Both the position numbers and the translations under genes were made by a program. A stretch of DNA of 64,000 bases from Streptomyces sp. NA02950. GTDB lineage: Bacteria > Actinomycetota > Actinomycetes > Streptomycetales > Streptomycetaceae. Below are positions 1 to 64,000 of this stretch, piece after piece (position 1 is the stretch's first letter; each line of letters opens with the position of its first letter). The notes under the pieces were generated by a model. That model was given only the letters and a program-made list of their open reading frames with translations, had not been told where the DNA came from and did no database searches. The stretch is taken from the NCBI RefSeq assembly GCF_013364155.1, contig NZ_CP054916.1, positions 3,592,501 to 3,656,500 of the forward strand, written 5' to 3'.

Positions 1-1
1 C

Positions 2-733
2 GGGGAGAAGGTCCACAGCGACCGTGAGGCGCCGTGGATGGCGACCCTCGCTGTCAAGGGCGACGAACCGCTGCTCCAGCGCGCCTCGTGCGGTGGCGCG
101 TTGATCGCGCCGACCAAGGTGCTCACCGCGGCGCACTGCGTCACCGTCGACGATCTGCCGCGGAGCGGCGAGTACCACATCGGCGCCCGGGTGCTGTCCG
201 GGGACCCCGGCCGGGTGGCGGGAATCGCGGGCGTCGATGTCCACCCCCGCTACCGGCTGCTGCCCTCCCCGCAGGACCCCGACAACCCGGCGGCCTCCAG
301 CGCGGCGTACGACATCGCGGTGGTCACCCTCGACCGCCCGGTGCGCGGCGTCCCGACCCTCCCCGTCGCCCGTGCGGCACCGTCGTCCGGCGCCACCGCC
401 ACCCTGTACGGCCACGGCCTCACCGGCCCCTCCACCCGCGGCGACGTCCTGCGCCGCGGCACCTACCGGACGCGGCCGGACGCCTCCTGCGCACCGGCCA
501 CCCCGGCCCCGGTGGACGGCCCGTCGGTCCTGTGCGGCCGCGGCGCACACGCCGTCGCCTGCACCGGGGACAGCGGCAGCCCCCTGGTGGCCCGGCGGCA
601 CGGCAGACGAGCGGTCGTGGGCGTCTTCAGCTTCGGGATTGAGACCGCGGGCAAGCCCTGCGGTTCCCCCGGCCCGAACTTCTTCACCGATGTCGCCGCC
701 GTCCACGCGTGGCTCACGACGAGGGCGTCCTGA
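2..733 (+). CDS. Trypsin-like serine protease (S1 family), 5' end outside window
   Basis: Chymotrypsin-fold secreted endopeptidase; the N-terminus lies beyond the left edge, and the visible frame is open from base 2. The entering residues (GEKVHSDREAPWMATL) match the strand just after the activation site of S1 proteases. Counting from the ATG at 38, the triad is His33 in AAHC, Asp92 in YDIAVV and Ser179 in GDSGSP. Cys pairs flank the His and Ser loops as in bacterial trypsins. The visible part is about 243 residues, a nearly complete catalytic domain, so mainly the signal or propeptide is missing. Substrate specificity cannot be told from sequence alone. The next gene is convergent (stop 20 bases away). 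Confidence 0.88.
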   Translation, partial: GEKVHSDREAPWMATLAVKGDEPLLQRASCGGALIAPTKVLTAAHCVTVDDLPRSGEYHIGARVLSGDPGRVAGIAGVDVHPRYRLLPSPQDPDNPAASSAAYDIAVVTLDRPVRGVPTLPVARAAPSSGATATLYGHGLTGPSTRGDVLRRGTYRTRPDASCAPATPAPVDGPSVLCGRGAHAVACTGDSGSPLVARRHGRRAVVGVFSFGIETAGKPCGSPGPNFFTDVAAVHAWLTTRAS

Positions 734-752
734 CACATCCACTGACGCAAGG

Positions 753-1403
753 TCAGGCGGCCTTGCCCCGGTCGGCCAGCAGGTTGACGGCGAAGCCGAA
801 GAAGGCGATCCCGCTGACCTGCTCCATCCGCCTCCGGAAGGCGGGCCGCCTGAGCCGGTCCGCCAGCGCGGAGGCGGCACCCGAGACCACCCAGTACCAG
901 ACGGCCAACTCGACGATGTCGATGGCCGTGAGCAGCAGCGTCATGGTGAAGACGGACTCCCCGTGCGGGGTGAACTGGGGTATGAGACTCATGTAGAACA
1001 CCCCGGCCTTGGGGTTGAGCAGATTGGTCCCCACCCCCGCCCGGAACGCGGCCCACCGCCCCCGCGCCCCCTCCTCGACCACCACACGTTCCACGCCCGC
1101 GCTCCCGCCGGCGGCCACCTTCCCCGACCGCCACAGCGCCGAGGCCCCGAGCCACACCAGATACGCGGCACCCGCGATCCGCAGGGCGTCGTACGCGAAC
1201 CGCGAGGCCGTCAGCAGCGCGGTGAGCCCGACGGCGGTCGCGACACCCCACACCACACACCCGGCGAGGATCCCGAGCGCGGAGGCGAGCCCGGCGGACC
1301 GCCCCTGGGAGACGGAGGTCCGCAACACCAGCAGGGTGTCCAGCCCGGGAGTGATATTGATCAGCGCGGCAACACCGGCGAAGGCAAGAGCTGAAGTGAG
1401 CAT
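753..1403 (-). CDS. LysE/RhtB-family amino-acid exporter
   Basis: A 216-residue polytopic membrane protein of the LysE/RhtB efflux family, which exports basic or other amino acids across the cytoplasmic membrane. The N-terminal helix with NITPGLDTLLVLR is the family signature, followed by G-rich helices (LGILAGCVVWGVATAVGLTAL) and the AYLVWLGASALW segment. Length is normal (about 205-215). It is transcribed leftward, convergent with the protease gene. Upstream (1404-1500) is a terminator-like hairpin that probably belongs to the tRNA-Ala transcript. The exported substrate is not predictable. Confidence 0.9.
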   Translation of the reverse strand: MLTSALAFAGVAALINITPGLDTLLVLRTSVSQGRSAGLASALGILAGCVVWGVATAVGLTALLTASRFAYDALRIAGAAYLVWLGASALWRSGKVAAGGSAGVERVVVEEGARGRWAAFRAGVGTNLLNPKAGVFYMSLIPQFTPHGESVFTMTLLLTAIDIVELAVWYWVVSGAASALADRLRRPAFRRRMEQVSGIAFFGFAVNLLADRGKAA

Positions 1404-1464
1404 GCCCGCACGCTAGGCCCCGGCCCCTCCCGCCAACGACCCGTTTTCCTCTCGCCCGTACCAG

Positions 1465-1498
1465 AAAGCCCCCGCCGGATTTCTCCTGCGGGGGCTTT
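1465..1498 (-). terminator. Strong hairpin, probable original terminator of tRNA-Ala
   Basis: AAAGCCCCCGC at 1465-1475 pairs perfectly with GCGGGGGCTTT at 1488-1498 (11-bp stem, 12-base loop). No gene ends here now. Removing the 5.4-kb insertion would place it 3 bases beyond the 8-bp repeat next to the tRNA-Ala 3' end, so I infer it was that tRNA's terminator. Confidence 0.75.
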
Positions 1499-1501
1499 GA
1501 G

Positions 1502-1509
1502 CTGCGGTG
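1502..1509. repeat. Left copy of 8-bp target duplication
   Basis: CTGCGGTG occurs here and again at 6946-6953, exactly outside the two inverted-repeat ends of the inserted element. The right copy overlaps the last two positions of the tRNA-Ala gene. Confidence 0.75.
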
Positions 1510-1510
1510 G

Positions 1511-2121
1511 GCCGTTCACGAGTGAGGGTTACCTGCTTCGATGAGGCGGGGTTCAAGATCTTTTCCTAGGAGGAGAGTGATCGTTCCCCAGAGACCGCTG
1601 GGGACTGAGCGCGGGCGGTGTCCGGCCCTGAGTGGTCATTGACAGATGCCGATTAGGAGGCTGTCGGATGGCATCTCTGCGGGGACGTACCAGCTCAACC
1701 CGCCTGCCCTCCGCGGGGACGGATCGACGAGTTAGACGATGGATCGAGAATATCGCCTGGTCAGAGGGCATGTGGAGTGTTTGACGGAACTCGCGATGCC
1801 TGGTGGAGTGGTGCCGCGGTGCGCTGCCGTCCGTTGCCGGATGGCAGCGCGGCGGCCAGGTGCTGAAGCACCCGGCCGCCGCAAGAACCAGCGAGGTGCA
1901 ACTCGCTGATCAACGAATCCCTAGCGAAGGACTCTGCCTTGAGCGTATCAAGCAGGAATTCAGCCAGGCCCGCTCCGTTACCCAGGGAAACAGCCGCTGG
2001 CGACGATGGGGGTCGTTATCGGACTTCGTGCACGTTGTGGAGTGAGCGTTGTCCTTTGTCGACGTGCGACAGTGGCCCGGCGTGCGGGGTAGGTGTCACG
2101 TCGCAATGCCAGTTGTCGTCG
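1511..2121. other. Left part of insertion with no supported gene
   Basis: About 600 bases with low coding signal. Short open frames on both strands lack ribosome sites and protein-like composition. Two copies of a CGGGGAC core at 1677-1686 and 1711-1720 are 34 bases apart, too few for an array. Probably subterminal element DNA or decayed cargo. Confidence 0.5.
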
Positions 2122-2301
2122 ATGACGTCTCTGCGTCCCGCTGCATCGCTGAACTGGTGCGCTGGGGCGATGATGCTCGCCGCGCTGCTGATCGGAGCGG
2201 CTCTTATCGTGACTGATCACGCAACCACTCCTGAAGCCGCGGCTTACGTCTCGCCGGTCTTCACGATGGCGGGTGTGACGATTCACGGTCGGCATCAGTG
2301 A
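2122..2301 (+). CDS. Possible small membrane-anchored protein in transposon cargo
   Basis: A 59-residue frame with one hydrophobic stretch (MMLAALLIGAALIV, about residues 17-30) and a polar tail. It ends 8 bases before a perfect hairpin (2310-2341), which suggests a real 3' end. No good Shine-Dalgarno sequence precedes the ATG at 2122. The ATG at 2170 is an alternative. No family recognised; it may be a fragment of an older gene. Confidence 0.25.
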   Translation: MTSLRPAASLNWCAGAMMLAALLIGAALIVTDHATTPEAAAYVSPVFTMAGVTIHGRHQ

Positions 2302-2309
2302 TCCACTTG

Positions 2310-2341
2310 TGCAGGCTCAGCGTCCACACGCTGAGCCTGCA
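2310..2341. terminator. Perfect 14-bp hairpin (bidirectional terminator?)
   Basis: TGCAGGCTCAGCGT at 2310-2323 and its exact complement at 2328-2341 with a CCAC loop. It lies between the small rightward frame ending at 2301 and the leftward frame ending at 2317, so it could terminate both. Confidence 0.6.
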
Positions 2342-2511
2342 CTATTGCCGTGAGGCTGCGGTGATCTCGTGCTTCTGTGATCCTGCCCTGGCAGGAAACC
2401 TCGTCCAGGCAGGTCATGCAGCGTGTCGGTACTCATGGAGGATGCCGCCGAGGCGAGCTCCTTCTTTTCCAGCCGGGCAATCTCCAACTGGAGCGTGTCG
2501 CTGCTTGCCAT
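2317..2511 (-). pseudogene. Small coiled-coil frame, likely truncated gene start
   Basis: A 64-residue leftward frame. The first 20 residues (MASSDTLQLEIARLEKKELA) form a heptad-like coiled coil and are preceded by a purine-rich site (AGAGAGGAA) 6-7 bases before the ATG, so initiation looks genuine. After that the composition becomes low-complexity (Ser/Pro/His-rich) and unlike a folded domain. This suggests that the original downstream part was lost by frameshift or deletion. I do not recognise the parent family. It lies inside the 5.4-kb insertion. Confidence 0.35.
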
Positions 2512-2765
2512 CGGGGTTCCTCTCTTTGGACACACTCCTCCACGTGGCACCGAGGGTCTCCGTGAACGGGGGGCGCGAACGGCACAGGGACGGCAGACGT
2601 GCGTCAGGGCAGCACAGCCAGCTACCCAGTCAGGGCCTCGGTCTGCGGGCGGCACAGCGATCCCTGTCAACTGCCAGACCTACTTGGCCGTTTGGGCGTC
2701 TGGCACGACTGGCATTCTCTACGATGTCTGGCGTTGCGCTGATGTGCTGGCGGATAGGGGGCTGA

Positions 2766-3377
2766 ATGGGCTCGGTGGGCATGGACGAGGTGGATGCGGC
2801 ACCGGGGCTGCGGACTGCCGTCGGGTTCTATACCGGCAAGGTCGACCGGCTGCGGCAGCGGCAAGCGGACCTGGAAGCCGAGCTTGAGGCTGTGCGGGCC
2901 GAACTGGCCAAGGCCAGTAGCGCCCGCGACCAGCTGGCTGAGGCCCTGGAAGAGATCCTCGCTGACGCTCCGGCGCCACAGGAGGAGCCCGCTGCTGCCT
3001 CGCCTCCCGGCCCTGCTCCCGAGCCGGAGGACGTGCCTACCCCGCCCCGCGAGGACAAGGCGACCGGTGCCGGTGATCGATCGGAGCACAAGCACCAGAA
3101 GCCGTCCGGCAAGCGTGCGACAGCCCGGTCGACGGCGTCCGGGGAGCTGATGCAGGCGGTTCTGCAGATCCTGGTGACGGCCGGGCGTCCGCTGTCGGCG
3201 AAGGACATCACCGAGGCGCTGGGACGGCCGACGACGGGTCAGGAGGGACGGGCTCCCATCGAGACGACCCGCAGGACCTGCAAGCGGCTGGTGAAGAACG
3301 GCCGGGCCGTCGAGGATCCGGTCGGCGTGTTCGCTGTCGCCCGGGCCGAGGAACCGCCGGTGAAGGGAGCCGCCTGA
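2766..3377 (+). CDS. Coiled-coil plus winged-helix-like protein, unknown function
   Basis: A 203-residue protein carried by the insertion. Residues about 15-65 are a strong coiled coil (VDRLRQRQADLEAELEAVRAEL) and residues about 68-120 a Pro/Ala/Glu-rich linker. Residues about 125-195 resemble a small winged-helix domain (LMQAVLQILVTAGRPLSAKDITEALGR, then TRRTCKRLVKNGRAVEDP for recognition helix and wing). This layout suggests an oligomeric DNA-binding protein, possibly an accessory or regulator of the element. A strong terminator follows at 3400-3431. The ATG at 2781 is an alternative start. I do not recognise a characterised homologue. Confidence 0.7.
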   Translation: MGSVGMDEVDAAPGLRTAVGFYTGKVDRLRQRQADLEAELEAVRAELAKASSARDQLAEALEEILADAPAPQEEPAAASPPGPAPEPEDVPTPPREDKATGAGDRSEHKHQKPSGKRATARSTASGELMQAVLQILVTAGRPLSAKDITEALGRPTTGQEGRAPIETTRRTCKRLVKNGRAVEDPVGVFAVARAEEPPVKGAA

Positions 3378-3399
3378 CGACGCGCCCCCGATAAGAGAT

Positions 3400-3431
3400 G
3401 TTCCCTCCTCCCGTTGCGGGGAGGAGGGAAC
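3400..3431 (+). terminator. Terminator after coiled-coil/wHTH gene
   Basis: GTTCCCTCCTCCC (3400-3412) pairs with GGGAGGAGGGAAC (3419-3431) around a 6-base loop, 23 bases after the stop at 3377. Confidence 0.7.
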
Positions 3432-3542
3432 CGGTTCTGTTGAGTTTGGACCCTCTTCAGAACCTTTGACGTGGACCCTCTCGTAGTGGCTCACGCATCC
3501 CCGAGGTTAGAGCAACGCTGCTCGCCTCGGGGGGTGCGTGGC

Positions 3543-3905
3543 CTATTTCGTCGTTCCCGGGTCGGGTAGTACTTGGGGGCGGGAAGGCCGGTTTTGATGC
3601 GCGATGGGCGTTCCGCCGTGGGGCGGATACAGCGGTACGGCAAGGAAGTTCTCCAGGCGGGCCACGGTGGCGATGTCGGGCCAGCAACGGCCGGCGAGGA
3701 GATCGGCGATGGCCTGCCGGTTGACCCCGGAGCCGGCGGCGGCCTGCCGCAGGCTCCTTCCCTGCTTCTCCAGTGCGGCGGCGAGGCCGCGGGCGATGTC
3801 CTGGACGACGACGGCGGCCTGGTCGCCGAGGATTGCGTCGGGCCAGGCTTCCGGATCGCGGGCAAGCTCGCGCGGCGGCCTGCTGCGGGCCAAACCTCCC
3901 ACCAT
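3543..3905 (-). CDS. XRE-family helix-turn-helix regulator of the insertion
   Basis: A 120-residue DNA-binding protein. The start is fixed by AAGGAG 9 bases before the ATG at 3905. The region about residues 35-90 is a Cro/CI-type helix-turn-helix: VVVQDIARGLAAALEKQGRSL, then RQAAAGSGVNRQAIADLLAG (recognition helix) and PDIATVARLENFL. The C-terminal 30 residues are polar and Pro-rich. It is divergent from the recombinase-like gene, with only 75 bases between the chosen starts, so it probably represses its own promoter and the recombinase/transposase pair. The targets are inferred; no operator is proven. Confidence 0.75.
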   Translation of the reverse strand: MVGGLARSRPPRELARDPEAWPDAILGDQAAVVVQDIARGLAAALEKQGRSLRQAAAGSGVNRQAIADLLAGRCWPDIATVARLENFLAVPLYPPHGGTPIAHQNRPSRPQVLPDPGTTK

Positions 3906-3980
3906 GTCGATGCACTCCTTTCCGTGAAGATCGGCTTCGACCCCTTCACCGGCTGCTTGTCCAGCCGGTTTCGTTGGTCT

Positions 3981-4907
3981 GTGACGCTGAGTCCTGAGGT
4001 CTCCCGCAAGATCCGCCAGTACCGCCCCCGGCTGCCGCAACGTCGGTGGGCGCCGGTCGCCGACCTGGTGAGGGCGACGGTATCGGCTGCCGCCCCGGCC
4101 ACCTGCTACGAGGCGGGACATCTGCTGCATGTGGTGGGTCGGCTGGCGGTGTGGGCGGACGGCTGCGGGTTTCCGCCGGATCCTGACGTGTGGATGCGGA
4201 CGGAGACGATCGACGCGTTCGTGCTGGCAGGCTGCCCGGGCATGGACGGATCGACGGTGCAGACCTACCGGTCCTGGTTGCGGCGGGTACGCGAGGCTCT
4301 GGTCTGGGTACAGCGCGGCGAAGCCCCGCCCGCACGGCTGTCCTCGCCGCGTAACCCGCAACCACCCTACGAATCCGGGGAGGTGTCGCGGCTGCGCGAC
4401 TGGGCAGCTCACCTGCCGGGCCGAGCGCGGTTGGACGGGCTCGCATTGATGGCGCTGGGCACCGGATGCGGCCTGGCCCCCGGCGAAATCGTCCGCGTCC
4501 GCGGCAGCCACATCCGCATCACTTCCAGTGGGGTCGCGGTGCTGGACCAGGACATGCTGGGGCGTCTGGTCGCCTGCCGGGCCGGGTGGGAAGCGGCCCT
4601 CGCCGAGATGGCCGAGACAGCAGGGACGGATTTTGTGTTCCGGCCCGGCCGGAAAGTGACAGCGGCGAAGAACCTCCTCTCCTCCTGGCCCCTCCGTCAC
4701 CGGCCCCACGCCGGTCTCCCACCGCTGTCGGCCCGCCGGCTGCGGTCGACCTGGATCGTGCGGTTGCTGGCCGAAGGCATCAGCCCAGCCGTGATCGCAT
4801 CCGCTGCGGGCATGGCCTCCCCCGCCGGGCTTGCCCCCTACCACCGCTGGGTTCCACCGCTGCCGCAGGAGGAAGTCATCCGGCTGTTGCGCGGGCACGG
4901 CTGGTGA
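3981..4907 (+). CDS. Tyrosine-recombinase-like protein with missing catalytic residues
   Basis: About 308 residues from the GTG at 3981; a GTG at 3924 is also in frame but leaves only 18 bases to the divergent regulator. The N-terminal half resembles a core-binding (SAM-like) domain. The C-terminal half resembles the catalytic fold of phage-type integrases: ALGTGCGLAPGEIVRVRGSHI aligns with box I and ARRLRSTWIVRLLAEGI with box II, and PYHRW carries a possible nucleophile Tyr. The box-I Arg appears replaced by Ala (CGLAPGE) and the GH of the usual LGH is GM. It may therefore be inactive as a recombinase and act only as a DNA-binding partner. Its stop overlaps the transposase start (TGATG at 4905-4909), implying coupled translation. 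Confidence 0.65.
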   Translation: MTLSPEVSRKIRQYRPRLPQRRWAPVADLVRATVSAAAPATCYEAGHLLHVVGRLAVWADGCGFPPDPDVWMRTETIDAFVLAGCPGMDGSTVQTYRSWLRRVREALVWVQRGEAPPARLSSPRNPQPPYESGEVSRLRDWAAHLPGRARLDGLALMALGTGCGLAPGEIVRVRGSHIRITSSGVAVLDQDMLGRLVACRAGWEAALAEMAETAGTDFVFRPGRKVTAAKNLLSSWPLRHRPHAGLPPLSARRLRSTWIVRLLAEGISPAVIASAAGMASPAGLAPYHRWVPPLPQEEVIRLLRGHGW

Positions 4908-6709
4908 TGGCCCGGCCTGCCCAGGACGAGACGACCGCGCGCGCTCTGCGGCCCCGGTTCCGTCCCGGGAAGCTGACCATGATCCCCAACTCCAAAGTCG
5001 GACAGCTGCTGACACTGCTGGACCGTTCCGGGCTGCCCCAACAGATGGAAGACCTGCTGCACGGGCGGCCCGGGCCCGCGGGGGTGCGGCCGCGCACCGT
5101 GCTGGCCGGGCTGTTGCTGTCCGCCTACTACACCGGCCGGGCCACGATCGCCGAGGCCTGGCGGATCCTCCACTTCCGCCTTGAGTCCAGGGCCCGCACC
5201 TGGCTGGGCATCCCCGACAAGCCACCCGCTACGGCGCGGGAGGGCATCGCGGCCAGCCGACGCCTCTACCGAGGCTGGGACCGCATCACCACCGTGCTGG
5301 ACCCTGCACGATGCGACCGCCGGGCCCGCCTGTCCCTGGCCGACGCCGAAGCCTACGCGGACGGATGGGACGTCCCCTCCGGGAGGAAGACCGCCGAGCG
5401 CCTGCAGCGGCTGGCCAACCAACTGGTCCTCACCCCGGTCCGCCTCGCCCGCCAACGCGGATACCTGCGGGGCTGGCGAGGCGATATCGGCGTCGACGCA
5501 ACCGCGATCCCGGTCCTTGCCCGCCCTCGCAGTGAACGCGCCGGCACCGCCTCGGTCGAGATCACCGCGGGCTGGCACTACAGCGCAGGCTCCGACGAGC
5601 CCACCTTCGGCTACAGCGCCAGCTTCGTGGTCGCCGCACACTCCCGCCACCCCAAGGAACAGGCCGGAAAACCGACGGCCTACCCGCAACTGTGTGTCGG
5701 CCTGATCCTGGACACCCCCACCGTCCGCACCGGCCCCAACGCCCTCACCGCGCTCACACAGCTCGGCGAACTGGGACTGCCGGCCGGCACCTGCGCGGCC
5801 GACCGCGCCTACACCGGGTGCGCGCCGGAGAACTTCCAGATCCCCGTACGCCTCCTCGGCTACCGCCTCGCCCTGGACTACAAAGTGGAGGACCGCGGAC
5901 AACAGGGCAGTTGGAAGGGCGCCTTGCTGATCGACGGCTCCCTGGCCTGCCCCCACACGCCCACCGCACTCGCCCAGGCGACCCAGGGCGCGGACGATGA
6001 CGCCGTGCGCCTGCCGTCCGAGGAACTGCAAGCGGCGATCGCCGAGCGGGAACCGTACTTCCTCAAGACCAAACAAGGACCCGACGCCCGAGGCACCATA
6101 CGCCTGCACTGCCCAGCGGCCGGTCCGTCGCCGTCGGTGAACTGCCCCCGCCGTGACCGGCTCCGCCCCGGCAAACCGCGTGGCTCCGGACCGCCACCCG
6201 CGGTGATCAACCTCGCCGACACCCGCAAACGCGCCGCGCACCCCGCCGCACGGCCCACCGTCCAGCTGCCCGGCGACGAATGGCTCACCCGTCCCCCCGC
6301 CGAAGAACTGCCAGACGTCTGCGGCAAGTCCGCTATCAACGTCCCCGCCGACGCCCACGGTGACCGGAAGATCGCGAAGTTCCGGCAGGACAGCCACTAC
6401 CTGACGGGCACCTGGACCGCGACCTACAAACCGATCCGCTCGCACAACGAAGGAATCCACGGCCGTCTCAAGAGCGGCGAGATGGACATCGGGAACCCGA
6501 AACACCGCCCCGCGCCAGGCCAGGTCGCCCAGACCCTCCTGGTCGCCATCATGGTCACCATCGGCAACCTCGACATCCTGGAGACCTGGCTCTACCAGCG
6601 CACCGGCACCGAACTCACGGACACCGACTACGCAGCGGCCCCACCAGCGACCGGACCGGACACCGATCCGCCTGAGACAACAGGGCGGCCACCTCCACCC
6701 GCCGGATGA
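4907..6709 (+). CDS. DDE transposase-like protein
   Basis: A 600-residue protein translated from an ATG overlapping the previous stop. Candidate catalytic acids are Asp197 (GVDATAIP), Asp299 (CAADRAY) and Glu515 (SHNEGIHGRLK), an order and spacing typical of DDE transposases with a long insertion between the second Asp and the Glu. Two Cys pairs (LHCP, NCPRR, about residues 402-413) may bind zinc. The N-terminal region (KVGQLLTLLDRSGLPQQMEDLL) looks like a helical DNA-binding part. The C-terminal 40 residues are Pro/Thr-rich. With the terminal repeats and 8-bp duplication around it, it is the likely mover of the element. Similar proteins in Streptomyces are often labelled only transposase. 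Confidence 0.7.
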   Translation: MARPAQDETTARALRPRFRPGKLTMIPNSKVGQLLTLLDRSGLPQQMEDLLHGRPGPAGVRPRTVLAGLLLSAYYTGRATIAEAWRILHFRLESRARTWLGIPDKPPATAREGIAASRRLYRGWDRITTVLDPARCDRRARLSLADAEAYADGWDVPSGRKTAERLQRLANQLVLTPVRLARQRGYLRGWRGDIGVDATAIPVLARPRSERAGTASVEITAGWHYSAGSDEPTFGYSASFVVAAHSRHPKEQAGKPTAYPQLCVGLILDTPTVRTGPNALTALTQLGELGLPAGTCAADRAYTGCAPENFQIPVRLLGYRLALDYKVEDRGQQGSWKGALLIDGSLACPHTPTALAQATQGADDDAVRLPSEELQAAIAEREPYFLKTKQGPDARGTIRLHCPAAGPSPSVNCPRRDRLRPGKPRGSGPPPAVINLADTRKRAAHPAARPTVQLPGDEWLTRPPAEELPDVCGKSAINVPADAHGDRKIAKFRQDSHYLTGTWTATYKPIRSHNEGIHGRLKSGEMDIGNPKHRPAPGQVAQTLLVAIMVTIGNLDILETWLYQRTGTELTDTDYAAAPPATGPDTDPPETTGRPPPPAG

Positions 6710-6742
6710 CCAACCCGCGGAACAGCCACACAACCTCATGAC

Positions 6743-6776
6743 GACGGCCAGCCCCGGAGCCCCGGGGCTGGCCGTC
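6743..6776 (+). terminator. Terminator after transposase
   Basis: A 15-bp stem: GACGGCCAGCCCCGG (6743-6757) with its complement at 6762-6776 around a 4-base loop, 33 bases after the transposase stop. Confidence 0.75.
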
Positions 6777-6928
6777 ATGCTCACGCAACCGCACGACAGC
6801 AGACCAGCGCACCTCCAGACGCAGTTCGCCGCCATCCACCACCCCGAACAGCCTCGAACAGACCCCGGAAACGACAAAGACCCCGACCGATCATGAAGAT
6901 CGGCGGGATCTCGTCAACCGAACCTGAG

Positions 6929-6953
6929 CTAACTCAAGAACGGCCCTGCGGTG
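6929..6953. repeat. Right inverted repeat and right 8-bp target duplication
   Basis: 6929-6945 is the inverted partner of 1510-1526 (14/17). 6946-6953 is CTGCGGTG, the second copy of the flanking direct repeat. It runs into the tRNA gene, whose last base is at 6952. Confidence 0.7.
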
Positions 6954-7025
6954 GACCTGAGGGGATTTGAACCCCTGACCCCCTCGATGCGAACGAGGTG
7001 CGCTACCAGTCTGCGCCACAGGCCC
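6952..7025 (-). tRNA. tRNA-Ala (anticodon CGC)
   Basis: A 74-base cloverleaf on the minus strand: acceptor GGGCCTG/CAGGTCC, D arm GCGC/GCGC with the AGACTGGTA loop, anticodon arm CCTCG/CGAGG with loop TTCGCAT (anticodon CGC, reads GCG alanine codons), a five-base variable region, and T arm AGGGG/CCCCT with TTCAAAT. The discriminator is A, and CCA is not encoded (the next bases are CCG). The 3' end abuts the inserted element. Confidence 0.95.
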
Positions 7026-7100
7026 TTGCAACGAGTGAAACTCTAGCATCCCGCGCGGGCTGCTCGGAAATCCGTTCCGCGCTGGTCAGTGGAGTGCGCA

Positions 7101-8273
7101 TCACTCGTTGGCAGCACGGGGCCGGTCCTCGTCGGCGTACTGGTCGAACAGCGGCGTGCGGCCGCTTTCGCGGGGGCGGCGGGAGGCGGCGGCCGGGCGT
7201 CGGCCGGGGGCGGGTTCCGCGGTCGGGGCCGGGGCGGCGTCCTGGGCGGGGTCCTGGGTGGGCTCGACGGTGCTGGAGCGCGCGGAGCTCCAGGCGTCGG
7301 GTGCGGCCAGGTCGACACTGCCGGTGGCGCGCGGGGCGACCGGCGCGGTGACGTAGGTCGGCAGCGGCACCGGGACCGGCTCCCAGCCGTCTCCGGCGGC
7401 CGGGCCGCGCTCCCGCTCGCGCTCCTGGTCCACCCACTCGGCGTGGTCGGTCTGCTCGACCAGCGCCCGGCGCCCCGCCGCGTGGGCGGAGGCCGGCGGT
7501 GCGGCGGCGGGCTCGGCCTCGGCGGGGGCGGGCGGCTCGGCGGGGCCGCCGTCGGACGTCGTGGCGTCGGAGGAGTGGGGGCGCGGGCGGCGCTCGCGCA
7601 GGCGCTGCGCGGCCTGCTCCGCGCGCCGCTGGTCCATGGTGAAGGTGAAGCGGCGGCGCTCCTGGCTGCGGAGATAGGCGATGTACGCGCTGAGCAGTAT
7701 GGCCGGGATACCCGGTGCCCACAGGAATGCAAGTCCGCCGATCGCCGCCACGACCGCACCGAGGGTGAAGGCGACAAAGAGGATCACGGTGGTGCGGCGG
7801 CGGCGCGCGAGCACTCTCGCGCGCCGTCCACGGTCCAGGGCGGAGCTACCACGGCCGGGCTTCGCGCCGGCGGAGGCGGTGCCCTCGGCGGACGGTGCCG
7901 CGACGGCCGTGGGGACGGGTGCGCGCACGGTCACGGGGTCGGCGAAGGCCCGGACGTCGATCGCGTCGGTCAGCGCGTCCGGGTCGACCGTGAAGTGCTC
8001 CGGCTCGGCCGCGCCGCCCCCGGCCTTGGGGGCGTCCGCGTCCTCGGCGGTGCGCTCCGCCGGGTCCTCCGGGCTCCTCCGGCGCTCCTCCTCCAGCTCC
8101 TTGGCGTAACGACGCTCCATGCCCGCCCGTCCGGACAGCAGCCGGATGGCGGTGCTGAAGCGTTCCGTCGGACGGGCCTCATTCAGCTCGTCCTGCCTCC
8201 GAAGCCACATCGGCACCAAATAGGCGGCCCAGGCCCCGACGATGACTGCGTAGATGAGGCCACTGCTGCTCAC
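7101..8273 (-). CDS. sepX: SepX / Glp-receptor (GlpR)-type septal membrane protein
   Basis: A 390-residue membrane protein starting at a GTG (8273) that gives MSSSGLIYAVIVGAWAAYL, the first transmembrane helix. A soluble region (about 20-170) follows, then two adjacent helices (TTVILFVAFTLGAVVAAIGG and LAFLWAPGIPAILLSAYIAYL), then a long Pro/Ala/Glu-rich cytoplasmic tail. This matches actinobacterial SepX, a septal protein needed for hyphal compartmentalisation in Streptomyces, and its corynebacterial relative GlpR, which binds the gephyrin-like Glp. The glp/moeA gene lies in the same leftward operon, which supports the assignment. No clear ribosome site precedes the GTG. The assignment rests on remembered family knowledge and synteny. 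Confidence 0.8.
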   Translation of the reverse strand: MSSSGLIYAVIVGAWAAYLVPMWLRRQDELNEARPTERFSTAIRLLSGRAGMERRYAKELEEERRRSPEDPAERTAEDADAPKAGGGAAEPEHFTVDPDALTDAIDVRAFADPVTVRAPVPTAVAAPSAEGTASAGAKPGRGSSALDRGRRARVLARRRRTTVILFVAFTLGAVVAAIGGLAFLWAPGIPAILLSAYIAYLRSQERRRFTFTMDQRRAEQAAQRLRERRPRPHSSDATTSDGGPAEPPAPAEAEPAAAPPASAHAAGRRALVEQTDHAEWVDQERERERGPAAGDGWEPVPVPLPTYVTAPVAPRATGSVDLAAPDAWSSARSSTVEPTQDPAQDAAPAPTAEPAPGRRPAAASRRPRESGRTPLFDQYADEDRPRAANE

Positions 8274-8415
8274 GGTCACACGGTAGAGGGGTCCGCGCGA
8301 GGCCATCCGCCAATTGGCGCGGTGTGTCGCACGATCTGGCTGATATCTCAAAAGTTTTTTGTGATTGATGGGATGACCGGTCTGGAAATGTACGAGCTTA
8401 ATTCGAACAGGTTTT

Positions 8416-9039
8416 TTATTTCTGTGACGCCCCTGGTCGAATCCGGTGCCAGCGCGCCAGCAGTCCTTCGGAGAGTTCCTCGACGGTGAGCGCGAAGACC
8501 AGATGGTCGCGCCATGCCCCGTCGATGTGGAGATAGCGGGGCCGCAGCCCCTCCTCGCGGAATCCGAGTTTCTCCACCACCCGTCGGCTGGGCACGTTCT
8601 CCGGGCGGATGCAGATCTCGATCCGGTGCAGTCCGATGGTGCGGAAGCAGTGGTCGACCGCGAGCGCCACGGCGGTCGGCATCACCCCGCGCCCGGCCAC
8701 CGCCTCGTCGACCCAGTAGCCGACATGGCCCGAGCACATCGAGCCCCAGGTGATCCCGGCGACCGTCAACTGCCCGGCCAGCCGCCCCCGGTACTCGATG
8801 ACGAACGGCAGCATCCGCCCGGCGTGCGCCTCGGCGCGCAGATGGCGGACCATCTGCCGGTAGGTGGGCCGGTGGGTGACGGGGCCGCCCGGCGGAGGCG
8901 GCGGAATGGTGGCCTCCCAGGGGCGCAGCCACTCCCGGTTGCGCTGGTTGACCTCGCGCCAGGCGCGCTGGTCGCGCAGCTTTATCGGTCGGAGGACCGT
9001 ATCGCCGTCCGCCAGTACGACCGGCCAGGGGGCGTTCAG
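8416..9039 (-). CDS. rimJ: GNAT acetyltransferase, RimJ-like
   Basis: About 207 residues of the RimJ/RimL branch of GNAT N-acetyltransferases, which modify N-termini of ribosomal and other proteins with acetyl-CoA. Visible motifs are LRPIKLRDQRAWREVNQRN at the start, GQLTVAGITWGSMCSGHVGYWVDEAVAGRGVMPTAVA (motif A region with the acetyl-CoA-binding loop), RIEICIRPENVPSRRVVEKLGF and a C-terminal RYLHIDGAWRDHLVFAL. There is no ATG or GTG at the expected start. The best candidate is a CTG at 9039 that overlaps the upstream stop (CTGA), which implies translational coupling. It sits in the conserved glp-sepX operon of actinobacteria. Confidence 0.8.
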   Translation of the reverse strand: MNAPWPVVLADGDTVLRPIKLRDQRAWREVNQRNREWLRPWEATIPPPPPGGPVTHRPTYRQMVRHLRAEAHAGRMLPFVIEYRGRLAGQLTVAGITWGSMCSGHVGYWVDEAVAGRGVMPTAVALAVDHCFRTIGLHRIEICIRPENVPSRRVVEKLGFREEGLRPRYLHIDGAWRDHLVFALTVEELSEGLLARWHRIRPGASQK

Positions 9040-9569
9040 CGCGCGCTCCCGGCGGGCCCGGCGGAGCCGGCGGGTCCGGGGTGGTCGCCGCCGTGGATCT
9101 GGTCGACCGCGTGCAGCAGGACGCGGCCGAGGACCGCGAGCCCGTCGCGTACTCCTCCGGTGGAGCCGGGGAGGTTGACGACCAGGGTCGTCCCGGCGAT
9201 CCCGGCGATCCCGCGGGAGAGCGCCGCGGTGGGCACCTTGGCGAGCCCCTCGGCGCGGATGGCTTCCGCGATCCCCGGGATCTCGCGGTCGAGGACGGCG
9301 CGGGTGGCCTCGGGGGTGCGGTCGGTGGGGGTGAGTCCGGTACCGCCGGTGGTGACGACCACGTCGTACGCGGCGGCCACCGCCTCCCGCAGCGCCGCCT
9401 CCACCGGCTCGCCGTCGGGCACCACCCGGGGGCCGTCGACCGCGAACCCCAGCTCGGCCAGGCCCTCGGCGATCAGCGGCCCGCCCTTGTCGGCGTAGAC
9501 CCCGGCGGCGGCGCGGTTGGAGGCGGTGACGACCAGGGCGCGGTGGCGCGGCACCGGTGAGCCGGTCAT
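9036..9569 (-). CDS. moaB: MoaB/Mog-type molybdopterin-binding protein
   Basis: A 177-residue MoaB/MogA-fold protein that binds or adenylylates molybdopterin during cofactor synthesis. Motifs: [20 protein letters not shown], then VPDG, and the classical [17 protein letters not shown] loop that binds the pterin phosphate, with a C-terminal NLPGSTGG. The start ATG at 9569 overlaps the moaC stop (ATGA), so the two are translationally coupled. It is followed by rimJ with another stop/start overlap. Length is normal for the MoaB group. Confidence 0.88.
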
Positions 9570-10048
9570 GTCCGGCTCCAGTCGCCGGACTTCCCGCCCG
9601 TCTTCTCCTCCACCCGGATGTCGGTGACAACGGCGCCCTTGTCGACGGCCTTGACCATGTCGATCACCGTCAGGGCGGCCACGGAGACGGCGGTCAGGGC
9701 CTCCATCTCCACACCCGTACGGTCGGTGGTCTTCACCGTGGCGGTGATCTCGACCGCGTCGTCGGCGACGGTGAGATCGACCGTCACCCCCGAGACGGCG
9801 AGCGGATGGCACAGCGGGATGAGATCGGGGGTGCGCTTGGCGCCCATGATGCCCGCGATCCGGGCGGTCGCGAGGGCGTCGCCCTTGGGAACGCCCTCGC
9901 CGCGCAGCAGTTCGACCACGCGCGGCGCCACGAGCACACGGCCGCTGGCGCGGGCGGTGCGCGCGGTGACCTCCTTGGCCGAGACGTCGACCATGCGCGC
10001 GGCGCCCGCTTGGTCGAGGTGGGTGAGATGGTCCTGGGCGCTGCTCAT
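9566..10048 (-). CDS. moaC: Cyclic pyranopterin monophosphate synthase accessory MoaC
   Basis: A 160-residue MoaC, which converts 3',8-cyclo-GTP to cyclic pyranopterin monophosphate in molybdenum cofactor synthesis. Visible family motifs are [14 protein letters not shown] near the N-terminus, [19 protein letters not shown] (substrate loop with conserved Lys and the HPL turn), [26 protein letters not shown] and the C-terminal KTGGKSG. The start at 10048 is chosen for the GGGAGAACG ribosome site; an in-frame ATG 14 codons upstream lacks one. It overlaps moaB by 4 bases. Confidence 0.93.
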
Positions 10049-10111
10049 CGTTCTCCCGGTCCGGGCCGCGCGGCTCCTGTGGGACGACACCGTACCCGCC
10101 GTGGCGGCGTC

Positions 10112-11431
10112 CTAGGTGAGCCGGACCACGTCCACTTCCGAGCCGGGGGCCACCTCGGTGGTCTCCTCGGAGAGCACGATCAGCGCATTGGCCTGGGCCA
10201 TGGCCTTGATCAGGTGGGATGACGCACCGCCCACAGGGGTGACGGTACCCGGCTCCACCCCCGCCGACGGTTCGTACCAGCCGCGCAGGAACTGGCGCCT
10301 GCCCTCCGGGGAGGACGCGACGCCTCCGGGGCACACCGCCCGCACGACGGGCCGGTGGATCTCACCGCCGCCCAGCATGGTGCGGATGACCGGGCGTACG
10401 AACAGCTCGAAGGAGACGTACGAACTCACCGGGTTTCCGGGGAGGGCGAGCAGCGGGGTGGCGTCGGGGCCGACGCGGCCGAAGCCCTGGGGCTTGCCGG
10501 GCTGCATCGCCAGCTTGCGGAACCGGACCTCGTGCATCGCCTCCTTCACCACGTCGTACGCGCCGACGCTGACGCCGCCGCTGGTGACCACGATGTCGGC
10601 GCGCACCAGCTGGTCCTCGACGGCGGAGCGCAGGGTGGCCGGGTCGTCGGCGACCGCACCGACCCGGTAGGCGATGGCTCCGGCGTCCCGGGCGGCGGCG
10701 GTGAGCTGGTAGCTGTTGGAGTCGTGGATCCGGCCGGGACCCACCTCCTCGCCGGGCTGGACCAGCTCGCTGCCGGTGGACAGCACCACGACCCGGGGCC
10801 GCGGGCGGACCTTGACGGTGGCGCGGCCGACGGCGGCCAGCAGCCCGATCTGCGGGGGCCCCAGGACGGTGCCGGCGTGCAGCGCCAGCTCGCCCGCGCC
10901 CGCGTCACTGCCCCGGGTGCGCACATGCTGGCCTTCCTTGGCCGGGCGGTAGATCCGCACCCTGCCGCTGCCGCCGTCCGGGCCGTCACCGCGCGCCGGC
11001 ATGGTGGTGACCGGCCCGTTGTCCAGGCCGCCGTCGGTCCACTCCACGGGGACCACGGCCTGTCCGCCGGGCGGCACCGGCGCGCCGGTCATGATCCGGG
11101 CCGCCTCACCGGGGCCCACGGCGGGCAGCTCACCGCTGCCCGCCGCGATGTCGCCGACGACGGTGAGCACCGCAGGGTGATCCCTCGTGGCGGCCGCGAC
11201 ATCAGCGGTCCGCACGGCATAGCCGTCCATGGCGCTGTTGTCGAAGGGCGGGAGGGCGACGGGGACGGTGACGTCCTCGACCAGGACACAGCCCTGGGCA
11301 TCGAGCAGTTGCAGCTCGATGGGCTCCAGCGGGTGGATGTGGCCGAGGATGTCGTCGAGGTGCTCGGACACCGTCCAGACACGGTCCTGGTCCGGGCCCT
11401 GGTCGGTGGCCCGTGCTGCGGTGCTGCTCAA
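10112..11431 (-). CDS. glp: MoeA-like gephyrin homologue (Glp)
   Basis: About 439 residues with the full MoeA/gephyrin-E domain order: domain I-II (PLEPIELQLLDAQGCVLVEDV, PPFDNSAMDGYAVR), the molybdopterin-binding domain III (VVLSTGSELVQPGEEVGPGRIHDSN; VTSGGVSVGAYD; ALPGNPVSSYVSFELFVRP) and C-terminal domain IV. MoeA enzymes insert molybdate into adenylylated molybdopterin. In corynebacteria and Streptomyces, the copy next to sepX/glpR is the cell-division protein Glp, and the gene context here points to that role. The start is a TTG at 11431 with a GAGGAG site inside the end of galU. An enzymatic role cannot be excluded, since the active-site motifs look intact. Confidence 0.85.
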   Translation of the reverse strand: MSSTAARATDQGPDQDRVWTVSEHLDDILGHIHPLEPIELQLLDAQGCVLVEDVTVPVALPPFDNSAMDGYAVRTADVAAATRDHPAVLTVVGDIAAGSGELPAVGPGEAARIMTGAPVPPGGQAVVPVEWTDGGLDNGPVTTMPARGDGPDGGSGRVRIYRPAKEGQHVRTRGSDAGAGELALHAGTVLGPPQIGLLAAVGRATVKVRPRPRVVVLSTGSELVQPGEEVGPGRIHDSNSYQLTAAARDAGAIAYRVGAVADDPATLRSAVEDQLVRADIVVTSGGVSVGAYDVVKEAMHEVRFRKLAMQPGKPQGFGRVGPDATPLLALPGNPVSSYVSFELFVRPVIRTMLGGGEIHRPVVRAVCPGGVASSPEGRRQFLRGWYEPSAGVEPGTVTPVGGASSHLIKAMAQANALIVLSEETTEVAPGSEVDVVRLT

Positions 11432-11435
11432 GGTG

Positions 11436-12338
11436 CTACATCTCCTCGGTGACGTAACTGCGGAGCCAGTCCCGGAAGTCCGGGCCCAGGTCTTCACGTT
11501 CGCACGCGAGTCTGACAATGGCACGCAGATAGTCGCCACGGTCTCCTGTGTCGTACCTCCGGCCCTTGAAGATCACCCCGTGGACCGGGCCGCCGAGGTC
11601 GGGATCGGAGGCCAGTGCCTGGAGGGCGTCGGTGAGCTGGATCTCGCCACCGCGCCCCGGTTCGGTCCTGCGGAGCACGTCGAAAACGGCCGGGTCCAGG
11701 ACGTAGCGGCCGATGACCGCGTAGTTGCTGGGCGCGTCGGCCGGGTCCGGCTTCTCGACCAGACCGGTGACCTGGACGACGGACTCGTCGACCGTCGGTT
11801 TGACGGCGGCGCAGCCGTAGAGGTGGATCTGCGCGGGATCCACCTCCATCAGGGCGATGACGCTGCCGCGGTGCTGCTCCTGCACCTGCACCATGTGGGA
11901 CAGCAGCGGGTCACGGGCATCGATGAGGTCGTCGCCGAGGAGGACGGCAAAGGGCTGGTCACCGACGTGCGGGGCGGCACACAGCACGGCGTGGCCAAGA
12001 CCCCTGGGGTCGCCTTGGCGCACGTAGTGCATGGTCGCGAGATCGCTGGACTCCTGGACGCGGGCGAGACGGGTGTCGTCCCCCTTGCGGGTCAGGGTCT
12101 CCTCGAGCTCGTAGTTGCGGTCGAAGTGGTCCTCCAGCGGCCGCTTGTTACGCCCGGTGATCATGAGGACGTCGGAGAGTCCCGCGGTGACGGCTTCCTC
12201 GACGACGTACTGGATCGCCGGCTTGTCCACGACCGGCAGCATCTCCTTGGGCGTGGCCTTGGTGGCCGGAAGAAAGCGGGTGCCCAGTCCCGCGGCGGGG
12301 ATGACAGCCTTGCTGATCCGAGTACGCGATTGAGTCAT
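11436..12338 (-). CDS. galU: UTP-glucose-1-phosphate uridylyltransferase
   Basis: A 300-residue nucleotidyltransferase making UDP-glucose from UTP and glucose-1-phosphate for cell-envelope and glycan synthesis. The N-terminal Rossmann signature KAVIPAAGLGTRFLPATKATPKEMLP is complete. LLGDDLIDA binds the metal and sugar phosphate, and VTGLVEKPDP and GGEIQLTDAL are GalU-type signatures. It begins the leftward galU-glp-moaC-moaB-rimJ-sepX operon; its last codons contain the ribosome site of glp. The ATG at 12338 lies 73 bases from the divergent cyclo-ligase start, so the two genes share a promoter region. Confidence 0.95.
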   Translation of the reverse strand: MTQSRTRISKAVIPAAGLGTRFLPATKATPKEMLPVVDKPAIQYVVEEAVTAGLSDVLMITGRNKRPLEDHFDRNYELEETLTRKGDDTRLARVQESSDLATMHYVRQGDPRGLGHAVLCAAPHVGDQPFAVLLGDDLIDARDPLLSHMVQVQEQHRGSVIALMEVDPAQIHLYGCAAVKPTVDESVVQVTGLVEKPDPADAPSNYAVIGRYVLDPAVFDVLRRTEPGRGGEIQLTDALQALASDPDLGGPVHGVIFKGRRYDTGDRGDYLRAIVRLACEREDLGPDFRDWLRSYVTEEM

Positions 12339-12411
12339 GTACAGAACCCTATCCGGTGCCTTTGGGGCGGATGATGAGGATTCAGTGAATATGACATGAG
12401 ACGGGGAGTTT

Positions 12412-13023
12412 GTGCACTCAGTGATCACGAGCGACGGTAGTAAGCGCGTGTTGCGTCGGCGCCTCCTGGCGGTGAGATCCAGGTTGACTGCGGATGACAT
12501 CGAAGCGGCCGCGACCGCCCTGGCGTGTCGCGCGCTGGAGCTTCCGGAGCTGGCGGACGCGGGCACGGTGGCCGCCTATGTGTCCCTGGGCAGCGAACCG
12601 GGGACGCACGCCCTGCGCGAGGCGCTGCGCGCCCGGGGCGTACGGGTGCTGCTCCCGGTCCTGCTGGCGGACAACGACCTCGACTGGGGCGAGGACGAGG
12701 GGCCGGAGCGGCTGGCGCCCGCCCGGCGCGGGCTGCTGGAACCGGTCGGGCCGCGGCTCGGGCCGGAGGCGGTGACCGGGGCGGACGCCGTCCTGCTCCC
12801 GGGGCTCGCGGTGGACCGGCGCGGGATGCGGCTGGGCCGCGGCGGCGGCTCGTACGACCGGGTGCTGGAGCGGCTGGCGCGGGCCGGGGCCGATCCGGCG
12901 CTGGTGGTGCTGCTCCACGACGGCGAGCTGCTGGAGGAGGTCCCCGAGGAGGCCCACGACCGCCCGGTGCACGCGGCGGTGACACCCTCGGAGGTCCACC
13001 GCTTCACGCGGCGGCCCCGCTGA
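12412..13023 (+). CDS. 5-formyltetrahydrofolate cyclo-ligase
   Basis: A 203-residue enzyme of the 5-FCL family, which converts 5-formyl-THF to 5,10-methenyl-THF using ATP and so recycles one-carbon folate. Motifs: KRVLRRRLLAVRSRL at the N-terminus, AAYVSLGSEPGTH, LLPGLAVDRRGMRLGRGGGSYDR (the Gly-rich ATP-binding signature) and a C-terminal VHAAVTPSEVHRF. Two GTG starts (12412 and 12421) are possible; GGGGAG at 12403-12408 is 3 or 12 bases away, neither ideal. It is divergent from galU, an arrangement conserved in actinobacteria. Confidence 0.92.
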   Translation: MHSVITSDGSKRVLRRRLLAVRSRLTADDIEAAATALACRALELPELADAGTVAAYVSLGSEPGTHALREALRARGVRVLLPVLLADNDLDWGEDEGPERLAPARRGLLEPVGPRLGPEAVTGADAVLLPGLAVDRRGMRLGRGGGSYDRVLERLARAGADPALVVLLHDGELLEEVPEEAHDRPVHAAVTPSEVHRFTRRPR

Positions 13024-13120
13024 GTGGCGCCCGAAGGCGTCTCTCAGCGGGGCCGGGAGGATCGGCGGGGCCGGGGGCCGCGACGACGGCGCGGGCGCCG
13101 TGGGGGCGGCCACCGGGGCC

Positions 13121-15886
13121 TCAGGGGGTCAGCGCCAGCTCGTCGTCGGTCTCCTTGTCCACAGCGCTCTCGCTGAACGCCCAGGGCAGCAGCTCCCCCT
13201 TGGCCCACATGTCGGTCTGATCCGTGTAGTGGGCGTGGTAGGCGTGGCCGGAGGCACCGGTGAGATTGATCCAGCGCGACTTGTCGAGGTCGTCCAGGTT
13301 GACGACCATCCGCATCGACGGGACCCAGGTGACGCCGTAGCCGCCCGCCGCGTTCCAGCCGGTGGCGTTGACCGCGGCCTCGCCGCCGCCGAGGTTCCAC
13401 GGGCCGCGGTTGAGCAGCCACTGCACCACACCGGGGCCCTCGGTGCCCAGGGTCTGGTTCTTCAGCGTCAGCCGGTGCAGCCGGCCCCAGCTCCAGCTGT
13501 TGATGTCCTTGCCCAGCTTGGCGGTGAGCTCCGAGCGCGCGTCCTTCATGGCGATCTTCAGCAGCTCGTCACGGTTGTGCGAACCGGGGTCGAGACGGGA
13601 GCCCGGCGACTTCCACCAGTCGTTGCGCGGCTCCTTGAGGAGCTTGCGCACCACCTCGTACCAGCGGTCGCCGCCGTCGGGCTGGGCCATGTCCGGATCG
13701 CGCAGGCCGCATTCGCGCACCAGCCGGGTGTTGCCGTCCAGGTCCTCGAGCGGGCCGGAGTCGTCGGCCGGGCGCACCCGCAGGCACTGTCCCTTGACCC
13801 GCAGCTCCTTGGGGAGCTTGTTGCCGAAGGCGAGCGTGAGGGTGTTGCGCCAGACGGCGTTGAAGTACGCGGCGGCCGCCGAGTCGGAGTCCTGGGTGTA
13901 GTCCCAGCTCTCCAGCAGCTTCTGGGCCTCTCGGACGTAGTTGTCCTTGATGTCGATCTTCAGCAGATAGGGCGTCAGCAGCTTGGCGATCTCACTGCTG
14001 TCGTCCATCTGCATGGACTGCATGTCCTCGGTGGAGACCTTGCCGCCGTCCTTGATCTTGGACTGGATCAGATCGCTGATGCGCTGGCTGCGCGCGCCGT
14101 AACCCCAGTCGTCCGTCAGCAGGTACGGGTACTTCTTCTTGTCGATGACGGCCTGGTTGGCGGTGACGATGTAGCCGCGCTTGGGGTTGAGCTCCCAGGG
14201 CAGTGCCGACTGCGGAATGTACTTGCGCCACTTGTAGCGCGAGTCCCAGCCGGGCGCCGGGTAGCGGCCGTCACCCTTGGCGCGCACCGGGATCTTGCCG
14301 GGCGCCTGGTAGCCGATGTTGCCCTTGGTGTCGGCGTAGATCAGGTTCTGCGAGGGGACGTCGAAGTCGCGGGCGGCCTTGCGGAAGTCGGTGAAGTTCC
14401 GGGCGGTGTTGAGCCCGAAGACGGCGTCCATGGAGTTGGACGGGGACAGCGCGGTCCACTTCAGCGCCACCGCGTAGCCGTCGCCGCGGTCGGGGGCCAC
14501 ATCGTCGGCGCCACGGCCGACCGGGGCGGCCTTCCCGACGTCGGCCAGCTCCTCGTCGCGGTCGGAGACGATCGGTCCGTTGTTGGTGGTGCGGACGGTG
14601 ATGGTGCGGCTCTTGCCGCCCGCGACCTTGATGGTCTCCTCACGGGTGGTGAAGGGTTGCTGCTTGCCGTCGTAGAGGTAGCTGTGCGAGGTGACCTTCT
14701 CCAGATAGAGGTCACTGACGTCGGCGCCCAGGTTGGTCATGCCCCAGCTGATGTTCTGGTTGTGACCTATGACGACGCCCGGCATGCCCGCGAAGGTGAA
14801 GCCCGCCGTGTCGTACGGGCAGGAGCTGCTGACCTGCTTGCAGTGCAGGCCCATCTGGTACCAGACGGACGGCAGCTGCGGGGCGAGGTGCGGGTCGTTG
14901 GCCAGCAGCGGCTTGCCGCTGGTCGTGTACCTGCCGTCGATGACCCAGGAGTTGGAGCCGATACCGGTGCCGTTCGGGCCGAGCAGCGCCGGGATCTTGT
15001 CCAGGGTCCTGGAGAGCGAGGACAGCCCGGTCTGGAGGCCCTGGGCGGTGCTGCCGGCGCCGGGAGCCGTACCGGTGCCCCCCGTACCGCTGGTGCCGCC
15101 CGTGGTGGTCGCCTTGGGGTCGAACTCCTCGGTGGCCTCGTCGAGCGCGCCGTCCTGGACGATCGGCTTGTTCCGGCCGTACGGGTACGACGGGTAGAGG
15201 TCCTCTATCTGGTCCGCGTCCAGCCTGCTGGACGCCAGGGCGCGGTCCACCTCGTCCTGCATGTTGCCGCGCAGGTCCCAGGCCATCGCCTTGAGCCAGG
15301 CGACAGAGTCGACCGGGGTCCACTTCTCCGGCTTGTAGCCCTCGTTCTTGAAGTCCAGGGCCGCGTACTCGACGGACAGTTCCTTGCCCGAGTGGTCCTT
15401 GAGGTAGGCGTTGACCCCGTCGGAGTAGGCCCGCAGATACTTCTTGGTGGCGGGCGACAGCTTGGTGTCGTACTCCTGCTTGGCCACCCGGTGCCAGCCC
15501 AGGGTGCGCAGGAACGCGTCGGTCTCCACCTGGCCGGATCCGAACATCTCCGAAAGCCGGCCGGACGTCATATGCCGGCGGACGTCCATCTCCCAGAAGC
15601 GGTCCTGGGCCTGGACGAACCCCTGGGCGCGGAACAGGTCCTCGGGAGTGCCGCCGTAGAGCTGCGGTATCCCGTAGCCGTCACGCTTGACCTGGACGGG
15701 CCCCGAGAGCCCCTTCAGCTGAAGCGATCCCGTGGTCTCCGGGAAGGAGGCACGCACGGTACTGATACTCCAGTACGTGCCGTAGCCGACGCCTCCGACG
15801 AGCAGCAGCACGACTGCGATCACGATCAGGCGGAGACGTCGGCTCTTCTTCTTTTTGGGAGAAGAGCCGGTTTTGTTGGCGGGCAT
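13121..15886 (-). CDS. Penicillin-acylase-family N-terminal nucleophile hydrolase
   Basis: A 921-residue secreted amidase of the penicillin G acylase/aculeacin acylase family, made as a precursor that cuts itself into alpha and beta chains. A Lys/Arg-rich start (KKKKSRRLRL) and one hydrophobic helix (LIVIAVVLLLVGGVGYGTYW) give a signal anchor. VKRDGYGIPQLYGGTPEDLFRAQGFVQAQDRFWEMD is the alpha-chain signature. The spacer ends before GIGSNSWVIDG, where Ser becomes the beta-chain N-terminal nucleophile. The ribosome site GAAGGA lies before the ATG at 15886. Physiological substrates may be acylated peptides, quorum signals or beta-lactams; sequence does not decide. The spacer is Gly/Thr-rich (GGTSGTGGTGTAPG). 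Confidence 0.92.
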   Translation of the reverse strand: MPANKTGSSPKKKKSRRLRLIVIAVVLLLVGGVGYGTYWSISTVRASFPETTGSLQLKGLSGPVQVKRDGYGIPQLYGGTPEDLFRAQGFVQAQDRFWEMDVRRHMTSGRLSEMFGSGQVETDAFLRTLGWHRVAKQEYDTKLSPATKKYLRAYSDGVNAYLKDHSGKELSVEYAALDFKNEGYKPEKWTPVDSVAWLKAMAWDLRGNMQDEVDRALASSRLDADQIEDLYPSYPYGRNKPIVQDGALDEATEEFDPKATTTGGTSGTGGTGTAPGAGSTAQGLQTGLSSLSRTLDKIPALLGPNGTGIGSNSWVIDGRYTTSGKPLLANDPHLAPQLPSVWYQMGLHCKQVSSSCPYDTAGFTFAGMPGVVIGHNQNISWGMTNLGADVSDLYLEKVTSHSYLYDGKQQPFTTREETIKVAGGKSRTITVRTTNNGPIVSDRDEELADVGKAAPVGRGADDVAPDRGDGYAVALKWTALSPSNSMDAVFGLNTARNFTDFRKAARDFDVPSQNLIYADTKGNIGYQAPGKIPVRAKGDGRYPAPGWDSRYKWRKYIPQSALPWELNPKRGYIVTANQAVIDKKKYPYLLTDDWGYGARSQRISDLIQSKIKDGGKVSTEDMQSMQMDDSSEIAKLLTPYLLKIDIKDNYVREAQKLLESWDYTQDSDSAAAAYFNAVWRNTLTLAFGNKLPKELRVKGQCLRVRPADDSGPLEDLDGNTRLVRECGLRDPDMAQPDGGDRWYEVVRKLLKEPRNDWWKSPGSRLDPGSHNRDELLKIAMKDARSELTAKLGKDINSWSWGRLHRLTLKNQTLGTEGPGVVQWLLNRGPWNLGGGEAAVNATGWNAAGGYGVTWVPSMRMVVNLDDLDKSRWINLTGASGHAYHAHYTDQTDMWAKGELLPWAFSESAVDKETDDELALTP

Positions 15887-16139
15887 CGCTGTCCTTCGAG
15901 GGGCAGGGTGATCCTGGAGTGCTGGAGCAACCATAGGCGCAGCGCTGTCTCCGCCCCTACGCGGAGTCATGACTGACGCCCGGCACCGGCCACCGGGCCG
16001 GGTCATTACAGCCCGGCCCACCACCCTGACCGGAGGCGCGCGTCAAGAACCCGTAAAATGTTAGGCAAGGCAACGAAGTTCCGGTCGGCCGGGTGCCGCT
16101 CACGCGATCCCCGCCGCTCCTGCGAGAAAGGTTCGGCCC

Positions 16140-17630
16140 CTGACTGTCCACCACCTCAATGAACTGCTGCTGGTCTGCTCGCTCGTCCTCCTCGTCGCGG
16201 TGGCGGCCGTCAGGCTCTCCTCCCGCAGCGGGCTGCCCACCCTGCTGATCTACCTCGGGCTCGGCGTGGCCATCGGCCAGGACGGCATCGGGGTCAAGTT
16301 CGACGACGCCGAGCTGACGCAGATCCTGGGCTATGCCGCCCTGGTCGTGATCCTGGCCGAGGGCGGTCTCAGCACGAAGTGGCGGGAGATCAAACCCGCC
16401 CTGCCGATGGCGGCGGCACTGTCCACCGCCGGCGTCGCGGTGAGCGTGGGGGTCACCGCGGCGGCGGCGCACTATGTGGTGGGACTGGACTGGCGGCAGG
16501 CGCTGATCATCGGCGCGGTGGTGTCCTCCACGGACGCGGCGGCGGTCTTCTCGGTGCTGCGCAAGGTGCCGCTGCCCAAGAAGCTCACGGGCGCCCTGGA
16601 GGCCGAGTCCGGCTTCAACGACGCCCCGGTGGTGATCCTGGTGGTCGCCTTCTCCACCCAGGGGCCCATCGACCCCTGGTACTTCCTGATGGGCGAGATC
16701 GCCCTGGAACTGGCGATCGGCGCGGCAATCGGGCTCGCGATCGGCTGGCTCGGCGCCTACGGTCTGCGGCACGTGGCGCTGCCCGCCTCCGGCCTCTACC
16801 CGATCGCGGTGGTGGCCATCGCCGTGACCGCCTACGCGGGCGGCGCGCTGGCGCACGGCTCCGGCTTCCTCGCCGTCTATCTCGCCTCGCTGGTCCTGGG
16901 GAACGCCCGGCTGCCGCACTGGCCGGCGACGCGCGGCTTCGCCGAGGGGCTCGGCTGGCTCGCCCAGATCGGCATGTTCGTACTGCTCGGTCTGCTGGTG
17001 ACACCGCACGACCTAACCGATGACATCTGGCCCGCGGTGGTCGTGGGGCTGGTGCTGACGGTGATCGCCCGGCCGGTGTCGGTCCTGGTCAGCACGGCGC
17101 CGTTCCGGGTGCCGTGGCGGGAGAAGGCGCTGCTGTCCTGGGCCGGGCTGCGCGGCGCGGTGCCCATTGTGCTGGCGACCATCCCGATGGTCGGTGAGGT
17201 GCCCGACAGCTGGCGGATCTTCAACATCGTCTTTGTGCTGGTGATCGTCTACACGCTGGTCCAGGGGCCGACGCTGCCCTGGCTGGCCACCCGGCTGCGG
17301 CTCGGCGAGCCGGAGGAGGCGTCGGACCTCGGGATCGAGTCGGCGCCACTGGAGCGGCTGCGCGGCCATCTGCTGTCGGTCTCCATCCCCCAGGACTCCA
17401 AGATGCACGGGGTCGAGATCGGCGAGCTGCGGCTGCCGCCCGGGGCCGCGGTCACCCTGGTCGTCCGGGACAAGGCCAGCTTTGTGCCGTTGCCCTCCAC
17501 GGTGCTGCGGCGCGGCGACGAACTGCTGGTGGTGGCCACGGACCCGGTGCGCGACGCGGCGGAGAAGCGGCTGCGGGCGGTGGGGCGCGGCGGCAAGCTG
17601 GCGGGCTGGCTGGGGACGGGTGGCGGCTGA
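16140..17630 (+). CDS. CPA1 potassium/proton antiporter with TrkA-C domain
   Basis: About 496 residues: 12-13 membrane helices of the monovalent cation/proton antiporter-1 type (ALVVILAEGGLSTKW, VVSSTDAAAVFSVLR, ESGFNDAPVVILV with the ion-binding ND pair), then a cytosolic C-terminal RCK/TrkA-C domain from about residue 400 (MHGVEIGELRLPPGAAVTLVVRD). It exchanges cytosolic K+ or Na+ for protons. The chosen start is CTG at 16140, which gives a full first helix and has GAGAAAGG 8-9 bases upstream. The GTG at 16200 would cut into the first helix. It is divergent from the acylase gene across about 250 bases. Confidence 0.88.
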   Translation: MTVHHLNELLLVCSLVLLVAVAAVRLSSRSGLPTLLIYLGLGVAIGQDGIGVKFDDAELTQILGYAALVVILAEGGLSTKWREIKPALPMAAALSTAGVAVSVGVTAAAAHYVVGLDWRQALIIGAVVSSTDAAAVFSVLRKVPLPKKLTGALEAESGFNDAPVVILVVAFSTQGPIDPWYFLMGEIALELAIGAAIGLAIGWLGAYGLRHVALPASGLYPIAVVAIAVTAYAGGALAHGSGFLAVYLASLVLGNARLPHWPATRGFAEGLGWLAQIGMFVLLGLLVTPHDLTDDIWPAVVVGLVLTVIARPVSVLVSTAPFRVPWREKALLSWAGLRGAVPIVLATIPMVGEVPDSWRIFNIVFVLVIVYTLVQGPTLPWLATRLRLGEPEEASDLGIESAPLERLRGHLLSVSIPQDSKMHGVEIGELRLPPGAAVTLVVRDKASFVPLPSTVLRRGDELLVVATDPVRDAAEKRLRAVGRGGKLAGWLGTGGG

Positions 17631-17764
17631 GCGGGGGCACCGGGGGCGGCGGCGCAGCGTGGGATCGATCACCGTGTGGCTCGATCCAGTGGACTGACGG
17701 GCCGGAATACTGCACTATGGAGCGTCGTTAGCACTCATTGAGTGAGAGTGCCAGGAGGAAGTAC

Positions 17765-18145
17765 GTGCCGACCTACCAGTACCAGTGCACCGCGTGCGGC
17801 GAGGGCCTCGAGGCGGTGCAGAAGTTCACCGACGACGCGCTCACCGAGTGCCCCAGCTGCCAGGGACGCCTGAAGAAGGTGTTCTCGGCGGTCGGCATCG
17901 TCTTCAAGGGCTCCGGCTTCTACCGGAACGACAGCCGCTCCTCCGCCAGCGGCTCGAGCGGTGCTTCGGCCAAGCCCGCGGCGAAGAGCGACAGCGGCAG
18001 CTCGTCGTCCGCTTCCTCGTCCTCGTCCTCGGACTCGTCGTCCGGGTCGGGTTCTTCGTCCTCGTCGGCGTCCAGCTCGTCGTCGTCCAGCTCGTCGTCG
18101 TCCACGTCGCGCTCCTCGGCGAGCAGCGCCACGTCGGCCGCCTGA
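17765..18145 (+). CDS. FmdB-family zinc-ribbon protein with long Ser-rich tail
   Basis: A 126-residue protein from the GTG at 17765, which has an AGGAGG ribosome site. Residues 1-50 are the FmdB zinc ribbon: PTYQYQCTACGEGLE, then ECPSCQG, the two CxxC knuckles that bind one zinc, and VFSAVGIVFKGSGFYRNDSR. The remaining 75 residues are almost entirely Ser with Ala/Gly/Thr. FmdB proteins were named as regulators of formamidase/amidase operons, but the function in actinobacteria is not established. A strong terminator follows at 18154-18195. The length of the Ser tract looks expanded. Confidence 0.88.
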   Translation: MPTYQYQCTACGEGLEAVQKFTDDALTECPSCQGRLKKVFSAVGIVFKGSGFYRNDSRSSASGSSGASAKPAAKSDSGSSSSASSSSSSDSSSGSGSSSSSASSSSSSSSSSSTSRSSASSATSAA

Positions 18146-18153
18146 TCTTCCGC

Positions 18154-18195
18154 CGCGCCACCCCGCCGTCTTCCTGGAGACGGCGGGGTGGCGCG
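18154..18195 (+). terminator. Terminator after FmdB gene
   Basis: A 17-bp perfect stem: 18154-18170 (begins CGCGCCACCCCGCC) and complement 18179-18195 around an 8-base loop, 8 bases after the stop. Confidence 0.85.
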
Positions 18196-18283
18196 CGTCG
18201 TACGGCGGTTGGGCGTCGTACGGCGATGTGTGCGTCCTACGGCGGGTGTCGAACCGGCGGGCACCGCTGGCTAGGGTGATCAC

Positions 18284-19132
18284 ATGGCCGAGACCAGCAG
18301 CAGGCAAGCAGACATAGGGGTCATCGGGGGATCCGGGTTCTACTCGTTCCTCGACGATGTGACCGAGATCACCGTTGAGACTCCCTATGGGGCACCGAGC
18401 GACACGCTCTTCCTCGGCGACGTCGCGGGACGGCGGGTCGCCTTCCTCCCCCGCCACGGCCGCAAGCACCATCTGCCGCCGCACCGGATCAACTACCGCG
18501 CCAACCTGTGGGCTCTGCGCTCGCTCGGTGTGCGGCAGATACTCGGGCCGTGCGCGGTGGGCGGGCTGCGGCCGGAGTACGGGCCGGGGACGCTGCTGGT
18601 GCCGGACCAGCTCGTGGACCGTACGAAGGGACGCGTCCAGACCTACTTCGACGGTGAGCCGCTGCCGGACGGCCGGATCCCGAACGTGGTGCACACGACC
18701 TTCGCCGACCCGTACTGCCCGGTGGGGCGGAAGGCGGCCGTCGAGGCGGCGCGCGGCCGCGCGTGGGAGCCGGTGGACGGCGGGACGATGTGTGTGGTCG
18801 AGGGGCCGCGCTTCTCCACCCGGGCGGAATCGCGCTGGCATGCCGCCCAGGGCTGGTCGGTGGTGGGTATGACCGGCCATCCGGAAGCCGTGCTCGCCCG
18901 TGAACTTGGGCTCTGCTACACGTCGTTGTCGCTGGTGACCGATCTGGACGCGGGGGTGGAGACGGGCGAGGGGGTCACCCACACCGAGGTGCTGAAGGTG
19001 TTCGGGGAGAACATCGGGCGGCTGCGCGAGGTGCTCTTCGACGCGGTGGTCAGGCTGCCGGAGAGCTCCGAGCGGGACTGCCTGTGCACCCGCGCGCACG
19101 ACGGCTGGGACCTGGGGATCGAGCTGCCGTAG
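18284..19132 (+). CDS. mtnP: S-methyl-5'-thioadenosine phosphorylase
   Basis: A 282-residue PNP/MTAP-family phosphorylase that splits methylthioadenosine (from polyamine or related synthesis) into adenine and methylthioribose-1-phosphate. IGVIGGSGFYSFLDDV carries the phosphate-binding GGSG. FLPRHGRKHHLPPHRINYRANLWAL is the MTAP-type signature, and the C-terminal third contains EGPRFSTRAES and GMTGHPEAVLARELGLCY. Length is usual for MTAP. Whether it prefers MTA or another nucleoside cannot be fixed from sequence. A stretch of 24-bp repeats follows. Confidence 0.9.
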   Translation: MAETSSRQADIGVIGGSGFYSFLDDVTEITVETPYGAPSDTLFLGDVAGRRVAFLPRHGRKHHLPPHRINYRANLWALRSLGVRQILGPCAVGGLRPEYGPGTLLVPDQLVDRTKGRVQTYFDGEPLPDGRIPNVVHTTFADPYCPVGRKAAVEAARGRAWEPVDGGTMCVVEGPRFSTRAESRWHAAQGWSVVGMTGHPEAVLARELGLCYTSLSLVTDLDAGVETGEGVTHTEVLKVFGENIGRLREVLFDAVVRLPESSERDCLCTRAHDGWDLGIELP

Positions 19133-19161
19133 GGCGGTGCGGGAACGCGCCTGGAGGAGGC

Positions 19162-19385
19162 GTGGTTGGCGCCTGGGGGCGGGGCGGGGCTGGCGCCTGG
19201 GGCAGGGCGTGGCTGACGCCTGGGGGCGGGACGTGGCTGACGCCTGGGGGCGGGACGTGGCTGGCGCCTGGGGCAGGGCGTGGCTGGCGCCTGGGGGCGG
19301 GGCATCGCTCGACACCCGGAGGCGGGGCGTCACTCGGGACGGGATGTCGCTCGACACCTGGGGCAGGACATCGCTCGAACGGGTG
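19162..19385. repeat. Minisatellite of about 24-bp units
   Basis: About nine diverging units built on TGGCTGACGCCTGGGGGCGG fill the space between mtnP and the next gene. The central copies (19211-19258) are identical and the outer ones diverge (TCGCTCGACACC type). There is no gene in 19133-19500. The units have no dyad symmetry or spacer, so this is not CRISPR. Confidence 0.85.
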
Positions 19386-19500
19386 ACCGAGTTGTGCACA
19401 GTCCGCTTGGCCGTCCACAGGCCCGAGCGGGTTCGGGCGGGGACGGGCATCGTGAAGGGGCCGGAAGCTCCGGACCCTTCACACCAGGCGGTGATGTGCC

Positions 19501-20178
19501 ATGTCCCATCCGTCCCCCGCACTCGCGTTACCCCGCTCCGCTCCCCCGCTGAGCACGGTTCCCGGTTTCGCCCCGGTCCGGATCGGGCGGGACGGCGGCC
19601 ATCGGCTGCGGCGGGCGGTGCGGCGGCGCAGACGCCCGATGGCGGCCGGTCTCGCGCTGACCGCCGCGGCGCTCGCTGCCGCGGCACCGCCCGGTCCGGG
19701 GCACGGGGGCGGGGCGCCCGCGCCGGTGCCCGCCTCGGAGGACGGCGGCCGCCGGGGCGGTACACGGCCCGCCATGGTGGCGGCTCCGGTCCGGATCGCC
19801 GACGCGGCGGCGGTGGAGCTGCTGCACCCGGGCGACCGGGTGGATGTGCTGGCCATGCCCCTGCCGAGCGCGGCTTCGGGCCGCGGGTCCGGCGCCCCTG
19901 CGCGGGTGGTCGCGCCCGGGGTACGGGTCGCCGAGGTGCCCGGGGCGGGCGAGAGCGGGGCCCGCGGGAGTGCGGCGGTGGACGCGAGCGGGACGGAGGA
20001 GGGCGGGGCCCGCGGGGCGGCGGACGCCGCCGGGGTGGACGAAGACGGGGCCTACGGGGCTGAGCCGCCGGACGGCGGCGGGGCGCTGGTTGTGCTGACC
20101 GTTCCCCGGGCGACCGCCGCGGCGCTGGCCGGTGCCGCGGCCAGTTCCCGGCTGGCGGTGACGCTGTGCCGATCCTGA
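19501..20178 (+). CDS. RcpC/CpaB-like (SAF-domain) protein
   Basis: A 225-residue protein. An Arg-rich segment (RLRRAVRRRRRPM) and a hydrophobic helix (AAGLALTAAALAAAA, about 47-62) give an inverted signal anchor. VRIADAAAVELLHPGDRVDVLAM is the central strand-loop of RcpC/CpaB, a Flp/Tad pilus assembly component. RVVAPGVRVAEVPG and LVVLTVPRATAAALAGAAA follow after a Gly/Ala/Asp-rich insert (about 150-190). No other tad pilus genes are in the window, so a pilus role is not supported locally. It is preceded by the minisatellite and followed by mscL. Confidence 0.72.
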   Translation: MSHPSPALALPRSAPPLSTVPGFAPVRIGRDGGHRLRRAVRRRRRPMAAGLALTAAALAAAAPPGPGHGGGAPAPVPASEDGGRRGGTRPAMVAAPVRIADAAAVELLHPGDRVDVLAMPLPSAASGRGSGAPARVVAPGVRVAEVPGAGESGARGSAAVDASGTEEGGARGAADAAGVDEDGAYGAEPPDGGGALVVLTVPRATAAALAGAAASSRLAVTLCRS

Positions 20179-20271
20179 TGACCCCTCCTGGGCTCTTGCC
20201 CCTGGTCCGCCCCGGTGTAGGTTGCGGAACCGTCCGCTCCAGCACCCATGCGGCGAAAGAGAGGCTGTGGC

Positions 20272-20751
20272 TTGAGTCAGGAGAAGGTGACCGAGGAGAA
20301 GCAGAGCGTCATGGAAGGCTTCAAGGCCTTCCTGATGCGCGGCAATGTGATCGACCTGGCTGTCGCGGTTGTCATCGGAGCCGCCTTCACCGCCGTTGTG
20401 AACTCCATCGTGAAGGGCCTGATCAATCCCATCGTCGGAGCCTTCGGCACGAAGGACCTGGAGAAGTACCGCTCGTGCCTGAAGGCGCCCTGCGAGACGA
20501 ACGCCGCGGGCGAGGTCGTCCACGGCATCCCGCTCATGTGGGGCACCGTGCTCTCGGCCGTGCTCACCTTCCTGATCACAGCGGCGGTGGTGTACTTCCT
20601 GATGGTGCTGCCGATGTCGCGCTATCTGGCGCGGAAGGCCGCCCGGGAGGCGCAGGCGGAGGAGGAGCAGGCCGCGGTGGAGGCCGCCGAGATCACCCTG
20701 CTCCGCGAGATACGCGACGAGCTGGTGGCCCAGCGCGGCAGCGGCGCCTAG
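20272..20751 (+). CDS. mscL: Large-conductance mechanosensitive channel MscL
   Basis: A 159-residue homopentameric channel that opens under membrane tension to relieve hypo-osmotic shock. The N-terminal helix and TM1 are canonical (EGFKAFLMRGNVIDLAVAVVIGAAFTAVVNSIVKGLINP). A periplasmic loop with two Cys (RSCLKAPCE) follows, then TM2 (GTVLSAVLTFLITAAVVYFLMV) and a cytosolic C-terminal coiled coil (AEEEQAAVEAAEITLLREIRDEL). I prefer the TTG at 20272 because GAGAGG lies 7 bases upstream; an ATG at 20248 is also in frame but has no ribosome site. Confidence 0.93.
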   Translation: MSQEKVTEEKQSVMEGFKAFLMRGNVIDLAVAVVIGAAFTAVVNSIVKGLINPIVGAFGTKDLEKYRSCLKAPCETNAAGEVVHGIPLMWGTVLSAVLTFLITAAVVYFLMVLPMSRYLARKAAREAQAEEEQAAVEAAEITLLREIRDELVAQRGSGA

Positions 20752-20758
20752 CCGCGCG

Positions 20759-20947
20759 TCAGAGGTGGTGGGGCGGTTTCTCGTCGAGGAACCGCGCCAG
20801 ATCCGCGGCGCAGTCGGCGCCGTCGCCGCCAGGAGTCCGCTCACCCCACCCGCGGTCCGTGTCGTCCGGCGACGGCTGCGCCAGTGGATCACCAAAGATC
20901 AGCGCGGCTGCCGGATCGCGCGGTCCGGGGGCAGGGGCGGTGCTCAT
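20759..20947 (-). CDS. Small conserved actinobacterial protein, unknown function
   Basis: A 62-residue acidic protein. The C-terminal half DDTDRGWGERTPGGDGADCAADLARFLDEKPPHHL is protein-like and, from memory, recurs as a short gene at this chromosomal position in other Streptomyces. It starts 3 bases after the stop of the AMP-binding gene, so the two form one leftward unit. It ends 7 bases from the mscL stop (convergent). No domain is assigned. Confidence 0.65.
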   Translation of the reverse strand: MSTAPAPGPRDPAAALIFGDPLAQPSPDDTDRGWGERTPGGDGADCAADLARFLDEKPPHHL

Positions 20948-20950
20948 GCC

Positions 20951-21493
20951 TCAAGAGTACGGCCGGGCCAGCGGCTCGGTGTACCGCCCCAGCTCCTCGT
21001 GCCACCACCGGTCCCGGCCGGACTTCCAGGACACCGGGCGGGCGAGCCGGTGCACCACCAGCACCGAGCGCACCTCCGGGCAGCCGGTCAGCGCCCGGTC
21101 GACGATCTGCTTGAGCGCCTTCGCCTCGCCACGGCGCTGCTCGCCGTCCGCGGTGATGACAACCCTGGCCCCCGCCTCCCTGATCCGGTTGCGCAGTTCA
21201 TGCGGGCGCAGCCCCACCGGGAGGCTGACACGAACGACATCGAGACGGCCGCAGGCAAGCGTGGCGATCACGGACTCGGGCACCAGCGGCAGATGGACCG
21301 CCACCCGGTCACCGGCGCGGATCCCGAGCCGGGTGAGGGCGGCCGCGGCCCTGGCCGCCTGGTCGAGCAGCTCCGCATGGGTGAGCTCCTCGGTGCAGTC
21401 CGGCTCGCTGATCCAGCGGAGGGCCACCCGGGCGGCCTGCCGGGTGTCGGCGGCCAGAGTCGGGAGCACCTCCGTCCGAGAGGTACGGGGCAC
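20951..21493 (-). CDS. Short AMP-binding (acyl-CoA synthetase) N-terminal domain protein
   Basis: A 180-residue protein matching only the N-terminal subdomain of acetyl/acyl-CoA synthetases: LTHAELLDQAARAAAALTRLGIRAGDRVAVHLPLVPE and VVITADGEQRRGEAKALKQIVDRAL, as in acetyl-CoA synthetase. The ATP P-loop (TSGTTG type) and C-terminal lysine domain are absent. Full enzymes are about 500-650 residues. It therefore cannot catalyse adenylation alone; it may be a decayed remnant or a repurposed domain. The intact frame and its neighbour 3 bases downstream argue for retained expression. Confidence 0.7.
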   Translation of the reverse strand: MPRTSRTEVLPTLAADTRQAARVALRWISEPDCTEELTHAELLDQAARAAAALTRLGIRAGDRVAVHLPLVPESVIATLACGRLDVVRVSLPVGLRPHELRNRIREAGARVVITADGEQRRGEAKALKQIVDRALTGCPEVRSVLVVHRLARPVSWKSGRDRWWHEELGRYTEPLARPYS

Positions 21494-21707
21494 GTCGGTC
21501 TTCTTTCGGGCGGGTACGGACGGGATACCGCTCAGACTGCTGGTGGGGCATCAACGTCTGATGAACGTCCTGTATATGACGGCGTATCGGCCCCGGGCCC
21601 ATCTCGTGGCGCCGCTCCCGGAAGCATCCCACCCGGCCCGGCGCGCGCCTCACTCCCCGCCCCTGCCATGGCCCGTTCCCTGGCGTCCCGTGCTACGCAT
21701 ACCTTCC

Positions 21708-22853
21708 ATGAACACCGACGGGACAATCCCCGGATCCCCCCGCACCGGCCGGGCCGATGCGCTGACGGACGTCCATGGGCTGCGGGTCGGCCATGCCCAG
21801 CGCATCGGCCGCGGTTGGCTGACCGGCACGACCGTGGTGCTGGCTCCCGAAGGGGGTGCGGTGGCCGCGGTCGATGTGCGGGGCGGCGGCCCGGGCACCC
21901 GGGAGACCGACGCCCTCGACCCACGCAATCTCGTTCAGCGCGTCGATGCCGTTGTGCTGACAGGGGGCAGCGCCTTCGGTCTGGACAGCGCCTCGGGGGT
22001 GGCCGAGTGGCTGGAGGAGCGGGGCCGCGGCTTCCGGGTCGGCCCCGATCCCTCACAGGTCGTCCCGGTGGTTCCGGCCGCCGCCCTCTTCGACCTGGGC
22101 CGGGGTGGGGACTGGAAGGCCCGGCCAGGGGCGGCGCTGGGCCGGGAGGCGGCCGAGGCCGCGGCGGGTTCCGAGCCGGGATCGCCGGTCGCGCAGGGCA
22201 GCGTCGGGGCCGGTACGGGTGCGGTGGCCGGTGGTCTGAAGGGCGGCATCGGCTCGGCCTCCGTGGTACTGCCGTCCGGCCTCACGGTGGCCGCCCTGGC
22301 GGCGGTCAACGCGGCGGGTTCGGCGGTGGATCCGCGGACGGGCGTGCTGTACGGGGAGGGTTACGAGCCGTCGGCCGGGGGCGGGCCACACCGGCCGGGC
22401 GAGGCCGAGCACGCCGAGGCGCTGCGCAGGCTGGCGGCGGCGCGGGCCGAGTCGGAGCGGCGCCAGGCCGCCTCGGTGCTGCCGCCGTTGAACACCACGC
22501 TGGCCGTGGTGGCCACCGACGCCGTCCTCACCCGTGCCCAGGCGCAGAAGCTGGCGGGCACCGCGCACGACGGTCTGGCGAGGGCGGTCCGGCCGGTGCA
22601 TCTGCTGTCCGACGGGGACACCGTGTTCGCCCTGGCCACGGGTGGCCGCCCGCTGGTGCCGGAGCGCGGCGAGGAGGGCGCGGACCCGGCGTTCGCGGTG
22701 CACCGGGAGAGCGGCGCGCTGAACGAGGTGCTGGCTTCCGGGGCGGACGTCCTGACGCGGGCGGTGGTCAAGGCGGTGCTGGCGGCGGAGGGGGTGGACG
22801 GACCGGGTGGTGTCTTCCCCGCGTACCGCGAGCTGTACGGAGCGGAGGGTTGA
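21708..22853 (+). CDS. P1-family (DmpA/S58) peptidase
   Basis: A 381-residue N-terminal-nucleophile aminopeptidase of the P1/DmpA family, made as one chain that self-cleaves before a Ser or Thr. The N-terminal part has LTDVHGLRVGHAQ, TGTTVVLAPEGGAVAAVDVRGGGPGTRETD and VLTGGSAFGLDSASGVAEWLEE, all family signatures. The central GSVGAGTGAVAGGLKGGIGSAS and NTTLAVVATDAVLTRAQAQKLA mark the beta part; the nucleophile is probably the Thr of LNTTLAVV. Substrates are likely N-terminal small or D-amino acids, not decided by sequence. A four-copy 20-bp repeat begins inside its last codons. Confidence 0.85.
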   Translation: MNTDGTIPGSPRTGRADALTDVHGLRVGHAQRIGRGWLTGTTVVLAPEGGAVAAVDVRGGGPGTRETDALDPRNLVQRVDAVVLTGGSAFGLDSASGVAEWLEERGRGFRVGPDPSQVVPVVPAAALFDLGRGGDWKARPGAALGREAAEAAAGSEPGSPVAQGSVGAGTGAVAGGLKGGIGSASVVLPSGLTVAALAAVNAAGSAVDPRTGVLYGEGYEPSAGGGPHRPGEAEHAEALRRLAAARAESERRQAASVLPPLNTTLAVVATDAVLTRAQAQKLAGTAHDGLARAVRPVHLLSDGDTVFALATGGRPLVPERGEEGADPAFAVHRESGALNEVLASGADVLTRAVVKAVLAAEGVDGPGGVFPAYRELYGAEG

Positions 22854-22920
22854 GACGCGATGCGGAGGGTTGAGACGCGATGCGGAGGGTTGAGACGCGA
22901 TGCGGAGGGTTGGGAAGCGA
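22841..22920. repeat. Four exact-register 20-bp tandem repeats
   Basis: The unit TGCGGAGGGTTGAGACGCGA is present four times head to tail (first copy A at position 1, fourth with two changes). The first copy contains the stop codon of the P1 peptidase gene and the rest fill the gap to the next ribosome site. Confidence 0.9.
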
Positions 22921-22962
22921 TGAGGGGACAGGCAACCGGGATATGAGGGGGAGACGACGGCC

Positions 22963-23976
22963 ATGGATACCGATCTGCTGATCGTCGGCGGCGGTCCGGC
23001 GGGCTGCGCGGCCGCCGTGATGGCGGCGAGCGTCGGGATGCGCTCGGTGCTGGTGGAGTCCGGCGAGGCCCTGTGCGGTGGGCTGCGGCGCATCCCCGTG
23101 GTGCGCAATGTTCTCGGTTTCACCACCGGCCCCGGGCTGGCGGCGGCGATCGAGACGGATATCGCGCGCTGCGCTCCGTGCCGGGTCGAGTTGGGGCGGC
23201 GCGCCACGCGGGTCGAAGCGTTCGACGACCATGTGGCGATCACGTTCGAGCCCGCGAACGGGGCGGTGGGCACCTCCCCGCCCCGGCCCGCGAAGGCCCC
23301 TGCGGGCGCCACACGGCTGACGGCGTCGTATGCGGTCGTGGCCACCGGAGTCGGGCCCATGGGGCCCGAGGGCGCCGGCTGGCTGAGCGGTGCCGAAGGC
23401 CGGGGGCTGTCTCCGCTGTGGGAGGCGGATCCGGCGGAGCTGGCCGACCGCACCGTGCTCGTCCTCGGCGCGGACCGGCCGCTGGGCACCTGTGCACGGG
23501 CCCATCCGGAGCTGAACGTCCGCTTCCTGGTCGGCTATCCGCCCGAGGACGCGTACAAGACCGAGGAGATCGGCCAGGACCCGCGGGTGGAGCTGGTGGC
23601 GGTGCGGAGGCTGGAGTTGGCGCCCGGGAGCGCGCCCGGGCGCGAGGGGCTCACCGCCGAGGCCCTCACCGTGGCGGGCGAGCGGCACACTCTCAGGGCC
23701 GATCGCGGATATCTCAACCTGGGCAGCGCGCCTGCGCTCCCGACAGGGGCCGTTGCCACCGACGGGTCCGGCTACTGTCCGCCCGCTCGCCAGCACCCCC
23801 GGGTGTTCACCGCGGGTGATCTGCGCTCGGCCCGCTTCCAGCGGATCGCCACCGCCATGGGGTCGGGCGGTGAGGCCGCGCTCGGCGCCTACTACGCCTC
23901 GCGCGGCCTGCCCGTGGACCTCGGCACCGCGGCGCCGGACCGCACGGGGGGTGACGGAGATGCGGTCAGACCGTGA
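22963..23976 (+). CDS. FAD-dependent oxidoreductase, thioredoxin-reductase-like fold
   Basis: A 337-residue flavoprotein. TDLLIVGGGPAGCAAAVMAASVGMRSVLVE is an intact FAD-binding Rossmann motif. RTVLVLGADRPLGTCARAHPEL is a second, unusual nucleotide-binding region in the place where NADPH binds, without a clean GxGxxG. HPRVFTAGDLRSARFQRIATAMGSGGEAALGAYY is the C-terminal flavin signature. The CxxC redox pair of thioredoxin reductases is absent, so it is not a thioredoxin reductase; electron donor and substrate are unknown. It overlaps the fruA 3' end by 11 bases, convergent. Confidence 0.8.
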   Translation: MDTDLLIVGGGPAGCAAAVMAASVGMRSVLVESGEALCGGLRRIPVVRNVLGFTTGPGLAAAIETDIARCAPCRVELGRRATRVEAFDDHVAITFEPANGAVGTSPPRPAKAPAGATRLTASYAVVATGVGPMGPEGAGWLSGAEGRGLSPLWEADPAELADRTVLVLGADRPLGTCARAHPELNVRFLVGYPPEDAYKTEEIGQDPRVELVAVRRLELAPGSAPGREGLTAEALTVAGERHTLRADRGYLNLGSAPALPTGAVATDGSGYCPPARQHPRVFTAGDLRSARFQRIATAMGSGGEAALGAYYASRGLPVDLGTAAPDRTGGDGDAVRP

Positions 23977-26065
23977 CCGCCGCCTTCGACTCGTCCCCGG
24001 TGGCGCCCGACTCGGCCCGTCCGGCGGCCGGGACCCTATCCGCCTCCGGCCGTGCGGTCTTCCGCAGCCCCTTGAGGAAGATGACCAGTCCGGTCGAGAC
24101 CGCCGTACCGGCCACGATGGCCAGCAGGTAGAGGAACGGCCGACCGATCAGCGGGACCACGAAGATGCCGCCGTGCGGGGCGCGCAGGGTGCAGTCGAAG
24201 GCCATCGACAGCGCACCGGTGACCGCACCGCCCGCCATGGCCGAGGGAATGACGCGCAGCGGGTCCGCCGCGGCGAACGGGATCGCGCCCTCGCTGATGA
24301 AGGAGGCGCCCAACACCCAGGCGGCCTTGCCGTTCTCCCGCTCCGCCTTGGTGAACAGCCGTCCGCGCACGGTGGTGGCCAGTGCCATCGCCAGCGGGGG
24401 CACCATCCCGGCCGCCATCACCGCGGCCATGATCTTGAGGCTGCCGGTGGAGGGGTCCGAGGCCGCGATACCGCCCGTGGCGAAGGCGTAGGCGACCTTG
24501 TTGACCGGGCCGCCCAGGTCGAAGCACATCATCAGGCCCAGGATCACGCCGAGGATGACGGCGTTGGCACCGGAGAGGCTGTTGAGCCAGTCGGTCATCG
24601 ACTGCTGTGCGGAGGCGATGGGCTTGCCGATCACCACGAACATCAGGGACCCGACGACCGCCGACGAGATCAGCGGGATCACGACCACCGGCATGATGCC
24701 GCGCAGCGCACCAGGCACCGAGAACCGCTGGATGCCCATCACCACCGCGCCCGCGATCAGTCCCGCGACAAGGCCGCCGAGGAAGCCGGCCTTGATGGTG
24801 GTCGCGATGAAACCGCCGACGAAGCCGGGGACCAGACCGGGCCGGTCGGCCATGCCATAGGCGATGTAGCCCGCCAGGACCGGCACCAGGAAGGTGAAGG
24901 CGGCACCGCCGACCTGGAAGAGCAGCGCCGCCCAGCTGGCCGTCTCGGTCCAGACGAAGTGGTCGGCCACCGACTTGGCACTGGCGATCTCGTAGCCGCC
25001 GATCGCGAAGGCGAGGGCGATCAGCAGACCGCCCGCGGCGACGAACGGGACCATGTAACTCACGCCCGTCATCAGCCAGGTGCGCAGCCGGGTGCCGAAA
25101 CCGTCACCGGCGGCGGCGCCCGCGTCCATCGGGGCCGAGCCCTGCTCCGGGCCATCGGCCGGTGCGCTCGTCTCGCCGCGCGCGGCCTTCTCCCGTGCCT
25201 CGGCGACCAGCTCCGCCGGGCGGTTGATGCCCGCCTTCACCCCGACGTCCACGGTCGGCTTTCCGGCGAACCGGCCCTTGTCCCGCACCTCCACGTCATG
25301 CGCGAAGATCACCGCGTCGGCGGCGGCGATCGTGGCGGCCGGGAGCCTGTCGAACCCGGCGGACCCCTGGGTCTCGACCACCAGCTCGGCACCCGCCTCG
25401 GCCGCGGCCCTCTCCAGGGACTCGGCGGCCATGTAGGTGTGGGCGATTCCGGTGGGGCACGAGGTCACGGCGACGATCCGGAACGGGGCGGCCGGCGCCT
25501 GCGGCTCCGTGACGGTCGCCCGCGGCGTCCCGGTCGCGGTTGCCCGCGGCGTCCCGGTCGCGGCCGCCCGCGGCGTCCCGGTCGCGGTCGTGGCCTGGGC
25601 CGCCTCCCCGGGGGCCTCCGTCCGCCCGTCCCTGCGGATCAGGGCGGCCACCCGCTCCGGCTCGTCCGCCGAGCGCAGTGCGTCGGTGAACGCGGTGTCC
25701 ATCAGCGACCGCGCGAGGCTGGACAGAATGCTCAGATGGTCGCTGTCCGCCCCCGCCGGGGCCGCGATCAGGAAGATCAGATCAGCCGGTCCGTCCGGTG
25801 CGCCGAAGTCGATCCGGGCCGCGCTGCGCCCGAAGGCGAGTGTGGGCTCGGTGACATGTTCGCTGCGGCAGTGGGGTATGCCGATGCCGCCGTCCAGGCC
25901 GGTCGGCATCTGCTCCTCGCGCGCCGCCACGTCGGCGAGAAACCCGTCGAGGTCGGTGACCCGTCCGGCCGCGGCCATGCGTGCGGCGAGCGACCGGGCG
26001 GCGGCTTCCTTGGTATCGGCGGACAGGTCAAGGTCGACCAGATCCGCGGTGATCAGCTCACGCAT
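23966..26065 (-). CDS. fruA: Fructose-specific PTS enzyme IIABC
   Basis: A 699-residue phosphotransferase permease that imports fructose as fructose-1-phosphate. Domain order: IIA (about 1-145, phospho-His in GGIGIPHCRS), a repeat-bearing linker (about 150-195), IIB (about 195-290, phospho-Cys in VTSCPTGIAHTYMAAE), then IIC with about 8-10 membrane helices (about 325-660) including GFVGGFIATTIKAGFLGG and DLGGPVNKVAYAFATGG. The linker contains three 24-bp direct repeats (ATGTPRAT units). It is the last gene of the leftward regulator-fruK-fruA operon. Confidence 0.95.
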   Translation of the reverse strand: MRELITADLVDLDLSADTKEAAARSLAARMAAAGRVTDLDGFLADVAAREEQMPTGLDGGIGIPHCRSEHVTEPTLAFGRSAARIDFGAPDGPADLIFLIAAPAGADSDHLSILSSLARSLMDTAFTDALRSADEPERVAALIRRDGRTEAPGEAAQATTATGTPRAAATGTPRATATGTPRATVTEPQAPAAPFRIVAVTSCPTGIAHTYMAAESLERAAAEAGAELVVETQGSAGFDRLPAATIAAADAVIFAHDVEVRDKGRFAGKPTVDVGVKAGINRPAELVAEAREKAARGETSAPADGPEQGSAPMDAGAAAGDGFGTRLRTWLMTGVSYMVPFVAAGGLLIALAFAIGGYEIASAKSVADHFVWTETASWAALLFQVGGAAFTFLVPVLAGYIAYGMADRPGLVPGFVGGFIATTIKAGFLGGLVAGLIAGAVVMGIQRFSVPGALRGIMPVVVIPLISSAVVGSLMFVVIGKPIASAQQSMTDWLNSLSGANAVILGVILGLMMCFDLGGPVNKVAYAFATGGIAASDPSTGSLKIMAAVMAAGMVPPLAMALATTVRGRLFTKAERENGKAAWVLGASFISEGAIPFAAADPLRVIPSAMAGGAVTGALSMAFDCTLRAPHGGIFVVPLIGRPFLYLLAIVAGTAVSTGLVIFLKGLRKTARPEADRVPAAGRAESGATGDESKAAVTV
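25518..25589. repeat. 3 x 24-bp in-frame repeat in fruA linker
   Basis: Three tandem copies of a 24-bp unit differing only in the last two bases encode ATGTPRAT-type octapeptides between the IIA and IIB domains, a typical flexible linker expanded by slippage. Confidence 0.85.
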
Positions 26066-26152
26066 CTCGCGGCTCCCTTGGGTGCGGTTCCGCCCGGTGT
26101 CGGGGAGGGGCGGAACGGAGTGGGGACGGGGGGTGGGAGTGGGGCGGGCCGG

Positions 26153-27097
26153 TCACACGGGCTCCGTGAGCGCGCGGTCCAGCGGGACGTCCGCCGTGGT
26201 CAGGACGGCGGACGGATCGAGATCGGCCGGGGTCGGCATGGCGCTGCCCGGCAGCTGCACGGCGGCCGCGCCATGGGCCACCGCCGCGGCGAGCGCGACG
26301 GGTCCGGCGCCGCCCGCCGCGAGAAATCCGGCGAGCGAGGCATCGCCCGCTCCGACGTTGCTGCGAACCGTGGCGACGCGGGCCGCGCCGAAGTAGGCGC
26401 CGGTCCCGTCGACCAGCAACTGTCCGTCGGCGCCCAGGCTGGCCAGTACGGCGCGGGCGCCCAGCCCGCGCAGTTCTTCTGCCGCCTTGACCGCCTCGCC
26501 GACAGTGGCCAGCGGGCGGCCCACGGCCTGGGCCAGTTCCTCGGCGTTGGGCTTCACCACGTCCGGGCGTTCGCGCAGCGCCGCGGTCAGCGAGGGACCG
26601 GAGGTGTCCAGGGCGATCCGGGCGCCCGCCCGATGGGCGCGGGCGACGAGTTCGGCGTACCACTCGGGGGCGAGCCCGCGCGGAAGGCTGCCGCAGCAGG
26701 CGATCCAGTCGGCGTCGGCGCTTTTCGTCCGCACCGCCTCGAGCACCGCCTCCGCCTCGGCGCCGGTCAGTTCGGGCCCGCCCGCGTTGACCTTGGTGAG
26801 GGTGCCGTCCGGCTCGGCGACGGCGACATTGATCCGGGTCGAGCCCGTCACCGGCACACCCGCCGCCTCGATGCCCAACTCCCCGAGCAGCCGCGCCAGC
26901 AGCGCGCCCTCCGGTCCGCCGAGCGGCAGCACCGCGACCGTGCGCCGCCCGGCGGCGGCCACCGCGCGCGAGACGTTGACGCCCTTGCCGCCGGGGTCGA
27001 CCCGGTCGGTGGTGGCGCGCAGCACCGCACCGCGCTCCAGCGCCGGGATCTCGTAGGTGCGGTCCAGGCTGGGGTTGGGGGTGACGGTGAGGATCAT
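26153..27097 (-). CDS. fruK: 1-phosphofructokinase
   Basis: A 314-residue PfkB-family kinase that phosphorylates fructose-1-phosphate to fructose-1,6-bisphosphate. N-terminal MILTVTPNPSLDRTYEIP and the GGKGVNVSRAVAAAGR substrate loop are typical of FruK. The C-terminal VGAGDASLAGFLAAG is the PfkB signature with catalytic Asp. Its start overlaps the regulator's stop by 4 bases (ATGA), and fruA follows 87 bases later, completing the fructose uptake unit. Confidence 0.95.
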   Translation of the reverse strand: MILTVTPNPSLDRTYEIPALERGAVLRATTDRVDPGGKGVNVSRAVAAAGRRTVAVLPLGGPEGALLARLLGELGIEAAGVPVTGSTRINVAVAEPDGTLTKVNAGGPELTGAEAEAVLEAVRTKSADADWIACCGSLPRGLAPEWYAELVARAHRAGARIALDTSGPSLTAALRERPDVVKPNAEELAQAVGRPLATVGEAVKAAEELRGLGARAVLASLGADGQLLVDGTGAYFGAARVATVRSNVGAGDASLAGFLAAGGAGPVALAAAVAHGAAAVQLPGSAMPTPADLDPSAVLTTADVPLDRALTEPV

Positions 27098-27855
27098 GCG
27101 CGGGCCACTTCCGTGCCCCGGTGCTCGATGGCGAGCGCGTCCTGCGGGCTCAGTCCGGTGTCCGTGATCAGCAGATCCACATGGCCGAGGTCTCCGAACC
27201 GGGCGAAGTGCTCCTGGCCGAACTTGGCGGAGTCCGCCAGCAGGACGACCCGCCGGGCGGCGGCGATCATCGCGCGCTTGACGGCGGCCTCCGCGAGGTC
27301 GGGGGTGGTCAGCCCGCCGTCGAGCGAGAAGCCGTTCGTGGCCAGGAAGAGCACATCGGCCTTGATCTCGCCGTAGCCGCGCAGCGCCCAGGCGTCCACG
27401 GCGGCGCGGGTGCGGTGACGGACCCGGCCGCCGACGAGGTGCAGGGCGATACCGGGGTGGTCGGCGAGGCGTGCCGCGATCGGCAGGGCGTGGGTGACGA
27501 CGGTGAGCCCGGCCTCCAGCGGAAAGGCGGCGGCGAATCGGGCCGCCGTCGAGCCCGCGTCGATGATCACGCTGCCGTCGGAGGGCAGTTCGGCAAGGGC
27601 GGCCCGCGCGATGCGGTCCTTCTCGTCGGCGGCGGTCCCCTCGCGCTCGGCGAGATCGGGCTCGAAGTCGAGGCGTCCGGCAGGGATGGCACCCCCGTGC
27701 ACCCGGCGGACGAGCCCCGCCCGGTCCAGCGCCCGCAGATCGCGCCGTACGGTCTCGGCGGTGACCTGGAACTCCTCGGCGAGGGACAGGACATCCACCC
27801 GTCCACTCTCGCGGGCGAGCCGGAGGATCTCCTGCTGCCGCTCCGGTGCGTACAT
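27094..27855 (-). CDS. DeoR/GlpR-family regulator of fructose operon
   Basis: A 253-residue repressor. An N-terminal winged helix (RQQEILRLARESGRVDVLSLAEEFQVTAETVRRDLRALDRAGLVRRVHGGA, the DeoR signature) is followed by a DeoR-type sugar-phosphate-sensing domain (VIIDAGSTAARFAAAF, ATNGFSLDGGLTTPDLAEAAVKRAMI, DSAKFGQEHFARF). In fructose operons such proteins respond to fructose-1-phosphate. It is the first gene of the operon and so probably autoregulated through the repeats at 27928-27959. Confidence 0.93.
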   Translation of the reverse strand: MYAPERQQEILRLARESGRVDVLSLAEEFQVTAETVRRDLRALDRAGLVRRVHGGAIPAGRLDFEPDLAEREGTAADEKDRIARAALAELPSDGSVIIDAGSTAARFAAAFPLEAGLTVVTHALPIAARLADHPGIALHLVGGRVRHRTRAAVDAWALRGYGEIKADVLFLATNGFSLDGGLTTPDLAEAAVKRAMIAAARRVVLLADSAKFGQEHFARFGDLGHVDLLITDTGLSPQDALAIEHRGTEVARA

Positions 27856-27927
27856 GTGGGTTTACGCCCCTTCGATGCCCGAACCTGTGATTTCGCGGGC
27901 CAGATTACGGTGCCAGTTCCGGAAAGT

Positions 27928-27959
27928 AAACAGACTCGGGCACGAAACAGACGTGCCCG
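27928..27959. promoter_or_regulatory. Candidate operator for the fructose-operon repressor
   Basis: Two direct copies of AAACAGAC (27928-27935, 27945-27952), the second inside a perfect inverted repeat CGGGCACG/CGTGCCCG (27937-27944, 27952-27959), 73-104 bases upstream of the regulator start. DeoR-family operators often combine such repeats. The rest of 27856-28159 has no gene. Confidence 0.5.
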
Positions 27960-28159
27960 GACACAGTTACAGCACAAACCGATCCCGCCCGGCATGCCCA
28001 CCACGCACGCCACGCACGTGCCGCCGGGCCCGCCCAGCACCGTGTCCGAATGCCGCCGGACTTCCCGTGCACGGGCGGCCAGGATCGAGTCATGCCCCCG
28101 GGATCACCTCGAACCGGGGCTTCCAACACATTCCCCATAAAAGCGATCATGGAGATGAC

Positions 28160-28897
28160 ATGACACTCGACGGCAAGGCCGCCCTGGTCACCGGGGGCAG
28201 TCGTGGTATCGGCAGGGCCGTGGCGCTGCGGCTCGCCCAGGACGGCGCCGATGTCGCGCTGACCTACAACTCCCAAGCCGAGCGCGCGGCGGATGTGGTC
28301 GACCAGATCAAGGCGCTCGGCCGCCGGGCCTGGGCCGTGCGGGCCGACGGCGCCGACGCGCAGGCGGTGCGCGACGCCGTCGCCGGGGCCGCCGCCGAGT
28401 TCGGCCGCCTCGACATCCTGGTCAACAATGCGGGTGCCGGAGTCCTCGGCCCGATCGGCGAGCTGTCCCTGGAGGATGTCGACCGCGTGCTCGCCGTCAA
28501 CGTCCGGGCGCCGTTCCTCATGGCCCAGGCGGCGCTGGAGCGGCTGTCCGACGGCGGACGGATCATCAACATCGGCAGCTGCATGACCGAGTACACCCCC
28601 TTCCCCGGCGGCAGCCTCTACGCGACCAGCAAGACCGCGCAGAGCGGCCTCACCAAGGCACTGGCCCGTGAGCTCGGCCCCCGCGGCATCACGGTCAACC
28701 TGGTGCACCCCGGCCCGATCGACACCGATATGAACCCGGCCGACGGCGAGAGCGCCGCCCTGCAGAGCAGTCTGACCGCCCTGGGCCGCTACGGGCAGCC
28801 GTCGGAGATCGCCGCGACCGTGGCCCATCTCGCGAGCGACGACGGCAGCTACATCAGCGGGGCGTCGATCGCCGTGGACGGCGGCTTCGCCGCCTGA
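28160..28897 (+). CDS. SDR-family oxidoreductase (FabG-like)
   Basis: A 245-residue classical short-chain dehydrogenase using NAD(P)H. Motifs in order: TGGSRGIGRAVALRLA (cofactor loop), NNAGAGVLG, the catalytic Ser in IGSCMTEYT, YATSK (catalytic Tyr and Lys) and HPGPIDTDMNP. The C-terminus SGASIAVDGGFAA is typical. GGAG lies 6 bases before the ATG at 28160. The substrate is unknown; it may be a stand-alone reductase. A terminator follows at 28933-28967. Confidence 0.9.
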   Translation: MTLDGKAALVTGGSRGIGRAVALRLAQDGADVALTYNSQAERAADVVDQIKALGRRAWAVRADGADAQAVRDAVAGAAAEFGRLDILVNNAGAGVLGPIGELSLEDVDRVLAVNVRAPFLMAQAALERLSDGGRIINIGSCMTEYTPFPGGSLYATSKTAQSGLTKALARELGPRGITVNLVHPGPIDTDMNPADGESAALQSSLTALGRYGQPSEIAATVAHLASDDGSYISGASIAVDGGFAA

Positions 28898-28932
28898 TCA
28901 CACCGCACCGCCCAGCACATCGGGCACAGAGT

Positions 28933-28967
28933 GAGCCCCGGCGCCGGGGGGGAGGGCGCCGGGGCTC
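28933..28967. terminator. Bidirectional-looking terminator between SDR gene and hrdD
   Basis: GAGCCCCGGCGCC (28933-28945) and its perfect complement (28955-28967) around a 9-base purine loop, between the convergent SDR and sigma-factor genes. Confidence 0.8.
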
Positions 28968-29045
28968 GGTCCATGGGGTTGAAGGAATTCAGCGGATCCA
29001 ACAGGGCCGGGCTCTCCACCACGGCGGACTAGCGCCGCAGCGGGC

Positions 29046-30047
29046 TCACGCCGCGGCGTCGAAACCGGTCTGGCGAGCCATCTTCTTCAGCTCGAGCAGC
29101 GCGTGCTTCTCGATCTGGCGAATCCGCTCGCGCGTCAGACCGTGCTGCTTGCCGACCTCCGTGAGTGTGCGCTCCCGGCCGTCGTCGATACCGTAGCGCG
29201 CCTTGATGATCGAGGCGGTGCGGTCGTCCAGGCGGCCGATGAGGTCCTCCAGTTCCTCACTCCGCAGCAGCGTCATCACCGACTGCTCGGGCGAGACCGC
29301 CGAGGTGTCCTCCAGCAGATCGCCGAACTGGGTCTCCCCCTCGTCGTCGACCGACATGTTCAGACTGACCGGGTCACGGGCCCAGTCGAGCACATCCGAG
29401 ACCCGCTCCATCGTGGAGCCGAGCTCATGGGCGATCTCCGCGTGCTCCGGCTCCCGGCCGTGCTCACGGTTGAACTCCCGCTGCACCCGGCGGATCCGGC
29501 CGAGTTCCTCGACCAGATGGACGGGCAGCCGGATCGTACGGGACTGATCCGCGATCGAGCGGGTGATGGCCTGACGGATCCACCACGTCGCATACGTCGA
29601 GAACTTGAAGCCCTTCGTGTAGTCGAACTTCTCCACCGCGCGCACCAGGCCCGCGTTGCCCTCCTGGATCAGGTCGAGGAGAGGCAGCCCACTGCGCGGA
29701 TAGCGACGCGCCACGGCTACGACCAGGCGCAGGTTGGAGCGGATGAAGACGTCCTTGGCGCGGGCACCCTCGGCGGCTATCGCCTCCAGCTCCTCACGGC
29801 TCGCACCGGCGGCTTCGGCGTCCTCCACCTCTCCGTCCAGAATCTGCTGGGCGTAGACGCCCGCCTCGATGGACTGGGACAGCTCGACCTCCTTCGCCGC
29901 GTCCAGCAGCGGGGTACGAGCGATCTCGTCGAGATACATGCCGACCAGGTCGCGATCGGCGATTTCCCCGCCTGAGGCGCGAACACTGTTGGCCCCATCA
30001 GCGCCACCGCTGGCGGACTGATGACGGGCGACGGCACGGGTTGCCAT
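29046..30047 (-). CDS. hrdD: Group-2 sigma-70 factor HrdD-type
   Basis: A 333-residue RNA polymerase sigma factor. It has region 1.2 (DLVGMYLDEIARTPLL), region 2 (NLRLVVAVARRYPRSGLPLLDLIQEGNAGLVRAVEKFDYTKGFKFSTYATWWIRQAITR), region 3 and region 4 (RERTLTEVGKQHGLTRERIRQIEKHALLELKK), and lacks the long N-terminal extension of HrdB. It would recognise HrdB-like promoters. The start at 30047 has GGGAG upstream. The fructose-PTS and mscL neighbours match my recollection of the hrdD region in S. coelicolor. Upstream is a perfect sigma-R-type promoter, linking it to the disulfide-stress response. Confidence 0.9.
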   Translation of the reverse strand: MATRAVARHQSASGGADGANSVRASGGEIADRDLVGMYLDEIARTPLLDAAKEVELSQSIEAGVYAQQILDGEVEDAEAAGASREELEAIAAEGARAKDVFIRSNLRLVVAVARRYPRSGLPLLDLIQEGNAGLVRAVEKFDYTKGFKFSTYATWWIRQAITRSIADQSRTIRLPVHLVEELGRIRRVQREFNREHGREPEHAEIAHELGSTMERVSDVLDWARDPVSLNMSVDDEGETQFGDLLEDTSAVSPEQSVMTLLRSEELEDLIGRLDDRTASIIKARYGIDDGRERTLTEVGKQHGLTRERIRQIEKHALLELKKMARQTGFDAAA

Positions 30048-30123
30048 GCGTGCTCCCTTACAGATGGATCGGGCGCGGACTATGGACGGACCTGCCCCTG
30101 CCGGGTGCCCCGTCCGATGGAAA

Positions 30124-30151
30124 CAACGACTGGAATCCGGACAGAATTCCC
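30124..30151 (-). promoter_or_regulatory. Sigma-R-type promoter of hrdD
   Basis: On the minus strand GGGAAT (30151-30146) is followed after exactly 18 bases by GTTG (30127-30124), matching the published sigma-R consensus GGGAAT-N18-GTT. It lies about 77 bases before the hrdD start. The rest of 30152-30490 shows no gene. Confidence 0.8.
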
Positions 30152-30490
30152 AAGCCGCGCCCACCTTTTTACGATCATGCAGTACCCTGTCCGGCCACAG
30201 GCGCGTCAGCGTGGCGTCCGAACACCGGGAAGCGCAGGTCAGGGCCTCGAACAGCGCCGTCGGTGACTTCCTCCCACCCTTGAGGACGAATTTCCCGGGT
30301 TTCCGGTTGCCCGAACGGATGCCGCGGGACCGGGTCGTACACGAGCGGACCGCGGGCGCACCGCACGCGGACCCCGGGCCGGCCGCGGGGCGGGCAAGCG
30401 GTGCGGTGCGCCGGGGCCCGAGTTGCCGGTGGTGAGGTACGGGTGTGCGCTGGAAGGGACCGGTCCGGCGGGCGACGAGGAGGTCCTGCC

Positions 30491-30898
30491 ATGAATGGCC
30501 CTGCCGCCATCACCGCACGTCAGCATCGCCATCCCCGGCTCCACCCGCCGCTGCACCCCTCCGCCTCCTGGGTGGTCCCGGTCGTCCTGGGGATCCTGAT
30601 CGGCGGATGGGCGGTCTTCATCGACCACAACCAGGGCTCCTCCATACCCGCGGCCTTCATCCTCGGCATCGTGGCGGCGATCGTCTTCGGGGCGGTCTGC
30701 TACGGCGTCGGCAAAGTGCAGTCGAAGCTGCTGCCGGAGGTCCGGGCGACCCTCTACGGCGCGGTCTTCGGCTGTGCGATCGGCTTCCTCTACAACATCA
30801 GCGGCGCCTCGAACTACCGGGCCTCGGGGATGGGGCTCGGAGTGGGCCTGGTCATGGGGGCCGCGGCCTTCTACGTCTTCCACGTACGCGACGAGTGA
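30491..30898 (+). CDS. Four-helix membrane protein, unknown function
   Basis: A 135-residue protein with a His/Pro/Arg-rich N-terminus and four hydrophobic helices: WVVPVVLGILIGGWAVFID, AAFILGIVAAIVFGAVCYGV, TLYGAVFGCAIGFLYNI and GMGLGVGLVMGAAAFYVF. It ends in a short polar tail. The ATG at 30491 has GAGGAGGTCCTGCC upstream, a good ribosome site. No family name recognised; it is probably an integral membrane protein of the kind widely conserved in Streptomyces. Confidence 0.8.
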   Translation: MNGPAAITARQHRHPRLHPPLHPSASWVVPVVLGILIGGWAVFIDHNQGSSIPAAFILGIVAAIVFGAVCYGVGKVQSKLLPEVRATLYGAVFGCAIGFLYNISGASNYRASGMGLGVGLVMGAAAFYVFHVRDE

Positions 30899-31058
30899 GC
30901 GCCCTGTCACCGCAGCCCGGCCCGGATCCAGGCCCCGGCCCCGGCCCCGGGGTGCGGACCAGCCCCGCGCCCGGCTTTCCGACGTAGGTCCGCGGACCCG
31001 CACCGGGTACGTCCACGGCCGGTTCCGGCCCCCGCGCCCCTGTTCCTAGCGTGGCCGT

Positions 31059-32180
31059 ATGACCGATGACACCTCTGGAACACTCGACGAGGCGCTGGAA
31101 CGGCTGCACACCGCCGGCCCCGAGCGCCGCGGCTGGCTCAGCAACCACGGACCGATGGCCGTCGAGGCGCTGGTGCGCCACGGCCAGGGCCGCTCGGTCC
31201 ACCGCTGGCTCGACTACTACCGCGACAAGCTGGAGGAGATGCCGGACGCCCGCACTCCGATCACCGCGGACAACTGGCGGGAGGCACTCGGCGATCCCCG
31301 CCATATCGCCGACTGGACCGTGTACTTCGGCCACGAGCTGGCCGACCGGCCGTGGCGGGAGGTACTCGCCCTGTGGTGGCCGCGGCTGCTGCCGGGGATC
31401 GCGGGCGGGGCCACCCATCCGGTGATCCGTGTCGGCCACGCCGTACGCACCCTGCTCGACGCACCCGGCACCGCGACCGCGCCCCGCACCGCCGAACTGG
31501 CCCATGCCCTCGGCTACTGGGCGGCCCGCCACGCACCGCTGCCGCCGCTCGGCCGCCTGCCGGGGCCCGCGTCCGGATCGGCGGCCGACGCGCTGGCCGC
31601 CGTGGCCCCCGTCGCGGACCAGAGCGGTGGCATACGGGACCGGCTGCCGCAGCTCACGGCGTTCCCCGCCTGGCCCGTGGAACAGGAGCGGGGCGCCACC
31701 GCCCCCGACGCGGCCACCGCCCCCGACGCCGCACGCGACCGGCTGGCCCAGCTGGTACGGGCAGCGACCCATCGCTATCTCACCCATGGCCACGGCGAGC
31801 CCGTGATGCTGGTCCATGCCGCGACCGCGCCCAACGCCGTGCTGCGGACGCTGCCCGCGCTCCCCCGCGAGCTGTGGGCGCCGAGCCTGGACGCGGCCTG
31901 GGCGGCGAGCGCCGCGGTCACGGCGGCGTACGGGCCCTCGCAGCCGCTCCCCCGGCCGTCAGCAGGGGCCGCGCTCAAGGGGGCCGCGGCCGCAGGAGCG
32001 AACGTGTCCCCAGAGGAGGTCATCGCGCATGCCGCCGCACACGGTGACGAGCACGCCATCAAGCTGACCGACACCGCGCTCGATGTCGCCCGCGACGCCG
32101 TCGCCACCGGCGAGGATCACGAAACCGCCCTCGCCGCCGCCCTGCACGCCTGCGCGCTCATCGACTCACCGCTGGCGTAA
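31059..32180 (+). CDS. Questin-oxidase-like (DUF4243) protein
   Basis: A 373-residue protein. LSNHGPMAVEALVRHGQGRSVHRWLDYYRDKLEEMP near the N-terminus and WPRLLPGIAGGATHPVIRVGHAVRTLLD are the signatures of the questin oxidase/DUF4243 family, whose fungal members carry out Baeyer-Villiger-type ring opening of anthraquinones without an obvious flavin motif. The conserved His residues (SNHGP, ATHPVIR, GHAVR) could bind a metal. The C-terminal HAAAHGDEHAIKLTD also fits the family. The substrate in this host is unknown. It stands alone, followed by a convergent gene. Confidence 0.78.
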   Translation: MTDDTSGTLDEALERLHTAGPERRGWLSNHGPMAVEALVRHGQGRSVHRWLDYYRDKLEEMPDARTPITADNWREALGDPRHIADWTVYFGHELADRPWREVLALWWPRLLPGIAGGATHPVIRVGHAVRTLLDAPGTATAPRTAELAHALGYWAARHAPLPPLGRLPGPASGSAADALAAVAPVADQSGGIRDRLPQLTAFPAWPVEQERGATAPDAATAPDAARDRLAQLVRAATHRYLTHGHGEPVMLVHAATAPNAVLRTLPALPRELWAPSLDAAWAASAAVTAAYGPSQPLPRPSAGAALKGAAAAGANVSPEEVIAHAAAHGDEHAIKLTDTALDVARDAVATGEDHETALAAALHACALIDSPLA

Positions 32181-32227
32181 CCCGCAAGAGCCCCCACGGC
32201 CCACAACCCCAAGAGCCCATGGTCGCC

Positions 32228-33010
32228 TCAGCCGAACTGCACCGACCGCTTGGCCAGTCCCATCCAGAAGCCGTCGATCACACTGCGCTGACTGCCGAGT
32301 TCGGACTCGGCGGCCCCCAAGGTGACGAACAGCGGCGCGAAGTGCTCGGTGCGCGGATGCGCGAGCCGCCCCGCCGGGGAGGTGTACTCGAAGTCCAGCA
32401 GGGCGTCGATGTCCTGTGCCTCCAGCGCGCGCTGCCCCCAGTCGTCGAACTCGGCCGACCAGCTGGGCGGCGTCGGGCCGGTGTCCCGCAGCGCGGCCAG
32501 GTTGTGGGTGAAGAAGCCGCTGCCGACGATCAGCACGCCCTCGTCCCGCAGCGGTGCCAGCTTCCTCCCGGTCTCCATCAGCTTCCCCGGGTCGAGCGTC
32601 GGCATCGACACCTGGAGTACCGGGATATCGGCCTCCGGATACATCTCGACCAGCGGGACATACGCACCGTGGTCGAGTCCGCGGTCGGGGATGTCCCGCA
32701 CCGGGGTACCCGCCGTGCGCAGCGTCCCGCGGATGCGCTCGGCCAGCTCCGGGGCGCCGGGGGCCGCGTACCGCACCCGGTAGTAGTGCTCGGGGAAACC
32801 CCAGAAGTCGTAGACCAGCGGCACCTGTTGGGTGGCCCCGATGGCCAGCGGCGCTTCCTCCCAGTGGGCGGAGATCATGAGAATGGCTCTCGGCCGGGGA
32901 AGCTCCGCCGACCAGGCGGCCAGCTGCCCCGGCCAGACCGGATCGTCGGCGAGGGGCGGGGCACCATGGCTCAGATAGAGGGCGGGCATACGCCCGTCGG
33001 ACGCGGACAC
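32228..33010 (-). CDS. DODA-type extradiol dioxygenase family protein
   Basis: A 260-residue protein of the class III extradiol / 4,5-DOPA dioxygenase family. ALYLSHGAPPL supplies the first metal-ligand His, LMISAHWEE the second, and GLDHGAYVPLVEMYPEADIPVLQVSMP a further conserved His. FGAPLFVTLGAA-like residues (EHFAPLFVTLGAA) form the C-terminal signature. The family opens catechol rings with Fe(II) or Zn(II). The start GTG at 33010 has GAGGAG 5 bases upstream. It is divergent from a MarR regulator, a common pairing suggesting phenolic or antibiotic induction. Confidence 0.85.
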   Translation of the reverse strand: MSASDGRMPALYLSHGAPPLADDPVWPGQLAAWSAELPRPRAILMISAHWEEAPLAIGATQQVPLVYDFWGFPEHYYRVRYAAPGAPELAERIRGTLRTAGTPVRDIPDRGLDHGAYVPLVEMYPEADIPVLQVSMPTLDPGKLMETGRKLAPLRDEGVLIVGSGFFTHNLAALRDTGPTPPSWSAEFDDWGQRALEAQDIDALLDFEYTSPAGRLAHPRTEHFAPLFVTLGAAESELGSQRSVIDGFWMGLAKRSVQFG

Positions 33011-33042
33011 GATGACTCCTCGATCCAGGTCGATCCAGAAAC

Positions 33043-33096
33043 TTGAAGTCTCAACTAATGGAGGGACGATAACATCAAATTGTTCAATGTTCAAGG
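33043..33096. promoter_or_regulatory. Candidate MarR operators in divergent promoter
   Basis: TTGAAGTCTCAA (33043-33054) is a TTGA-N4-TCAA palindrome typical of MarR sites. A second AT-rich block (33077-33096) contains ATTGTTCAAT, also palindromic. Both lie between the divergent dioxygenase and MarR starts. Confidence 0.5.
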
Positions 33097-33117
33097 AATG
33101 CTCCGTACAATGAACGC

Positions 33118-33651
33118 GTGGACGCCATGAAGACCCCGACCCCCGCAGACGCAGACGCAGACGCAGACGGCGAAGCGACCCGCTGGCTGACCGAAGACGA
33201 ACAGCGCACCTGGCAGGCGTACATGCAGGCGAGCATGCTCCTGGAGGACCATCTCGACCGCCAGTTGCAGCGGGACGCGGGGATGCCGCATGTCTACTAC
33301 GGCCTGTTGGTGAAGCTCTCCCGGGCGCCACGCCACAGACTGCGGATGACCGAGCTCGCCGAGGCCGCCAAGATCACCCGCTCCCGGCTGTCCCACGCCA
33401 TCGCGCGGATGGAGAAGGACGGCTGGGTGCGGCGTGAGGACTGCCCCTCCGACAAGCGCGGGCAGAACGCGGTCCTCACCGACAAGGGGTTCGAGGTGCT
33501 GAAGCAGACGGCGCCCGGCCATGTCGCCGCCGTACGGACCGCGATCTTCGACCGGCTCAGTCCCGAGCAGGTCGAGCAGTTCGGCGACATCTGCCAGATC
33601 ATCCGCGAGGGGCTCCAGCCGGAGGGCGCCGATCTGCCCTGGCTGCGCTGA
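33118..33651 (+). CDS. MarR-family transcriptional regulator
   Basis: A 177-residue winged-helix dimer. The helical N-terminus EDEQRTWQAYMQASMLLEDHLDRQLQRDAGMPHVYYGLLVKLSR precedes the DNA-binding part LRMTELAEAAKITRSRLSHAIARMEKDGWVRREDCPSDKRGQNAVLTDKGFE, with the recognition helix SRLSHAIARMEKDG and the DKR wing. The first residues include a short Asp/Ala repeat (ADADADADG) from a 6-bp slippage tract. It probably represses the divergent dioxygenase gene. The GTG at 33118 and the ATG at 33127 are both possible starts. Its terminator has been split by the IS30 element. Confidence 0.9.
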   Translation: MDAMKTPTPADADADADGEATRWLTEDEQRTWQAYMQASMLLEDHLDRQLQRDAGMPHVYYGLLVKLSRAPRHRLRMTELAEAAKITRSRLSHAIARMEKDGWVRREDCPSDKRGQNAVLTDKGFEVLKQTAPGHVAAVRTAIFDRLSPEQVEQFGDICQIIREGLQPEGADLPWLR

Positions 33652-33686
33652 GCCGCCCGCACCCGCCTCCCGACCCGGAAACACCC

Positions 33687-33702
33687 GAAGGCCCCACTCC
33701 CT
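33687..33702 (+). terminator. Left arm of terminator split by IS30 element
   Basis: GAAGGCCCCACTCCCT is complementary (one mismatch) to AGGGAGCGGGGCCTTC at 35008-35023 on the far side of the insertion. Rejoined, they form a 16-bp hairpin just after the MarR gene. Confidence 0.8.
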
Positions 33703-33709
33703 CCTTGGG

Positions 33710-34997
33710 TTCTAGGAGTCGTTGCAACACCCCAGCTCAAGGGGTGGCATGGACTTCGAGATCCGTGAGGACCGGCAGCCGCAGGGACCCAGGAAGCTCA
33801 CTCGTGAGCGGGAGGCATACTTCCGGCTCATGCAGCAGGGCGTGAGCAACACGGAAGCGTGCCGGATTGTCGGGATCAACCGGCGGACCGGGAAACGCTG
33901 GCGCTACGGACGCGGCGTGTCCGGCAGCAACAAGGCGGCCCCACCGATCAACTCGGTGGGGCCGCCTTCTGCGCCGTCGCGGTACCTGTGCGAGGCCGAC
34001 CGGATCCACATCGCCGACCGGCTGCGTGAGAAGGCGACGGTCCGGGCGATCGCGGCCGAGCTGGGCCGCAGTCCGTCCACGATCAGCCGGGAGATCCGCC
34101 GCAACCGGCACCCGGGCAGCGGTCAGTACCGGCCCTACGCGGCCCAGGCCCGCGCGGATGCCCGCCGGCCCCGCCCCAAGCGCCGGAAGATCAGCGAGAA
34201 CCCCGAGCTGCGGGCCGCCGTCCAGGCGATGCTGGACGAGAAGTGGAGCCCGGAGCAGGTATGCCACGCTCTGCGGGCACAGTTCCCCGACCGGCCGGAG
34301 ATGCACGTGGTCCACGAGACCGTCTACCAGGCCCTTTACGTCCAGGGCAGAGGCCGGCTACGGCGCGAGCTCGCCGGCACCCTGCGCTCGGGGCGGGCCC
34401 GCCGCAAGCCGCAGAAGCAGGCCAACTGCCGCCAGCCGCGGTTCACCACCCCGATGGTGATGATCAGCGAACGGCCCGCCGAGGCCGAGGACCGGGCCCT
34501 GCCCGGCCACTGGGAAGGCGACCTGATCATCGGCAAGGACGGGAAGTCCGCGATCGGCACCCTGGTGGAACGCGCGACCCGCTACGCCATGCTCCTGCAT
34601 CTGCCCGGCGACCACGGCGCCGAGGCCGTCCTGGGAGCGCTGACAACCACAGTCCAGACCCTGCCCGCCCAGCTGAAACGGTCCCTGACCTGGGACCAGG
34701 GCAGCGAGATGGCCCGCCACGGCGAGTTCACCCTCGCCACCGACATCCCGGTCTACTTCTGCGACCCCGCCAGCCCCTGGCAGCGCGGCTCGAACGAGAA
34801 CACCAACGGACTGCTCCGTCAGTACTTCCCCAAGGGCACCGACCTGTCCGCCCACGGCCCCGAGCACCTGGCCGCCGTCGCCGACCAGCTCAACCGCCGC
34901 CCACGCAAAACGCTCGGCTGGGAAACCCCAGCCGAGCGCCTGCATAAACTGCTCGCGGCCTGATCAACACGACCACGTGTTGCAACGACCCCTAGAA
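33710..34997 (+). mobile_element. IS30-family insertion sequence
   Basis: About 1.29 kb. The terminal inverted repeats TTCTAGGAGTCGTTGCAACAC-type (33710-33730) and reverse complement at 34977-34997 agree at 20 of 21 positions. It holds a single transposase gene. The two flanks are the halves of a hairpin terminator, so the element went into its loop. Confidence 0.9.
33749..34963 (+). CDS. IS30-family transposase
   Basis: A 404-residue DDE transposase. The N-terminal helix-turn-helix regions are AYFRLMQQGVSNTEACRIVGINRRTGKRW and RIHIADRLREKATVRAIAAELGRSPSTISREIRRN (the IS30-type HTH). The catalytic core has GHWEGDLIIGKDGKSAIGTLVER (first Asp), LTWDQGSEMA (second Asp) and PWQRGSNENTNGLLRQYFPKGTDL (Glu in the NENTNG motif). 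All three acids are intact and the length is usual, so the element looks functional. The in-frame ATG at 33722 overlaps the inverted repeat and is less likely. Confidence 0.95.
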   Translation: MDFEIREDRQPQGPRKLTREREAYFRLMQQGVSNTEACRIVGINRRTGKRWRYGRGVSGSNKAAPPINSVGPPSAPSRYLCEADRIHIADRLREKATVRAIAAELGRSPSTISREIRRNRHPGSGQYRPYAAQARADARRPRPKRRKISENPELRAAVQAMLDEKWSPEQVCHALRAQFPDRPEMHVVHETVYQALYVQGRGRLRRELAGTLRSGRARRKPQKQANCRQPRFTTPMVMISERPAEAEDRALPGHWEGDLIIGKDGKSAIGTLVERATRYAMLLHLPGDHGAEAVLGALTTTVQTLPAQLKRSLTWDQGSEMARHGEFTLATDIPVYFCDPASPWQRGSNENTNGLLRQYFPKGTDLSAHGPEHLAAVADQLNRRPRKTLGWETPAERLHKLLAA

Positions 34998-35007
34998 ACC
35001 GCCCTCA

Positions 35008-35023
35008 AGGGAGCGGGGCCTTC
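35008..35023 (+). terminator. Right arm of terminator split by IS30 element
   Basis: AGGGAGCGGGGCCTTC, the complement of 33687-33702. In the pre-insertion state it would have ended MarR transcription and perhaps also the convergent MFS transcript. Confidence 0.75.
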
Positions 35024-35083
35024 ATCGCCGTACGGCGCGACGGTGCCGCCGTACGGCAGGGTGCGTCAGATGCGTCAGATGCG

Positions 35084-36592
35084 TCAGTGCGCCATGACCG
35101 GCACGGCGTCCTCGACCGCACCCTCGCCGGAGCTCGCGACCGGACCCCCGCCGTCCTGCCGACCCGCGTTGATGAAGGTGAAGGCGATCAGCGCCGCCAG
35201 CGCCAGGATGCCGACCGCCCACCAGATGGCGGTGGTGTAGCCGTGCACCATGGCCTGCATCTCCAGCGCCTTGCGCGAGGGGGCACTGAGCAGATGGGAC
35301 TTGGCGTAGTCGGTGGTGGCGCTGGCGGCGATGGTGTTCAGCAGCGCGGTACCGATGGCGCCGCCCACCTGCTGCGAGGTGTTGACCATCGCAGAGGCGA
35401 CACCCGCGTCACGCGGCTGGACGCCGTGCGTCGCCAGGCTCATCGCCGGCATGAAGGCCGTACCCATGCCGAGGCCGAGCAGGATGAACGCGGGCAGGAT
35501 CTGCCAGGTGTACGAGGTGTCCAGTTCGATCTGGGTCAGTATCACCATGCCGATCGCGGCGACCACGAAGCCCGGACCCATCAGCAGCCGGGCCGGGACC
35601 CGGATCATCAGCCGGGTGCCGATCTGGGTGGAACCGACGATCATGCCGAAGATCATCGGCAGGAAGGCGAAACCGGTCTTGACCGGGCTGTATCCCTTGA
35701 CGATCTGCATATAGAAGGTGAGGAACAGGAACAGACCGAACATGCCGATGATGGCCAGGCCCAGCGAGGCGTAGACACCGCCGCGGTTCCGGTCGGTGAC
35801 CACCCGCAGCGGCAGCAGCGGAGCCTTCACCTGGGACTCGACGACCGCGAACGCGGTCAGCAGCACGGCCGCCGCGATGAACAGGCCGATGGTCCAGCCC
35901 GCGGACCAGCCGTCGGATTCGGCGCGGGTGAACCCGTAGACCAGCGCGACCAGGCCCGTGGTGGCCAGGATGACGCCGGGGATGTCCAGCCGGGATGTAT
36001 TGCGGCTCTCGATGGGCTCGCGGATCACGGCGATCGCACCAGCGGCGGCGACGGCGGCGAAGGGGATGTTCACGAAGAACGTCCAGCGCCAGTCCATGTA
36101 CTCGGTGAGCACACCGCCGAGGATCAGGCCGACTGCGCCGCCACCGCCCGCGATGGCGCCGAAGATGCCGAACGCCTTGGCGCGCTCCTTGGCGTCGGTG
36201 AACATCACGGCGAGCAGCGAGAGCGCGGAGGGCGCGAGCAGCGCGCCGAACACACCCTGAAGCGCCCGGGCGCCCATCAGCACCCCGCTGTTGAGCGCGG
36301 CGCCGCCCAGCGCCGAGGCCGCGGCGAAGCCCACCAGTCCGACGATGAAGGTCCGCTTGCGGCCCCACAGGTCAGCGACCCGGCCGCCGAACAGCAGCAG
36401 TCCGCCGAAGGCGAGGGCGTACGCGGTGATGACCCACTGCCGGTTGCCGTCCGAGATATGGAGGTCGGCCTGGGCGGAGGGCAGCGCGATGTTCACGATG
36501 GTCGCGTCGAGGACAACCATCAGCTGGGCGATGGCGATGAATATCAGCGCTTTCCAGCGCCGGGGATCGACGTATGGAGCCGTTTCAGGCAT
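35084..36592 (-). CDS. MFS drug exporter, DHA2 (14-helix) type
   Basis: A 502-residue proton-driven multidrug exporter of the EmrB/QacA type. LDATIVNIALPSAQADLHIS in the first helix is the DHA2 motif, WVITAYALAFGGLLLFGGRVADLWGRKR the loop 2-3 MFS signature, and GAIAGGGGAVGLILGGVLTEYMDWRW motif C of antiporters. Fourteen hydrophobic stretches can be counted. A TetR gene lies 218 bases upstream on the same strand and is the likely regulator. The substrate is unknown. Confidence 0.93.
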   Translation of the reverse strand: MPETAPYVDPRRWKALIFIAIAQLMVVLDATIVNIALPSAQADLHISDGNRQWVITAYALAFGGLLLFGGRVADLWGRKRTFIVGLVGFAAASALGGAALNSGVLMGARALQGVFGALLAPSALSLLAVMFTDAKERAKAFGIFGAIAGGGGAVGLILGGVLTEYMDWRWTFFVNIPFAAVAAAGAIAVIREPIESRNTSRLDIPGVILATTGLVALVYGFTRAESDGWSAGWTIGLFIAAAVLLTAFAVVESQVKAPLLPLRVVTDRNRGGVYASLGLAIIGMFGLFLFLTFYMQIVKGYSPVKTGFAFLPMIFGMIVGSTQIGTRLMIRVPARLLMGPGFVVAAIGMVILTQIELDTSYTWQILPAFILLGLGMGTAFMPAMSLATHGVQPRDAGVASAMVNTSQQVGGAIGTALLNTIAASATTDYAKSHLLSAPSRKALEMQAMVHGYTTAIWWAVGILALAALIAFTFINAGRQDGGGPVASSGEGAVEDAVPVMAH

Positions 36593-36810
36593 GAGTGGGC
36601 CTACCTAGCGGTGCGGAGAGTGAAAAACGGGACGGAACGGGCCGGTGATCACCGACGTGTGGTCACCGGTGTGAAGTCGTTGGGACAGGCGTCAGGGAAG
36701 GGCGGGGTCACCAAGCGTCGGAACGGAAGTGACGAGAGGCTGGCACGCATACACAGAAGACCTGTGAACGCATGAGAAATAAGCGGTGCTCGGCGCGGAT
36801 GAGATTCAGA

Positions 36811-37476
36811 TCACGGCCGCTGTTGCAGATCCTCCAAGGTGGCGGCGGAGCCGGGTAGTTCGGAGCGCGCCGGGGCCGACAGACCGTCCAGGAACAGCTG
36901 AAGATGCCGGTGCACAAAGGTGTCGAAGTCCACGCAGCCGCTGCCGGGCAGCGGCCGGGTGAGCTGGTTGAGGGCGACCATCAGATCACCGACACCGATG
37001 TCGGTGCGCAGTTGGCCGGACGCGCGCGCCGCCCCCATCAGGGCGTCGATACTGGCGGCCAGACGGTCGCGGGCGGCGATGAGATCAGGGTGCTCCTTGT
37101 CGATGCTGTCGGAGAGCAGGGGGCACAGGGCGCCGATCCGCTCGTCCGCCGCCGCGTGCACGAAGCGCCGCAGCGCGAGGAACGCGTCCGGCTCCTCGGC
37201 CAGGGCCGATTCGGCCTGTTCGGCAACGCGGGACATCACCGACAGGGTCACGTGGTGGATCAGCTCGCGGCGGTCCGCGAAGTGCCGATAGATGGTGGCA
37301 TTGCCGACACCCGCTCGTCGAGCGATTTCATCGAGCGGGATCTCGCCCCCGTACTCGGCGAGCGCCTCCCGGGCGGTGGCGACGATCCGCTCCCGGTTCC
37401 GCAGGGCGTCGGCGCGCAGCCGGTACTGCCCGGGCCGGGCCGTCTTCCCCGTCTTCGTAGTGGCCGTGGGGGCCAT
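36811..37476 (-). CDS. TetR-family regulator, probable repressor of the MFS exporter
   Basis: A 221-residue protein starting at an ATG with a near-perfect AAAGGAG seven bases upstream. The DNA-binding part is NRERIVATAREALAEYGGEIPLDEIARRAGVGNATIYRHFADRREL, a clear TetR helix-turn-helix. The rest is the helical ligand-binding domain (ALRRFVHAAADERIGALCPLLSD; DLMVALNQLTRPLPGSG). It lies between the MFS exporter downstream and a divergent secreted metalloprotease gene. Two copies of a palindrome at 37551-37608 are likely its operators. Confidence 0.9.
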   Translation of the reverse strand: MAPTATTKTGKTARPGQYRLRADALRNRERIVATAREALAEYGGEIPLDEIARRAGVGNATIYRHFADRRELIHHVTLSVMSRVAEQAESALAEEPDAFLALRRFVHAAADERIGALCPLLSDSIDKEHPDLIAARDRLAASIDALMGAARASGQLRTDIGVGDLMVALNQLTRPLPGSGCVDFDTFVHRHLQLFLDGLSAPARSELPGSAATLEDLQQRP

Positions 37477-37550
37477 GGCAGCACTCCTTTCCGCGCACCG
37501 GCGTCCGACATCCGGAGGGCCCGGTTCCGACGTTTCGAGGTTCAACTTTT

Positions 37551-37608
37551 CCGGGGAGTCACTCCCCGTTTGTGCGTTCCCCCGTCTAAACGGGGAATCA
37601 GTCCCCGG
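37551..37608. promoter_or_regulatory. Two inverted TetR operator copies
   Basis: CCGGGGAGTCACTCCCCGTT (37551-37570) and, in opposite orientation, AACGGGGAATCAGTCCCCGG (37589-37608). Each is itself a palindrome and they match at 17 of 20 positions. They lie 75-132 bases upstream of the TetR gene and before the divergent protease. Confidence 0.8.
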
Positions 37609-37739
37609 AATTTCCCCGTCCGCACGTGACCTGCCTCACACTCGACCGACGGTTCGGACACCCGGACGGACCAGCGATTTCCCCCGCACGGCCGCACCCC
37701 ACGGGCGCCGCGCCCCGCGCCGACACACCGTGGTCGGCG

Positions 37740-39065
37740 ATGAGCCAGACCCGTGAGTCCTCCCGCCCTCGAATACGCAGGCCCCGCCGAGGCAGCGCAT
37801 TCGCCACCGCAGCCGTGCTCACGGTGGCGGTGGTGGCCCCGGCGGCGGCCCCTCATCCCTCGGTGCCCGCGTCCCCCGAGCGGGCAGCCGCCCCGTCCGC
37901 CCGTCCGGTCTCCGGAACGCTGGCGCCGTGCACCCTCGCCCCGGGCCATGGACTCCAGATGTCCGAGGGCATTCCCACCGGTCGCGGCTACAGTCGCAGC
38001 ACCGGTACGGTCCACGCCCTCAACCTCATGATCGACTTCCCGGACGTGCACGGCAAGGGCACGGCCCGGGAGCGCTTCGAGGAGTTCTTCCCGCAGACCT
38101 CGCGCTGGTTCGCGCAGAGTTCGTACGGACGGCTCGACTACCGTGCCGCGATGCCGATCGCCCACTGGCTGCGGATGCCGCACTCCTTCAAGTCCTACGG
38201 CATAAAGCGCGGCAGCCCGTTCGAGCCCGGCTACCGCAAGCTGGTCGCCGACCTGGCCAAGGCGGCCGACCGCACGATCGACTTCAGCCGCTACGACCTG
38301 GTCAACGTGCTGGTGACACCGAACGCCGGGCCGCCCGCCGCCCGTGCCGTGCTCTCGGTGACCTACGCCGACAACCAGCGCGCCCCGATCGCCGACGGGG
38401 TGCCGCTGGCCAATGTCTCCTTCGTCTACAGCCGCCAGGACGACGGCTCCGGCTCACTGCACCGCACCGGCTACCGGGTGCTGCCGCACGAGAACGGCCA
38501 TGTCTTCGGACTGCCCGATCTCTACACCCGCGGCGGCGGGGACAAGGTGGGCCACTGGGATGTGATGTCCGAGGACTGGGGCGCCGGGAACGATCTGCTG
38601 GCCTGGCACAAGTGGAAGCTGGGCTGGCTCGGGCCGGGCCAGGTGGCCTGTGCCTCGCAGCCCGGTGTCTCGGCCCACACAGTGGCGCCGCTGCACCGGA
38701 CGGACGGCACCAAGATGGTCTTCGTACCCGTCTCGGCGGCCACCGGCTACGCCATAGAGGTGCGCACCAACGGGGGCAACGACGAGGCGGTCTGCAAACC
38801 CGGGGTGCTGATCTCCTGGGTGGACACCCGCGTCGACTCCGGCGGCGGCCCGGTCACCGTCATGGACAGCCGCCCGGACGGCCGCGGCTGCACCCGGGAG
38901 CGCAATGTCCACCCCGGCCTCAGCGACGCGGCGTTCGGGCCCGGCGAGACCTTCACCGGGAGCGCGGGCGGCATCCGGGTCCAGGTCCGGGTCATGGGGC
39001 AGGACGCGAGCGGCGCCTACGGCATAGAGGTCACCCGTCGCGCCAGTGGCGGCGCCCGAGGCTGA
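37740..39065 (+). CDS. Secreted M6-like metalloprotease
   Basis: A 441-residue exported protein. An Arg-rich N-terminus (SRPRIRRPRRGSAFATAAVLTVAVVAPAAA) forms a signal peptide, possibly Tat-like. The catalytic zinc site is HENGH in YRVLPHENGHVFGLPDLYTR, an HExxH motif with a following Asp/Tyr, typical of M6 immune-inhibitor-A-like proteases. GHWDVMSEDWGAGNDLLAWHKWKLGWL is the Met-turn region of that family. The C-terminal third is beta-rich. Its stop overlaps the following convergent TetR gene by 35 bases. Target proteins are unknown. Confidence 0.85.
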   Translation: MSQTRESSRPRIRRPRRGSAFATAAVLTVAVVAPAAAPHPSVPASPERAAAPSARPVSGTLAPCTLAPGHGLQMSEGIPTGRGYSRSTGTVHALNLMIDFPDVHGKGTARERFEEFFPQTSRWFAQSSYGRLDYRAAMPIAHWLRMPHSFKSYGIKRGSPFEPGYRKLVADLAKAADRTIDFSRYDLVNVLVTPNAGPPAARAVLSVTYADNQRAPIADGVPLANVSFVYSRQDDGSGSLHRTGYRVLPHENGHVFGLPDLYTRGGGDKVGHWDVMSEDWGAGNDLLAWHKWKLGWLGPGQVACASQPGVSAHTVAPLHRTDGTKMVFVPVSAATGYAIEVRTNGGNDEAVCKPGVLISWVDTRVDSGGGPVTVMDSRPDGRGCTRERNVHPGLSDAAFGPGETFTGSAGGIRVQVRVMGQDASGAYGIEVTRRASGGARG

Positions 39066-39660
39066 TCAGCAGCAGCTGCTTCCTGGCGGTGTCGGCCACC
39101 CGGCGCTCCTCCTCCGGCCGGTCCGGCGCGACCTCCAGGAACGCGGTCGCGGTCATCACCATGTGGTCCACATACATCTGGGCAAGGATCCGGACATCCT
39201 CCGCGGACCAGCCCTCCGGGGTCAGCTGCGGGGCGAAGGCGTCGGCCACCTCGTCGGCGAACCGGTCCAGTTCGGCGGCGATCGCCTCCCGCACCAAGCG
39301 GACGCCGCCGTGCCGCTCACGTGCGATGAAGCGGATGTGGGCGGGGTAGCGGCGCACCTGCTCTGCCACCGCGTCGACGGTGGCCTCGATCCGCTCCTCG
39401 TCCCCGATCCGGTCGGCGAGTATCGCGCGGATCAGGGAGTGGAGGCTGCCCAGGGACTCCTCGACCAGGGCGACGCCGAGATCGCTCAGATCCCGGAAGT
39501 GCCGGTAGAAGGCGGCGGGGGCCACCCCCACCACCCGGGTGACTTCGCGCAGGCCCAGGCTGCTCAGGCTCTGCTCCTCCAACAGCCGCAGCCCCGCATC
39601 CAGCAACGCGCGCCGCGTCTTCTCCTTCTGGGCCTGCCGGACCCCGGACGTGTGACTCAT
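39031..39660 (-). CDS. TetR-family regulator (FabR-like)
   Basis: A 209-residue regulator with the DNA-binding part KEKTRRALLDAGLRLLEEQSLSSLGLREVTRVVGVAPAAFYRHFRDLSDLGVALVEESLGSLHSLIR, which resembles FabR/FasR-like TetR proteins that sense acyl-CoA or lipids. The C-terminal domain has RFIARERHGGVRLVREAIAAELDRFADEVADAF. It is divergent from two small membrane-protein genes; the intergenic palindromes at 39667-39751 are probable binding sites. Its 3' end overlaps the M6 protease gene. Confidence 0.88.
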   Translation of the reverse strand: MSHTSGVRQAQKEKTRRALLDAGLRLLEEQSLSSLGLREVTRVVGVAPAAFYRHFRDLSDLGVALVEESLGSLHSLIRAILADRIGDEERIEATVDAVAEQVRRYPAHIRFIARERHGGVRLVREAIAAELDRFADEVADAFAPQLTPEGWSAEDVRILAQMYVDHMVMTATAFLEVAPDRPEEERRVADTARKQLLLISLGRRHWRDG

Positions 39661-39666
39661 ATCATT

Positions 39667-39751
39667 CAGTAAACAGCTGTTTGCTGACTTTGGCCAGGGG
39701 TGCGGAGGGTATCCTAGGAGTCAGTGAACAAGTGTGATTTCAATTGTTCAC
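39667..39751. promoter_or_regulatory. Two candidate TetR operators
   Basis: CAGTAAACAGCTGTTTGCTG (39667-39686) is a near-perfect palindrome centred on AGCT. GTGAACAA (39724-39731) and TTGTTCAC (39744-39751) form a second inverted repeat. Both lie between the divergent TetR and small membrane-protein starts. Confidence 0.65.
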
Positions 39752-39808
39752 CGAAACACTACCCCCACGCCAACCGCATCCGGATCCATCTCTTCGAGAG
39801 AGGCTCAC

Positions 39809-39964
39809 ATGCTCTTCATCGTTGCGGCTCTCGCCCTGATGGGGATTCTGCTGGGCGCGGCGGCACACACCCCGCTCCCGCTGTTCCTCGCCGCCTCCGC
39901 AGCCATCGCCGCCTGGCTGACGGTCTTCTTCATCCGCGAACGCACCGGACACAAGGGGAGCTGA
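39809..39964 (+). CDS. Very small membrane protein
   Basis: A 51-residue protein with two hydrophobic stretches (MLFIVAALALMGILLGAAA and PLFLAASAAIAAWLTVFFI) and a basic tail RERTGHKGS. GAGAGAGG lies before the ATG at 39809. It is followed 3 bases later by the DUF4190-like gene, so the pair forms one transcript under the divergent TetR. Function unknown. Confidence 0.7.
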   Translation: MLFIVAALALMGILLGAAAHTPLPLFLAASAAIAAWLTVFFIRERTGHKGS

Positions 39965-39967
39965 CCC

Positions 39968-40246
39968 ATGGCACTGACCGCACCCACCCGCACCTCGCCG
40001 GCCCGGGCCCGCAAGGACGCCGACGGCATGGCCGTCGCCTCCTTCGTCCTGGGGCTCATCGGCACCCTGCTCTTCAACGCCGTCTTCGGACCGTGCGCCA
40101 TCGTCCTCGGGACGCTCGCGCTCGCCCGGGAGACCGGCCGCCGGGGCCGGGCACTGCTCGGGATCGGGCTCGGTGTCGTGGACGTGGTCCTGCTCATCGT
40201 CCTGGTGACACTGGACCAGTCCGTTTTCTGGCAGTTCGGCGGCTGA
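39968..40246 (+). CDS. DUF4190-type membrane protein
   Basis: A 92-residue protein. DGMAVASFVLGLIGTLLFNAVFGPCAIVLGTLALARETGRRGRALLGIGLGVVDVVLLIVL has the two-helix layout and the GRALLGIGLG turn of DUF4190 proteins. These are common in actinobacteria and have no known function. It is co-transcribed with the preceding 51-residue membrane protein and ended by the hairpin at 40265-40304. Confidence 0.8.
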   Translation: MALTAPTRTSPARARKDADGMAVASFVLGLIGTLLFNAVFGPCAIVLGTLALARETGRRGRALLGIGLGVVDVVLLIVLVTLDQSVFWQFGG

Positions 40247-40264
40247 CGGACCGGCGGCACCCAG

Positions 40265-40304
40265 CACCCCGCGACAGCACACCCGATGTGCCGGTCGCGG
40301 GGTG
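40265..40304 (+). terminator. Terminator before the des locus
   Basis: CACCCCGCGAC (40265-40275) pairs perfectly with GTCGCGGGGTG (40294-40304), followed by TTT. Confidence 0.8.
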
Positions 40305-40398
40305 TTTGCGCATGTGACGTCCGTCGCGTTCCGGCGGCGGCGCGGGCGCTCCGGCTCGATCACAGGACGTTGCGGGACCCCGCCCACTGGACAACGAA

Positions 40399-40417
40399 GT
40401 TGGTTAGGCTAACCTAA
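40399..40417 (+). promoter_or_regulatory. Iron box (DmdR/IdeR operator) before desE
   Basis: GTTGGTTAGGCTAACCTAA matches the 19-bp actinobacterial iron-box consensus TTAGGTTAGGCTAACCTAA at 17 positions. It lies 73 bases before the desE start. With iron present the DmdR1 repressor is expected to bind it and shut off transcription. Confidence 0.9.
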
Positions 40418-40489
40418 CTACGTCCTCGGGTTGCCGTCCCGTGGCCACGTCCCCTGTGCACCACGCAAATCGAGAGAGAGCACACCCTC

Positions 40490-41515
40490 ATGCGCCACGC
40501 CAGAGCACTCCCCCTCTCCCGCCGCGGCCTCCTCGCCGCGGGCGGCGCCGTCGGACTCGGCGCCCTGGTCACCGCCTGTGGCGGCAAGGGCGGTTCGGGC
40601 TCCGGCGACAGCGAAGACGGCGGCTCCTGGTCGTTCACCGATGACCGCAAGAAGAAGATCAGCCTCAAGGGGCGCCCCAAGCACGTCGTGGCGTACATCG
40701 GTGCCGCGGCCGCGCTCCACGACTTCGGCGTCGACCAGCAGATCACCGGCATCTTCGGCCCCAGCAAGCTGAAGAACGGCAAGCCGGACGTCCAGGCGGG
40801 CGACTTCCCCGTCGACCACGCGACGTCCCTGGGCAATGTCTGGGGGCAGTTCAACGTCGAGAAGTACGCCTCGCTCACCCCCGATCTGCTGATCACCAAC
40901 ATGTACGACCCGGGCGCGCTCTTCTACATCCCGGAGGACAGCAAGAAGAAGATCCTGGAGCTGGCCCCGAGCGCCGCCATCACCACCGGCCGCGTCTCCA
41001 TGCTCGAGCCCATCAAGCGCTACGCCGCGCTGGCCGAGGCCCTCGGCGCCGACCTCAAGGCCAAGAAGGTCACCGAGGCCAAGAAGCGCTTCGAGAAGGC
41101 GTCCGAAGAGCTCCGCAAGACGGTTGCATCGCACCGGGTCAAGGTCATGGCCTGCTCCGCCAGCGCCGACCTCTTCTATGTCTCCAACCCCAAGATCAAC
41201 GCCGACCTGATCTACTTCAGCGAGCTCGGTGTCGACTTCGTCCAGCCCCGCAAGACCGACAAGGGCGGCTACTTCGAGAGCCTCAGCTGGGAGAACGCCG
41301 ACAAGTACGACGCCGATGTGCTCTTCCTCGACAACCGCACCGCCACCCTCCAGCCCGAGGCCCTGACCGGCAAGCCGACCTGGTCCAAGCTGCCCGCCGT
41401 CAAGGCCGGTCAGATCACCCCCTGGAGCAGCGAGCCGCGCTTCTCGTACGCGGGTGCCGCCCCGCTCGTCGAGTCCCTCACCAAGGCGATCCAGGACGCG
41501 AAGAAGGTCAGCTGA
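40490..41515 (+). CDS. desE: Ferrioxamine-binding lipoprotein DesE
   Basis: A 341-residue periplasmic-binding-type lipoprotein that captures ferric siderophore outside the cell. The signal carries a twin-arginine motif (SRRGLLAAGG) and a lipobox ending LVTAC, so the Cys is lipidated. KHVVAYIGAAAALHDFGVDQQITGIFG and VEKYASLTPDLLITNMYD are typical of the FhuD/BtuF fold. It is the first gene after the iron box, followed by desF in the same direction. No permease or ATPase is encoded here, so uptake must use components elsewhere. Confidence 0.92.
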   Translation: MRHARALPLSRRGLLAAGGAVGLGALVTACGGKGGSGSGDSEDGGSWSFTDDRKKKISLKGRPKHVVAYIGAAAALHDFGVDQQITGIFGPSKLKNGKPDVQAGDFPVDHATSLGNVWGQFNVEKYASLTPDLLITNMYDPGALFYIPEDSKKKILELAPSAAITTGRVSMLEPIKRYAALAEALGADLKAKKVTEAKKRFEKASEELRKTVASHRVKVMACSASADLFYVSNPKINADLIYFSELGVDFVQPRKTDKGGYFESLSWENADKYDADVLFLDNRTATLQPEALTGKPTWSKLPAVKAGQITPWSSEPRFSYAGAAPLVESLTKAIQDAKKVS

Positions 41516-41563
41516 CCCGCCGGCCCGGCCGATTCACGGCAAGCGAAGGGAAGTGCCCCTCCC

Positions 41564-42445
41564 ATGACCACCGCAGCCACCACCACCCCCACCGCCGTCC
41601 CGTTCCGCTTCTTCGACGCGCGGGTGGTGCGCACCCGTGTCCTCGGGCCCTCCATGGCCCGGATCACCTTCGGCGGCACATGTCTCAAGGACTTCGCCAC
41701 CGGAGGCCGGGACCAGCGCTTCAAGCTGTTCCTGCCGCATCCGGGCCAGCCCGCGCCCGTCGTGCCCACCGAGCACGGCGAGGACTGGTTCACCGCCTGG
41801 CGGGCCATGGACCCCGGCGTCCGCGGGGTCATGCGCTCGTACACCGTGCGCGAGCAGCGCCGTGAACCCGACGAGATCGACGTGGACTTCGCCCTCCACG
41901 AGGACGGCGGTCCGGCCGCACGCTGGGCCGCCCGTGCCGAGACCGGCGACCGGGTCACCCTCCTCGGCCCCACCGAGGCCGACAACGCGGGAGTCGACTT
42001 CCGTCCGCCGCCCGGCACCGACTGGGTCCTCCTCACCGCCGACGAGACGGCGCTGCCCGCCGTCGCCGGAAGCCTCCAGTGGCTCCCCGCGGGCACCACC
42101 GCCAAGGTGTGGATCGAGGTCCAGCACTCCGAGGACATCCAGCACCTGCCCACCGCGGCCGACGCCGAGATCACCTGGCTGGTCCGGGACGGCGCCGCCC
42201 CCGGCGCCCCGCGCCACGCCCTCGTCCTGGACGCGCTGCGCGCCGCGGAGCTGCCCCGGGGCACCCCGTACGCCTGGATCGCGGGCGAGGCAGCGACGGT
42301 GCGCGAGGTGCGCCGCCATCTGGTCCGCGAGCGCGGCTACGACCGCAAGGCCGTGACCTTCACCGGCTACTGGCGCCTGGGTGCCTGTGAGGAACAGCTC
42401 GTCGAGGAAGCCGTGTCTGGCACCGGCCCCGCGCAAGACGACTGA
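41564..42445 (+). CDS. desF: Siderophore-interacting protein / ferric-siderophore reductase DesF
   Basis: A 293-residue FAD-binding protein of the SIP (ViuB/YqjH) family that reduces Fe(III) in imported siderophores to release Fe(II). RSYTVREQRREPDEIDVDFALHEDGGPAARWAARAETGDRVTLLGP is the FAD-binding region (RSYTVR motif); DWVLLTADETALPAVAGSLQWLP and WIAGEAATVREVRRHLVRERGYDRKAVTFTGYWRLG complete the NADPH-binding half. It lies 48 bases after desE and should be co-transcribed from the same iron box. Confidence 0.92.
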   Translation: MTTAATTTPTAVPFRFFDARVVRTRVLGPSMARITFGGTCLKDFATGGRDQRFKLFLPHPGQPAPVVPTEHGEDWFTAWRAMDPGVRGVMRSYTVREQRREPDEIDVDFALHEDGGPAARWAARAETGDRVTLLGPTEADNAGVDFRPPPGTDWVLLTADETALPAVAGSLQWLPAGTTAKVWIEVQHSEDIQHLPTAADAEITWLVRDGAAPGAPRHALVLDALRAAELPRGTPYAWIAGEAATVREVRRHLVRERGYDRKAVTFTGYWRLGACEEQLVEEAVSGTGPAQDD

Positions 42446-42481
42446 CCTCCGCACTCCCCTCCGCCCCTATCCCCACATCCA

Positions 42482-42536
<55 letters not shown>

Positions 42537-42600
42537 AGAACGCGTTCCCCATACCGATCACCACTGGCCGACGGACGGCTGACCGGCGGTGCGCTCCGGC

Positions 42601-42627
42601 GTGCCCCGGCTCCGGCGGCCGGGGCAC
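42601..42627 (+). terminator. Hairpin upstream of desA
   Basis: GTGCCCCGG (42601-42609) pairs with CCGGGGCAC (42619-42627) around a 9-base loop, 58 bases before the desA start. It could attenuate read-through from desEF. Confidence 0.5.
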
Positions 42628-42684
42628 CCGCACGCCCACCCGCGGACGCACCCCCCACCCGCTCACCTCCAGAAGGGACAGACC

Positions 42685-44268
42685 GTGAGTTTCCTCGCGC
42701 AGACCGCTGAGGACCCGTCGCCGGAGTCGATACCCGGGGCGGCGGATGGCAGGGCCCACCTCTTCAACGACCGTACGGCCGAGCGCTACCGGCGCTCCGT
42801 GACCGACGGCGTCGGCCTGGTGGCCTCCACCGTCGCCCGCACCGACCGCCCGTTCACCGGTGTCACCCCCGCCGAACTGGCCCCCGAGATCTCCGGCATC
42901 GACCTGGAACGCCCGCTGGGCGACGCGGGCGCGGCGCTCGAGGAGCTGAAAAGCGTCTACCTCAAGGACGCCGTCTACTTCCACCACCCGCGCTACCTCG
43001 CCCACCTCAACTGCCCGGTGGTGATCCCGGCGCTGCTCGGCGAGGCGGTCCTGTCCGCCGTCAACTCCTCGCTGGACACCTGGGACCAGAGCGCGGGCGG
43101 CACCCTGATCGAACGTCGTCTGATCGACTGGACCGCCGAGCGCATCGGCCTGGGCGATGCCGCGGACGGCATCTTCACCAGCGGCGGCACCCAGTCCAAC
43201 CTCCAGGCGATGCTGCTCGCCCGCGACGAGGCGTGCAAGCTGGTGGAGAAGGAGGCGGCGGCGACCGGATCCGGTGAGATCCCGCCCAAGTCCGCGATCC
43301 TGCCGCGGCTGCGCATCCTCACCTCCGAGGCCGGCCACTTCTCCATCCAGAAGGCCGCCGCCGTCCTCGGGCTCGGCTACGAGGCCGTCATCCCCGTCCC
43401 GTGTGACCAGGACCGGCGGATGCGCACCGTCGCCCTCGCCCGCGAACTGGCCCGCTGCCGCCGCGAGAACCAGGTCGTCATGGCCGTCGTCGCCACCGCC
43501 GGGACCACCGACTTCGGCTCCATCGACCCGCTGCCCGAGATCGCCGGACTGTGCGCCCGGTACGGCACCTGGCTGCACGTGGACGCCGCCTACGGCTGCG
43601 GCCTGCTGGCCTCCACCACCCGCCGCCATCTGCTGCATGGCATCGAGCGCGCCGACTCGGTCACCGTGGACTACCACAAGTCCTTCTTCCAGCCGGTGAG
43701 TTCCAGTGCGGTCTTGGTCCGCGACCGCAGCACGCTCAGCCACGCCACGTACCACGCGGACTACCTCAACCCCGAACGCAGCGCCAAGAAGCTGATCCCC
43801 AACCAGGTCGACAAGTCCATCCAGACCACCCGCCGCTTCGACGCGCTCAAGCTGTGGCTGACCCTGCGCATCATGGGCGCCGACGCCGTCGGGGCGCTCT
43901 TCGACGAGGTGGTGGACCGGGCCGCCGAGGGCTGGAGCCTGCTGGACACCGATCCGCGCTACGAGGTCGTCACCCGGCCCCAGCTGTCCACGCTGGTGTT
44001 CCGCTACGTCCCGCCCACCGGTGAGGACCGCGACCCCGTCCTCGTCGACCGGGCCAATCTGCACGCCCGCGAGGCCCTGGCCGCCTCCGGCGAGGCCGTG
44101 GTGGCGGGCACCGTCGTCGACGGCCGCCACTACCTGAAGTTCACGCTGCTCAACCCGGAGACCTCGCTGAGCGACATCGCGTTCGTCCTCGACCTCCTCG
44201 CCGAGCACGCCGGTCAGTACCTGGCCCTCCACATCGAGCCCGAACTCAGCCACTCCCGCGCCAGCTGA
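42685..44268 (+). CDS. desA: Lysine decarboxylase DesA (cadaverine for desferrioxamine)
   Basis: A 527-residue PLP enzyme of the group II decarboxylase family that makes cadaverine from lysine, the first step of desferrioxamine synthesis. [20 protein letters not shown] is the cofactor-phosphate region, [19 protein letters not shown] and [13 protein letters not shown] carry the PLP-binding Asp, and [23 protein letters not shown] holds the Schiff-base Lys (HK). The GTG start at 42685 has AGAAGGGA upstream. desB follows 34 bases later. Confidence 0.95.
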
Positions 44269-44302
44269 GCCGCTGACCGCCGATCCCCCCTCGGAGACCC
44301 CC

Positions 44303-45610
44303 GTGTCCACCCCTGACACCCATGACTTCATCGCGGTCGGACTGGGCCCCTACAACCTGGGCCTCGCCTGCCTCACCGAGCCGATCGACGAACTCGACGG
44401 CCTGTTCCTGGAGAGCAAGCCCGACTTCGACTGGCACCCGGGCATGCTGCTCGACGGCGTCACCCTCCAGACCCCCTTCCTGGCCGACCTGGTCACCCTC
44501 GCCGACCCCACCTCCCCGTACTCCTTCCTCAACTACCTGAAGGAGTCCGGGCGGATGTACTCCTTCTACATCCGCGAGATCTTCTATCCGCTGCGCGCCG
44601 AGTACGTCGCCTACTGCCGCTGGGCCGCCGCCAGACTCACCAGCGTCCGCTTCGGCCACGAGGTGACCCGCGTCGAGTACGACGAGACCGACGGCCGCTA
44701 CACGGTGCACGCCGTCCACACCGCCACCGGCGAGACCACCGCGCACCGCGCCCGCCACCTCGTCCTGGGCACCGGCACCCCGCCGTACATCCCCGACGCC
44801 TGCCGGGACCTGGGCGGCGACCTGCTGCACAACGCGCAGTACCTGGAGCACAAGGAAGCCCTCCAGGCCAAGGAGTCCATCACCGTCGTGGGCAGCGGCC
44901 AGAGCGCGGCCGAGATCTACCAGGACCTGCTGGCCGACATCGACACCCACGGTTACCGGCTCAACTGGATCACCCGCTCCCCGCGGTTCTTCCCCCTGGA
45001 GTACACCAAGATCACGCTGGAGATGACCTCGCCGGAGTACGTGGACTACTTCCACGCACTGCCCGAGGACACCCGCTACCGGCTGGAGTCCGAGCAGAAG
45101 GGCCTGTTCAAGGGCATCGACGCGGACCTCATCAACGCCATCTACGACCTGCTGTACCAGAAGAGCGTGAGCGGCCCGGTGCCCACCCGGCTGCTGACCA
45201 ACACCGCGCTCGACAACGCCTCGTACGACGGGTCCACCGGGACGTACACCCTCGGGCTGCACCACACCGAGCAGGGCCGGGAGTTCTCCCTCAGCACCCA
45301 GGGGCTGGTGCTCGCCACCGGCTACCGCTACCAGGTGCCCGCCTTCCTGGAGCCGGTGCGGGACCGCATCCGCTGGGACGGCCACGGCCGCTTCGACGTC
45401 GCCCGCAACTACAGCATCGACACCACCGGGCGCGGCATCTTCCTCCAGAACGGTGCCACCCACGCCCACAGCCTCACCTCCCCCGACCTGGGCATGGGCC
45501 CCTACCGCAACTCGTGGATCATCCGCGAGCTGCTGGGCCGCGAGCACTACCCGGTCGAGAAGTCCATCGCGTTCCAGGAGTTCGGCGCACCGGAAGGAGC
45601 CGTGTCATGA
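44303..45610 (+). CDS. desB: Cadaverine/lysine N-monooxygenase DesB
   Basis: A 435-residue FAD/NADPH-dependent N-hydroxylase that converts cadaverine to N-hydroxycadaverine. [21 protein letters not shown] is the variant FAD-binding motif of the lysine/ornithine N-monooxygenase family. [20 protein letters not shown] is the NADPH motif, and [16 protein letters not shown] with a C-terminal NPHTHGLT-like [17 protein letters not shown] completes it. Its stop overlaps the desC start (ATGA at 45607-45610). Confidence 0.95.
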
Positions 45611-46251
45611 CCCTCTTCACCCGTACCGACGACCGGCTGGGCGCCTTCGCGCTGCGGCCGCTGGACCCCGCGGCCGACGCGGCGCCGCTGCACGGCTGGG
45701 TGACCCACCCCAAGGCGTCCTTCTGGATGATGCAGGACGCCGATCTCGCCGAGGTCGAGCGGGAGTACCGGCGGATCCACGAACACCCGCACCACGACGC
45801 GTTCATCGGGCTGCACGAGGGCCGTCCCGCCTTCCTCGCCGAGCGCTACGACCCGGCCCAGGTGGAGCTGGTGGGGCTGTACGAACCCCAGGAGGGCGAT
45901 GTCGGCATGCACTTCCTGTGCGCGCCGACCCGGACCCCGCTGCACGGGTTCACCCTCGCCGTCATCACGACGGTGATGGAGTTCTGCTTCGCCGACCCGG
46001 CCGTGCGGCGCGTCGTGGTCGAGCCCGATGTCCGCAACACGGCGGTGCACGCGCTCAACGCGGCCGTCGGCTTCGAGGCCGTCGAGAAGATCGCCAAACC
46101 GGAGAAGGACGCCTTGCTGAGCGTGTGCACACGCCAGCGGTTCGAGGCCGCGCGTGCGGCGGGTGCCGCCGAAAGCACGTGCACCTCTCGCCCCGCCGAG
46201 GATCCCGCCGGGGCCGCCGGACCCCGTACCGCCCAAGGAGTGACCCGATGA
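45607..46251 (+). CDS. desC: N-hydroxycadaverine acyltransferase DesC
   Basis: A 214-residue GNAT-fold acyltransferase of the IucB/RhbD type that acetylates or succinylates N-hydroxycadaverine. [41 protein letters not shown] is the N-terminal siderophore-acyltransferase signature; [48 protein letters not shown] the acyl-CoA-binding core. The C-terminal 40 residues are low-complexity. It is translationally coupled on both sides (ATGA with desB, ATGA with desD). Confidence 0.94.
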
Positions 46252-48035
46252 GCCCCCGCGACGCCGTCTCCCACCTCACCCCCGACCTGTGGGAACGGGC
46301 GGGACGCCTGCTCATCCGCAAGGCGCTCGCCGAGTTCAGCCATGAGCGGCTGCTGACGCCCGTGCTCGAGGACGACGGGCGCTACGCCGTAGCGAGCGAC
46401 AACGGCGCCTCGACCTACCGTTTCGCCGCCCGCGTGCTGTCCCTGGACCACTGGCTGGTCGACGCCGACAGCATCACCCGCCACGGCCGCGACGGCGCCG
46501 AACTCCCCCTCGACGCACTCGACTTCTTCATCGAGCTGCGCTCCACGCTGGGTCTGAGCGAGGAGATCCTGCCGGTCTACCTGGAGGAGATCAGCTCCAC
46601 CCTGTCCGGCTCCGCCTACAAACTGGCCGCCGAGCCGGTGGACGCCGCCCAGCTCGCCAAGTCCGGCTTCCAGGAGATCGAGACAGGGATGACCGAGGGT
46701 CACCCCTGCTTCGTCGCCAACAACGGCCGACTCGGCTTCGGCGTCCACGAATACCTCTCGTACGCCCCGGAGACCGCGAGCCCGGTCCGGCTGATCTGGC
46801 TCGCCGCCCACCGCGACCGCTCCACCTTCACCGCCTGCGCCGACCTCGACTACGACGGGCTGATCCGCTCCGAGCTGGGCGAGGAGACCCTCACCCGCTT
46901 CGAAGACACCATGACCGGCCTCGGCCTGGACCTGGCCGACTACCACCTGCTGCCGGTGCACCCCTGGCAGTGGTGGAACAAACTGTCGGTCTCCTTCGCC
47001 GCCGAGGTCGCCCGGCAGCACCTGGTCTGCCTCGGCCCCGGTGAGGACGACTACTACGCCCAGCAGTCGATCCGCACCTTCTTCAACACCAGCGACCCGT
47101 CCAAGCACTATGTGAAGACCGCCCTGTCGGTCCTCAACATGGGCTTCATGCGGGGCCTGTCCGCCGCCTACATGGAGGCCACCCCGGCCATCAACGACTG
47201 GCTGGCGGGCGTCATCGAGGCCGACGACGTCTTCCGGGCGGCGCGCTTCTCGATCATCCGGGAGCGGGCGGCCATCGGCTACCACCACCGGCAGTACGAG
47301 GCCGCCACCAACCGCTACTCCCCCTACCGCAAGATGCTCGCCGCCCTGTGGCGCGAGAGCCCCGTCCCGTCGCTCGAACCCGGCCAGCGACTGGCCACCA
47401 TGGCCTCCCTGCTGCACACCGACACCGACGGCAACTCCTTCGTCAGCGCCCTGATCGAGGAGTCCGGCCGCACCCCGGCCGAGTGGCTGCGCCGCTACCT
47501 GGACGCGTACCTCACCCCGGTGCTGCACAGCTTCTACGCCTACGACCTCGTCTTCATGCCGCACGGCGAGAACGCCATCCTCGTCGTCGAGGACGGCACG
47601 GTACGGCGCGTCATCTTCAAGGACATCGCCGAGGAGATCGCGGTCATGGACCCGTCCGCGGTGCTGCCACCGGCCGTCGAGCGCATCCGCGCGGACGTCC
47701 CCGAGGACATGAAGCTGCTGTCGATCTTCACCGATGTCTTCGACTGCTTCCTGCGCTTCCTCAACGGGATCCTGGTCAACGACGGTCTGCTGACGGAGGA
47801 CGCCTTCTGGCGCACGGTCGCCGACTGCGTCACCGCCTACCAGGAGTCCGCCCCGCAACTGGCGGACAAATTCGCCCAGTACGACATGTTCGCCGAGGAC
47901 TTCGCGCTGTCCTGCCTCAACCGTCTCCAGCTGCGCAACAACCGGGAGATGGTGGACCTCCAGGACCCGGCCGGAGCCCTCCAGCTGATCGGCACCCTGC
48001 GCAACCCGATCGCGCGCTTCCGCCCGGAGGGCTGA
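46248..48035 (+). CDS. desD: NIS siderophore synthetase DesD
   Basis: A 595-residue NRPS-independent siderophore synthetase of the IucA/IucC type that joins and cyclises N-succinyl-hydroxycadaverine units with ATP to give desferrioxamines. EGHPCFVANNGRLGFGVHEYLSYAPE and LLPVHPWQWWNKLSVSFA are the ATP/carboxylate-binding signatures; SIRTFFNTSDPSKHYVKTALSVLNMGFMRGLS and FMPHGENAILVVEDGTVRRVIFKDIAEEI (catalytic HGEN region) are intact. It ends the des operon, followed by strong hairpins. Confidence 0.96.
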   Translation: MSPRDAVSHLTPDLWERAGRLLIRKALAEFSHERLLTPVLEDDGRYAVASDNGASTYRFAARVLSLDHWLVDADSITRHGRDGAELPLDALDFFIELRSTLGLSEEILPVYLEEISSTLSGSAYKLAAEPVDAAQLAKSGFQEIETGMTEGHPCFVANNGRLGFGVHEYLSYAPETASPVRLIWLAAHRDRSTFTACADLDYDGLIRSELGEETLTRFEDTMTGLGLDLADYHLLPVHPWQWWNKLSVSFAAEVARQHLVCLGPGEDDYYAQQSIRTFFNTSDPSKHYVKTALSVLNMGFMRGLSAAYMEATPAINDWLAGVIEADDVFRAARFSIIRERAAIGYHHRQYEAATNRYSPYRKMLAALWRESPVPSLEPGQRLATMASLLHTDTDGNSFVSALIEESGRTPAEWLRRYLDAYLTPVLHSFYAYDLVFMPHGENAILVVEDGTVRRVIFKDIAEEIAVMDPSAVLPPAVERIRADVPEDMKLLSIFTDVFDCFLRFLNGILVNDGLLTEDAFWRTVADCVTAYQESAPQLADKFAQYDMFAEDFALSCLNRLQLRNNREMVDLQDPAGALQLIGTLRNPIARFRPEG

Positions 48036-48091
48036 GCGGAGGCCTGTCCCGGGACCGGTCCCGGACCCGTGGCGGGACGATGACACCGTCG

Positions 48092-48137
48092 CCCCGGCAC
48101 GGGGAGGACCCCCTTCGGGGGCGGCGGCGTGCCGGGG
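48092..48137 (+). terminator. des operon terminator
   Basis: CCCCGGCAC (48092-48100) pairs with GTGCCGGGG (48129-48137), enclosing a second hairpin CCCCC-TTC-GGGGG (48109-48121); 57 bases after the desD stop. Confidence 0.65.
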
Positions 48138-48207
48138 AACGACGCCCAGCGGGGGGTTGGCCGACCCCCGGACCAGCATGGGGGCCGGTCCGGGGGCACG
48201 GGGCGGG

Positions 48208-48235
48208 GGCTTGAGGGGTACGGTCCCCTCAAGCC
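48208..48235. terminator. Perfect 11-bp hairpin between desD and convergent gene
   Basis: GGCTTGAGGGG (48208-48218) and complement 48225-48235 around TACGGT. It is followed by several degenerate CCCAAGCC/CCCTCCAGGGC copies up to the end of the leftward gene. The 267 bases 48036-48302 hold no gene. Confidence 0.7.
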
Positions 48236-48302
48236 TCCGGGCCCAAGCCCCGGAGCCCAAGCCGACGAGCCCAACCCCTCCAGGGCCCAAACCCTCCAGG
48301 GC

Positions 48303-49070
48303 TCAAGCCCCCGTGGCTCGAGCCCCCGGGAAAACCGCCGTCCGCAGGACGGACCGCACCTGGCCGAGCGCGGTGGCGGAGGGCCGGTGGAGACAGGCGG
48401 AGGCGACCACCAGCTCGTCGCCCGCGCGCCCCGCGCCCTCCTCCACCGCGCGCCAGCCCGTCAGCTCACGCGTACCGCCCGCCGCCCGGCAGGACTTCCC
48501 CAGTCCGGTGGCCATGAGCAGGGCTCCGGCACCACCCCCCTCGCCCACATGCCCACGCTGCAACCGGAAGACGATCAGGCCCTCCCCGGCCCGGAGCGCC
48601 GACCGGCCCAGGCAGTACCGCTGAACGTCCGGGCACGACACCGAGGCCGACGACGACGCCGACGACACCGTCGTCGGTCGGCTACCGGCCAGGCCCACCG
48701 GATCCCGCCCCGGCCGCGCGGGCACCGCCCGCCCGCTCCAGCCGTCCGGCAGCCGGACCGTCATCCCCGCCAGCGCCGGGAAGCGGAACGAGCCGGTGGC
48801 CGCCGAGCGCGGAGCGGTGTCCGGCCGGTGCGCAGCCCCGCCCCCGCCCCCGCCCCCGTCGCGGGCCGGGGCCACCACGTTGATCACCATCAACGCGGCA
48901 ACCGCTCCTCCGGCCAGCCCGGCCGCCCGCCGCCGTCGCTGCCGCAGCACCCGCTGCCGCACCTGCCCCAGCCGGTCGGCGGGCGGGCCCGGCCGCGGTA
49001 CGGCCCGTTCGAGAAGCTCCCTCAGTTCCCGCTCGTAGCGCGTCGGATCCTCACCACCCACGCCCGTCAC
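48303..49070 (-). CDS. Membrane-anchored protein coupled to SigE-type sigma factor
   Basis: A 255-residue protein starting at a GTG that overlaps the sigma-factor stop (GTGA at 49067-49070). The cytosolic N-terminus (PTRYERELRELLERAVPRPGPPADRLGQVRQRVLRQRRRRA) precedes one transmembrane helix (AAGLAGGAVAALMVINVVAPA), a Gly-rich linker (GGGGGGG) and an external domain with four or more Cys. The topology and coupling suggest an anti-sigma or sigma-associated sensor, but no zinc-binding anti-sigma motif (HxxxCxxC) is visible, so this is inference. Confidence 0.72.
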   Translation of the reverse strand: MTGVGGEDPTRYERELRELLERAVPRPGPPADRLGQVRQRVLRQRRRRAAGLAGGAVAALMVINVVAPARDGGGGGGGAAHRPDTAPRSAATGSFRFPALAGMTVRLPDGWSGRAVPARPGRDPVGLAGSRPTTVSSASSSASVSCPDVQRYCLGRSALRAGEGLIVFRLQRGHVGEGGGAGALLMATGLGKSCRAAGGTRELTGWRAVEEGAGRAGDELVVASACLHRPSATALGQVRSVLRTAVFPGARATGA

Positions 49071-49624
49071 CACCCTCCGCCTTCCACCGGTTCGGTCCGC
49101 GGCAACGACCTCTGCAAGGTGCGTAACGCCTTCGACGCCTGGCTCTTGACCGTCCCGGCGCTGCACCCCAGCACCTCGGCGGTGTCCTCGACGGTCAGGT
49201 CCTCGAAGTAGCGCAGCACCACCACCGCCCGCTGCCGCACCGGCAGCCGCCGTACCGCCGCGGCCAGCGACTGCTCCAGATCGACGCCCTCGAAGGGGTC
49301 CGGCACGGCCGTCACGTCCGGCAGCTCGTCATGCGGCACCTCCCCGCGCCAGCGCCGCCGCCACCAGGACGCATGCGTGTTGACCAGGGCCTTGCGGACG
49401 TACGCCTCCGGGTTGTCGGCCGCGATCCCCCGCCACTTCGGCCAGACCTTCGCCAGCACGGTCTGGAGCAGATCCTCGGCCAGATGGGCGTCCCCGGTCA
49501 GCAGCCACGCGACGCGCAGCAGCCGCGGTCCGCGCGCCGCGACGAACTCCTCGAAGCCCGGTGTCGCAGCGCCCACCGTGGTCTCCTCGCCCTCGTGCCC
49601 GTCCGCACCGCCCGTCTCCCCCAT
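49067..49624 (-). CDS. SigE-family (ECF-like) RNA polymerase sigma factor
   Basis: A 185-residue sigma factor of the SigE family found in Streptomyces. Region 2 is FEEFVAARGPRLLRVAWLLTGDAHLAEDLLQTVLAKVWPKWRGI. Region 4 is LAAAVRRLPVRQRAVVVLRYFEDLTVEDTAEVLGCSAGTVKSQASKALRTLQ with a clear helix-turn-helix. The ATG at 49624 is chosen because upstream in-frame sequence is Pro/Gly-rich and not conserved-looking; no strong ribosome site is visible. The coupled downstream membrane gene is its probable partner. Confidence 0.9.
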   Translation of the reverse strand: MGETGGADGHEGEETTVGAATPGFEEFVAARGPRLLRVAWLLTGDAHLAEDLLQTVLAKVWPKWRGIAADNPEAYVRKALVNTHASWWRRRWRGEVPHDELPDVTAVPDPFEGVDLEQSLAAAVRRLPVRQRAVVVLRYFEDLTVEDTAEVLGCSAGTVKSQASKALRTLQRSLPRTEPVEGGGW

Positions 49625-49715
49625 GGTGAACGGCGCGGGGCACAAATCGGGTGGCCCCGGGCCGGGTGTCCCCCGACCGGCGGTCAAGAACACCCGGCGT
49701 ACGAGATCGAGGGGG

Positions 49716-50393
49716 TCAGCTCGCTCCCTCGTCCCACGCCTGGCGTTCGGCCGCCGCGAGCCAGCCGAGATACCACTCGGCGAAGGTCACCCGTTCCACG
49801 CCCGGCCGCCGCACGGGGAGCACCCCTTCACCGACGGCTTGGACGTCGTCCCAGACGGTGCCGCGCTCGGGCCCGGTCACGGCGAGGAGGGTGTAGTACG
49901 CACAGCCCCGTTCACTGATGTAGAGGGCACCGTCGGTGAGTTCGTCGCGGAGTTCGTCGTCCCGCCGGTCCCAGGCGCGGAAGGCCCGCAGATACGCCTC
50001 GTCGTCGGCGTACGCGTCCCGGCGCGGCTCGGCGTCCTCGTGGGCGTCGAGGAGCTCCATCACGGCGGCTGGCCGGAAGACCCGCCGCAGATGACCGGAC
50101 CCCGATGCGGTCCCCTCCCCGTCCGGCAACCTCAACGGAAACAGCCCGTAGTCGGGCCCGGCCCCGGATCCGCCGACCTCCAGCAGAAAGCCGCGGTACT
50201 CCTCGGGGAGTGTGGTGCCCCACACCCGCTCGGCGGCCAGCAGATCGGCATCGGCGAGGGGCGGCCGCAGTTCGAAGCCGTGCCCGGACTTCCCCCACGA
50301 CGCCCCGAAGACCTTCGACGCCCCCGGCGCCGCCCGCAGCGCGAGCACCCGCTCGCGCACCCCCGTCCATGTTCCGCTCACCCTTCCGCTCAT
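49716..50393 (-). CDS. SMI1/KNR4 (SUKH)-family protein
   Basis: A 225-residue protein. FELRPPLADADLLAAERVWGTTLPEEYRGFLLEVGGSGAGPDYGLFPL is the SUKH-domain signature (LP..Y..FL...NG type). Downstream parts include RGCAYYTLLAVTGPERGTVWDDVQAVGEGVLPV and a C-terminal TFAEWYLGWLAAAERQ. In bacteria SUKH proteins often act as immunity proteins against polymorphic toxins, but no toxin gene is adjacent, so the role here is open. Confidence 0.82.
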   Translation of the reverse strand: MSGRVSGTWTGVRERVLALRAAPGASKVFGASWGKSGHGFELRPPLADADLLAAERVWGTTLPEEYRGFLLEVGGSGAGPDYGLFPLRLPDGEGTASGSGHLRRVFRPAAVMELLDAHEDAEPRRDAYADDEAYLRAFRAWDRRDDELRDELTDGALYISERGCAYYTLLAVTGPERGTVWDDVQAVGEGVLPVRRPGVERVTFAEWYLGWLAAAERQAWDEGAS

Positions 50394-50499
50394 GGAAGGG
50401 GACCGTATCGCCGCACATCGCGCCCGGTCCGATGATTTTCCGCGGCGGCGCGGGTCCTACCCACACCGGCACCCGCGAGCCACCCGAGAAGGAGACCCG

Positions 50500-51651
50500 A
50501 TGTCCACCCTTCGCGCCCTCCTCCAGTCCCACGTCGACGACGGACCGCTGCCGGGGGCGGTGGCCCTGGTGGCCCGCGGCGACGGGGTCGAGGTGGCGGC
50601 CGTCGGTTCCACGGACCTGGAGGGCAGCACCCCGATGGCCCGGGACTCGATCTTCCGGATCGCCTCGATGACCAAACCGATCGTGGCGGCCGCGGTGATG
50701 ACTCTGGTCGACGAGGGCCGGATCGCACTGGACGACCCGGTCGCGCCATGGCTCCCGGAACTGGCCTTCCCGACGGTGGTCCGCACCCCCTCCAGCCCGG
50801 TCGACGACGTGGTCCCCGCCACCCGGCCGATCACCGTGGCCGACCTGCTCACCTCCCGCGCGGGCCTCGGCTTCCCCGCCGACTTCTCCCTCCCCGCCCT
50901 CGCCCCGCTCTTCAGCGAACTGCGGCAGGGCCCGCCCCAGCCCCAGCACGTCGCGCCCCCGGACGCCTGGATGGCGGCCCTCTCCCGTATCCCCCTGCTG
51001 CACCAGCCCGGCGACGCCTGGCTGTACAACATCTCCTCCGACATCCAGGGCGTCCTGATCTCCCGCGTCGCGGACCGCCCCCTCCCCGAGTTCCTGGCGG
51101 AACGCCTCTTCGAGCCCCTCGGCATGACCGACACCGGCTTCGCGGTCCCGCCCCCCGAGCTGGACCGTTTCACCAGCTACTACGGCCCCGGCCAGTCCGG
51201 CACCCCGGAACTCCTGGACGCCCCCGACGGCCAGTGGAGCACCCTCCCCGCCTTCCCGTCCGGCGCCGGGGGCCTCGTCTCCACCGCCGACGACTGGCTG
51301 GCCTTCGCCCGTATGCTCCTCGCCGACGGCACCACCCCCGACGGCCACCGCCTGCTCTCCCCCGCCTCGGTCGCCCGGATGACCACCGACCACCTCACCC
51401 CGGCCCAGCGCGCGGCCGGCGCCCTCTTCCTGGAGGGCCAGGGCTGGGGCTACGGCGGCTCGGTCGACATCACCCCCACCGACCCCTGGAACGTCCCCGG
51501 CCGCTACGGCTGGATCGGCGGCACCGGCACGGCGGGCCACCTCACCCCCTCCAGCGGCGCGGTCACGATCCTCCTCACCCAGCTCCAGATGTCCGGCCCC
51601 ACCCCACCCCCACTGATGCGCGCCTTCTGGCACCACACCGCCGCCCCCTGA
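50500..51651 (+). CDS. Serine hydrolase, beta-lactamase/class C PBP-like
   Basis: A 383-residue hydrolase of the beta-lactamase/EstB/AmpC superfamily. The nucleophile Ser is in RIASMTKPIV (SxxK) and YNIS supplies the catalytic Tyr (YxN). GRYGWIGGTGTAGHLTPSSGAV is the third motif (HxG/KTG equivalent, here GTG with a following Tyr-Gly). No signal peptide is seen, so it is probably cytosolic and an esterase or peptidase rather than an antibiotic-resistance enzyme. The start at 50500 has GAAGGAGA upstream. Confidence 0.88.
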   Translation: MSTLRALLQSHVDDGPLPGAVALVARGDGVEVAAVGSTDLEGSTPMARDSIFRIASMTKPIVAAAVMTLVDEGRIALDDPVAPWLPELAFPTVVRTPSSPVDDVVPATRPITVADLLTSRAGLGFPADFSLPALAPLFSELRQGPPQPQHVAPPDAWMAALSRIPLLHQPGDAWLYNISSDIQGVLISRVADRPLPEFLAERLFEPLGMTDTGFAVPPPELDRFTSYYGPGQSGTPELLDAPDGQWSTLPAFPSGAGGLVSTADDWLAFARMLLADGTTPDGHRLLSPASVARMTTDHLTPAQRAAGALFLEGQGWGYGGSVDITPTDPWNVPGRYGWIGGTGTAGHLTPSSGAVTILLTQLQMSGPTPPPLMRAFWHHTAAP

Positions 51652-51959
51652 CCCCGTCCCCAAACCCCCGGGGCCTCCGGATCACCACCCGCTACACTGT
51701 CTTGCGGCGGCACGGCCCTCACCGGCCACCCTGCCGCCAGACCGTCGGGCCTCCGTGGGCCTTGCGGATAATTGCGACGCCACAGGTCAGGGCTTTATCG
51801 CAGTGAGGTCCCGAAACGCCTCTCCCTCGAATCGGGAACGGATGAGGCATCTTCGCAGGTCAGCTCTATAGCTCCGTGTGGCTGGCTGCGCAGCCTCTCC
51901 TGGCTTTCACGCTGAGGGTGGCGCTGAGGGGACTCTGAGTCGAGCGGGGTCTGTATGCG
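51652..51959. other. Junction region without gene; tRNA-promoter-like remnant
   Basis: No convincing coding frame. TACACT at 51693-51698 in a CCCGCTACACTGTC context and GCCTCCGT at 51749-51756 resemble the promoter and first 8 bases of a Streptomyces tRNA-Arg gene, but the rest of a tRNA is absent. From about here base composition falls toward the right, suggesting an island edge. Confidence 0.35.
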
Positions 51960-52243
51960 CTGAGCATCGGACGCCCGCCGAGCACGATCTGCGCGAGATC
52001 ATGAATGCGATCCTGTACGTGGACTGCACGGGGGTGCTGTGGCGCCACCTGCCGCACGACCCCCACCCTTGGGAGACGGCCTGGGGCTACTTCGCCAAGT
52101 GGCAGAAGCAGGGCGTGTTCGCCCAGCTCACCGGCATGCCGCGCAGACTGTTACGGCAGCGGGAGGGCAGGCGCGAGGAGCCGTCCGCGTGCGTGATCGC
52201 CGCGCCGAGTCCTTCTGCAGCCAGCAGCCGAGTCCGGCGCTGA
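51960..52243 (+). pseudogene. IS5-family transposase remnant
   Basis: The translated segment AEHDLREIMNAILYVDCTGVLWRHLPHDPHPWETAWGYFAKWQKQGVF matches the N-terminal third of IS5-type transposases (LREIVNAILYV...TG..WR.LP...PPW.T....F..W). It continues to RREEPSACVI, where the family has DAQSVK with the first catalytic Asp; here that changes to AAPSPSA and stops, so the core is lost. There is no start codon context or inverted repeat. It is a broken insertion-sequence relic at the edge of the low-GC region. Confidence 0.65.
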
Positions 52244-52612
52244 AACGTTCCCCCGTTCCCTTCCCTGACCTGGGGATGTACGGAACTGCGGACAGAACCG
52301 TATTCGAGGATCCTTATCAGCCAGCCGGCCGGGAGGCCCCGGGGCGCTCCCGGCTGCTCGGCTTCCTCGTGCTGGCCGCCGCAGCGGCCCAGCCGGGCGG
52401 ACAGCAGTGTCATGCGCGTCGCCGTGGCCTGCTGGTGGCCGTCGCGGTGCGTCGCAGGGGTCGGCAAGTCGGTGCTGTCCCTGCGGCTCGCAGCGGGCAT
52501 ATAGGAGGCTCCAGGGTTAGGCCAGCGCCACCAGGCGTGTGGCGAATGCCCGGACGCGGGGAGGCTGCGGTGAAGCACCCCGCTACGGCATGGATAGCCA
52601 GTCGAGGTTGCT
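52244..52612. other. Non-coding scar region
   Basis: 369 bases between the transposase relic and the acetyltransferase gene. No frame has a protein-like composition with a ribosome site. Probably insertion-sequence or island debris. Confidence 0.5.
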
Positions 52613-53125
52613 TCAGTTGACTTTGGGACTGCGACGCTCGATGAGGATGACGTCGCGCCAGCGGCCGTGATGGCAGCCGACGCGTTCACGAGTGCCGATG
52701 ACCCGGAAGCCCGCATGCGCATGTAGGGCGAGGCTGGGGGTGTTCTCTGGGAAGATGCCGGATTGGATGGTCCAGATACCAGCAGCTTCTGTGGATGCGA
52801 TCAGCGCATTGATCATTGCGCGACCGAGGCCCTGCCCGCGTGCATTCGGCGCGACATAGATCGAGTGTTCCACCACCCCGGCGTAGACGGGGCGGGAAGA
52901 CACCCGGCTGGCGGCAATCCAGCCCACGACGCGTTTGTTAGCGAGCGCGACGAAGCGGTGCTCCGGCAGCTTCGAGGCGTTGAAGGCCTCCCAGGTAGGG
53001 GCCAATGTCTCAAAGGTGGCATCACCTTCGTCGATGCCTGCCTGGTAGATCGTCAGGACGTCGCGGGCATGCACCTCGGTGAGTGGCGTGATTAGGGCAG
53101 GGCCGACATCGCGGGCCACGGACAC
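52613..53125 (-). CDS. GNAT acetyltransferase, phosphinothricin-acetyltransferase-like
   Basis: A 170-residue N-acetyltransferase of the PAT/Bar/MddA family. ITPLTEVHARDVLTIYQAGIDEGDATFETLAPTWEAFNASKLPEHRFVAL is the family N-terminus (the IDEG/ATFET acceptor region). VEHSIYVAPNARGQGLGRAMINALIASTEAAGIWTIQSGIFPENTPSLALHAHAGFRVIGTRERVG is the acetyl-CoA core. Members acetylate phosphinothricin, methionine sulfone/sulfoximine or similar amino acids. It is divergent from the OPT-transporter gene and may be a passenger of the island rather than part of the peptide pathway. Confidence 0.85.
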   Translation of the reverse strand: MSVARDVGPALITPLTEVHARDVLTIYQAGIDEGDATFETLAPTWEAFNASKLPEHRFVALANKRVVGWIAASRVSSRPVYAGVVEHSIYVAPNARGQGLGRAMINALIASTEAAGIWTIQSGIFPENTPSLALHAHAGFRVIGTRERVGCHHGRWRDVILIERRSPKVN

Positions 53126-53331
53126 GGCAGATCCTCCTGCACGGGCTCAGCATCGGGCACGGATCGGTGCAGGCGTCAGAATGTCACCCCGCCCGCTCGG
53201 CGCCCAGAAGGCAGGTGGGTGCGTCGGGGCATCATCGGTCGCACTCCCCGGACGGACACCTTGGCAGGCCGTCACGATGTCGTAAGCAAACCGGCCACTG
53301 ATAACCCTTCAGGTCGCCCTCAGAGGAGCTC

Positions 53332-53395
53332 TTGACGCTCAACTCGAACCGCCCGTACCTTCATGCACATGCTGAATCGGTAGATCTCGATTCAG
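53332..53395 (+). promoter_or_regulatory. Putative promoter and operator of the peptide cluster
   Basis: TTGACG (53332-53337) and TACCTT (53356-53361) are 18 bases apart, a vegetative-sigma-like promoter. Just downstream lies the inverted repeat CTGAATCG / CGATTCAG (53372-53379, 53388-53395), which could be an operator or leader hairpin. The rest of 53126-53432 has no gene. Confidence 0.5.
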
Positions 53396-53432
53396 GCGAG
53401 CTTCGGTCTGCGCGTTTGCGACGGGGAGAGGG

Positions 53433-55181
53433 GTGCTCGGCTTGACCCACAGTCAGGCGCGACGCGCCGCATCCCCTGCCGCAGACTCCCTGGAGGTTTC
53501 CGAGACAGCGGACGGAGCCCACTTAGCAGGGCCGCCAGGTGAGCCTTCGCGGCACTCGTTCACCTCCACGGTCGTGATCGGCTGCGCCATCGGCACCGTG
53601 CTGTGCGTATTGAACGTGTTGGTGCTGTTCAAGACCGGCTCATCCTTTGGCGGCTCGGCGCTGGTGGCACTGCTGGGCGCCGCCTTGTTGCGAGTGACCC
53701 GACGGCTGGACTGGCAGCACCTGTTCGTCGTCTTCTCCCTCGCGTCCAGCGGGTACGTGGCTACGGCCGCTCTGGATACCGGAATCGGTACGGTGATGCT
53801 CCGTACGGGCAGCGTGCCGAGTTGGATCCTGCTGACGGCGTTGGCCGTCGGCGCGAACCTGTGCGGTGTGTTGCTGGGGATTCTGGTCGCTCGGAGTTTT
53901 GTATTCGCGGAGAGACTGCCGTACCCGACACTGCAGCCTGCCGTGACCCTCATGAATACGCTGACGCAGAGTGGCGACGAGCAGACGAGGAGCGTGCGTC
54001 GAGTTCTGCCGGTCACTGCTGCTGCTGGCGGAGCCGTGGCCCTGGTTGCTGAGATGTTGGGGCGCAGCAGCACCCCAGCCCTGCCCGGACTGCCGTCCTA
54101 CCTGGTGCTGTCCCTGTCCCCGCTGCTGGTGGGGCTGGGAATGCTGATCGGTCCGCGGGCCTGCGGCTGGATGGTGCTCGGCTCGCTGTACACCGTCGTG
54201 CTGTGGGTGGTTCAACAGGGTGGAGCCACAACGGAGCCCTCCTACGACCACCACCTGGCCTATCCATGGGTGCTGGCCTGCGGGGTCGGGATCATCCTGG
54301 GCTATTCACTGATGTCGTTGGTGAAGGTGCGCGGACCACTCGCCCATGCGCTGTCGGCAGCGAGCCGCCCTCTGTTCACCTCAGCCGCAAGGCGTCGATG
54401 GACGCTGGGCTCGCTCGGCGCGGCTGCAGCAGCTCTCATCGTGATAGCCGTGGTCCGAGGACCGTCCGCACTCGAACCGGTCGCCCTGGTTGCACTGGGA
54501 GCGGTACTGGTCCTGCTGTTCAGCCTCTTCCTCAACCGTGCCGGCGGCGAGGTCGGCATAGCGCCGCTGGCACCCACGCTCTACCTGAGCGTTACCCTGC
54601 TGGCAGCGCTTGGTCTGGGATCGACCACCGCAACCCTGGGCGCCGCGACCATCTGCAGCGCGGCCGTCGGCTCGGTCTACTACACCTATTCGGTGAAAGT
54701 GGCCGACAGCTCACCTGCTGAAACGCCCGTTCCTGCGCGACGCATTCTGTGGACCCAGATGACCGGCGGCCTGATCGGGGCCCTCCTTGGCATCAGCGTC
54801 ATCGTCTTGCTCGCCAGGCTCCACGTGATCGGTGATGAGGGATTCCCGGCACCAGTCGCCCAGTCGCTGGGGTTCATCGACTCGACCGTGCGCGATACGA
54901 ACGGCTACTCGGGCACTGTCGGGATGGCACTCGCCGTCGGAGGCCCTATCGGTATCGCGCTGACCTTCGTCGGCAAGGCCATGCCGACGATGCTGGGCCT
55001 GGGCATTCTTCTACCGCCCGCCTACGCGCTGACCATCGGGCTGGGCGGACTACTCCGCAGCGGTGTACTGCGTAACCATCCCGGCCGCAAGACCGGAATG
55101 GAGACTGCTGCCTCCGGCCTGATCATAGGCGAGGGCGTTGTCATGGTGATCGTCTTGATCACCCGCGCGTTTCTGAACTGA
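53433..55181 (+). CDS. OPT-family transporter of the peptide cluster
   Basis: A 582-residue protein with about 14-16 membrane helices matching the oligopeptide transporter (OPT) superfamily, whose members move peptides, modified peptides and metal chelates with protons. Typical parts are FAERLPYPTLQPAVTLMNTLTQSGDEQ, PSYLVLSLSPLLVGLGMLIGPRACGWMVLGSL and AVGGPIGIALTFVGKAMPTMLGLGILLPPAYALTIGLGGLLR. A soluble N-terminus of about 45 residues precedes the first helix. GGGGAGAGG fits a TTG at 53442 better than the GTG at 53433. It is first in line before the peptide gene. It might export the product, or import it bound to metal. Confidence 0.85.
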   Translation: MLGLTHSQARRAASPAADSLEVSETADGAHLAGPPGEPSRHSFTSTVVIGCAIGTVLCVLNVLVLFKTGSSFGGSALVALLGAALLRVTRRLDWQHLFVVFSLASSGYVATAALDTGIGTVMLRTGSVPSWILLTALAVGANLCGVLLGILVARSFVFAERLPYPTLQPAVTLMNTLTQSGDEQTRSVRRVLPVTAAAGGAVALVAEMLGRSSTPALPGLPSYLVLSLSPLLVGLGMLIGPRACGWMVLGSLYTVVLWVVQQGGATTEPSYDHHLAYPWVLACGVGIILGYSLMSLVKVRGPLAHALSAASRPLFTSAARRRWTLGSLGAAAAALIVIAVVRGPSALEPVALVALGAVLVLLFSLFLNRAGGEVGIAPLAPTLYLSVTLLAALGLGSTTATLGAATICSAAVGSVYYTYSVKVADSSPAETPVPARRILWTQMTGGLIGALLGISVIVLLARLHVIGDEGFPAPVAQSLGFIDSTVRDTNGYSGTVGMALAVGGPIGIALTFVGKAMPTMLGLGILLPPAYALTIGLGGLLRSGVLRNHPGRKTGMETAASGLIIGEGVVMVIVLITRAFLN

Positions 55182-55209
55182 CTGCTTCGGCGAGCAACAT
55201 CCACGATCT

Positions 55210-55233
55210 TCCCCCGCCGAACTCGGCGGGGGA
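55210..55233 (+). terminator. Terminator/attenuator between OPT gene and peptide gene
   Basis: TCCCCCGCCG (55210-55219) pairs perfectly with CGGCGGGGGA (55224-55233) around AACT. It sits 45 bases before the peptide gene and would partly uncouple it from the transporter transcript. Confidence 0.75.
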
Positions 55234-55278
55234 GCGAGGGCACGGCAGAGGTCCTTACAGGAAGGAGGTGCTGTGACC

Positions 55279-55413
55279 ATGATGGAGATCGCGAACATCG
55301 AGAATGCCGAGGTCGAGGAGAATAAGCCCGACTGCTGCACCGCACTGCGCGGACGCAAGAACCTCGACGTGCAGGCCAATGTAATGGTGGCCGACCCCGA
55401 GGGGTGCGATTAA
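55279..55413 (+). CDS. Candidate RiPP precursor peptide (44 residues)
   Basis: A short gene just upstream of a radical SAM enzyme. AAGGAGGT (55262-55269) lies nine bases before the ATG at 55279; a GTG at 55273 is also in frame but too close. The N-terminal 17 residues (MMEIANIENAEVEENKP) are acidic and helical, like a leader. The C-terminal part starts DCCTALRGRKNLDV, with vicinal Cys19-Cys20, and ends ADPEGCD with Cys43 next to last. Residues 24-27 (RGRK) are basic. No family is recognised. The position, small size, strong ribosome site and neighbouring modification enzymes support a precursor; the leader/core boundary is not visible. Confidence 0.75.
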   Translation: MMEIANIENAEVEENKPDCCTALRGRKNLDVQANVMVADPEGCD

Positions 55414-55441
55414 GACCAGCACAATCAGCAAGAGCACTGCC

Positions 55442-55459
55442 TGACCGGCGAACCGGTCA
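55442..55459 (+). terminator. Weak hairpin between peptide gene and rSAM gene
   Basis: TGACCGG (55442-55448) pairs with CCGGTCA (55453-55459) around CGAA. Such a partial terminator after a precursor gene usually gives more precursor mRNA than enzyme mRNA. Confidence 0.5.
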
Positions 55460-55528
55460 TCACTCCTGCCGTGCCCTCACCCTATTGCGCTACGAGCCAT
55501 ACCGGTTCAGTCGAATAGGAGAAGTGCC

Positions 55529-57046
55529 ATGCAAGTCAGTGCGAACACCGTGGAGTTCCGGGTTGAGCTCCCACCTGATCTCGTAGGCCCCGAATACCTG
55601 GACAAGGATGGCAAGGTCTCCCTCCTCGCCAATGCCGTGTCCGGGAGCATGGATCTGGTCAGCCGGAGCGAACTGTCCTCGCTCGAACGCCTGCGAGTCG
55701 GCCGCACCAGCGAAGAGGACCGTGACATCCTGACCGCCTTCCGGGAACGCGGCTACGTCTATGAGGACGCCGCCGCCGAGCAGAAGGCCTACCGCGACTT
55801 GGTGGACGGCTATTTCCGCACGATCCAGGAAGCGCCGTTCCAGTTCATGTTCATCCCCTCCTTCGTGTGCAACCTCGCCTGCTCCTACTGCTTCGAAGGC
55901 GAACTGACCACGAAAAGCCCGCAGATGAGCGAAGAAATGATCGAGGCGGCCTTCGACTCGATCCCGATGATCCAAGAGCTCCACGAGAATTCCGGACCGC
56001 CCTACATCACCCTGTTCGGCGGCGAGCCGTTGCTGGACACCGCCTATCAGCGCTGGGCTGTCGAGGAAATCCTCAAGCGTGCCTACGACCGGGGCTACCC
56101 CTCCACGGCGATCACCAACGGGGTGGACCTGGACAAGTACGTGCCGCTGCTTAAGCAGTACGGCTGTGAAGAGGTCCAGGTCAGTCTCGACGGCACACCC
56201 TCGGTGCACGACCAGCGCCGAGTCTTCCGCAACGGCCGTCCGACCTTCCATCGCATCGAGCGCGGCATCGATGCCGCGTTGGACGCTGGCGTCCGGGTCC
56301 TGATCCGCTTGTTGGTCGACCGTGACAGCGTGGACGACATGCCAAATTTTGCCGAGATGGCCCAGGAAAAGGGCTGGATCGACAACCCGTTGGTCACGCT
56401 CTTCTACGGATTCACGAAGCAGACGACGTTCCTGTACGTCACTCCCGACCACCCCGAGGAAAGGCGCCGCACCATGGTGCGCGGCGATGTCAAACCGGGT
56501 CTGAGTGAAGCGTTCTTCGAGATGCTGCGCGCCAACCCCTTGGTCGACGACATGCTCAAGCCGGACCCGGCGCGCATTCGCTCGGCTGTCATGGAGGGTG
56601 ACCGGATCCATCCCAACCTTCAGGGCTGCAGCGCGGGGACAAGCGTGATCGCCTTCGACCCCAACGGCAAGCTCTACGGCTGCCCGGAGACCGTCGGCCG
56701 TCCTCAGCACGCCTGCGGCAGCTACGCCCCTGAGTTCCGATACGCCCGCGCCTACCGCGAGCCCTGGCGGCATCGCCACGTCGACACCGTGGAGATGTGC
56801 CGCCAGTGCAACGTCAAGCTGTTCTGCGGTGGTGGAGGCTGCCCGATCAAGGCGTGGGCTGCCAGCGGGGGCAACTTCGACACCTGTTACTGCCCCAAGG
56901 TCGAGACCATCAAGTCCAACGTAGAGCGCGAATTGGCCTACCTACTGCCGATGGCCCTGCGCCGCAGGAACACCAACACCGTGACGAAGGAAAAGGGAAC
57001 ATGGCAGGAAATGAGCCAGGCGGGTTCGTTCCCCTGGATGAGCTGA
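55529..57046 (+). CDS. Radical SAM/SPASM peptide-modifying enzyme
   Basis: A 505-residue radical SAM enzyme. The [4Fe-4S] cluster motif is CNLACSYC (Cys114, Cys118, Cys121), followed by LFGGEPLL for SAM binding and QVSLDGTPSVHD. The C-terminal 140 residues carry many Cys in SPASM order (GCSAG, YGCPET, HACGS, MCRQCNVKLFCGGGGCP, TCYCPK), which bind two auxiliary clusters. SPASM enzymes typically form C-C, C-S or other cross-links in peptides. The N-terminal about 100 residues may help recognise the leader. Ribosome site AATAGGAGAAG precedes the ATG at 55529. The last 46 bases overlap the methyltransferase gene. Confidence 0.92.
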   Translation: MQVSANTVEFRVELPPDLVGPEYLDKDGKVSLLANAVSGSMDLVSRSELSSLERLRVGRTSEEDRDILTAFRERGYVYEDAAAEQKAYRDLVDGYFRTIQEAPFQFMFIPSFVCNLACSYCFEGELTTKSPQMSEEMIEAAFDSIPMIQELHENSGPPYITLFGGEPLLDTAYQRWAVEEILKRAYDRGYPSTAITNGVDLDKYVPLLKQYGCEEVQVSLDGTPSVHDQRRVFRNGRPTFHRIERGIDAALDAGVRVLIRLLVDRDSVDDMPNFAEMAQEKGWIDNPLVTLFYGFTKQTTFLYVTPDHPEERRRTMVRGDVKPGLSEAFFEMLRANPLVDDMLKPDPARIRSAVMEGDRIHPNLQGCSAGTSVIAFDPNGKLYGCPETVGRPQHACGSYAPEFRYARAYREPWRHRHVDTVEMCRQCNVKLFCGGGGCPIKAWAASGGNFDTCYCPKVETIKSNVERELAYLLPMALRRRNTNTVTKEKGTWQEMSQAGSFPWMS

Positions 57047-57834
57047 CCGGTCCGCGGCCCACGCTGGCGGTCGAGACCGCCGTACCCGCGGCGGTTCCGA
57101 TTGAGATCACCGTCAAGGAGCGATACGACACGCTTGCGCAGGCGGGAACGAGCAACCTGTGCTGCGCTCCGCAAGCCATCTACACCCCCGACCAGCTGGA
57201 CGGGATCCCGCAGTGGGTTCTCGACCTGTCCAGCGGCTGCGGCGCACCGCTCGGCGCAATCGACCTGCGCCCGGGACAAGCAGTGGCAGACTTCGGCTGC
57301 GGCGCGGGCCTGGATCTCATTCTCGCGGCCCGGCGGGTAGGCCCGGGCGGGCGCGTTATCGGTATCGACGGCTCGCTGAGTATGGTGCGCACCGCCCGCC
57401 GCGCCGCCAAAGAGACAGGTCACACCAACATCGACGTGAGGGTGGGGGACATCCGGCGCCCGCCGCTGCGCCCGTCCAGCGTCGACGTTCTGCTGAGCAA
57501 CTGCGTTCTGGGCATGTTCCCGGACAAAGCACAGGTGCTGGAAGCGATCTCCGAGGCGCTGCGTCCCGGTGGCTACGCCGTGATCTCCGACGTCGTCTAC
57601 CTGGATGAGGTACCCGAGGGAGCGGTCACCACCGGCGAGGCTGACGCGGACGACTACGCACGCTGTGTGGTGGGAATGACCACGGATCAGTACCGGGAGA
57701 TGGTCGTTTCGGCAGGTTTCGATCATGTCGACATTCGAGATGACGGCTCGGTCGCCTACCGCGACGGCGCACGGGTGACCAGCGCAACCATCGTCGCCTA
57801 CCGTGGCCAGCCGCCCGAGACACCATGCTGCTGA
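57001..57834 (+). CDS. ArsM-type SAM methyltransferase
   Basis: A 277-residue class I methyltransferase. VADFGCGAGLDLILAARRVGPGGRVIGIDGS is the SAM-binding motif, and SNCVLGMFPDKAQVL matches the SNCVINL.PDK segment of arsenite methyltransferases. The Cys positions used by ArsM for As(III) have counterparts: Cys54-Cys55 (SNLCCAP), Cys80 (SSGCGAP) and Cys168 (SNC). It also ends in Cys-Cys. It may methylate peptide sulfur or a bound metalloid. No arsenic resistance genes are visible, which argues against a simple detoxification role. It starts inside the end of the rSAM gene and overlaps the next gene by 10 bases. Confidence 0.87.
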   Translation: MAGNEPGGFVPLDELTGPRPTLAVETAVPAAVPIEITVKERYDTLAQAGTSNLCCAPQAIYTPDQLDGIPQWVLDLSSGCGAPLGAIDLRPGQAVADFGCGAGLDLILAARRVGPGGRVIGIDGSLSMVRTARRAAKETGHTNIDVRVGDIRRPPLRPSSVDVLLSNCVLGMFPDKAQVLEAISEALRPGGYAVISDVVYLDEVPEGAVTTGEADADDYARCVVGMTTDQYREMVVSAGFDHVDIRDDGSVAYRDGARVTSATIVAYRGQPPETPCC

Positions 57835-59225
57835 GCCAGGGCCTGCGGCGGCCGTTCACCGAGGCCGGGCTGCGTGCCGACGAATACGCCGAGATACGCC
57901 GGGAACGCAGCCGCCTGCTCACAGCCGTATGGCGTGGCGGCACCTTGGAGAGCGTCAACCGAGCTACCGACGAGGGCGGGTGCGTGCGGGTGCTCAGCCC
58001 GCGCGGCTCGTCCTTCGTCTCCTTCACCGACGGCACGCCCGTGTTCGCGCTGCGTCAGGCCCGGCAGCACGCCGTCGGCCTGGGGGCAGCGCCCATGCGG
58101 CCAGCGGACCGGACACCGGCCCGCGGCTCCTACGCGCCGCAGGTGCGAGAACCGGTGGAAGCCCTCCCGCTGGACGAACAGCTGGCCTTGATGGCCAGGT
58201 GGCACGCCCAGGCTCTCAGAGCCCACCCGGCCGTCGTCGGCGCCCTCGTCTACTACCGCCATGCGACATCCAACGTGGAGGTGGTCACCAGCGATGGCGG
58301 CGAGGTCAGCTGGACCCGAGCCGACCTGACGCTGCAGATCACCATCTATGCGGGCGGGAGCATCTATGCGGGCGGGAGCGAGGAGCGAGGCGTCGGCTCG
58401 GTCTCGATTGGCAGCCACGGAGACTTCGCAGCAGTACGTGATCTGGAGCAACGTGTGGAGGAGGCCGCCGCCACAGCCGTAGATCTCATCCATGCACCGC
58501 CACTTGAGGCAGGCACGTACGATGTGGTGTGTGACGGCCCGCTTGCTGCTACATGGGCTCATGAAACGGTCGGGCACCTGGCGGAGGCCGACCATCAGCA
58601 AGGGGCGAGAAAGACCATCGCAGACCTCCGTGCGGGCCGCAGGCTCGGTATGGAGGAGCTGACCGTCGTCGACCGCCCGGGGCCTTCAACAGCGCGTGGG
58701 TATGTGCCAGTGGATGACGAATGCACCACCGGCAGGGAGATCACCTTGATCGAACGCGGGCGGGTGGGCAGCCGCCCCCGCCTGCACGACCTGAGCACCG
58801 CGACCGCCTTCCAGGAAGCGCCCACCGGCAATGCCCGCGCCCTGAACTACCGCCACCCGCCGTTGCCGCGGCTGCGCACGACCTGCGTCGAGGCAGGCAC
58901 CAGCACGCTGCAGGAGATGATCTCCGGCGTAAGCAATGGCCTGCTCGCGGAGGGACTCTTCGGAGGCCAGACGAACAGGTCCGGGTTCGCCTTCCTGCCC
59001 GCTTCCTGCCGCTTGATCCGCGACGGCGAAACAAGGGGCCTGGTCAAGGGCGCGGTACTGACCGGCGACGTACTGGACACCTTCGCCACCGTGGACGCCG
59101 TCGGCCGCGACGTATCGCGCGGTGACACGTCCGCCAGCTGCGGCAAACAGGGTCAGACACCGCTTCCGGTCTCCTGCTGGGCACCCGCCCTGCGCATGAG
59201 AGGGGTGCATGTTGACGTCGGCTGA
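57825..59225 (+). CDS. TldD-like metalloprotease subunit
   Basis: A 466-residue protein of the TldD/PmbA (U62) family. TldD carries the zinc site HETVGH (His246-Glu247...His251) in TWAHETVGHLAEADH; SVSIGSHGDF and GYVPVDDECTTGREITLIERG are other family regions. Together with TldE it forms a heterodimeric protease that, in the microcin B17 and related pathways, threads and trims unfolded modified peptides. Residues about 175-186 contain a duplicated IYAGGS from an 18-bp tandem repeat. It overlaps the methyltransferase gene by 10 bases and the TldE gene by 17. Confidence 0.88.
   Translation: MLLSQGLRRPFTEAGLRADEYAEIRRERSRLLTAVWRGGTLESVNRATDEGGCVRVLSPRGSSFVSFTDGTPVFALRQARQHAVGLGAAPMRPADRTPARGSYAPQVREPVEALPLDEQLALMARWHAQALRAHPAVVGALVYYRHATSNVEVVTSDGGEVSWTRADLTLQITIYAGGSIYAGGSEERGVGSVSIGSHGDFAAVRDLEQRVEEAAATAVDLIHAPPLEAGTYDVVCDGPLAATWAHETVGHLAEADHQQGARKTIADLRAGRRLGMEELTVVDRPGPSTARGYVPVDDECTTGREITLIERGRVGSRPRLHDLSTATAFQEAPTGNARALNYRHPPLPRLRTTCVEAGTSTLQEMISGVSNGLLAEGLFGGQTNRSGFAFLPASCRLIRDGETRGLVKGAVLTGDVLDTFATVDAVGRDVSRGDTSASCGKQGQTPLPVSCWAPALRMRGVHVDVG
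58344..58379. repeat. Exact 18-bp in-frame tandem duplication in tldD
   Basis: ATCTATGCGGGCGGGAGC is present twice head to tail, adding one IYAGGS unit to the protein without breaking the frame. Confidence 0.95.
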
Positions 59226-60585
59226 AACCCCTGAGGACCTTGGCGCCACGGTCGCAGCGATCTCCGCGGAGGCCTCTGCCCGTACCGCAGAGTGGCACCT
59301 GCTCCTGCTCGATCACCAGCAGACCACCACCGAACTTTCCAACGGGCAGGTCGACGCTTCCCGTTCGTCCGGGGAGACCACCGCCTACCTGCGACTGATG
59401 GTCGACGGGCGGATCGGCACTGCCACCAGCAGTCGCCCCGACCGAGTCGAGGAACTCGTCCAGGACGCCTGGGACTGCGCCCGCTGCGGGCCCACCGCTG
59501 ACCACAGCTTCGCTCCTTCGTCCAAGCCAGACACGCCTGATCGCACCTCTGGCCTCTTGCCTGACGATGCGGTGCTCGCCGGTACCCGCGACTTGACTCA
59601 CCAGGTAGCTGAACTGCAGCAGCACTCGAAACTTCTGCTGCACGGCACGATCACGCGCACGGACGAGGCGGTGTACATCGCGGGCCCGGTCGGCGTGGTG
59701 CACGACAGGCTGGGCCGCTGGGGCGTATCCGCTGTGGCCGAGAGCCCTATTGTGGAGAATCTGCAGTTGACTTGGCACACCTGGACCCGCCGGCCCCAGC
59801 TGCCCGAGGAGGTCGCCGAGTGGACCGGCACAGCTGGGGCCTGGCAAGACCTGCCGGCTCTGCCGTGCCCTCCCGGACTGCGGGAAGTACTCCTGGCCCC
59901 TAACGCGGTACACGCCCTGCTCTCGCCCTTGATGCGCTCACTCGGCGGCCCGGCCTCCAACGGGCGTTCATTCCTGCCCGCCGAACTCGGTGACAGGCTC
60001 CTGGACAAGCGTTTAACTGTCACCGACGGGTCTTGCACAGGCGGGCAGCGGAACCGCACGGCCGACGGGTTACCACATCCGGCGGTCGATGACGAGGGCG
60101 TAGCCTGTCGCCCCCTGGTGCTGATCGACGCCGGGGGACCGATTCACCGGTACCACACCTCCCACAGCGCGGCGGCCGTTGGTGCAACACCGACGGGGCA
60201 CGGCTTTCGCGGCAATGCCCTGCGCCGCAAGCCCCTGCAGCCCATCTCCGCTGTCCTCAACAATGTCCGCGTGCATGCTGACGCGACGCTCACCACCTCA
60301 TGGCATGAACTGCTGGCCTCCATCGAGAACGGGATCGTGGTGGAGTCCTTGTTCGGAGCCGAACAGAAGGGGCGGCTGTCTCCTGTTGTCGAGGGGGGCG
60401 TCCAACAAGGGTTCGTCGTTCAACACGGCCGGGTCGTGGCGCGGCTGCGGCGCACAAGTTTTCGCATGGACCTGCGCGAGGCTCTGGGCGCGGACCTTGC
60501 TGGGGTGTCAACGCAGAGCTGGCCGGTGAGCAAGGTGTGGACCGGCAAGATGCCGTTCCTCCTTGCCCGTTCGCTCCAGGACTGA
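59209..60585 (+). CDS. TldE/PmbA-like protease subunit
   Basis: A 458-residue partner of TldD. It shares the U62 layout (LLLLDHQQTTTELSNGQVDASRSSGETTAYLRLMVDGRIGTATSS at the N-terminus, and SIENGIVVESLFGAEQKGRLSPVVEGGVQQGFVVQHGRVVARLRRTSFRMDLREAL near the C-terminus) but lacks an HExxxH motif, as expected for the TldE role. The ribosome site GAGAGGGG lies just before the ATG at 59209, inside the tldD end. The neighbouring order tldD-tldE and overlap imply an equimolar complex that probably removes the leader of the modified peptide. Confidence 0.86.
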   Translation: MLTSAETPEDLGATVAAISAEASARTAEWHLLLLDHQQTTTELSNGQVDASRSSGETTAYLRLMVDGRIGTATSSRPDRVEELVQDAWDCARCGPTADHSFAPSSKPDTPDRTSGLLPDDAVLAGTRDLTHQVAELQQHSKLLLHGTITRTDEAVYIAGPVGVVHDRLGRWGVSAVAESPIVENLQLTWHTWTRRPQLPEEVAEWTGTAGAWQDLPALPCPPGLREVLLAPNAVHALLSPLMRSLGGPASNGRSFLPAELGDRLLDKRLTVTDGSCTGGQRNRTADGLPHPAVDDEGVACRPLVLIDAGGPIHRYHTSHSAAAVGATPTGHGFRGNALRRKPLQPISAVLNNVRVHADATLTTSWHELLASIENGIVVESLFGAEQKGRLSPVVEGGVQQGFVVQHGRVVARLRRTSFRMDLREALGADLAGVSTQSWPVSKVWTGKMPFLLARSLQD

Positions 60586-61849
60586 AGGAGGGATCCACAC
60601 GTACGACGCGATCATCGTCGGCGGTCGGGTGGCTGGGTCAGTCACCGCGACCTTGCTGGCGCAACGCAAGTGGCGGGTGCTGCTGCTCGACCGGGCTCCC
60701 TTGCCCAGTCCCGCGGTGTCCACACACTTCTTCGGGCCCTCCGTGCTTGCTTTCCTCGAGGAGCTGGGCATCCTGGACAAGGTGCGCGCCACCGGGGCGC
60801 CACCTCTGGCGCACTGGCATCTCCACCTGGGCGATAACTACTACGGCGGGCCGATGCTGCCGCGCGCCCAGCACCCGTACAACCTGTGCGTACGCCGCGA
60901 CTCCCTGGACGACATTCTGCTGCGCCGTGCCGCTGAAGAGCCCCTGGTCGAGGTACGCGACCGCACCGCCGTGCGTACTCTGCTGCGCCAAGGTGACCAG
61001 GTCACCGGCGTGGCAGGGGCTGGCTGGGAGGAGAAGGCACGTGTGGTCATCGGCGCCGACGGACGCGGCTCGCTGGTCGCCCAGCAACTCGGGGCCGAGC
61101 CGCTGTTCGACGCCGGTGCCCTGCGTTGCACTTTCCACGCCTACTGGCACGATGTGCACGCCCTCCCGGAGCCTTCCTTGGAGCTGTGGCACGACGACGG
61201 TGACGTGATCCAGATGGGCCCCTGTGATGGCGACCAGTGGGTGGTGATGGTCTCGGTCCCCCCTGAACGATTCAAGCAGATGCGCGCAGACGGTGGAGCC
61301 GGATACGAGCAGCGGCTACGCGCCATACCTGCCATGCGAGCCCGGCTGCGCACCGCCGAACGCGTTTCCCAGGTCTTCGCGGGCAAGAATCTGCGCAACT
61401 TCCATCGGCCTGCAGCCGGAGCAGGCTGGCGGCTGGTAGGTGATGCCCTGTGCCACAAGGACCCGCTGTTCGGTGCCGGCATCGCTGATGCCGTTTCCGG
61501 CTCCCGGGCCCTGGCTCAGACCCTGGACGACGCCCTGAGCGGCCGAGTCAGTTGGGAACACAGCGCTAGTCAGTACATGGAGGAGACAGAAACCAAGATC
61601 GTGAATCGCATGAGACAGGGACTGGAGGACTTGACCATTCAGCCTCCCGCACCGTCCCAACGCGCCTGGATCCGCAGCGCTTTGGGGCACCCAGGCCTCG
61701 CCTTCGAACTGGCCGCGCACTGCTCGCGCCTGTTCGAAGCACTGCCTGCTGACCGGCAGGCATTCTGGCAGCGTGCGGCAGACTCCACCGCCGAAGTCCT
61801 AGGCCTGCCCCAAGCCGCACGCCTGGCGCAACAGGAGCAGGCCCGGTGA
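60563..61849 (+). CDS. Class A flavoprotein oxidoreductase; start codon unusual
   Basis: About 415-428 residues. YDAIIVGGRVAGSVTATLLAQRKWRVLLLDRA is the FAD-binding motif (GGRVAG in place of GxGxxG). ARVVIGADGRGSLVAQQLG is the DG motif of class A monooxygenases, and GWRLVGDALCHKDPLFGAGIADAVSGSRALAQTL the GD motif. It may hydroxylate, dehydrogenate or reduce the peptide or an intermediate. GAAGGAGGG (60584-60592) sits right before the first folded residues, but no ATG, GTG or TTG follows it; an ACG at 60599 has ideal spacing. The TTG at 60563 would overlap tldE by 23 bases. Its stop overlaps the M3 peptidase start (GTGA). Confidence 0.82.
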   Translation: MPVRSRTEGGIHTYDAIIVGGRVAGSVTATLLAQRKWRVLLLDRAPLPSPAVSTHFFGPSVLAFLEELGILDKVRATGAPPLAHWHLHLGDNYYGGPMLPRAQHPYNLCVRRDSLDDILLRRAAEEPLVEVRDRTAVRTLLRQGDQVTGVAGAGWEEKARVVIGADGRGSLVAQQLGAEPLFDAGALRCTFHAYWHDVHALPEPSLELWHDDGDVIQMGPCDGDQWVVMVSVPPERFKQMRADGGAGYEQRLRAIPAMRARLRTAERVSQVFAGKNLRNFHRPAAGAGWRLVGDALCHKDPLFGAGIADAVSGSRALAQTLDDALSGRVSWEHSASQYMEETETKIVNRMRQGLEDLTIQPPAPSQRAWIRSALGHPGLAFELAAHCSRLFEALPADRQAFWQRAADSTAEVLGLPQAARLAQQEQAR

Positions 61850-63255
61850 CCGGCCCGGCGCTCCCCGACTACCTTGCACCGCATGCCGAGGACCTCGTGG
61901 CCTTGCAGCGGGCAGTCGCCCATAATCGCTGGCTCGCGGCCACAGGGCGCGACGCATACGCCACCACGGACACGGCGGAACGCTACCCGCACCTGTCGAA
62001 CGGTTCTCTGGTCTCGCTCGCGCTGGATCACGGAGATCTCTCCCTCGCTCACGAACTGTCGCTGTGGTACTTCCGAACGATGCTGGCCCGGCCCACCCAG
62101 GAACTGCGACAAGGACAGCGTGAGGTCACCGTCGAGGTGAATGGCCGCTCGCTCAGCCACGCCGAACTCTTGGCCGCCCGGAGGACTGCGCAGTCCACGG
62201 CCGAGCACGATGCCCTCGGCCGGGCCGTGACCGAGGCGAGCAGCAAGCTCGATCAGTACCGCATGCGGTGGCTGGAGCAGCATGCTCAGGCCGTCCATCG
62301 GCTCGGATTCGTATCCCACGCACATCTGGTACGCGCGTTGCACCCGGACGCCGACCGGTGGGTGACTGACGCTGAGAGTTGGCTGGAGCGCACCCGCGAA
62401 GACTTCCTTACCCGGTGGCGCCGTTGGCAGGATCAGGACAGCCTGGCGGCGCCACGCCTCTTGGACACCAGAATCGTCGCCGAGGGCGCAGGTACAATCG
62501 ATGACCCCCTCGGCGTCGTCACCGCCACCGTGAAGGCATGGGGCCTGTCTGCGGCCCTGGACCGCATCACCGTCGACAGCGAGGCACGAGCCGGGAAGCT
62601 CAGCTTCTCCTTCTGCTCCCCGGTGAATCCGCCCCACGATGTACGGGTGTCGGTCACTCCTGGCCGTTCGCTGCGCGATCTGCCCCCACTGCTGCATGAG
62701 TTCGGCCACGCCCTGCATTTCACTTCTGGCGTGGAGCACGCCTGGGAGCTTTGGCGGATCCCGACTGCACTGACCGAGGCGGTCGGCTTCGCAGTGGAGC
62801 ATGTCGTGCATCAGCCCCAATGGCAGCAACAGCATCTGGGCGCTTCGCTGGCTCCCGAGGCCGCTGACCGGCTGCGGTTCGGGCGGGAGGCTGTACGCCG
62901 TCTGATCGCCACCAGCCTGTGCTACGAGATGGCGGTACATGACGGGCACCCTGCGCCCAGAGACCTGTACGAGCAGATGTTCGGCCGCGAGTTCGGCATC
63001 AGCGTCAGCGGCGCTGATGCATTCAATCGGCTCCAGGCATACCTGGAGGGGCAGCCCTGCTATCCGCTCGTGTACTACGAGGCCTATCGCCTGCGTGACC
63101 CGCTGTGGCAGTACTTGGAACAACAGGGAGGGCCTCAATGGTGGGCTTCCCCCTCGGCACACACCACCCTGGTGGACCTGTTCGCTGCCATCGGGCGTAC
63201 TGCACCGGCCGAATGGTCTTCTTCGGCCCTCGCACCCGCGATGTCAGATATGTGA
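61846..63255 (+). CDS. M3-like zinc metallopeptidase
   Basis: A 469-residue gluzincin. LLHEFGHALHFTSG gives the HExxH zinc site (His284, Glu285, His288), and IPTALTEAVGF places the third ligand Glu about 23 residues later (Glu311), the spacing seen in M3 oligopeptidases. The N-terminal half is mostly helical, as in thimet/oligopeptidase F enzymes, but shorter than usual (about 600). GTG at 61846 overlaps the flavoprotein stop. In the cluster it may finish trimming the peptide after TldDE. Its 3' end overlaps the opposing M1 gene by 12 bases. Confidence 0.83.
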   Translation: MTGPALPDYLAPHAEDLVALQRAVAHNRWLAATGRDAYATTDTAERYPHLSNGSLVSLALDHGDLSLAHELSLWYFRTMLARPTQELRQGQREVTVEVNGRSLSHAELLAARRTAQSTAEHDALGRAVTEASSKLDQYRMRWLEQHAQAVHRLGFVSHAHLVRALHPDADRWVTDAESWLERTREDFLTRWRRWQDQDSLAAPRLLDTRIVAEGAGTIDDPLGVVTATVKAWGLSAALDRITVDSEARAGKLSFSFCSPVNPPHDVRVSVTPGRSLRDLPPLLHEFGHALHFTSGVEHAWELWRIPTALTEAVGFAVEHVVHQPQWQQQHLGASLAPEAADRLRFGREAVRRLIATSLCYEMAVHDGHPAPRDLYEQMFGREFGISVSGADAFNRLQAYLEGQPCYPLVYYEAYRLRDPLWQYLEQQGGPQWWASPSAHTTLVDLFAAIGRTAPAEWSSSALAPAMSDM

Positions 63256-64000
63256 ATCGGCCTGCTCGCGGTCCCGGCGCCGCAACGCGGCCGCTCTGCG
63301 GAATTCAGCATGGGCCTCGGTGACGATTCGATGCAGCGCGGGGGGAAGATCCGCCGCCAGCAGATGTTCCGCCCCTGACAGCACTGCCTCTTCCTCGCCC
63401 CACCAAGGGAAGAGCTGGCGGGAAAGCTGGCCCGCCAGTTCTGCAGGCCGCCGCTGCCACAGGGCCGGCATGTCGTCGAAATACCGGTGTGCAAACGGCC
63501 GCAACACCTCGTTCTGTCCCGGCGGAGCGAACCCTGTGGCGGCCGCGCGGGCGAGCGTCGCCGGCACGTCTTCGGCGAGCACGGCCAGCTCCCAGGCCGC
63601 CGCCTTGGCGCCTACTGCCGGGAACGAGGCGTATGCGCGCACCCGCCTCGCCTTCTCCGCGAGCGGCTCCCCTTCGTGTGCATCGGAGTCGATCTGTTCC
63701 AAGGTGGTGTTGCCGTGTGCGGCGAGCCCGGCAAGCAGCCGCCAGCGCAGATCCTCGTCCAGAGTGAGCCCGTTGGGTAGCGGTGTGCCCGCGCACCAAT
63801 CCCGCACGGTCGCCCGCAGATTGGGGTCGAGCCGGGCCTCCGCAAGCGACCGGCAGCAGATCAGCCGCTGATCGGGGGTGGAGCGTGCTCCTCGTACACC
63901 ATCCATCAGTGCTGCGGTGAACCGCGGCCATCCCTGTTCCTCGGCCCACTCCTGGCTGACGTAGGTGGTTAGCACAGTGCGAGCCTGACGCAGCACTCGC
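63244..64000 (-). CDS. M1 aminopeptidase (PepN-like) C-terminal part; 5' end outside window
   Basis: The C-terminal 252 residues of a larger protein reading in from the right edge on the minus strand. QEWAEEQGWPRFTAALMDGVRGARSTPDQRLICCRSL, LTLDEDLRWRLLAGLAAHG and the helical repeats AVLAEDVPATLARAAATGFAPPGQNEVLRPFAHRYFDDMPALWQRRPAELAGQLSRQLFPWW are typical of the ERAP1-like helical domain at the end of actinobacterial M1 aminopeptidase N. The catalytic domain (HExxH-E, GAMEN) would be outside the window and is not seen. It is convergent with the M3 gene; whether it belongs to the cluster is unclear. Confidence 0.8.
   Translation of the reverse strand, partial: RVLRQARTVLTTYVSQEWAEEQGWPRFTAALMDGVRGARSTPDQRLICCRSLAEARLDPNLRATVRDWCAGTPLPNGLTLDEDLRWRLLAGLAAHGNTTLEQIDSDAHEGEPLAEKARRVRAYASFPAVGAKAAAWELAVLAEDVPATLARAAATGFAPPGQNEVLRPFAHRYFDDMPALWQRRPAELAGQLSRQLFPWWGEEEAVLSGAEHLLAADLPPALHRIVTEAHAEFRRAAALRRRDREQADSHI

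Follow-up and report, generated by a model that had tools for sequence, protein, structure and literature searches.

A conserved RiPP operon in Streptomyces sp. NA02950 with putative arsenic control and a possible organoarsenic product

We describe a set of eight genes in a window of 64,000 nucleotides from Streptomyces sp. NA02950 (the window being the whole stretch of DNA that was analysed). The set is a RiPP (modified-peptide) operon, and we put at about even the chance that it is arsenic-responsive and plausibly yields an organoarsenic peptide or amino acid. The argument draws on the gene set, its conservation, the cysteine triad of a methyltransferase, an operator sequence and neighbouring ArsR, ArsN and acr3 genes, all of which can be observed in the DNA and its translations. 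An earlier note on this DNA had proposed a RiPP-type cluster; that interpretation is supported, but the link to arsenic had been overlooked there, as had the ArsR-type operator and, at the flanks, the PepN, ArsR, CobW and ArsN1-like genes.

Layout and conservation of the operon

The locus is wider than the eight operon genes and includes a divergent ArsN1-like gene, a convergent PepN gene and then ArsR and CobW:

52613..53125, minus strand: ArsN1-like GNAT acetyltransferase of the arsinothricin/phosphinothricin type, divergent from the operon (NCBIfam ArsN1a 125.5 bits against a cut-off of 170)
53372..53395, no strand: putative ArsR-type operator CTGAATCG-8-CGATTCAG, a perfect palindrome with 8-base arms
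53433..55181, plus strand: OPT-family transporter (PF03169, 4.6e-23; 8/8 close loci)
55279..55413, plus strand: 44-aa precursor peptide with three Cys, DCC...GCD (27 aligned sequences; 8/8 close loci)
55529..57046, plus strand: radical SAM (rSAM)/SPASM peptide maturase with putative RRE-like N-terminal domain (Radical_SAM profile, Cys pattern, fold matches)
57001..57834, plus strand: ArsM-type SAM methyltransferase with putative As-binding Cys 80, 168 and 222 (top four PDB matches are arsenic methyltransferases)
57825..59225, plus strand: TldD-like metalloprotease subunit, HETVGH (PF19289, PF19290, PF01523)
59209..60585, plus strand: TldE-like partner subunit without HExxxH (PF19289, 3.9e-22)
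60599..61849, plus strand: FAD-dependent protein of oxygenase/halogenase fold (PF01494; start probably ACG at 60599)
61846..63255, plus strand: short M3-like zinc peptidase, HEFGH (TIGR02290 3.4e-7, below cut-off)
63244..64000 in the window, gene to about 65985, minus strand: 3' part of PepN aminopeptidase (M1) (TIGR02412 801 bits, above cut-off)
about 65922-66302, past the window, plus strand: ArsR, the next gene after PepN
about 66660-67811, past the window, plus strand: CobW GTPase, after ArsR

All eight same-strand genes claimed in the earlier note are present between 53433 and 63255. Its description of every junction from the methyltransferase to the M3 gene as overlapping holds for methyltransferase/TldD (10 bases), TldD/TldE (17 bases) and flavoprotein/M3-like (4 bases), to which an rSAM/methyltransferase overlap of 46 bases can be added, but probably not for TldE/flavoprotein. 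The flavoprotein probably begins at ACG 60599, which would leave a 13-base gap after TldE: in seven Streptosporangiaceae loci an ATG stands directly before a conserved Tyr, and at the same position the window and locus L002 carry ACG, preceded by a good ribosome site. The peptide gene does precede the rSAM gene, as had been said, but the two are not abutting, with 115 bases between them (the OPT-peptide spacer is 97 bases). The lower GC content ascribed to the cluster was confirmed, at 66.3% compared to 71.0% upstream.

The eight genes occur in identical order in 8/8 close loci from three genera (the close Streptosporangiaceae loci being close relatives and not independent). The gene set is conserved beyond the strain, and the note's first refutation test thus came out in its favour. 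All eight loci keep a short precursor gene next to the gene of a peptide-modifying enzyme, and 27 precursors could be collected. At E<=1e-80, with at most three candidates per genome scored in the congener and phylum searches, the cluster was found in 1/150 congeners, 1/391 genomes of the order and 1/396 of the phylum, each time in the window's own genome, and in 8/297 genomes of the family of L003. Of 22 close rSAM rows, alignment A1 comprises 20, without P0013 and the incomplete P0023, and the neighbourhood set is without the rSAM relatives P0009 (Amycolatopsis tolypomycina) and P0024 (Paenibacillus beijingensis). A plasmid home was considered and rejected, the only matches being partial, 28-31% identical and from three plasmid records. 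Integration beside a tRNA was also rejected; the sole tRNA (6950-7025) is distant and locus L089 has none.

The precursor peptide and its predicted modifying enzymes

The precursor alignment (25 sequences together with those of the window and L003) contains an invariant block DCCTA[LM]RGR, and GC is found near the end of the peptide in 25/27 sequences; no aromatic residue is conserved among the 27. The peptide has no match in NCBIfam or Pfam. The adjacent rSAM protein is assigned to the SPASM group by a conserved C-terminal Cys pattern and by fold matches to CteB and anSME, both of which we take to be SPASM enzymes. CteB is both the best Foldseek match and the nearest PDB sequence, in a fold search where absence from the match list excludes no family. 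The predicted N-terminus has the arrangement bbbaaa (10-residue pLDDT means 69-92, the domain being modelled only within the whole protein), and the model could be aligned with CteB over 4-480 and with TigE over 1-477. A RiPP-maturase fold with a putative RRE-like N-terminus is predicted for the protein.

Assignment of the enzyme to a known rSAM RiPP class was rejected because the 25 best of its 72 NCBIfam matches are far under the cut-offs (in bits, SCIFF 94/425, PapB 103.7/340, CefB 127.7/600, TIGR04463 112.9/525 and mycofactocin 57.3/265), an outcome again in favour of the note, which membership of a characterised class would have refuted. The SCIFF/ranthipeptide maturases (CteB, PapB) and CefB/TIGR04463 are likewise rSAM/SPASM enzymes acting on Cys peptides and supply the nearest profiles; they differ from the present system in these low scores and in that the present precursor fits no family. 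To our knowledge, the definitions of these classes include no ArsM partner.

The solved structures nearest to the methyltransferase are arsenic methyltransferases (best four PDB matches; 4kw7, E 4e-17). Its Cys80/168/222 align with Cys72/174/224 of CmArsM, which an excerpt of PMC3877260 gives as As-binding sites, and are kept in 9/9 close copies and in 65, 67 and 66, respectively, of 67 distant copies. By alignment, the enzyme keeps the three As(III)-binding cysteines that characterise ArsM. Its scores are below the ArsM cut-offs (NF008823 172.5/263 bits; NF040538, the equivalog of the arsinothricin cluster, 84.6/500 bits).

Pfam upholds the note's family calls through matches to OPT, Radical_SAM, TldD/PmbA and FAD_binding_3; the M3 call is weak, with no Pfam match at 0.01, no PDB sequence match at 0.001 and a TIGR02290 score of 29.6/561.7 bits, although HE[FM]GH is present in 9/9 copies. 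As is expected of a TldD/TldE protease, HExxxH is found in TldD alone (9/9 TldD, 0/9 TldE), and the distal C-terminal Cys of the window TldD is kept in an alignment to 5nj5. The best NCBIfam profile of the flavoprotein is QhpG (69.9/240 bits), a flavin monooxygenase whose substrate is an rSAM-matured peptide, and the nearest PDB entry of the window protein is the halogenase 3e1t. A halogenase reading of this protein was set aside: the fold family fits, but the halogenase motif WxWxIP was not seen by eye.

Such a combination of genes could also turn the peptide into a redox cofactor or a metal-binding compound, as in the case of PQQ or mycofactocin, with arsenic incidental. Mycofactocin and PQQ pathways likewise combine a short conserved precursor, an rSAM/SPASM enzyme and a small product freed by proteolysis, and the highly conserved precursor, the several peptidases and the QhpG match of the flavoprotein would fit. 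We consider this explanation very improbable, since conserved aromatic residues are lacking in the precursor, the mycofactocin rSAM profile is not reached and no dehydrogenase is named among the flanking genes that were family-tested (part of the shared genes).

The putative operator and the surrounding arsenic genes

Arsenic control of the operon is supported by a putative operator and by the genes that adjoin the operon. A palindrome equivalent to that of the window is present at the OPT promoter in 10/10 aligned loci, and its core is found exactly at just one site in the own genome. A model derived from the Streptosporangiaceae sites alone ranks the window palindrome first in 64 kb, and a mononucleotide shuffle of the window gave 0 operator matches in 640 kb; the 178 matches scoring >13 in 1.04 Mb of AT-rich distant loci arise because the scores use a GC-rich background. 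Related sites in the relatives occur upstream of CobW (4 genomes), upstream of a MIP-like channel gene and in the ArsR/flavoprotein promoter region of an ars operon (3). No operator copy with <=2 mismatches precedes the flanking ArsR gene in the own genome, and a strict sigma-70 promoter scan found no promoter.

PepN and an ArsR with the motif CVC[DE] adjoin the operon in 10/10 genomes. The CVC motif marks ArsR As(III) repressors, and the ArsR flanking the operon in the own genome scores 95.5 bits on profile NF033788 (cut-off 55), as expected of an ArsR/SmtB protein. The ArsN1-like acetyltransferase gene is a candidate self-resistance gene. Full-length copies stand close to the operon in 7/10 genomes, and fragments in 2 more; the gene lies 46 kb off in G539, and the nearby match in G543 is a short frame. 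The window copy shares its place with that of L002, has phosphinothricin acetyltransferase 5dwm as its nearest PDB entry and is the best of 17 ArsN1a matches in the 9.77 Mb genome; the two highest-scoring of these matches flank the operon, each at no more than about 12 kb. All ArsN1-like scores are under the cut-off (NF040503 in the case of the window gene), yet ArsN1 is still its best-scoring family. In one relative an ArsM-ArsN1 fusion frame follows downstream. The acr3 gene is present within 25 kb of the operon in 6/10 genomes: one of the two copies in the own genome is 8.2 kb past the operon, and in 5/9 other genomes the distance between acr3 and the rSAM gene is 14-22 kb, two of these copies being fragments. 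Against the arsenic reading, 2/10 genomes lack acr3 altogether, 2 have it on a different contig, and CobW is missing near L002.

A wider comparison covered the best 80 of 146 relatives with loci (79 distinct loci). A similar trio of ArsM-type enzyme, CC…GC peptide and rSAM/SPASM enzyme is found in most of the 71 distant loci; the wider family includes loci of Bacteroidota, Spirochaetota, Bacillota and Myxococcota. Single-sequence searches of these loci, many of them short, gave an Acr3-like ORF in 2, an ArsC-like in 1, an ArsR-like in 1 and ArsN in 0, and 50 hand-chosen neighbour proteins of 127 were examined. The distant trio is thus mostly outside ars islands and its chemistry may not need arsenic. 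Where they were scanned, the distant rSAM enzymes, methyltransferases and peptides reached no NCBIfam cut-off.

These distant loci without ars genes favour an ordinary Cys-modifying rSAM RiPP, in which a thioether or other carbon bond is formed, an enzyme of ArsM fold is repurposed to methylate a peptide thiol or carbon, and the ars genes are mere neighbours in a resistance island that at most lend a regulator. The thioether-forming CteB as closest maturase by fold and sequence, and the differences in nearby ars genes between genomes, point the same way. We nevertheless regard this alternative as rather unlikely, because the full As-binding Cys triad, needless for a repurposed enzyme, is kept in both families and because the operator and ArsR are constant.

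A possible pathway and its relation to known systems

In the arsenic reading that we prefer, we infer every chemical step, and the presence of arsenic in the product, from the predicted functions of the genes. The downstream-encoded ArsR would repress at the 24-base palindrome of the OPT promoter until binding of As(III) frees the DNA. The 44-aa precursor, whose three Cys (CC and the C-terminal GC) may serve as As(III) ligands or as the modification site, would dock on the RRE-like domain of its rSAM/SPASM maturase, and this enzyme would link carbon to arsenic or sulfur (C-As or C-S) within the peptide. Methylation of the arsenic would fall to the ArsM-type enzyme and oxidation of the product, as the next step, to the flavoprotein, while trimming by TldD/TldE, the M3-like peptidase and PepN would leave a small peptide or an amino acid that carries arsenic. 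OPT, presumed to be an exporter or importer, would carry the product across the membrane, and the ArsN1-like acetyltransferase would provide self-protection.

The same three-Cys precursor, arsenic-type regulator with ars neighbours and OPT within the operon could instead serve detoxification, where the peptide would capture As(III) and, once locked or methylated, be cut up and pumped out, with no designed bioactive product. This appears improbable to us: four peptidase genes and a flavoprotein seem excessive for a chelator, one new peptide per arsenic atom would be costly compared to Acr3, and the ArsN1-like gene would better suit an amino-acid-like arsenical.

The organoarsenic pathway that we favour has partial counterparts in known systems. 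The arsinothricin cluster arsQML of Burkholderia gladioli, As(III)-inducible according to an excerpt of PMC8552651, contains a transporter, an ArsM and a radical SAM enzyme. The present operon has a comparable plan, and ArsN1 is by its NCBIfam name of the resistance type. The two differ in that ArsL is predicted, in the same excerpt of PMC8552651, to use inorganic arsenite and SAM without a peptide, whereas the present operon adds a precursor peptide, SPASM and RRE-like parts on the rSAM enzyme, peptidases and a flavoprotein. An excerpt of PMC12159101 covers two further systems, neither described there as peptide-derived: the As-regulated actinomycete cluster bsn, which likewise makes an organoarsenic natural product, bisenarsan, but has polyketide synthase genes and no SAM-dependent enzymes, and the arsenosugar ArsM/ArsS system, also with an organoarsenic product, whose rSAM enzyme adenosylates arsenic. 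Bacterial organoarsenicals are few, namely methylarsenicals, arsenosugars, arsinothricin and bisenarsan (excerpt of PMC12159101). Among the open-access literature matches listed, judged by titles and abstract openings, there was no RiPP of such kind. We know of no organoarsenic product made from a ribosomal peptide.

With a probability that we place somewhat short of even, the operon represents the first arsenic-containing RiPP class, in which the rSAM/SPASM enzyme forms C-As on the three-Cys peptide, the ArsM-type enzyme methylates it and peptidases free an amino acid or short peptide bearing arsenic. The actinomycete operon would then be an elaborate offshoot of a family that spans phyla and combines an ArsM-type enzyme, a CC...GCHD peptide, an rSAM/SPASM enzyme and often thioredoxin reductase. 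If true, a peptide-templated arsenical would offer a new route to the C-As bond and, with it, new antibiotics or signals, and the wider family of ArsM-type enzyme, Cys-tail peptide and rSAM enzyme would become testable for arsenic or another soft element.

Operon layout, precursor peptide and distribution

All eight genes proposed in the earlier note (OPT, precursor peptide, rSAM/SPASM enzyme, methyltransferase, TldD, TldE, flavoprotein and M3-like) are present on the + strand of the window at 53433-63255. The proposed overlap of junctions probably does not hold between TldE and the flavoprotein: the flavoprotein gene probably starts with ACG at 60599, a position occupied by ATG in the seven relatives from the Streptosporangiaceae. 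The flavoprotein gene of the other Streptomyces locus (L002, ~15108) is apparently also ACG-started. The best start of the precursor is ATG 55279, giving the peptide MMEIANIENAEVEENKPDCCTALRGRKNLDVQANVMVADPEGCD. Profile search yielded 25 precursors, and the alignment comprised 27, across which D-C-C-T-A-[LM]-R-G-R is invariant; near the C-terminus 25/27 contain GC, one has CG instead and one is without the Cys. This conservation suggests that the precursors lead to one conserved product.

With the rSAM protein as query, 56 proteins were found at E≤1e-20, 22 of them 57-100% identical and the others at most 38%. A cross-phylum relative from Paenibacillus beijingensis (Bacillota) is 57% identical to the window's protein. 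Scanning genome contigs with a profile recovered eight closely related loci, of which one is from Streptomyces, two are from Sphaerisporangium and five from Microbispora. As to whether the gene set occurs beyond this strain, all eight carry every gene of the operon in identical order and strand. Few genomes have the cluster. At E≤1e-80, sets of 150 congeners, 391 genomes from the order and 396 from the phylum each yielded only the genome of the window itself, and the family of L003, a Streptosporangiaceae locus, yielded 8/297. Rarity together with the lower GC that the earlier note had observed (66.3% in the cluster vs 71.0% upstream) fits the horizontal spread it suggested. The sole tRNA in the window, tRNA-Ala (cgc) at 6950-7025, is distant from the cluster.

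Among the best NCBIfam and Pfam matches listed, no curated family fits the cluster or places it in a characterised RiPP class. Among the papers listed, chiefly open-access and judged by title and abstract opening, none describes a RiPP that involves an arsenic methyltransferase or contains arsenic, which does not prove absence.

Arsenic-related enzyme, neighbours and putative operator

By its sequence, the operon's methyltransferase METHYLTRANSFERASE is ArsM-type. Its best four PDB matches are all arsenic methyltransferases, and Cys80, Cys168 and Cys222 align to CmArsM Cys72, Cys174 and Cys224, described as As-binding sites in PMC3877260. These residues are retained in 9/9 close copies and in 65/67, 67/67 and 66/67 distant copies, respectively. 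The locus extends beyond the coordinates of the earlier note, with arsenic-type genes among its neighbours on both sides:

52613-53125, divergent from the operon: ArsN1-like acetyltransferase
53372-53395, ending 37 b ahead of OPT: putative ArsR-like operator CTGAATCGGTAGATCTCGATTCAG
Past the M3 gene: PepN, scoring above the family cut-off
After PepN: ArsR regulator, CobW GTPase, two ArsC-like reductases, another ArsR
Further past M3: Acr3 (above cut-off), second ArsN1-like gene, third ArsR

When the window's own genome is compared with nine others, PepN and ArsR occur in 10/10, CobW beside the cluster in 9/10 and ArsC-like genes in 7/10; the flanking ArsR carries a CVC[DE] motif in 10/10. The own copy of the CobW/COG0523 GTPase gene lies at 7161-8312 of L089, the own-genome region running past the window. 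A full-length ArsN1-like gene lies near the operon in 7/10 genomes; G543 and G1046 have only fragments, the latter a remnant with one stop (G1046:C1:5612212-5612484), and in G539 the sole match is 46 kb distant. The own genome has 17 ArsN1a matches, and the two that score highest lie on either side of the operon. acr3 is within 25 kb in 6/10 (two being fragments, near the G541 and G542 clusters), on another contig in 2/10 and absent in 2/10. Judging from such remnants, resistance genes seem to be decaying in some strains.

In one relative's locus (L091, the only one tested), a second ArsM and an ArsN1-type acetyltransferase domain share a single open frame downstream of CobW (7297-8559). Two Streptosporangiaceae loci (L003, L004) have a MIP-family channel gene, scoring below its cut-off, upstream of OPT. 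The ars island also holds a HEPN/Toprim N-terminal domain protein and a Hypoth_Ymh protein (L089 13616-14857 and 15039-15908), possibly defence genes.

The exact core of the operator occurs at a single site in the 9.77 Mb genome, with nine further sites at 2 mismatches, and an equivalent site occupies the same position in 10/10 aligned loci, behind an invariant CTTGAC. With a model trained solely on the sites of the seven Streptosporangiaceae loci, the site in the window scores highest in 64 kb (18.4, runner-up 14.1) and the L002 site highest in 21.5 kb (19.2, runner-up 12.4). Weaker related sites occur in three further settings. In 4 genomes one lies upstream of CobW; in 4 genomes one lies ~1 kb upstream of the OPT site, towards the MIP-like gene, and a fifth genome has a shifted version; in 3 genomes one lies where an ArsR gene and the flavoprotein gene of the ars operon face each other, with a low score in the own genome. 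A strict promoter scan gave no sigma-70 match, so the promoter hexamers are assigned by eye only.

A distant family of related loci

The best 80 of 146 rSAM relatives provided 71 distant loci (L010-L080; rSAM identity 28-34%) from Bacillota, Bacteroidota, Spirochaetota, Myxococcota and others, mostly MAG records by their titles. An ArsM-type gene lies within 3 kb in 67/71, and a short peptide ending CC...GC[HDE] near the rSAM gene start likewise in 67/71, a pattern found 0 times in 477,619 control bases from these loci. A thioredoxin-reductase-like gene is nearby in 45/71 (22/50 chosen neighbour proteins match thioredoxin reductase) and OPT in 3/71. Three rSAM proteins and three methyltransferases scanned fell under every NCBIfam cut-off among the matches listed, and two peptides had no NCBIfam match. 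These loci appear to form a phylum-spanning cassette of ArsM-type methyltransferase, CC...GCHD-ending peptide, rSAM/SPASM enzyme and, often, thioredoxin(-reductase). ars genes are rare around them, which argues against arsenic being required by every branch.

Proposed pathway

Sequence comparison shows that the gene set and an ArsR-like operator are conserved, that the precursor has three Cys and that the arsenic site of the ArsM-type enzyme is intact. We propose that the operon genes would be co-transcribed and induced by As(III), which would be held by the precursor thiols; the rSAM enzyme would introduce a carbon bond, perhaps C-As, into the peptide, followed by methylation by the ArsM-type enzyme, oxidation by the flavoprotein, trimming by TldDE, M3 and PepN, and transport by OPT, with ArsN1 providing protection. 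The plan is similar to that of arsinothricin arsQML, as outlined in PMC8552651, with a peptide scaffold added here. We have very little doubt that the locus is a RiPP operon and consider it likely to be arsenic-controlled; that its product contains arsenic is an evenly balanced proposition.
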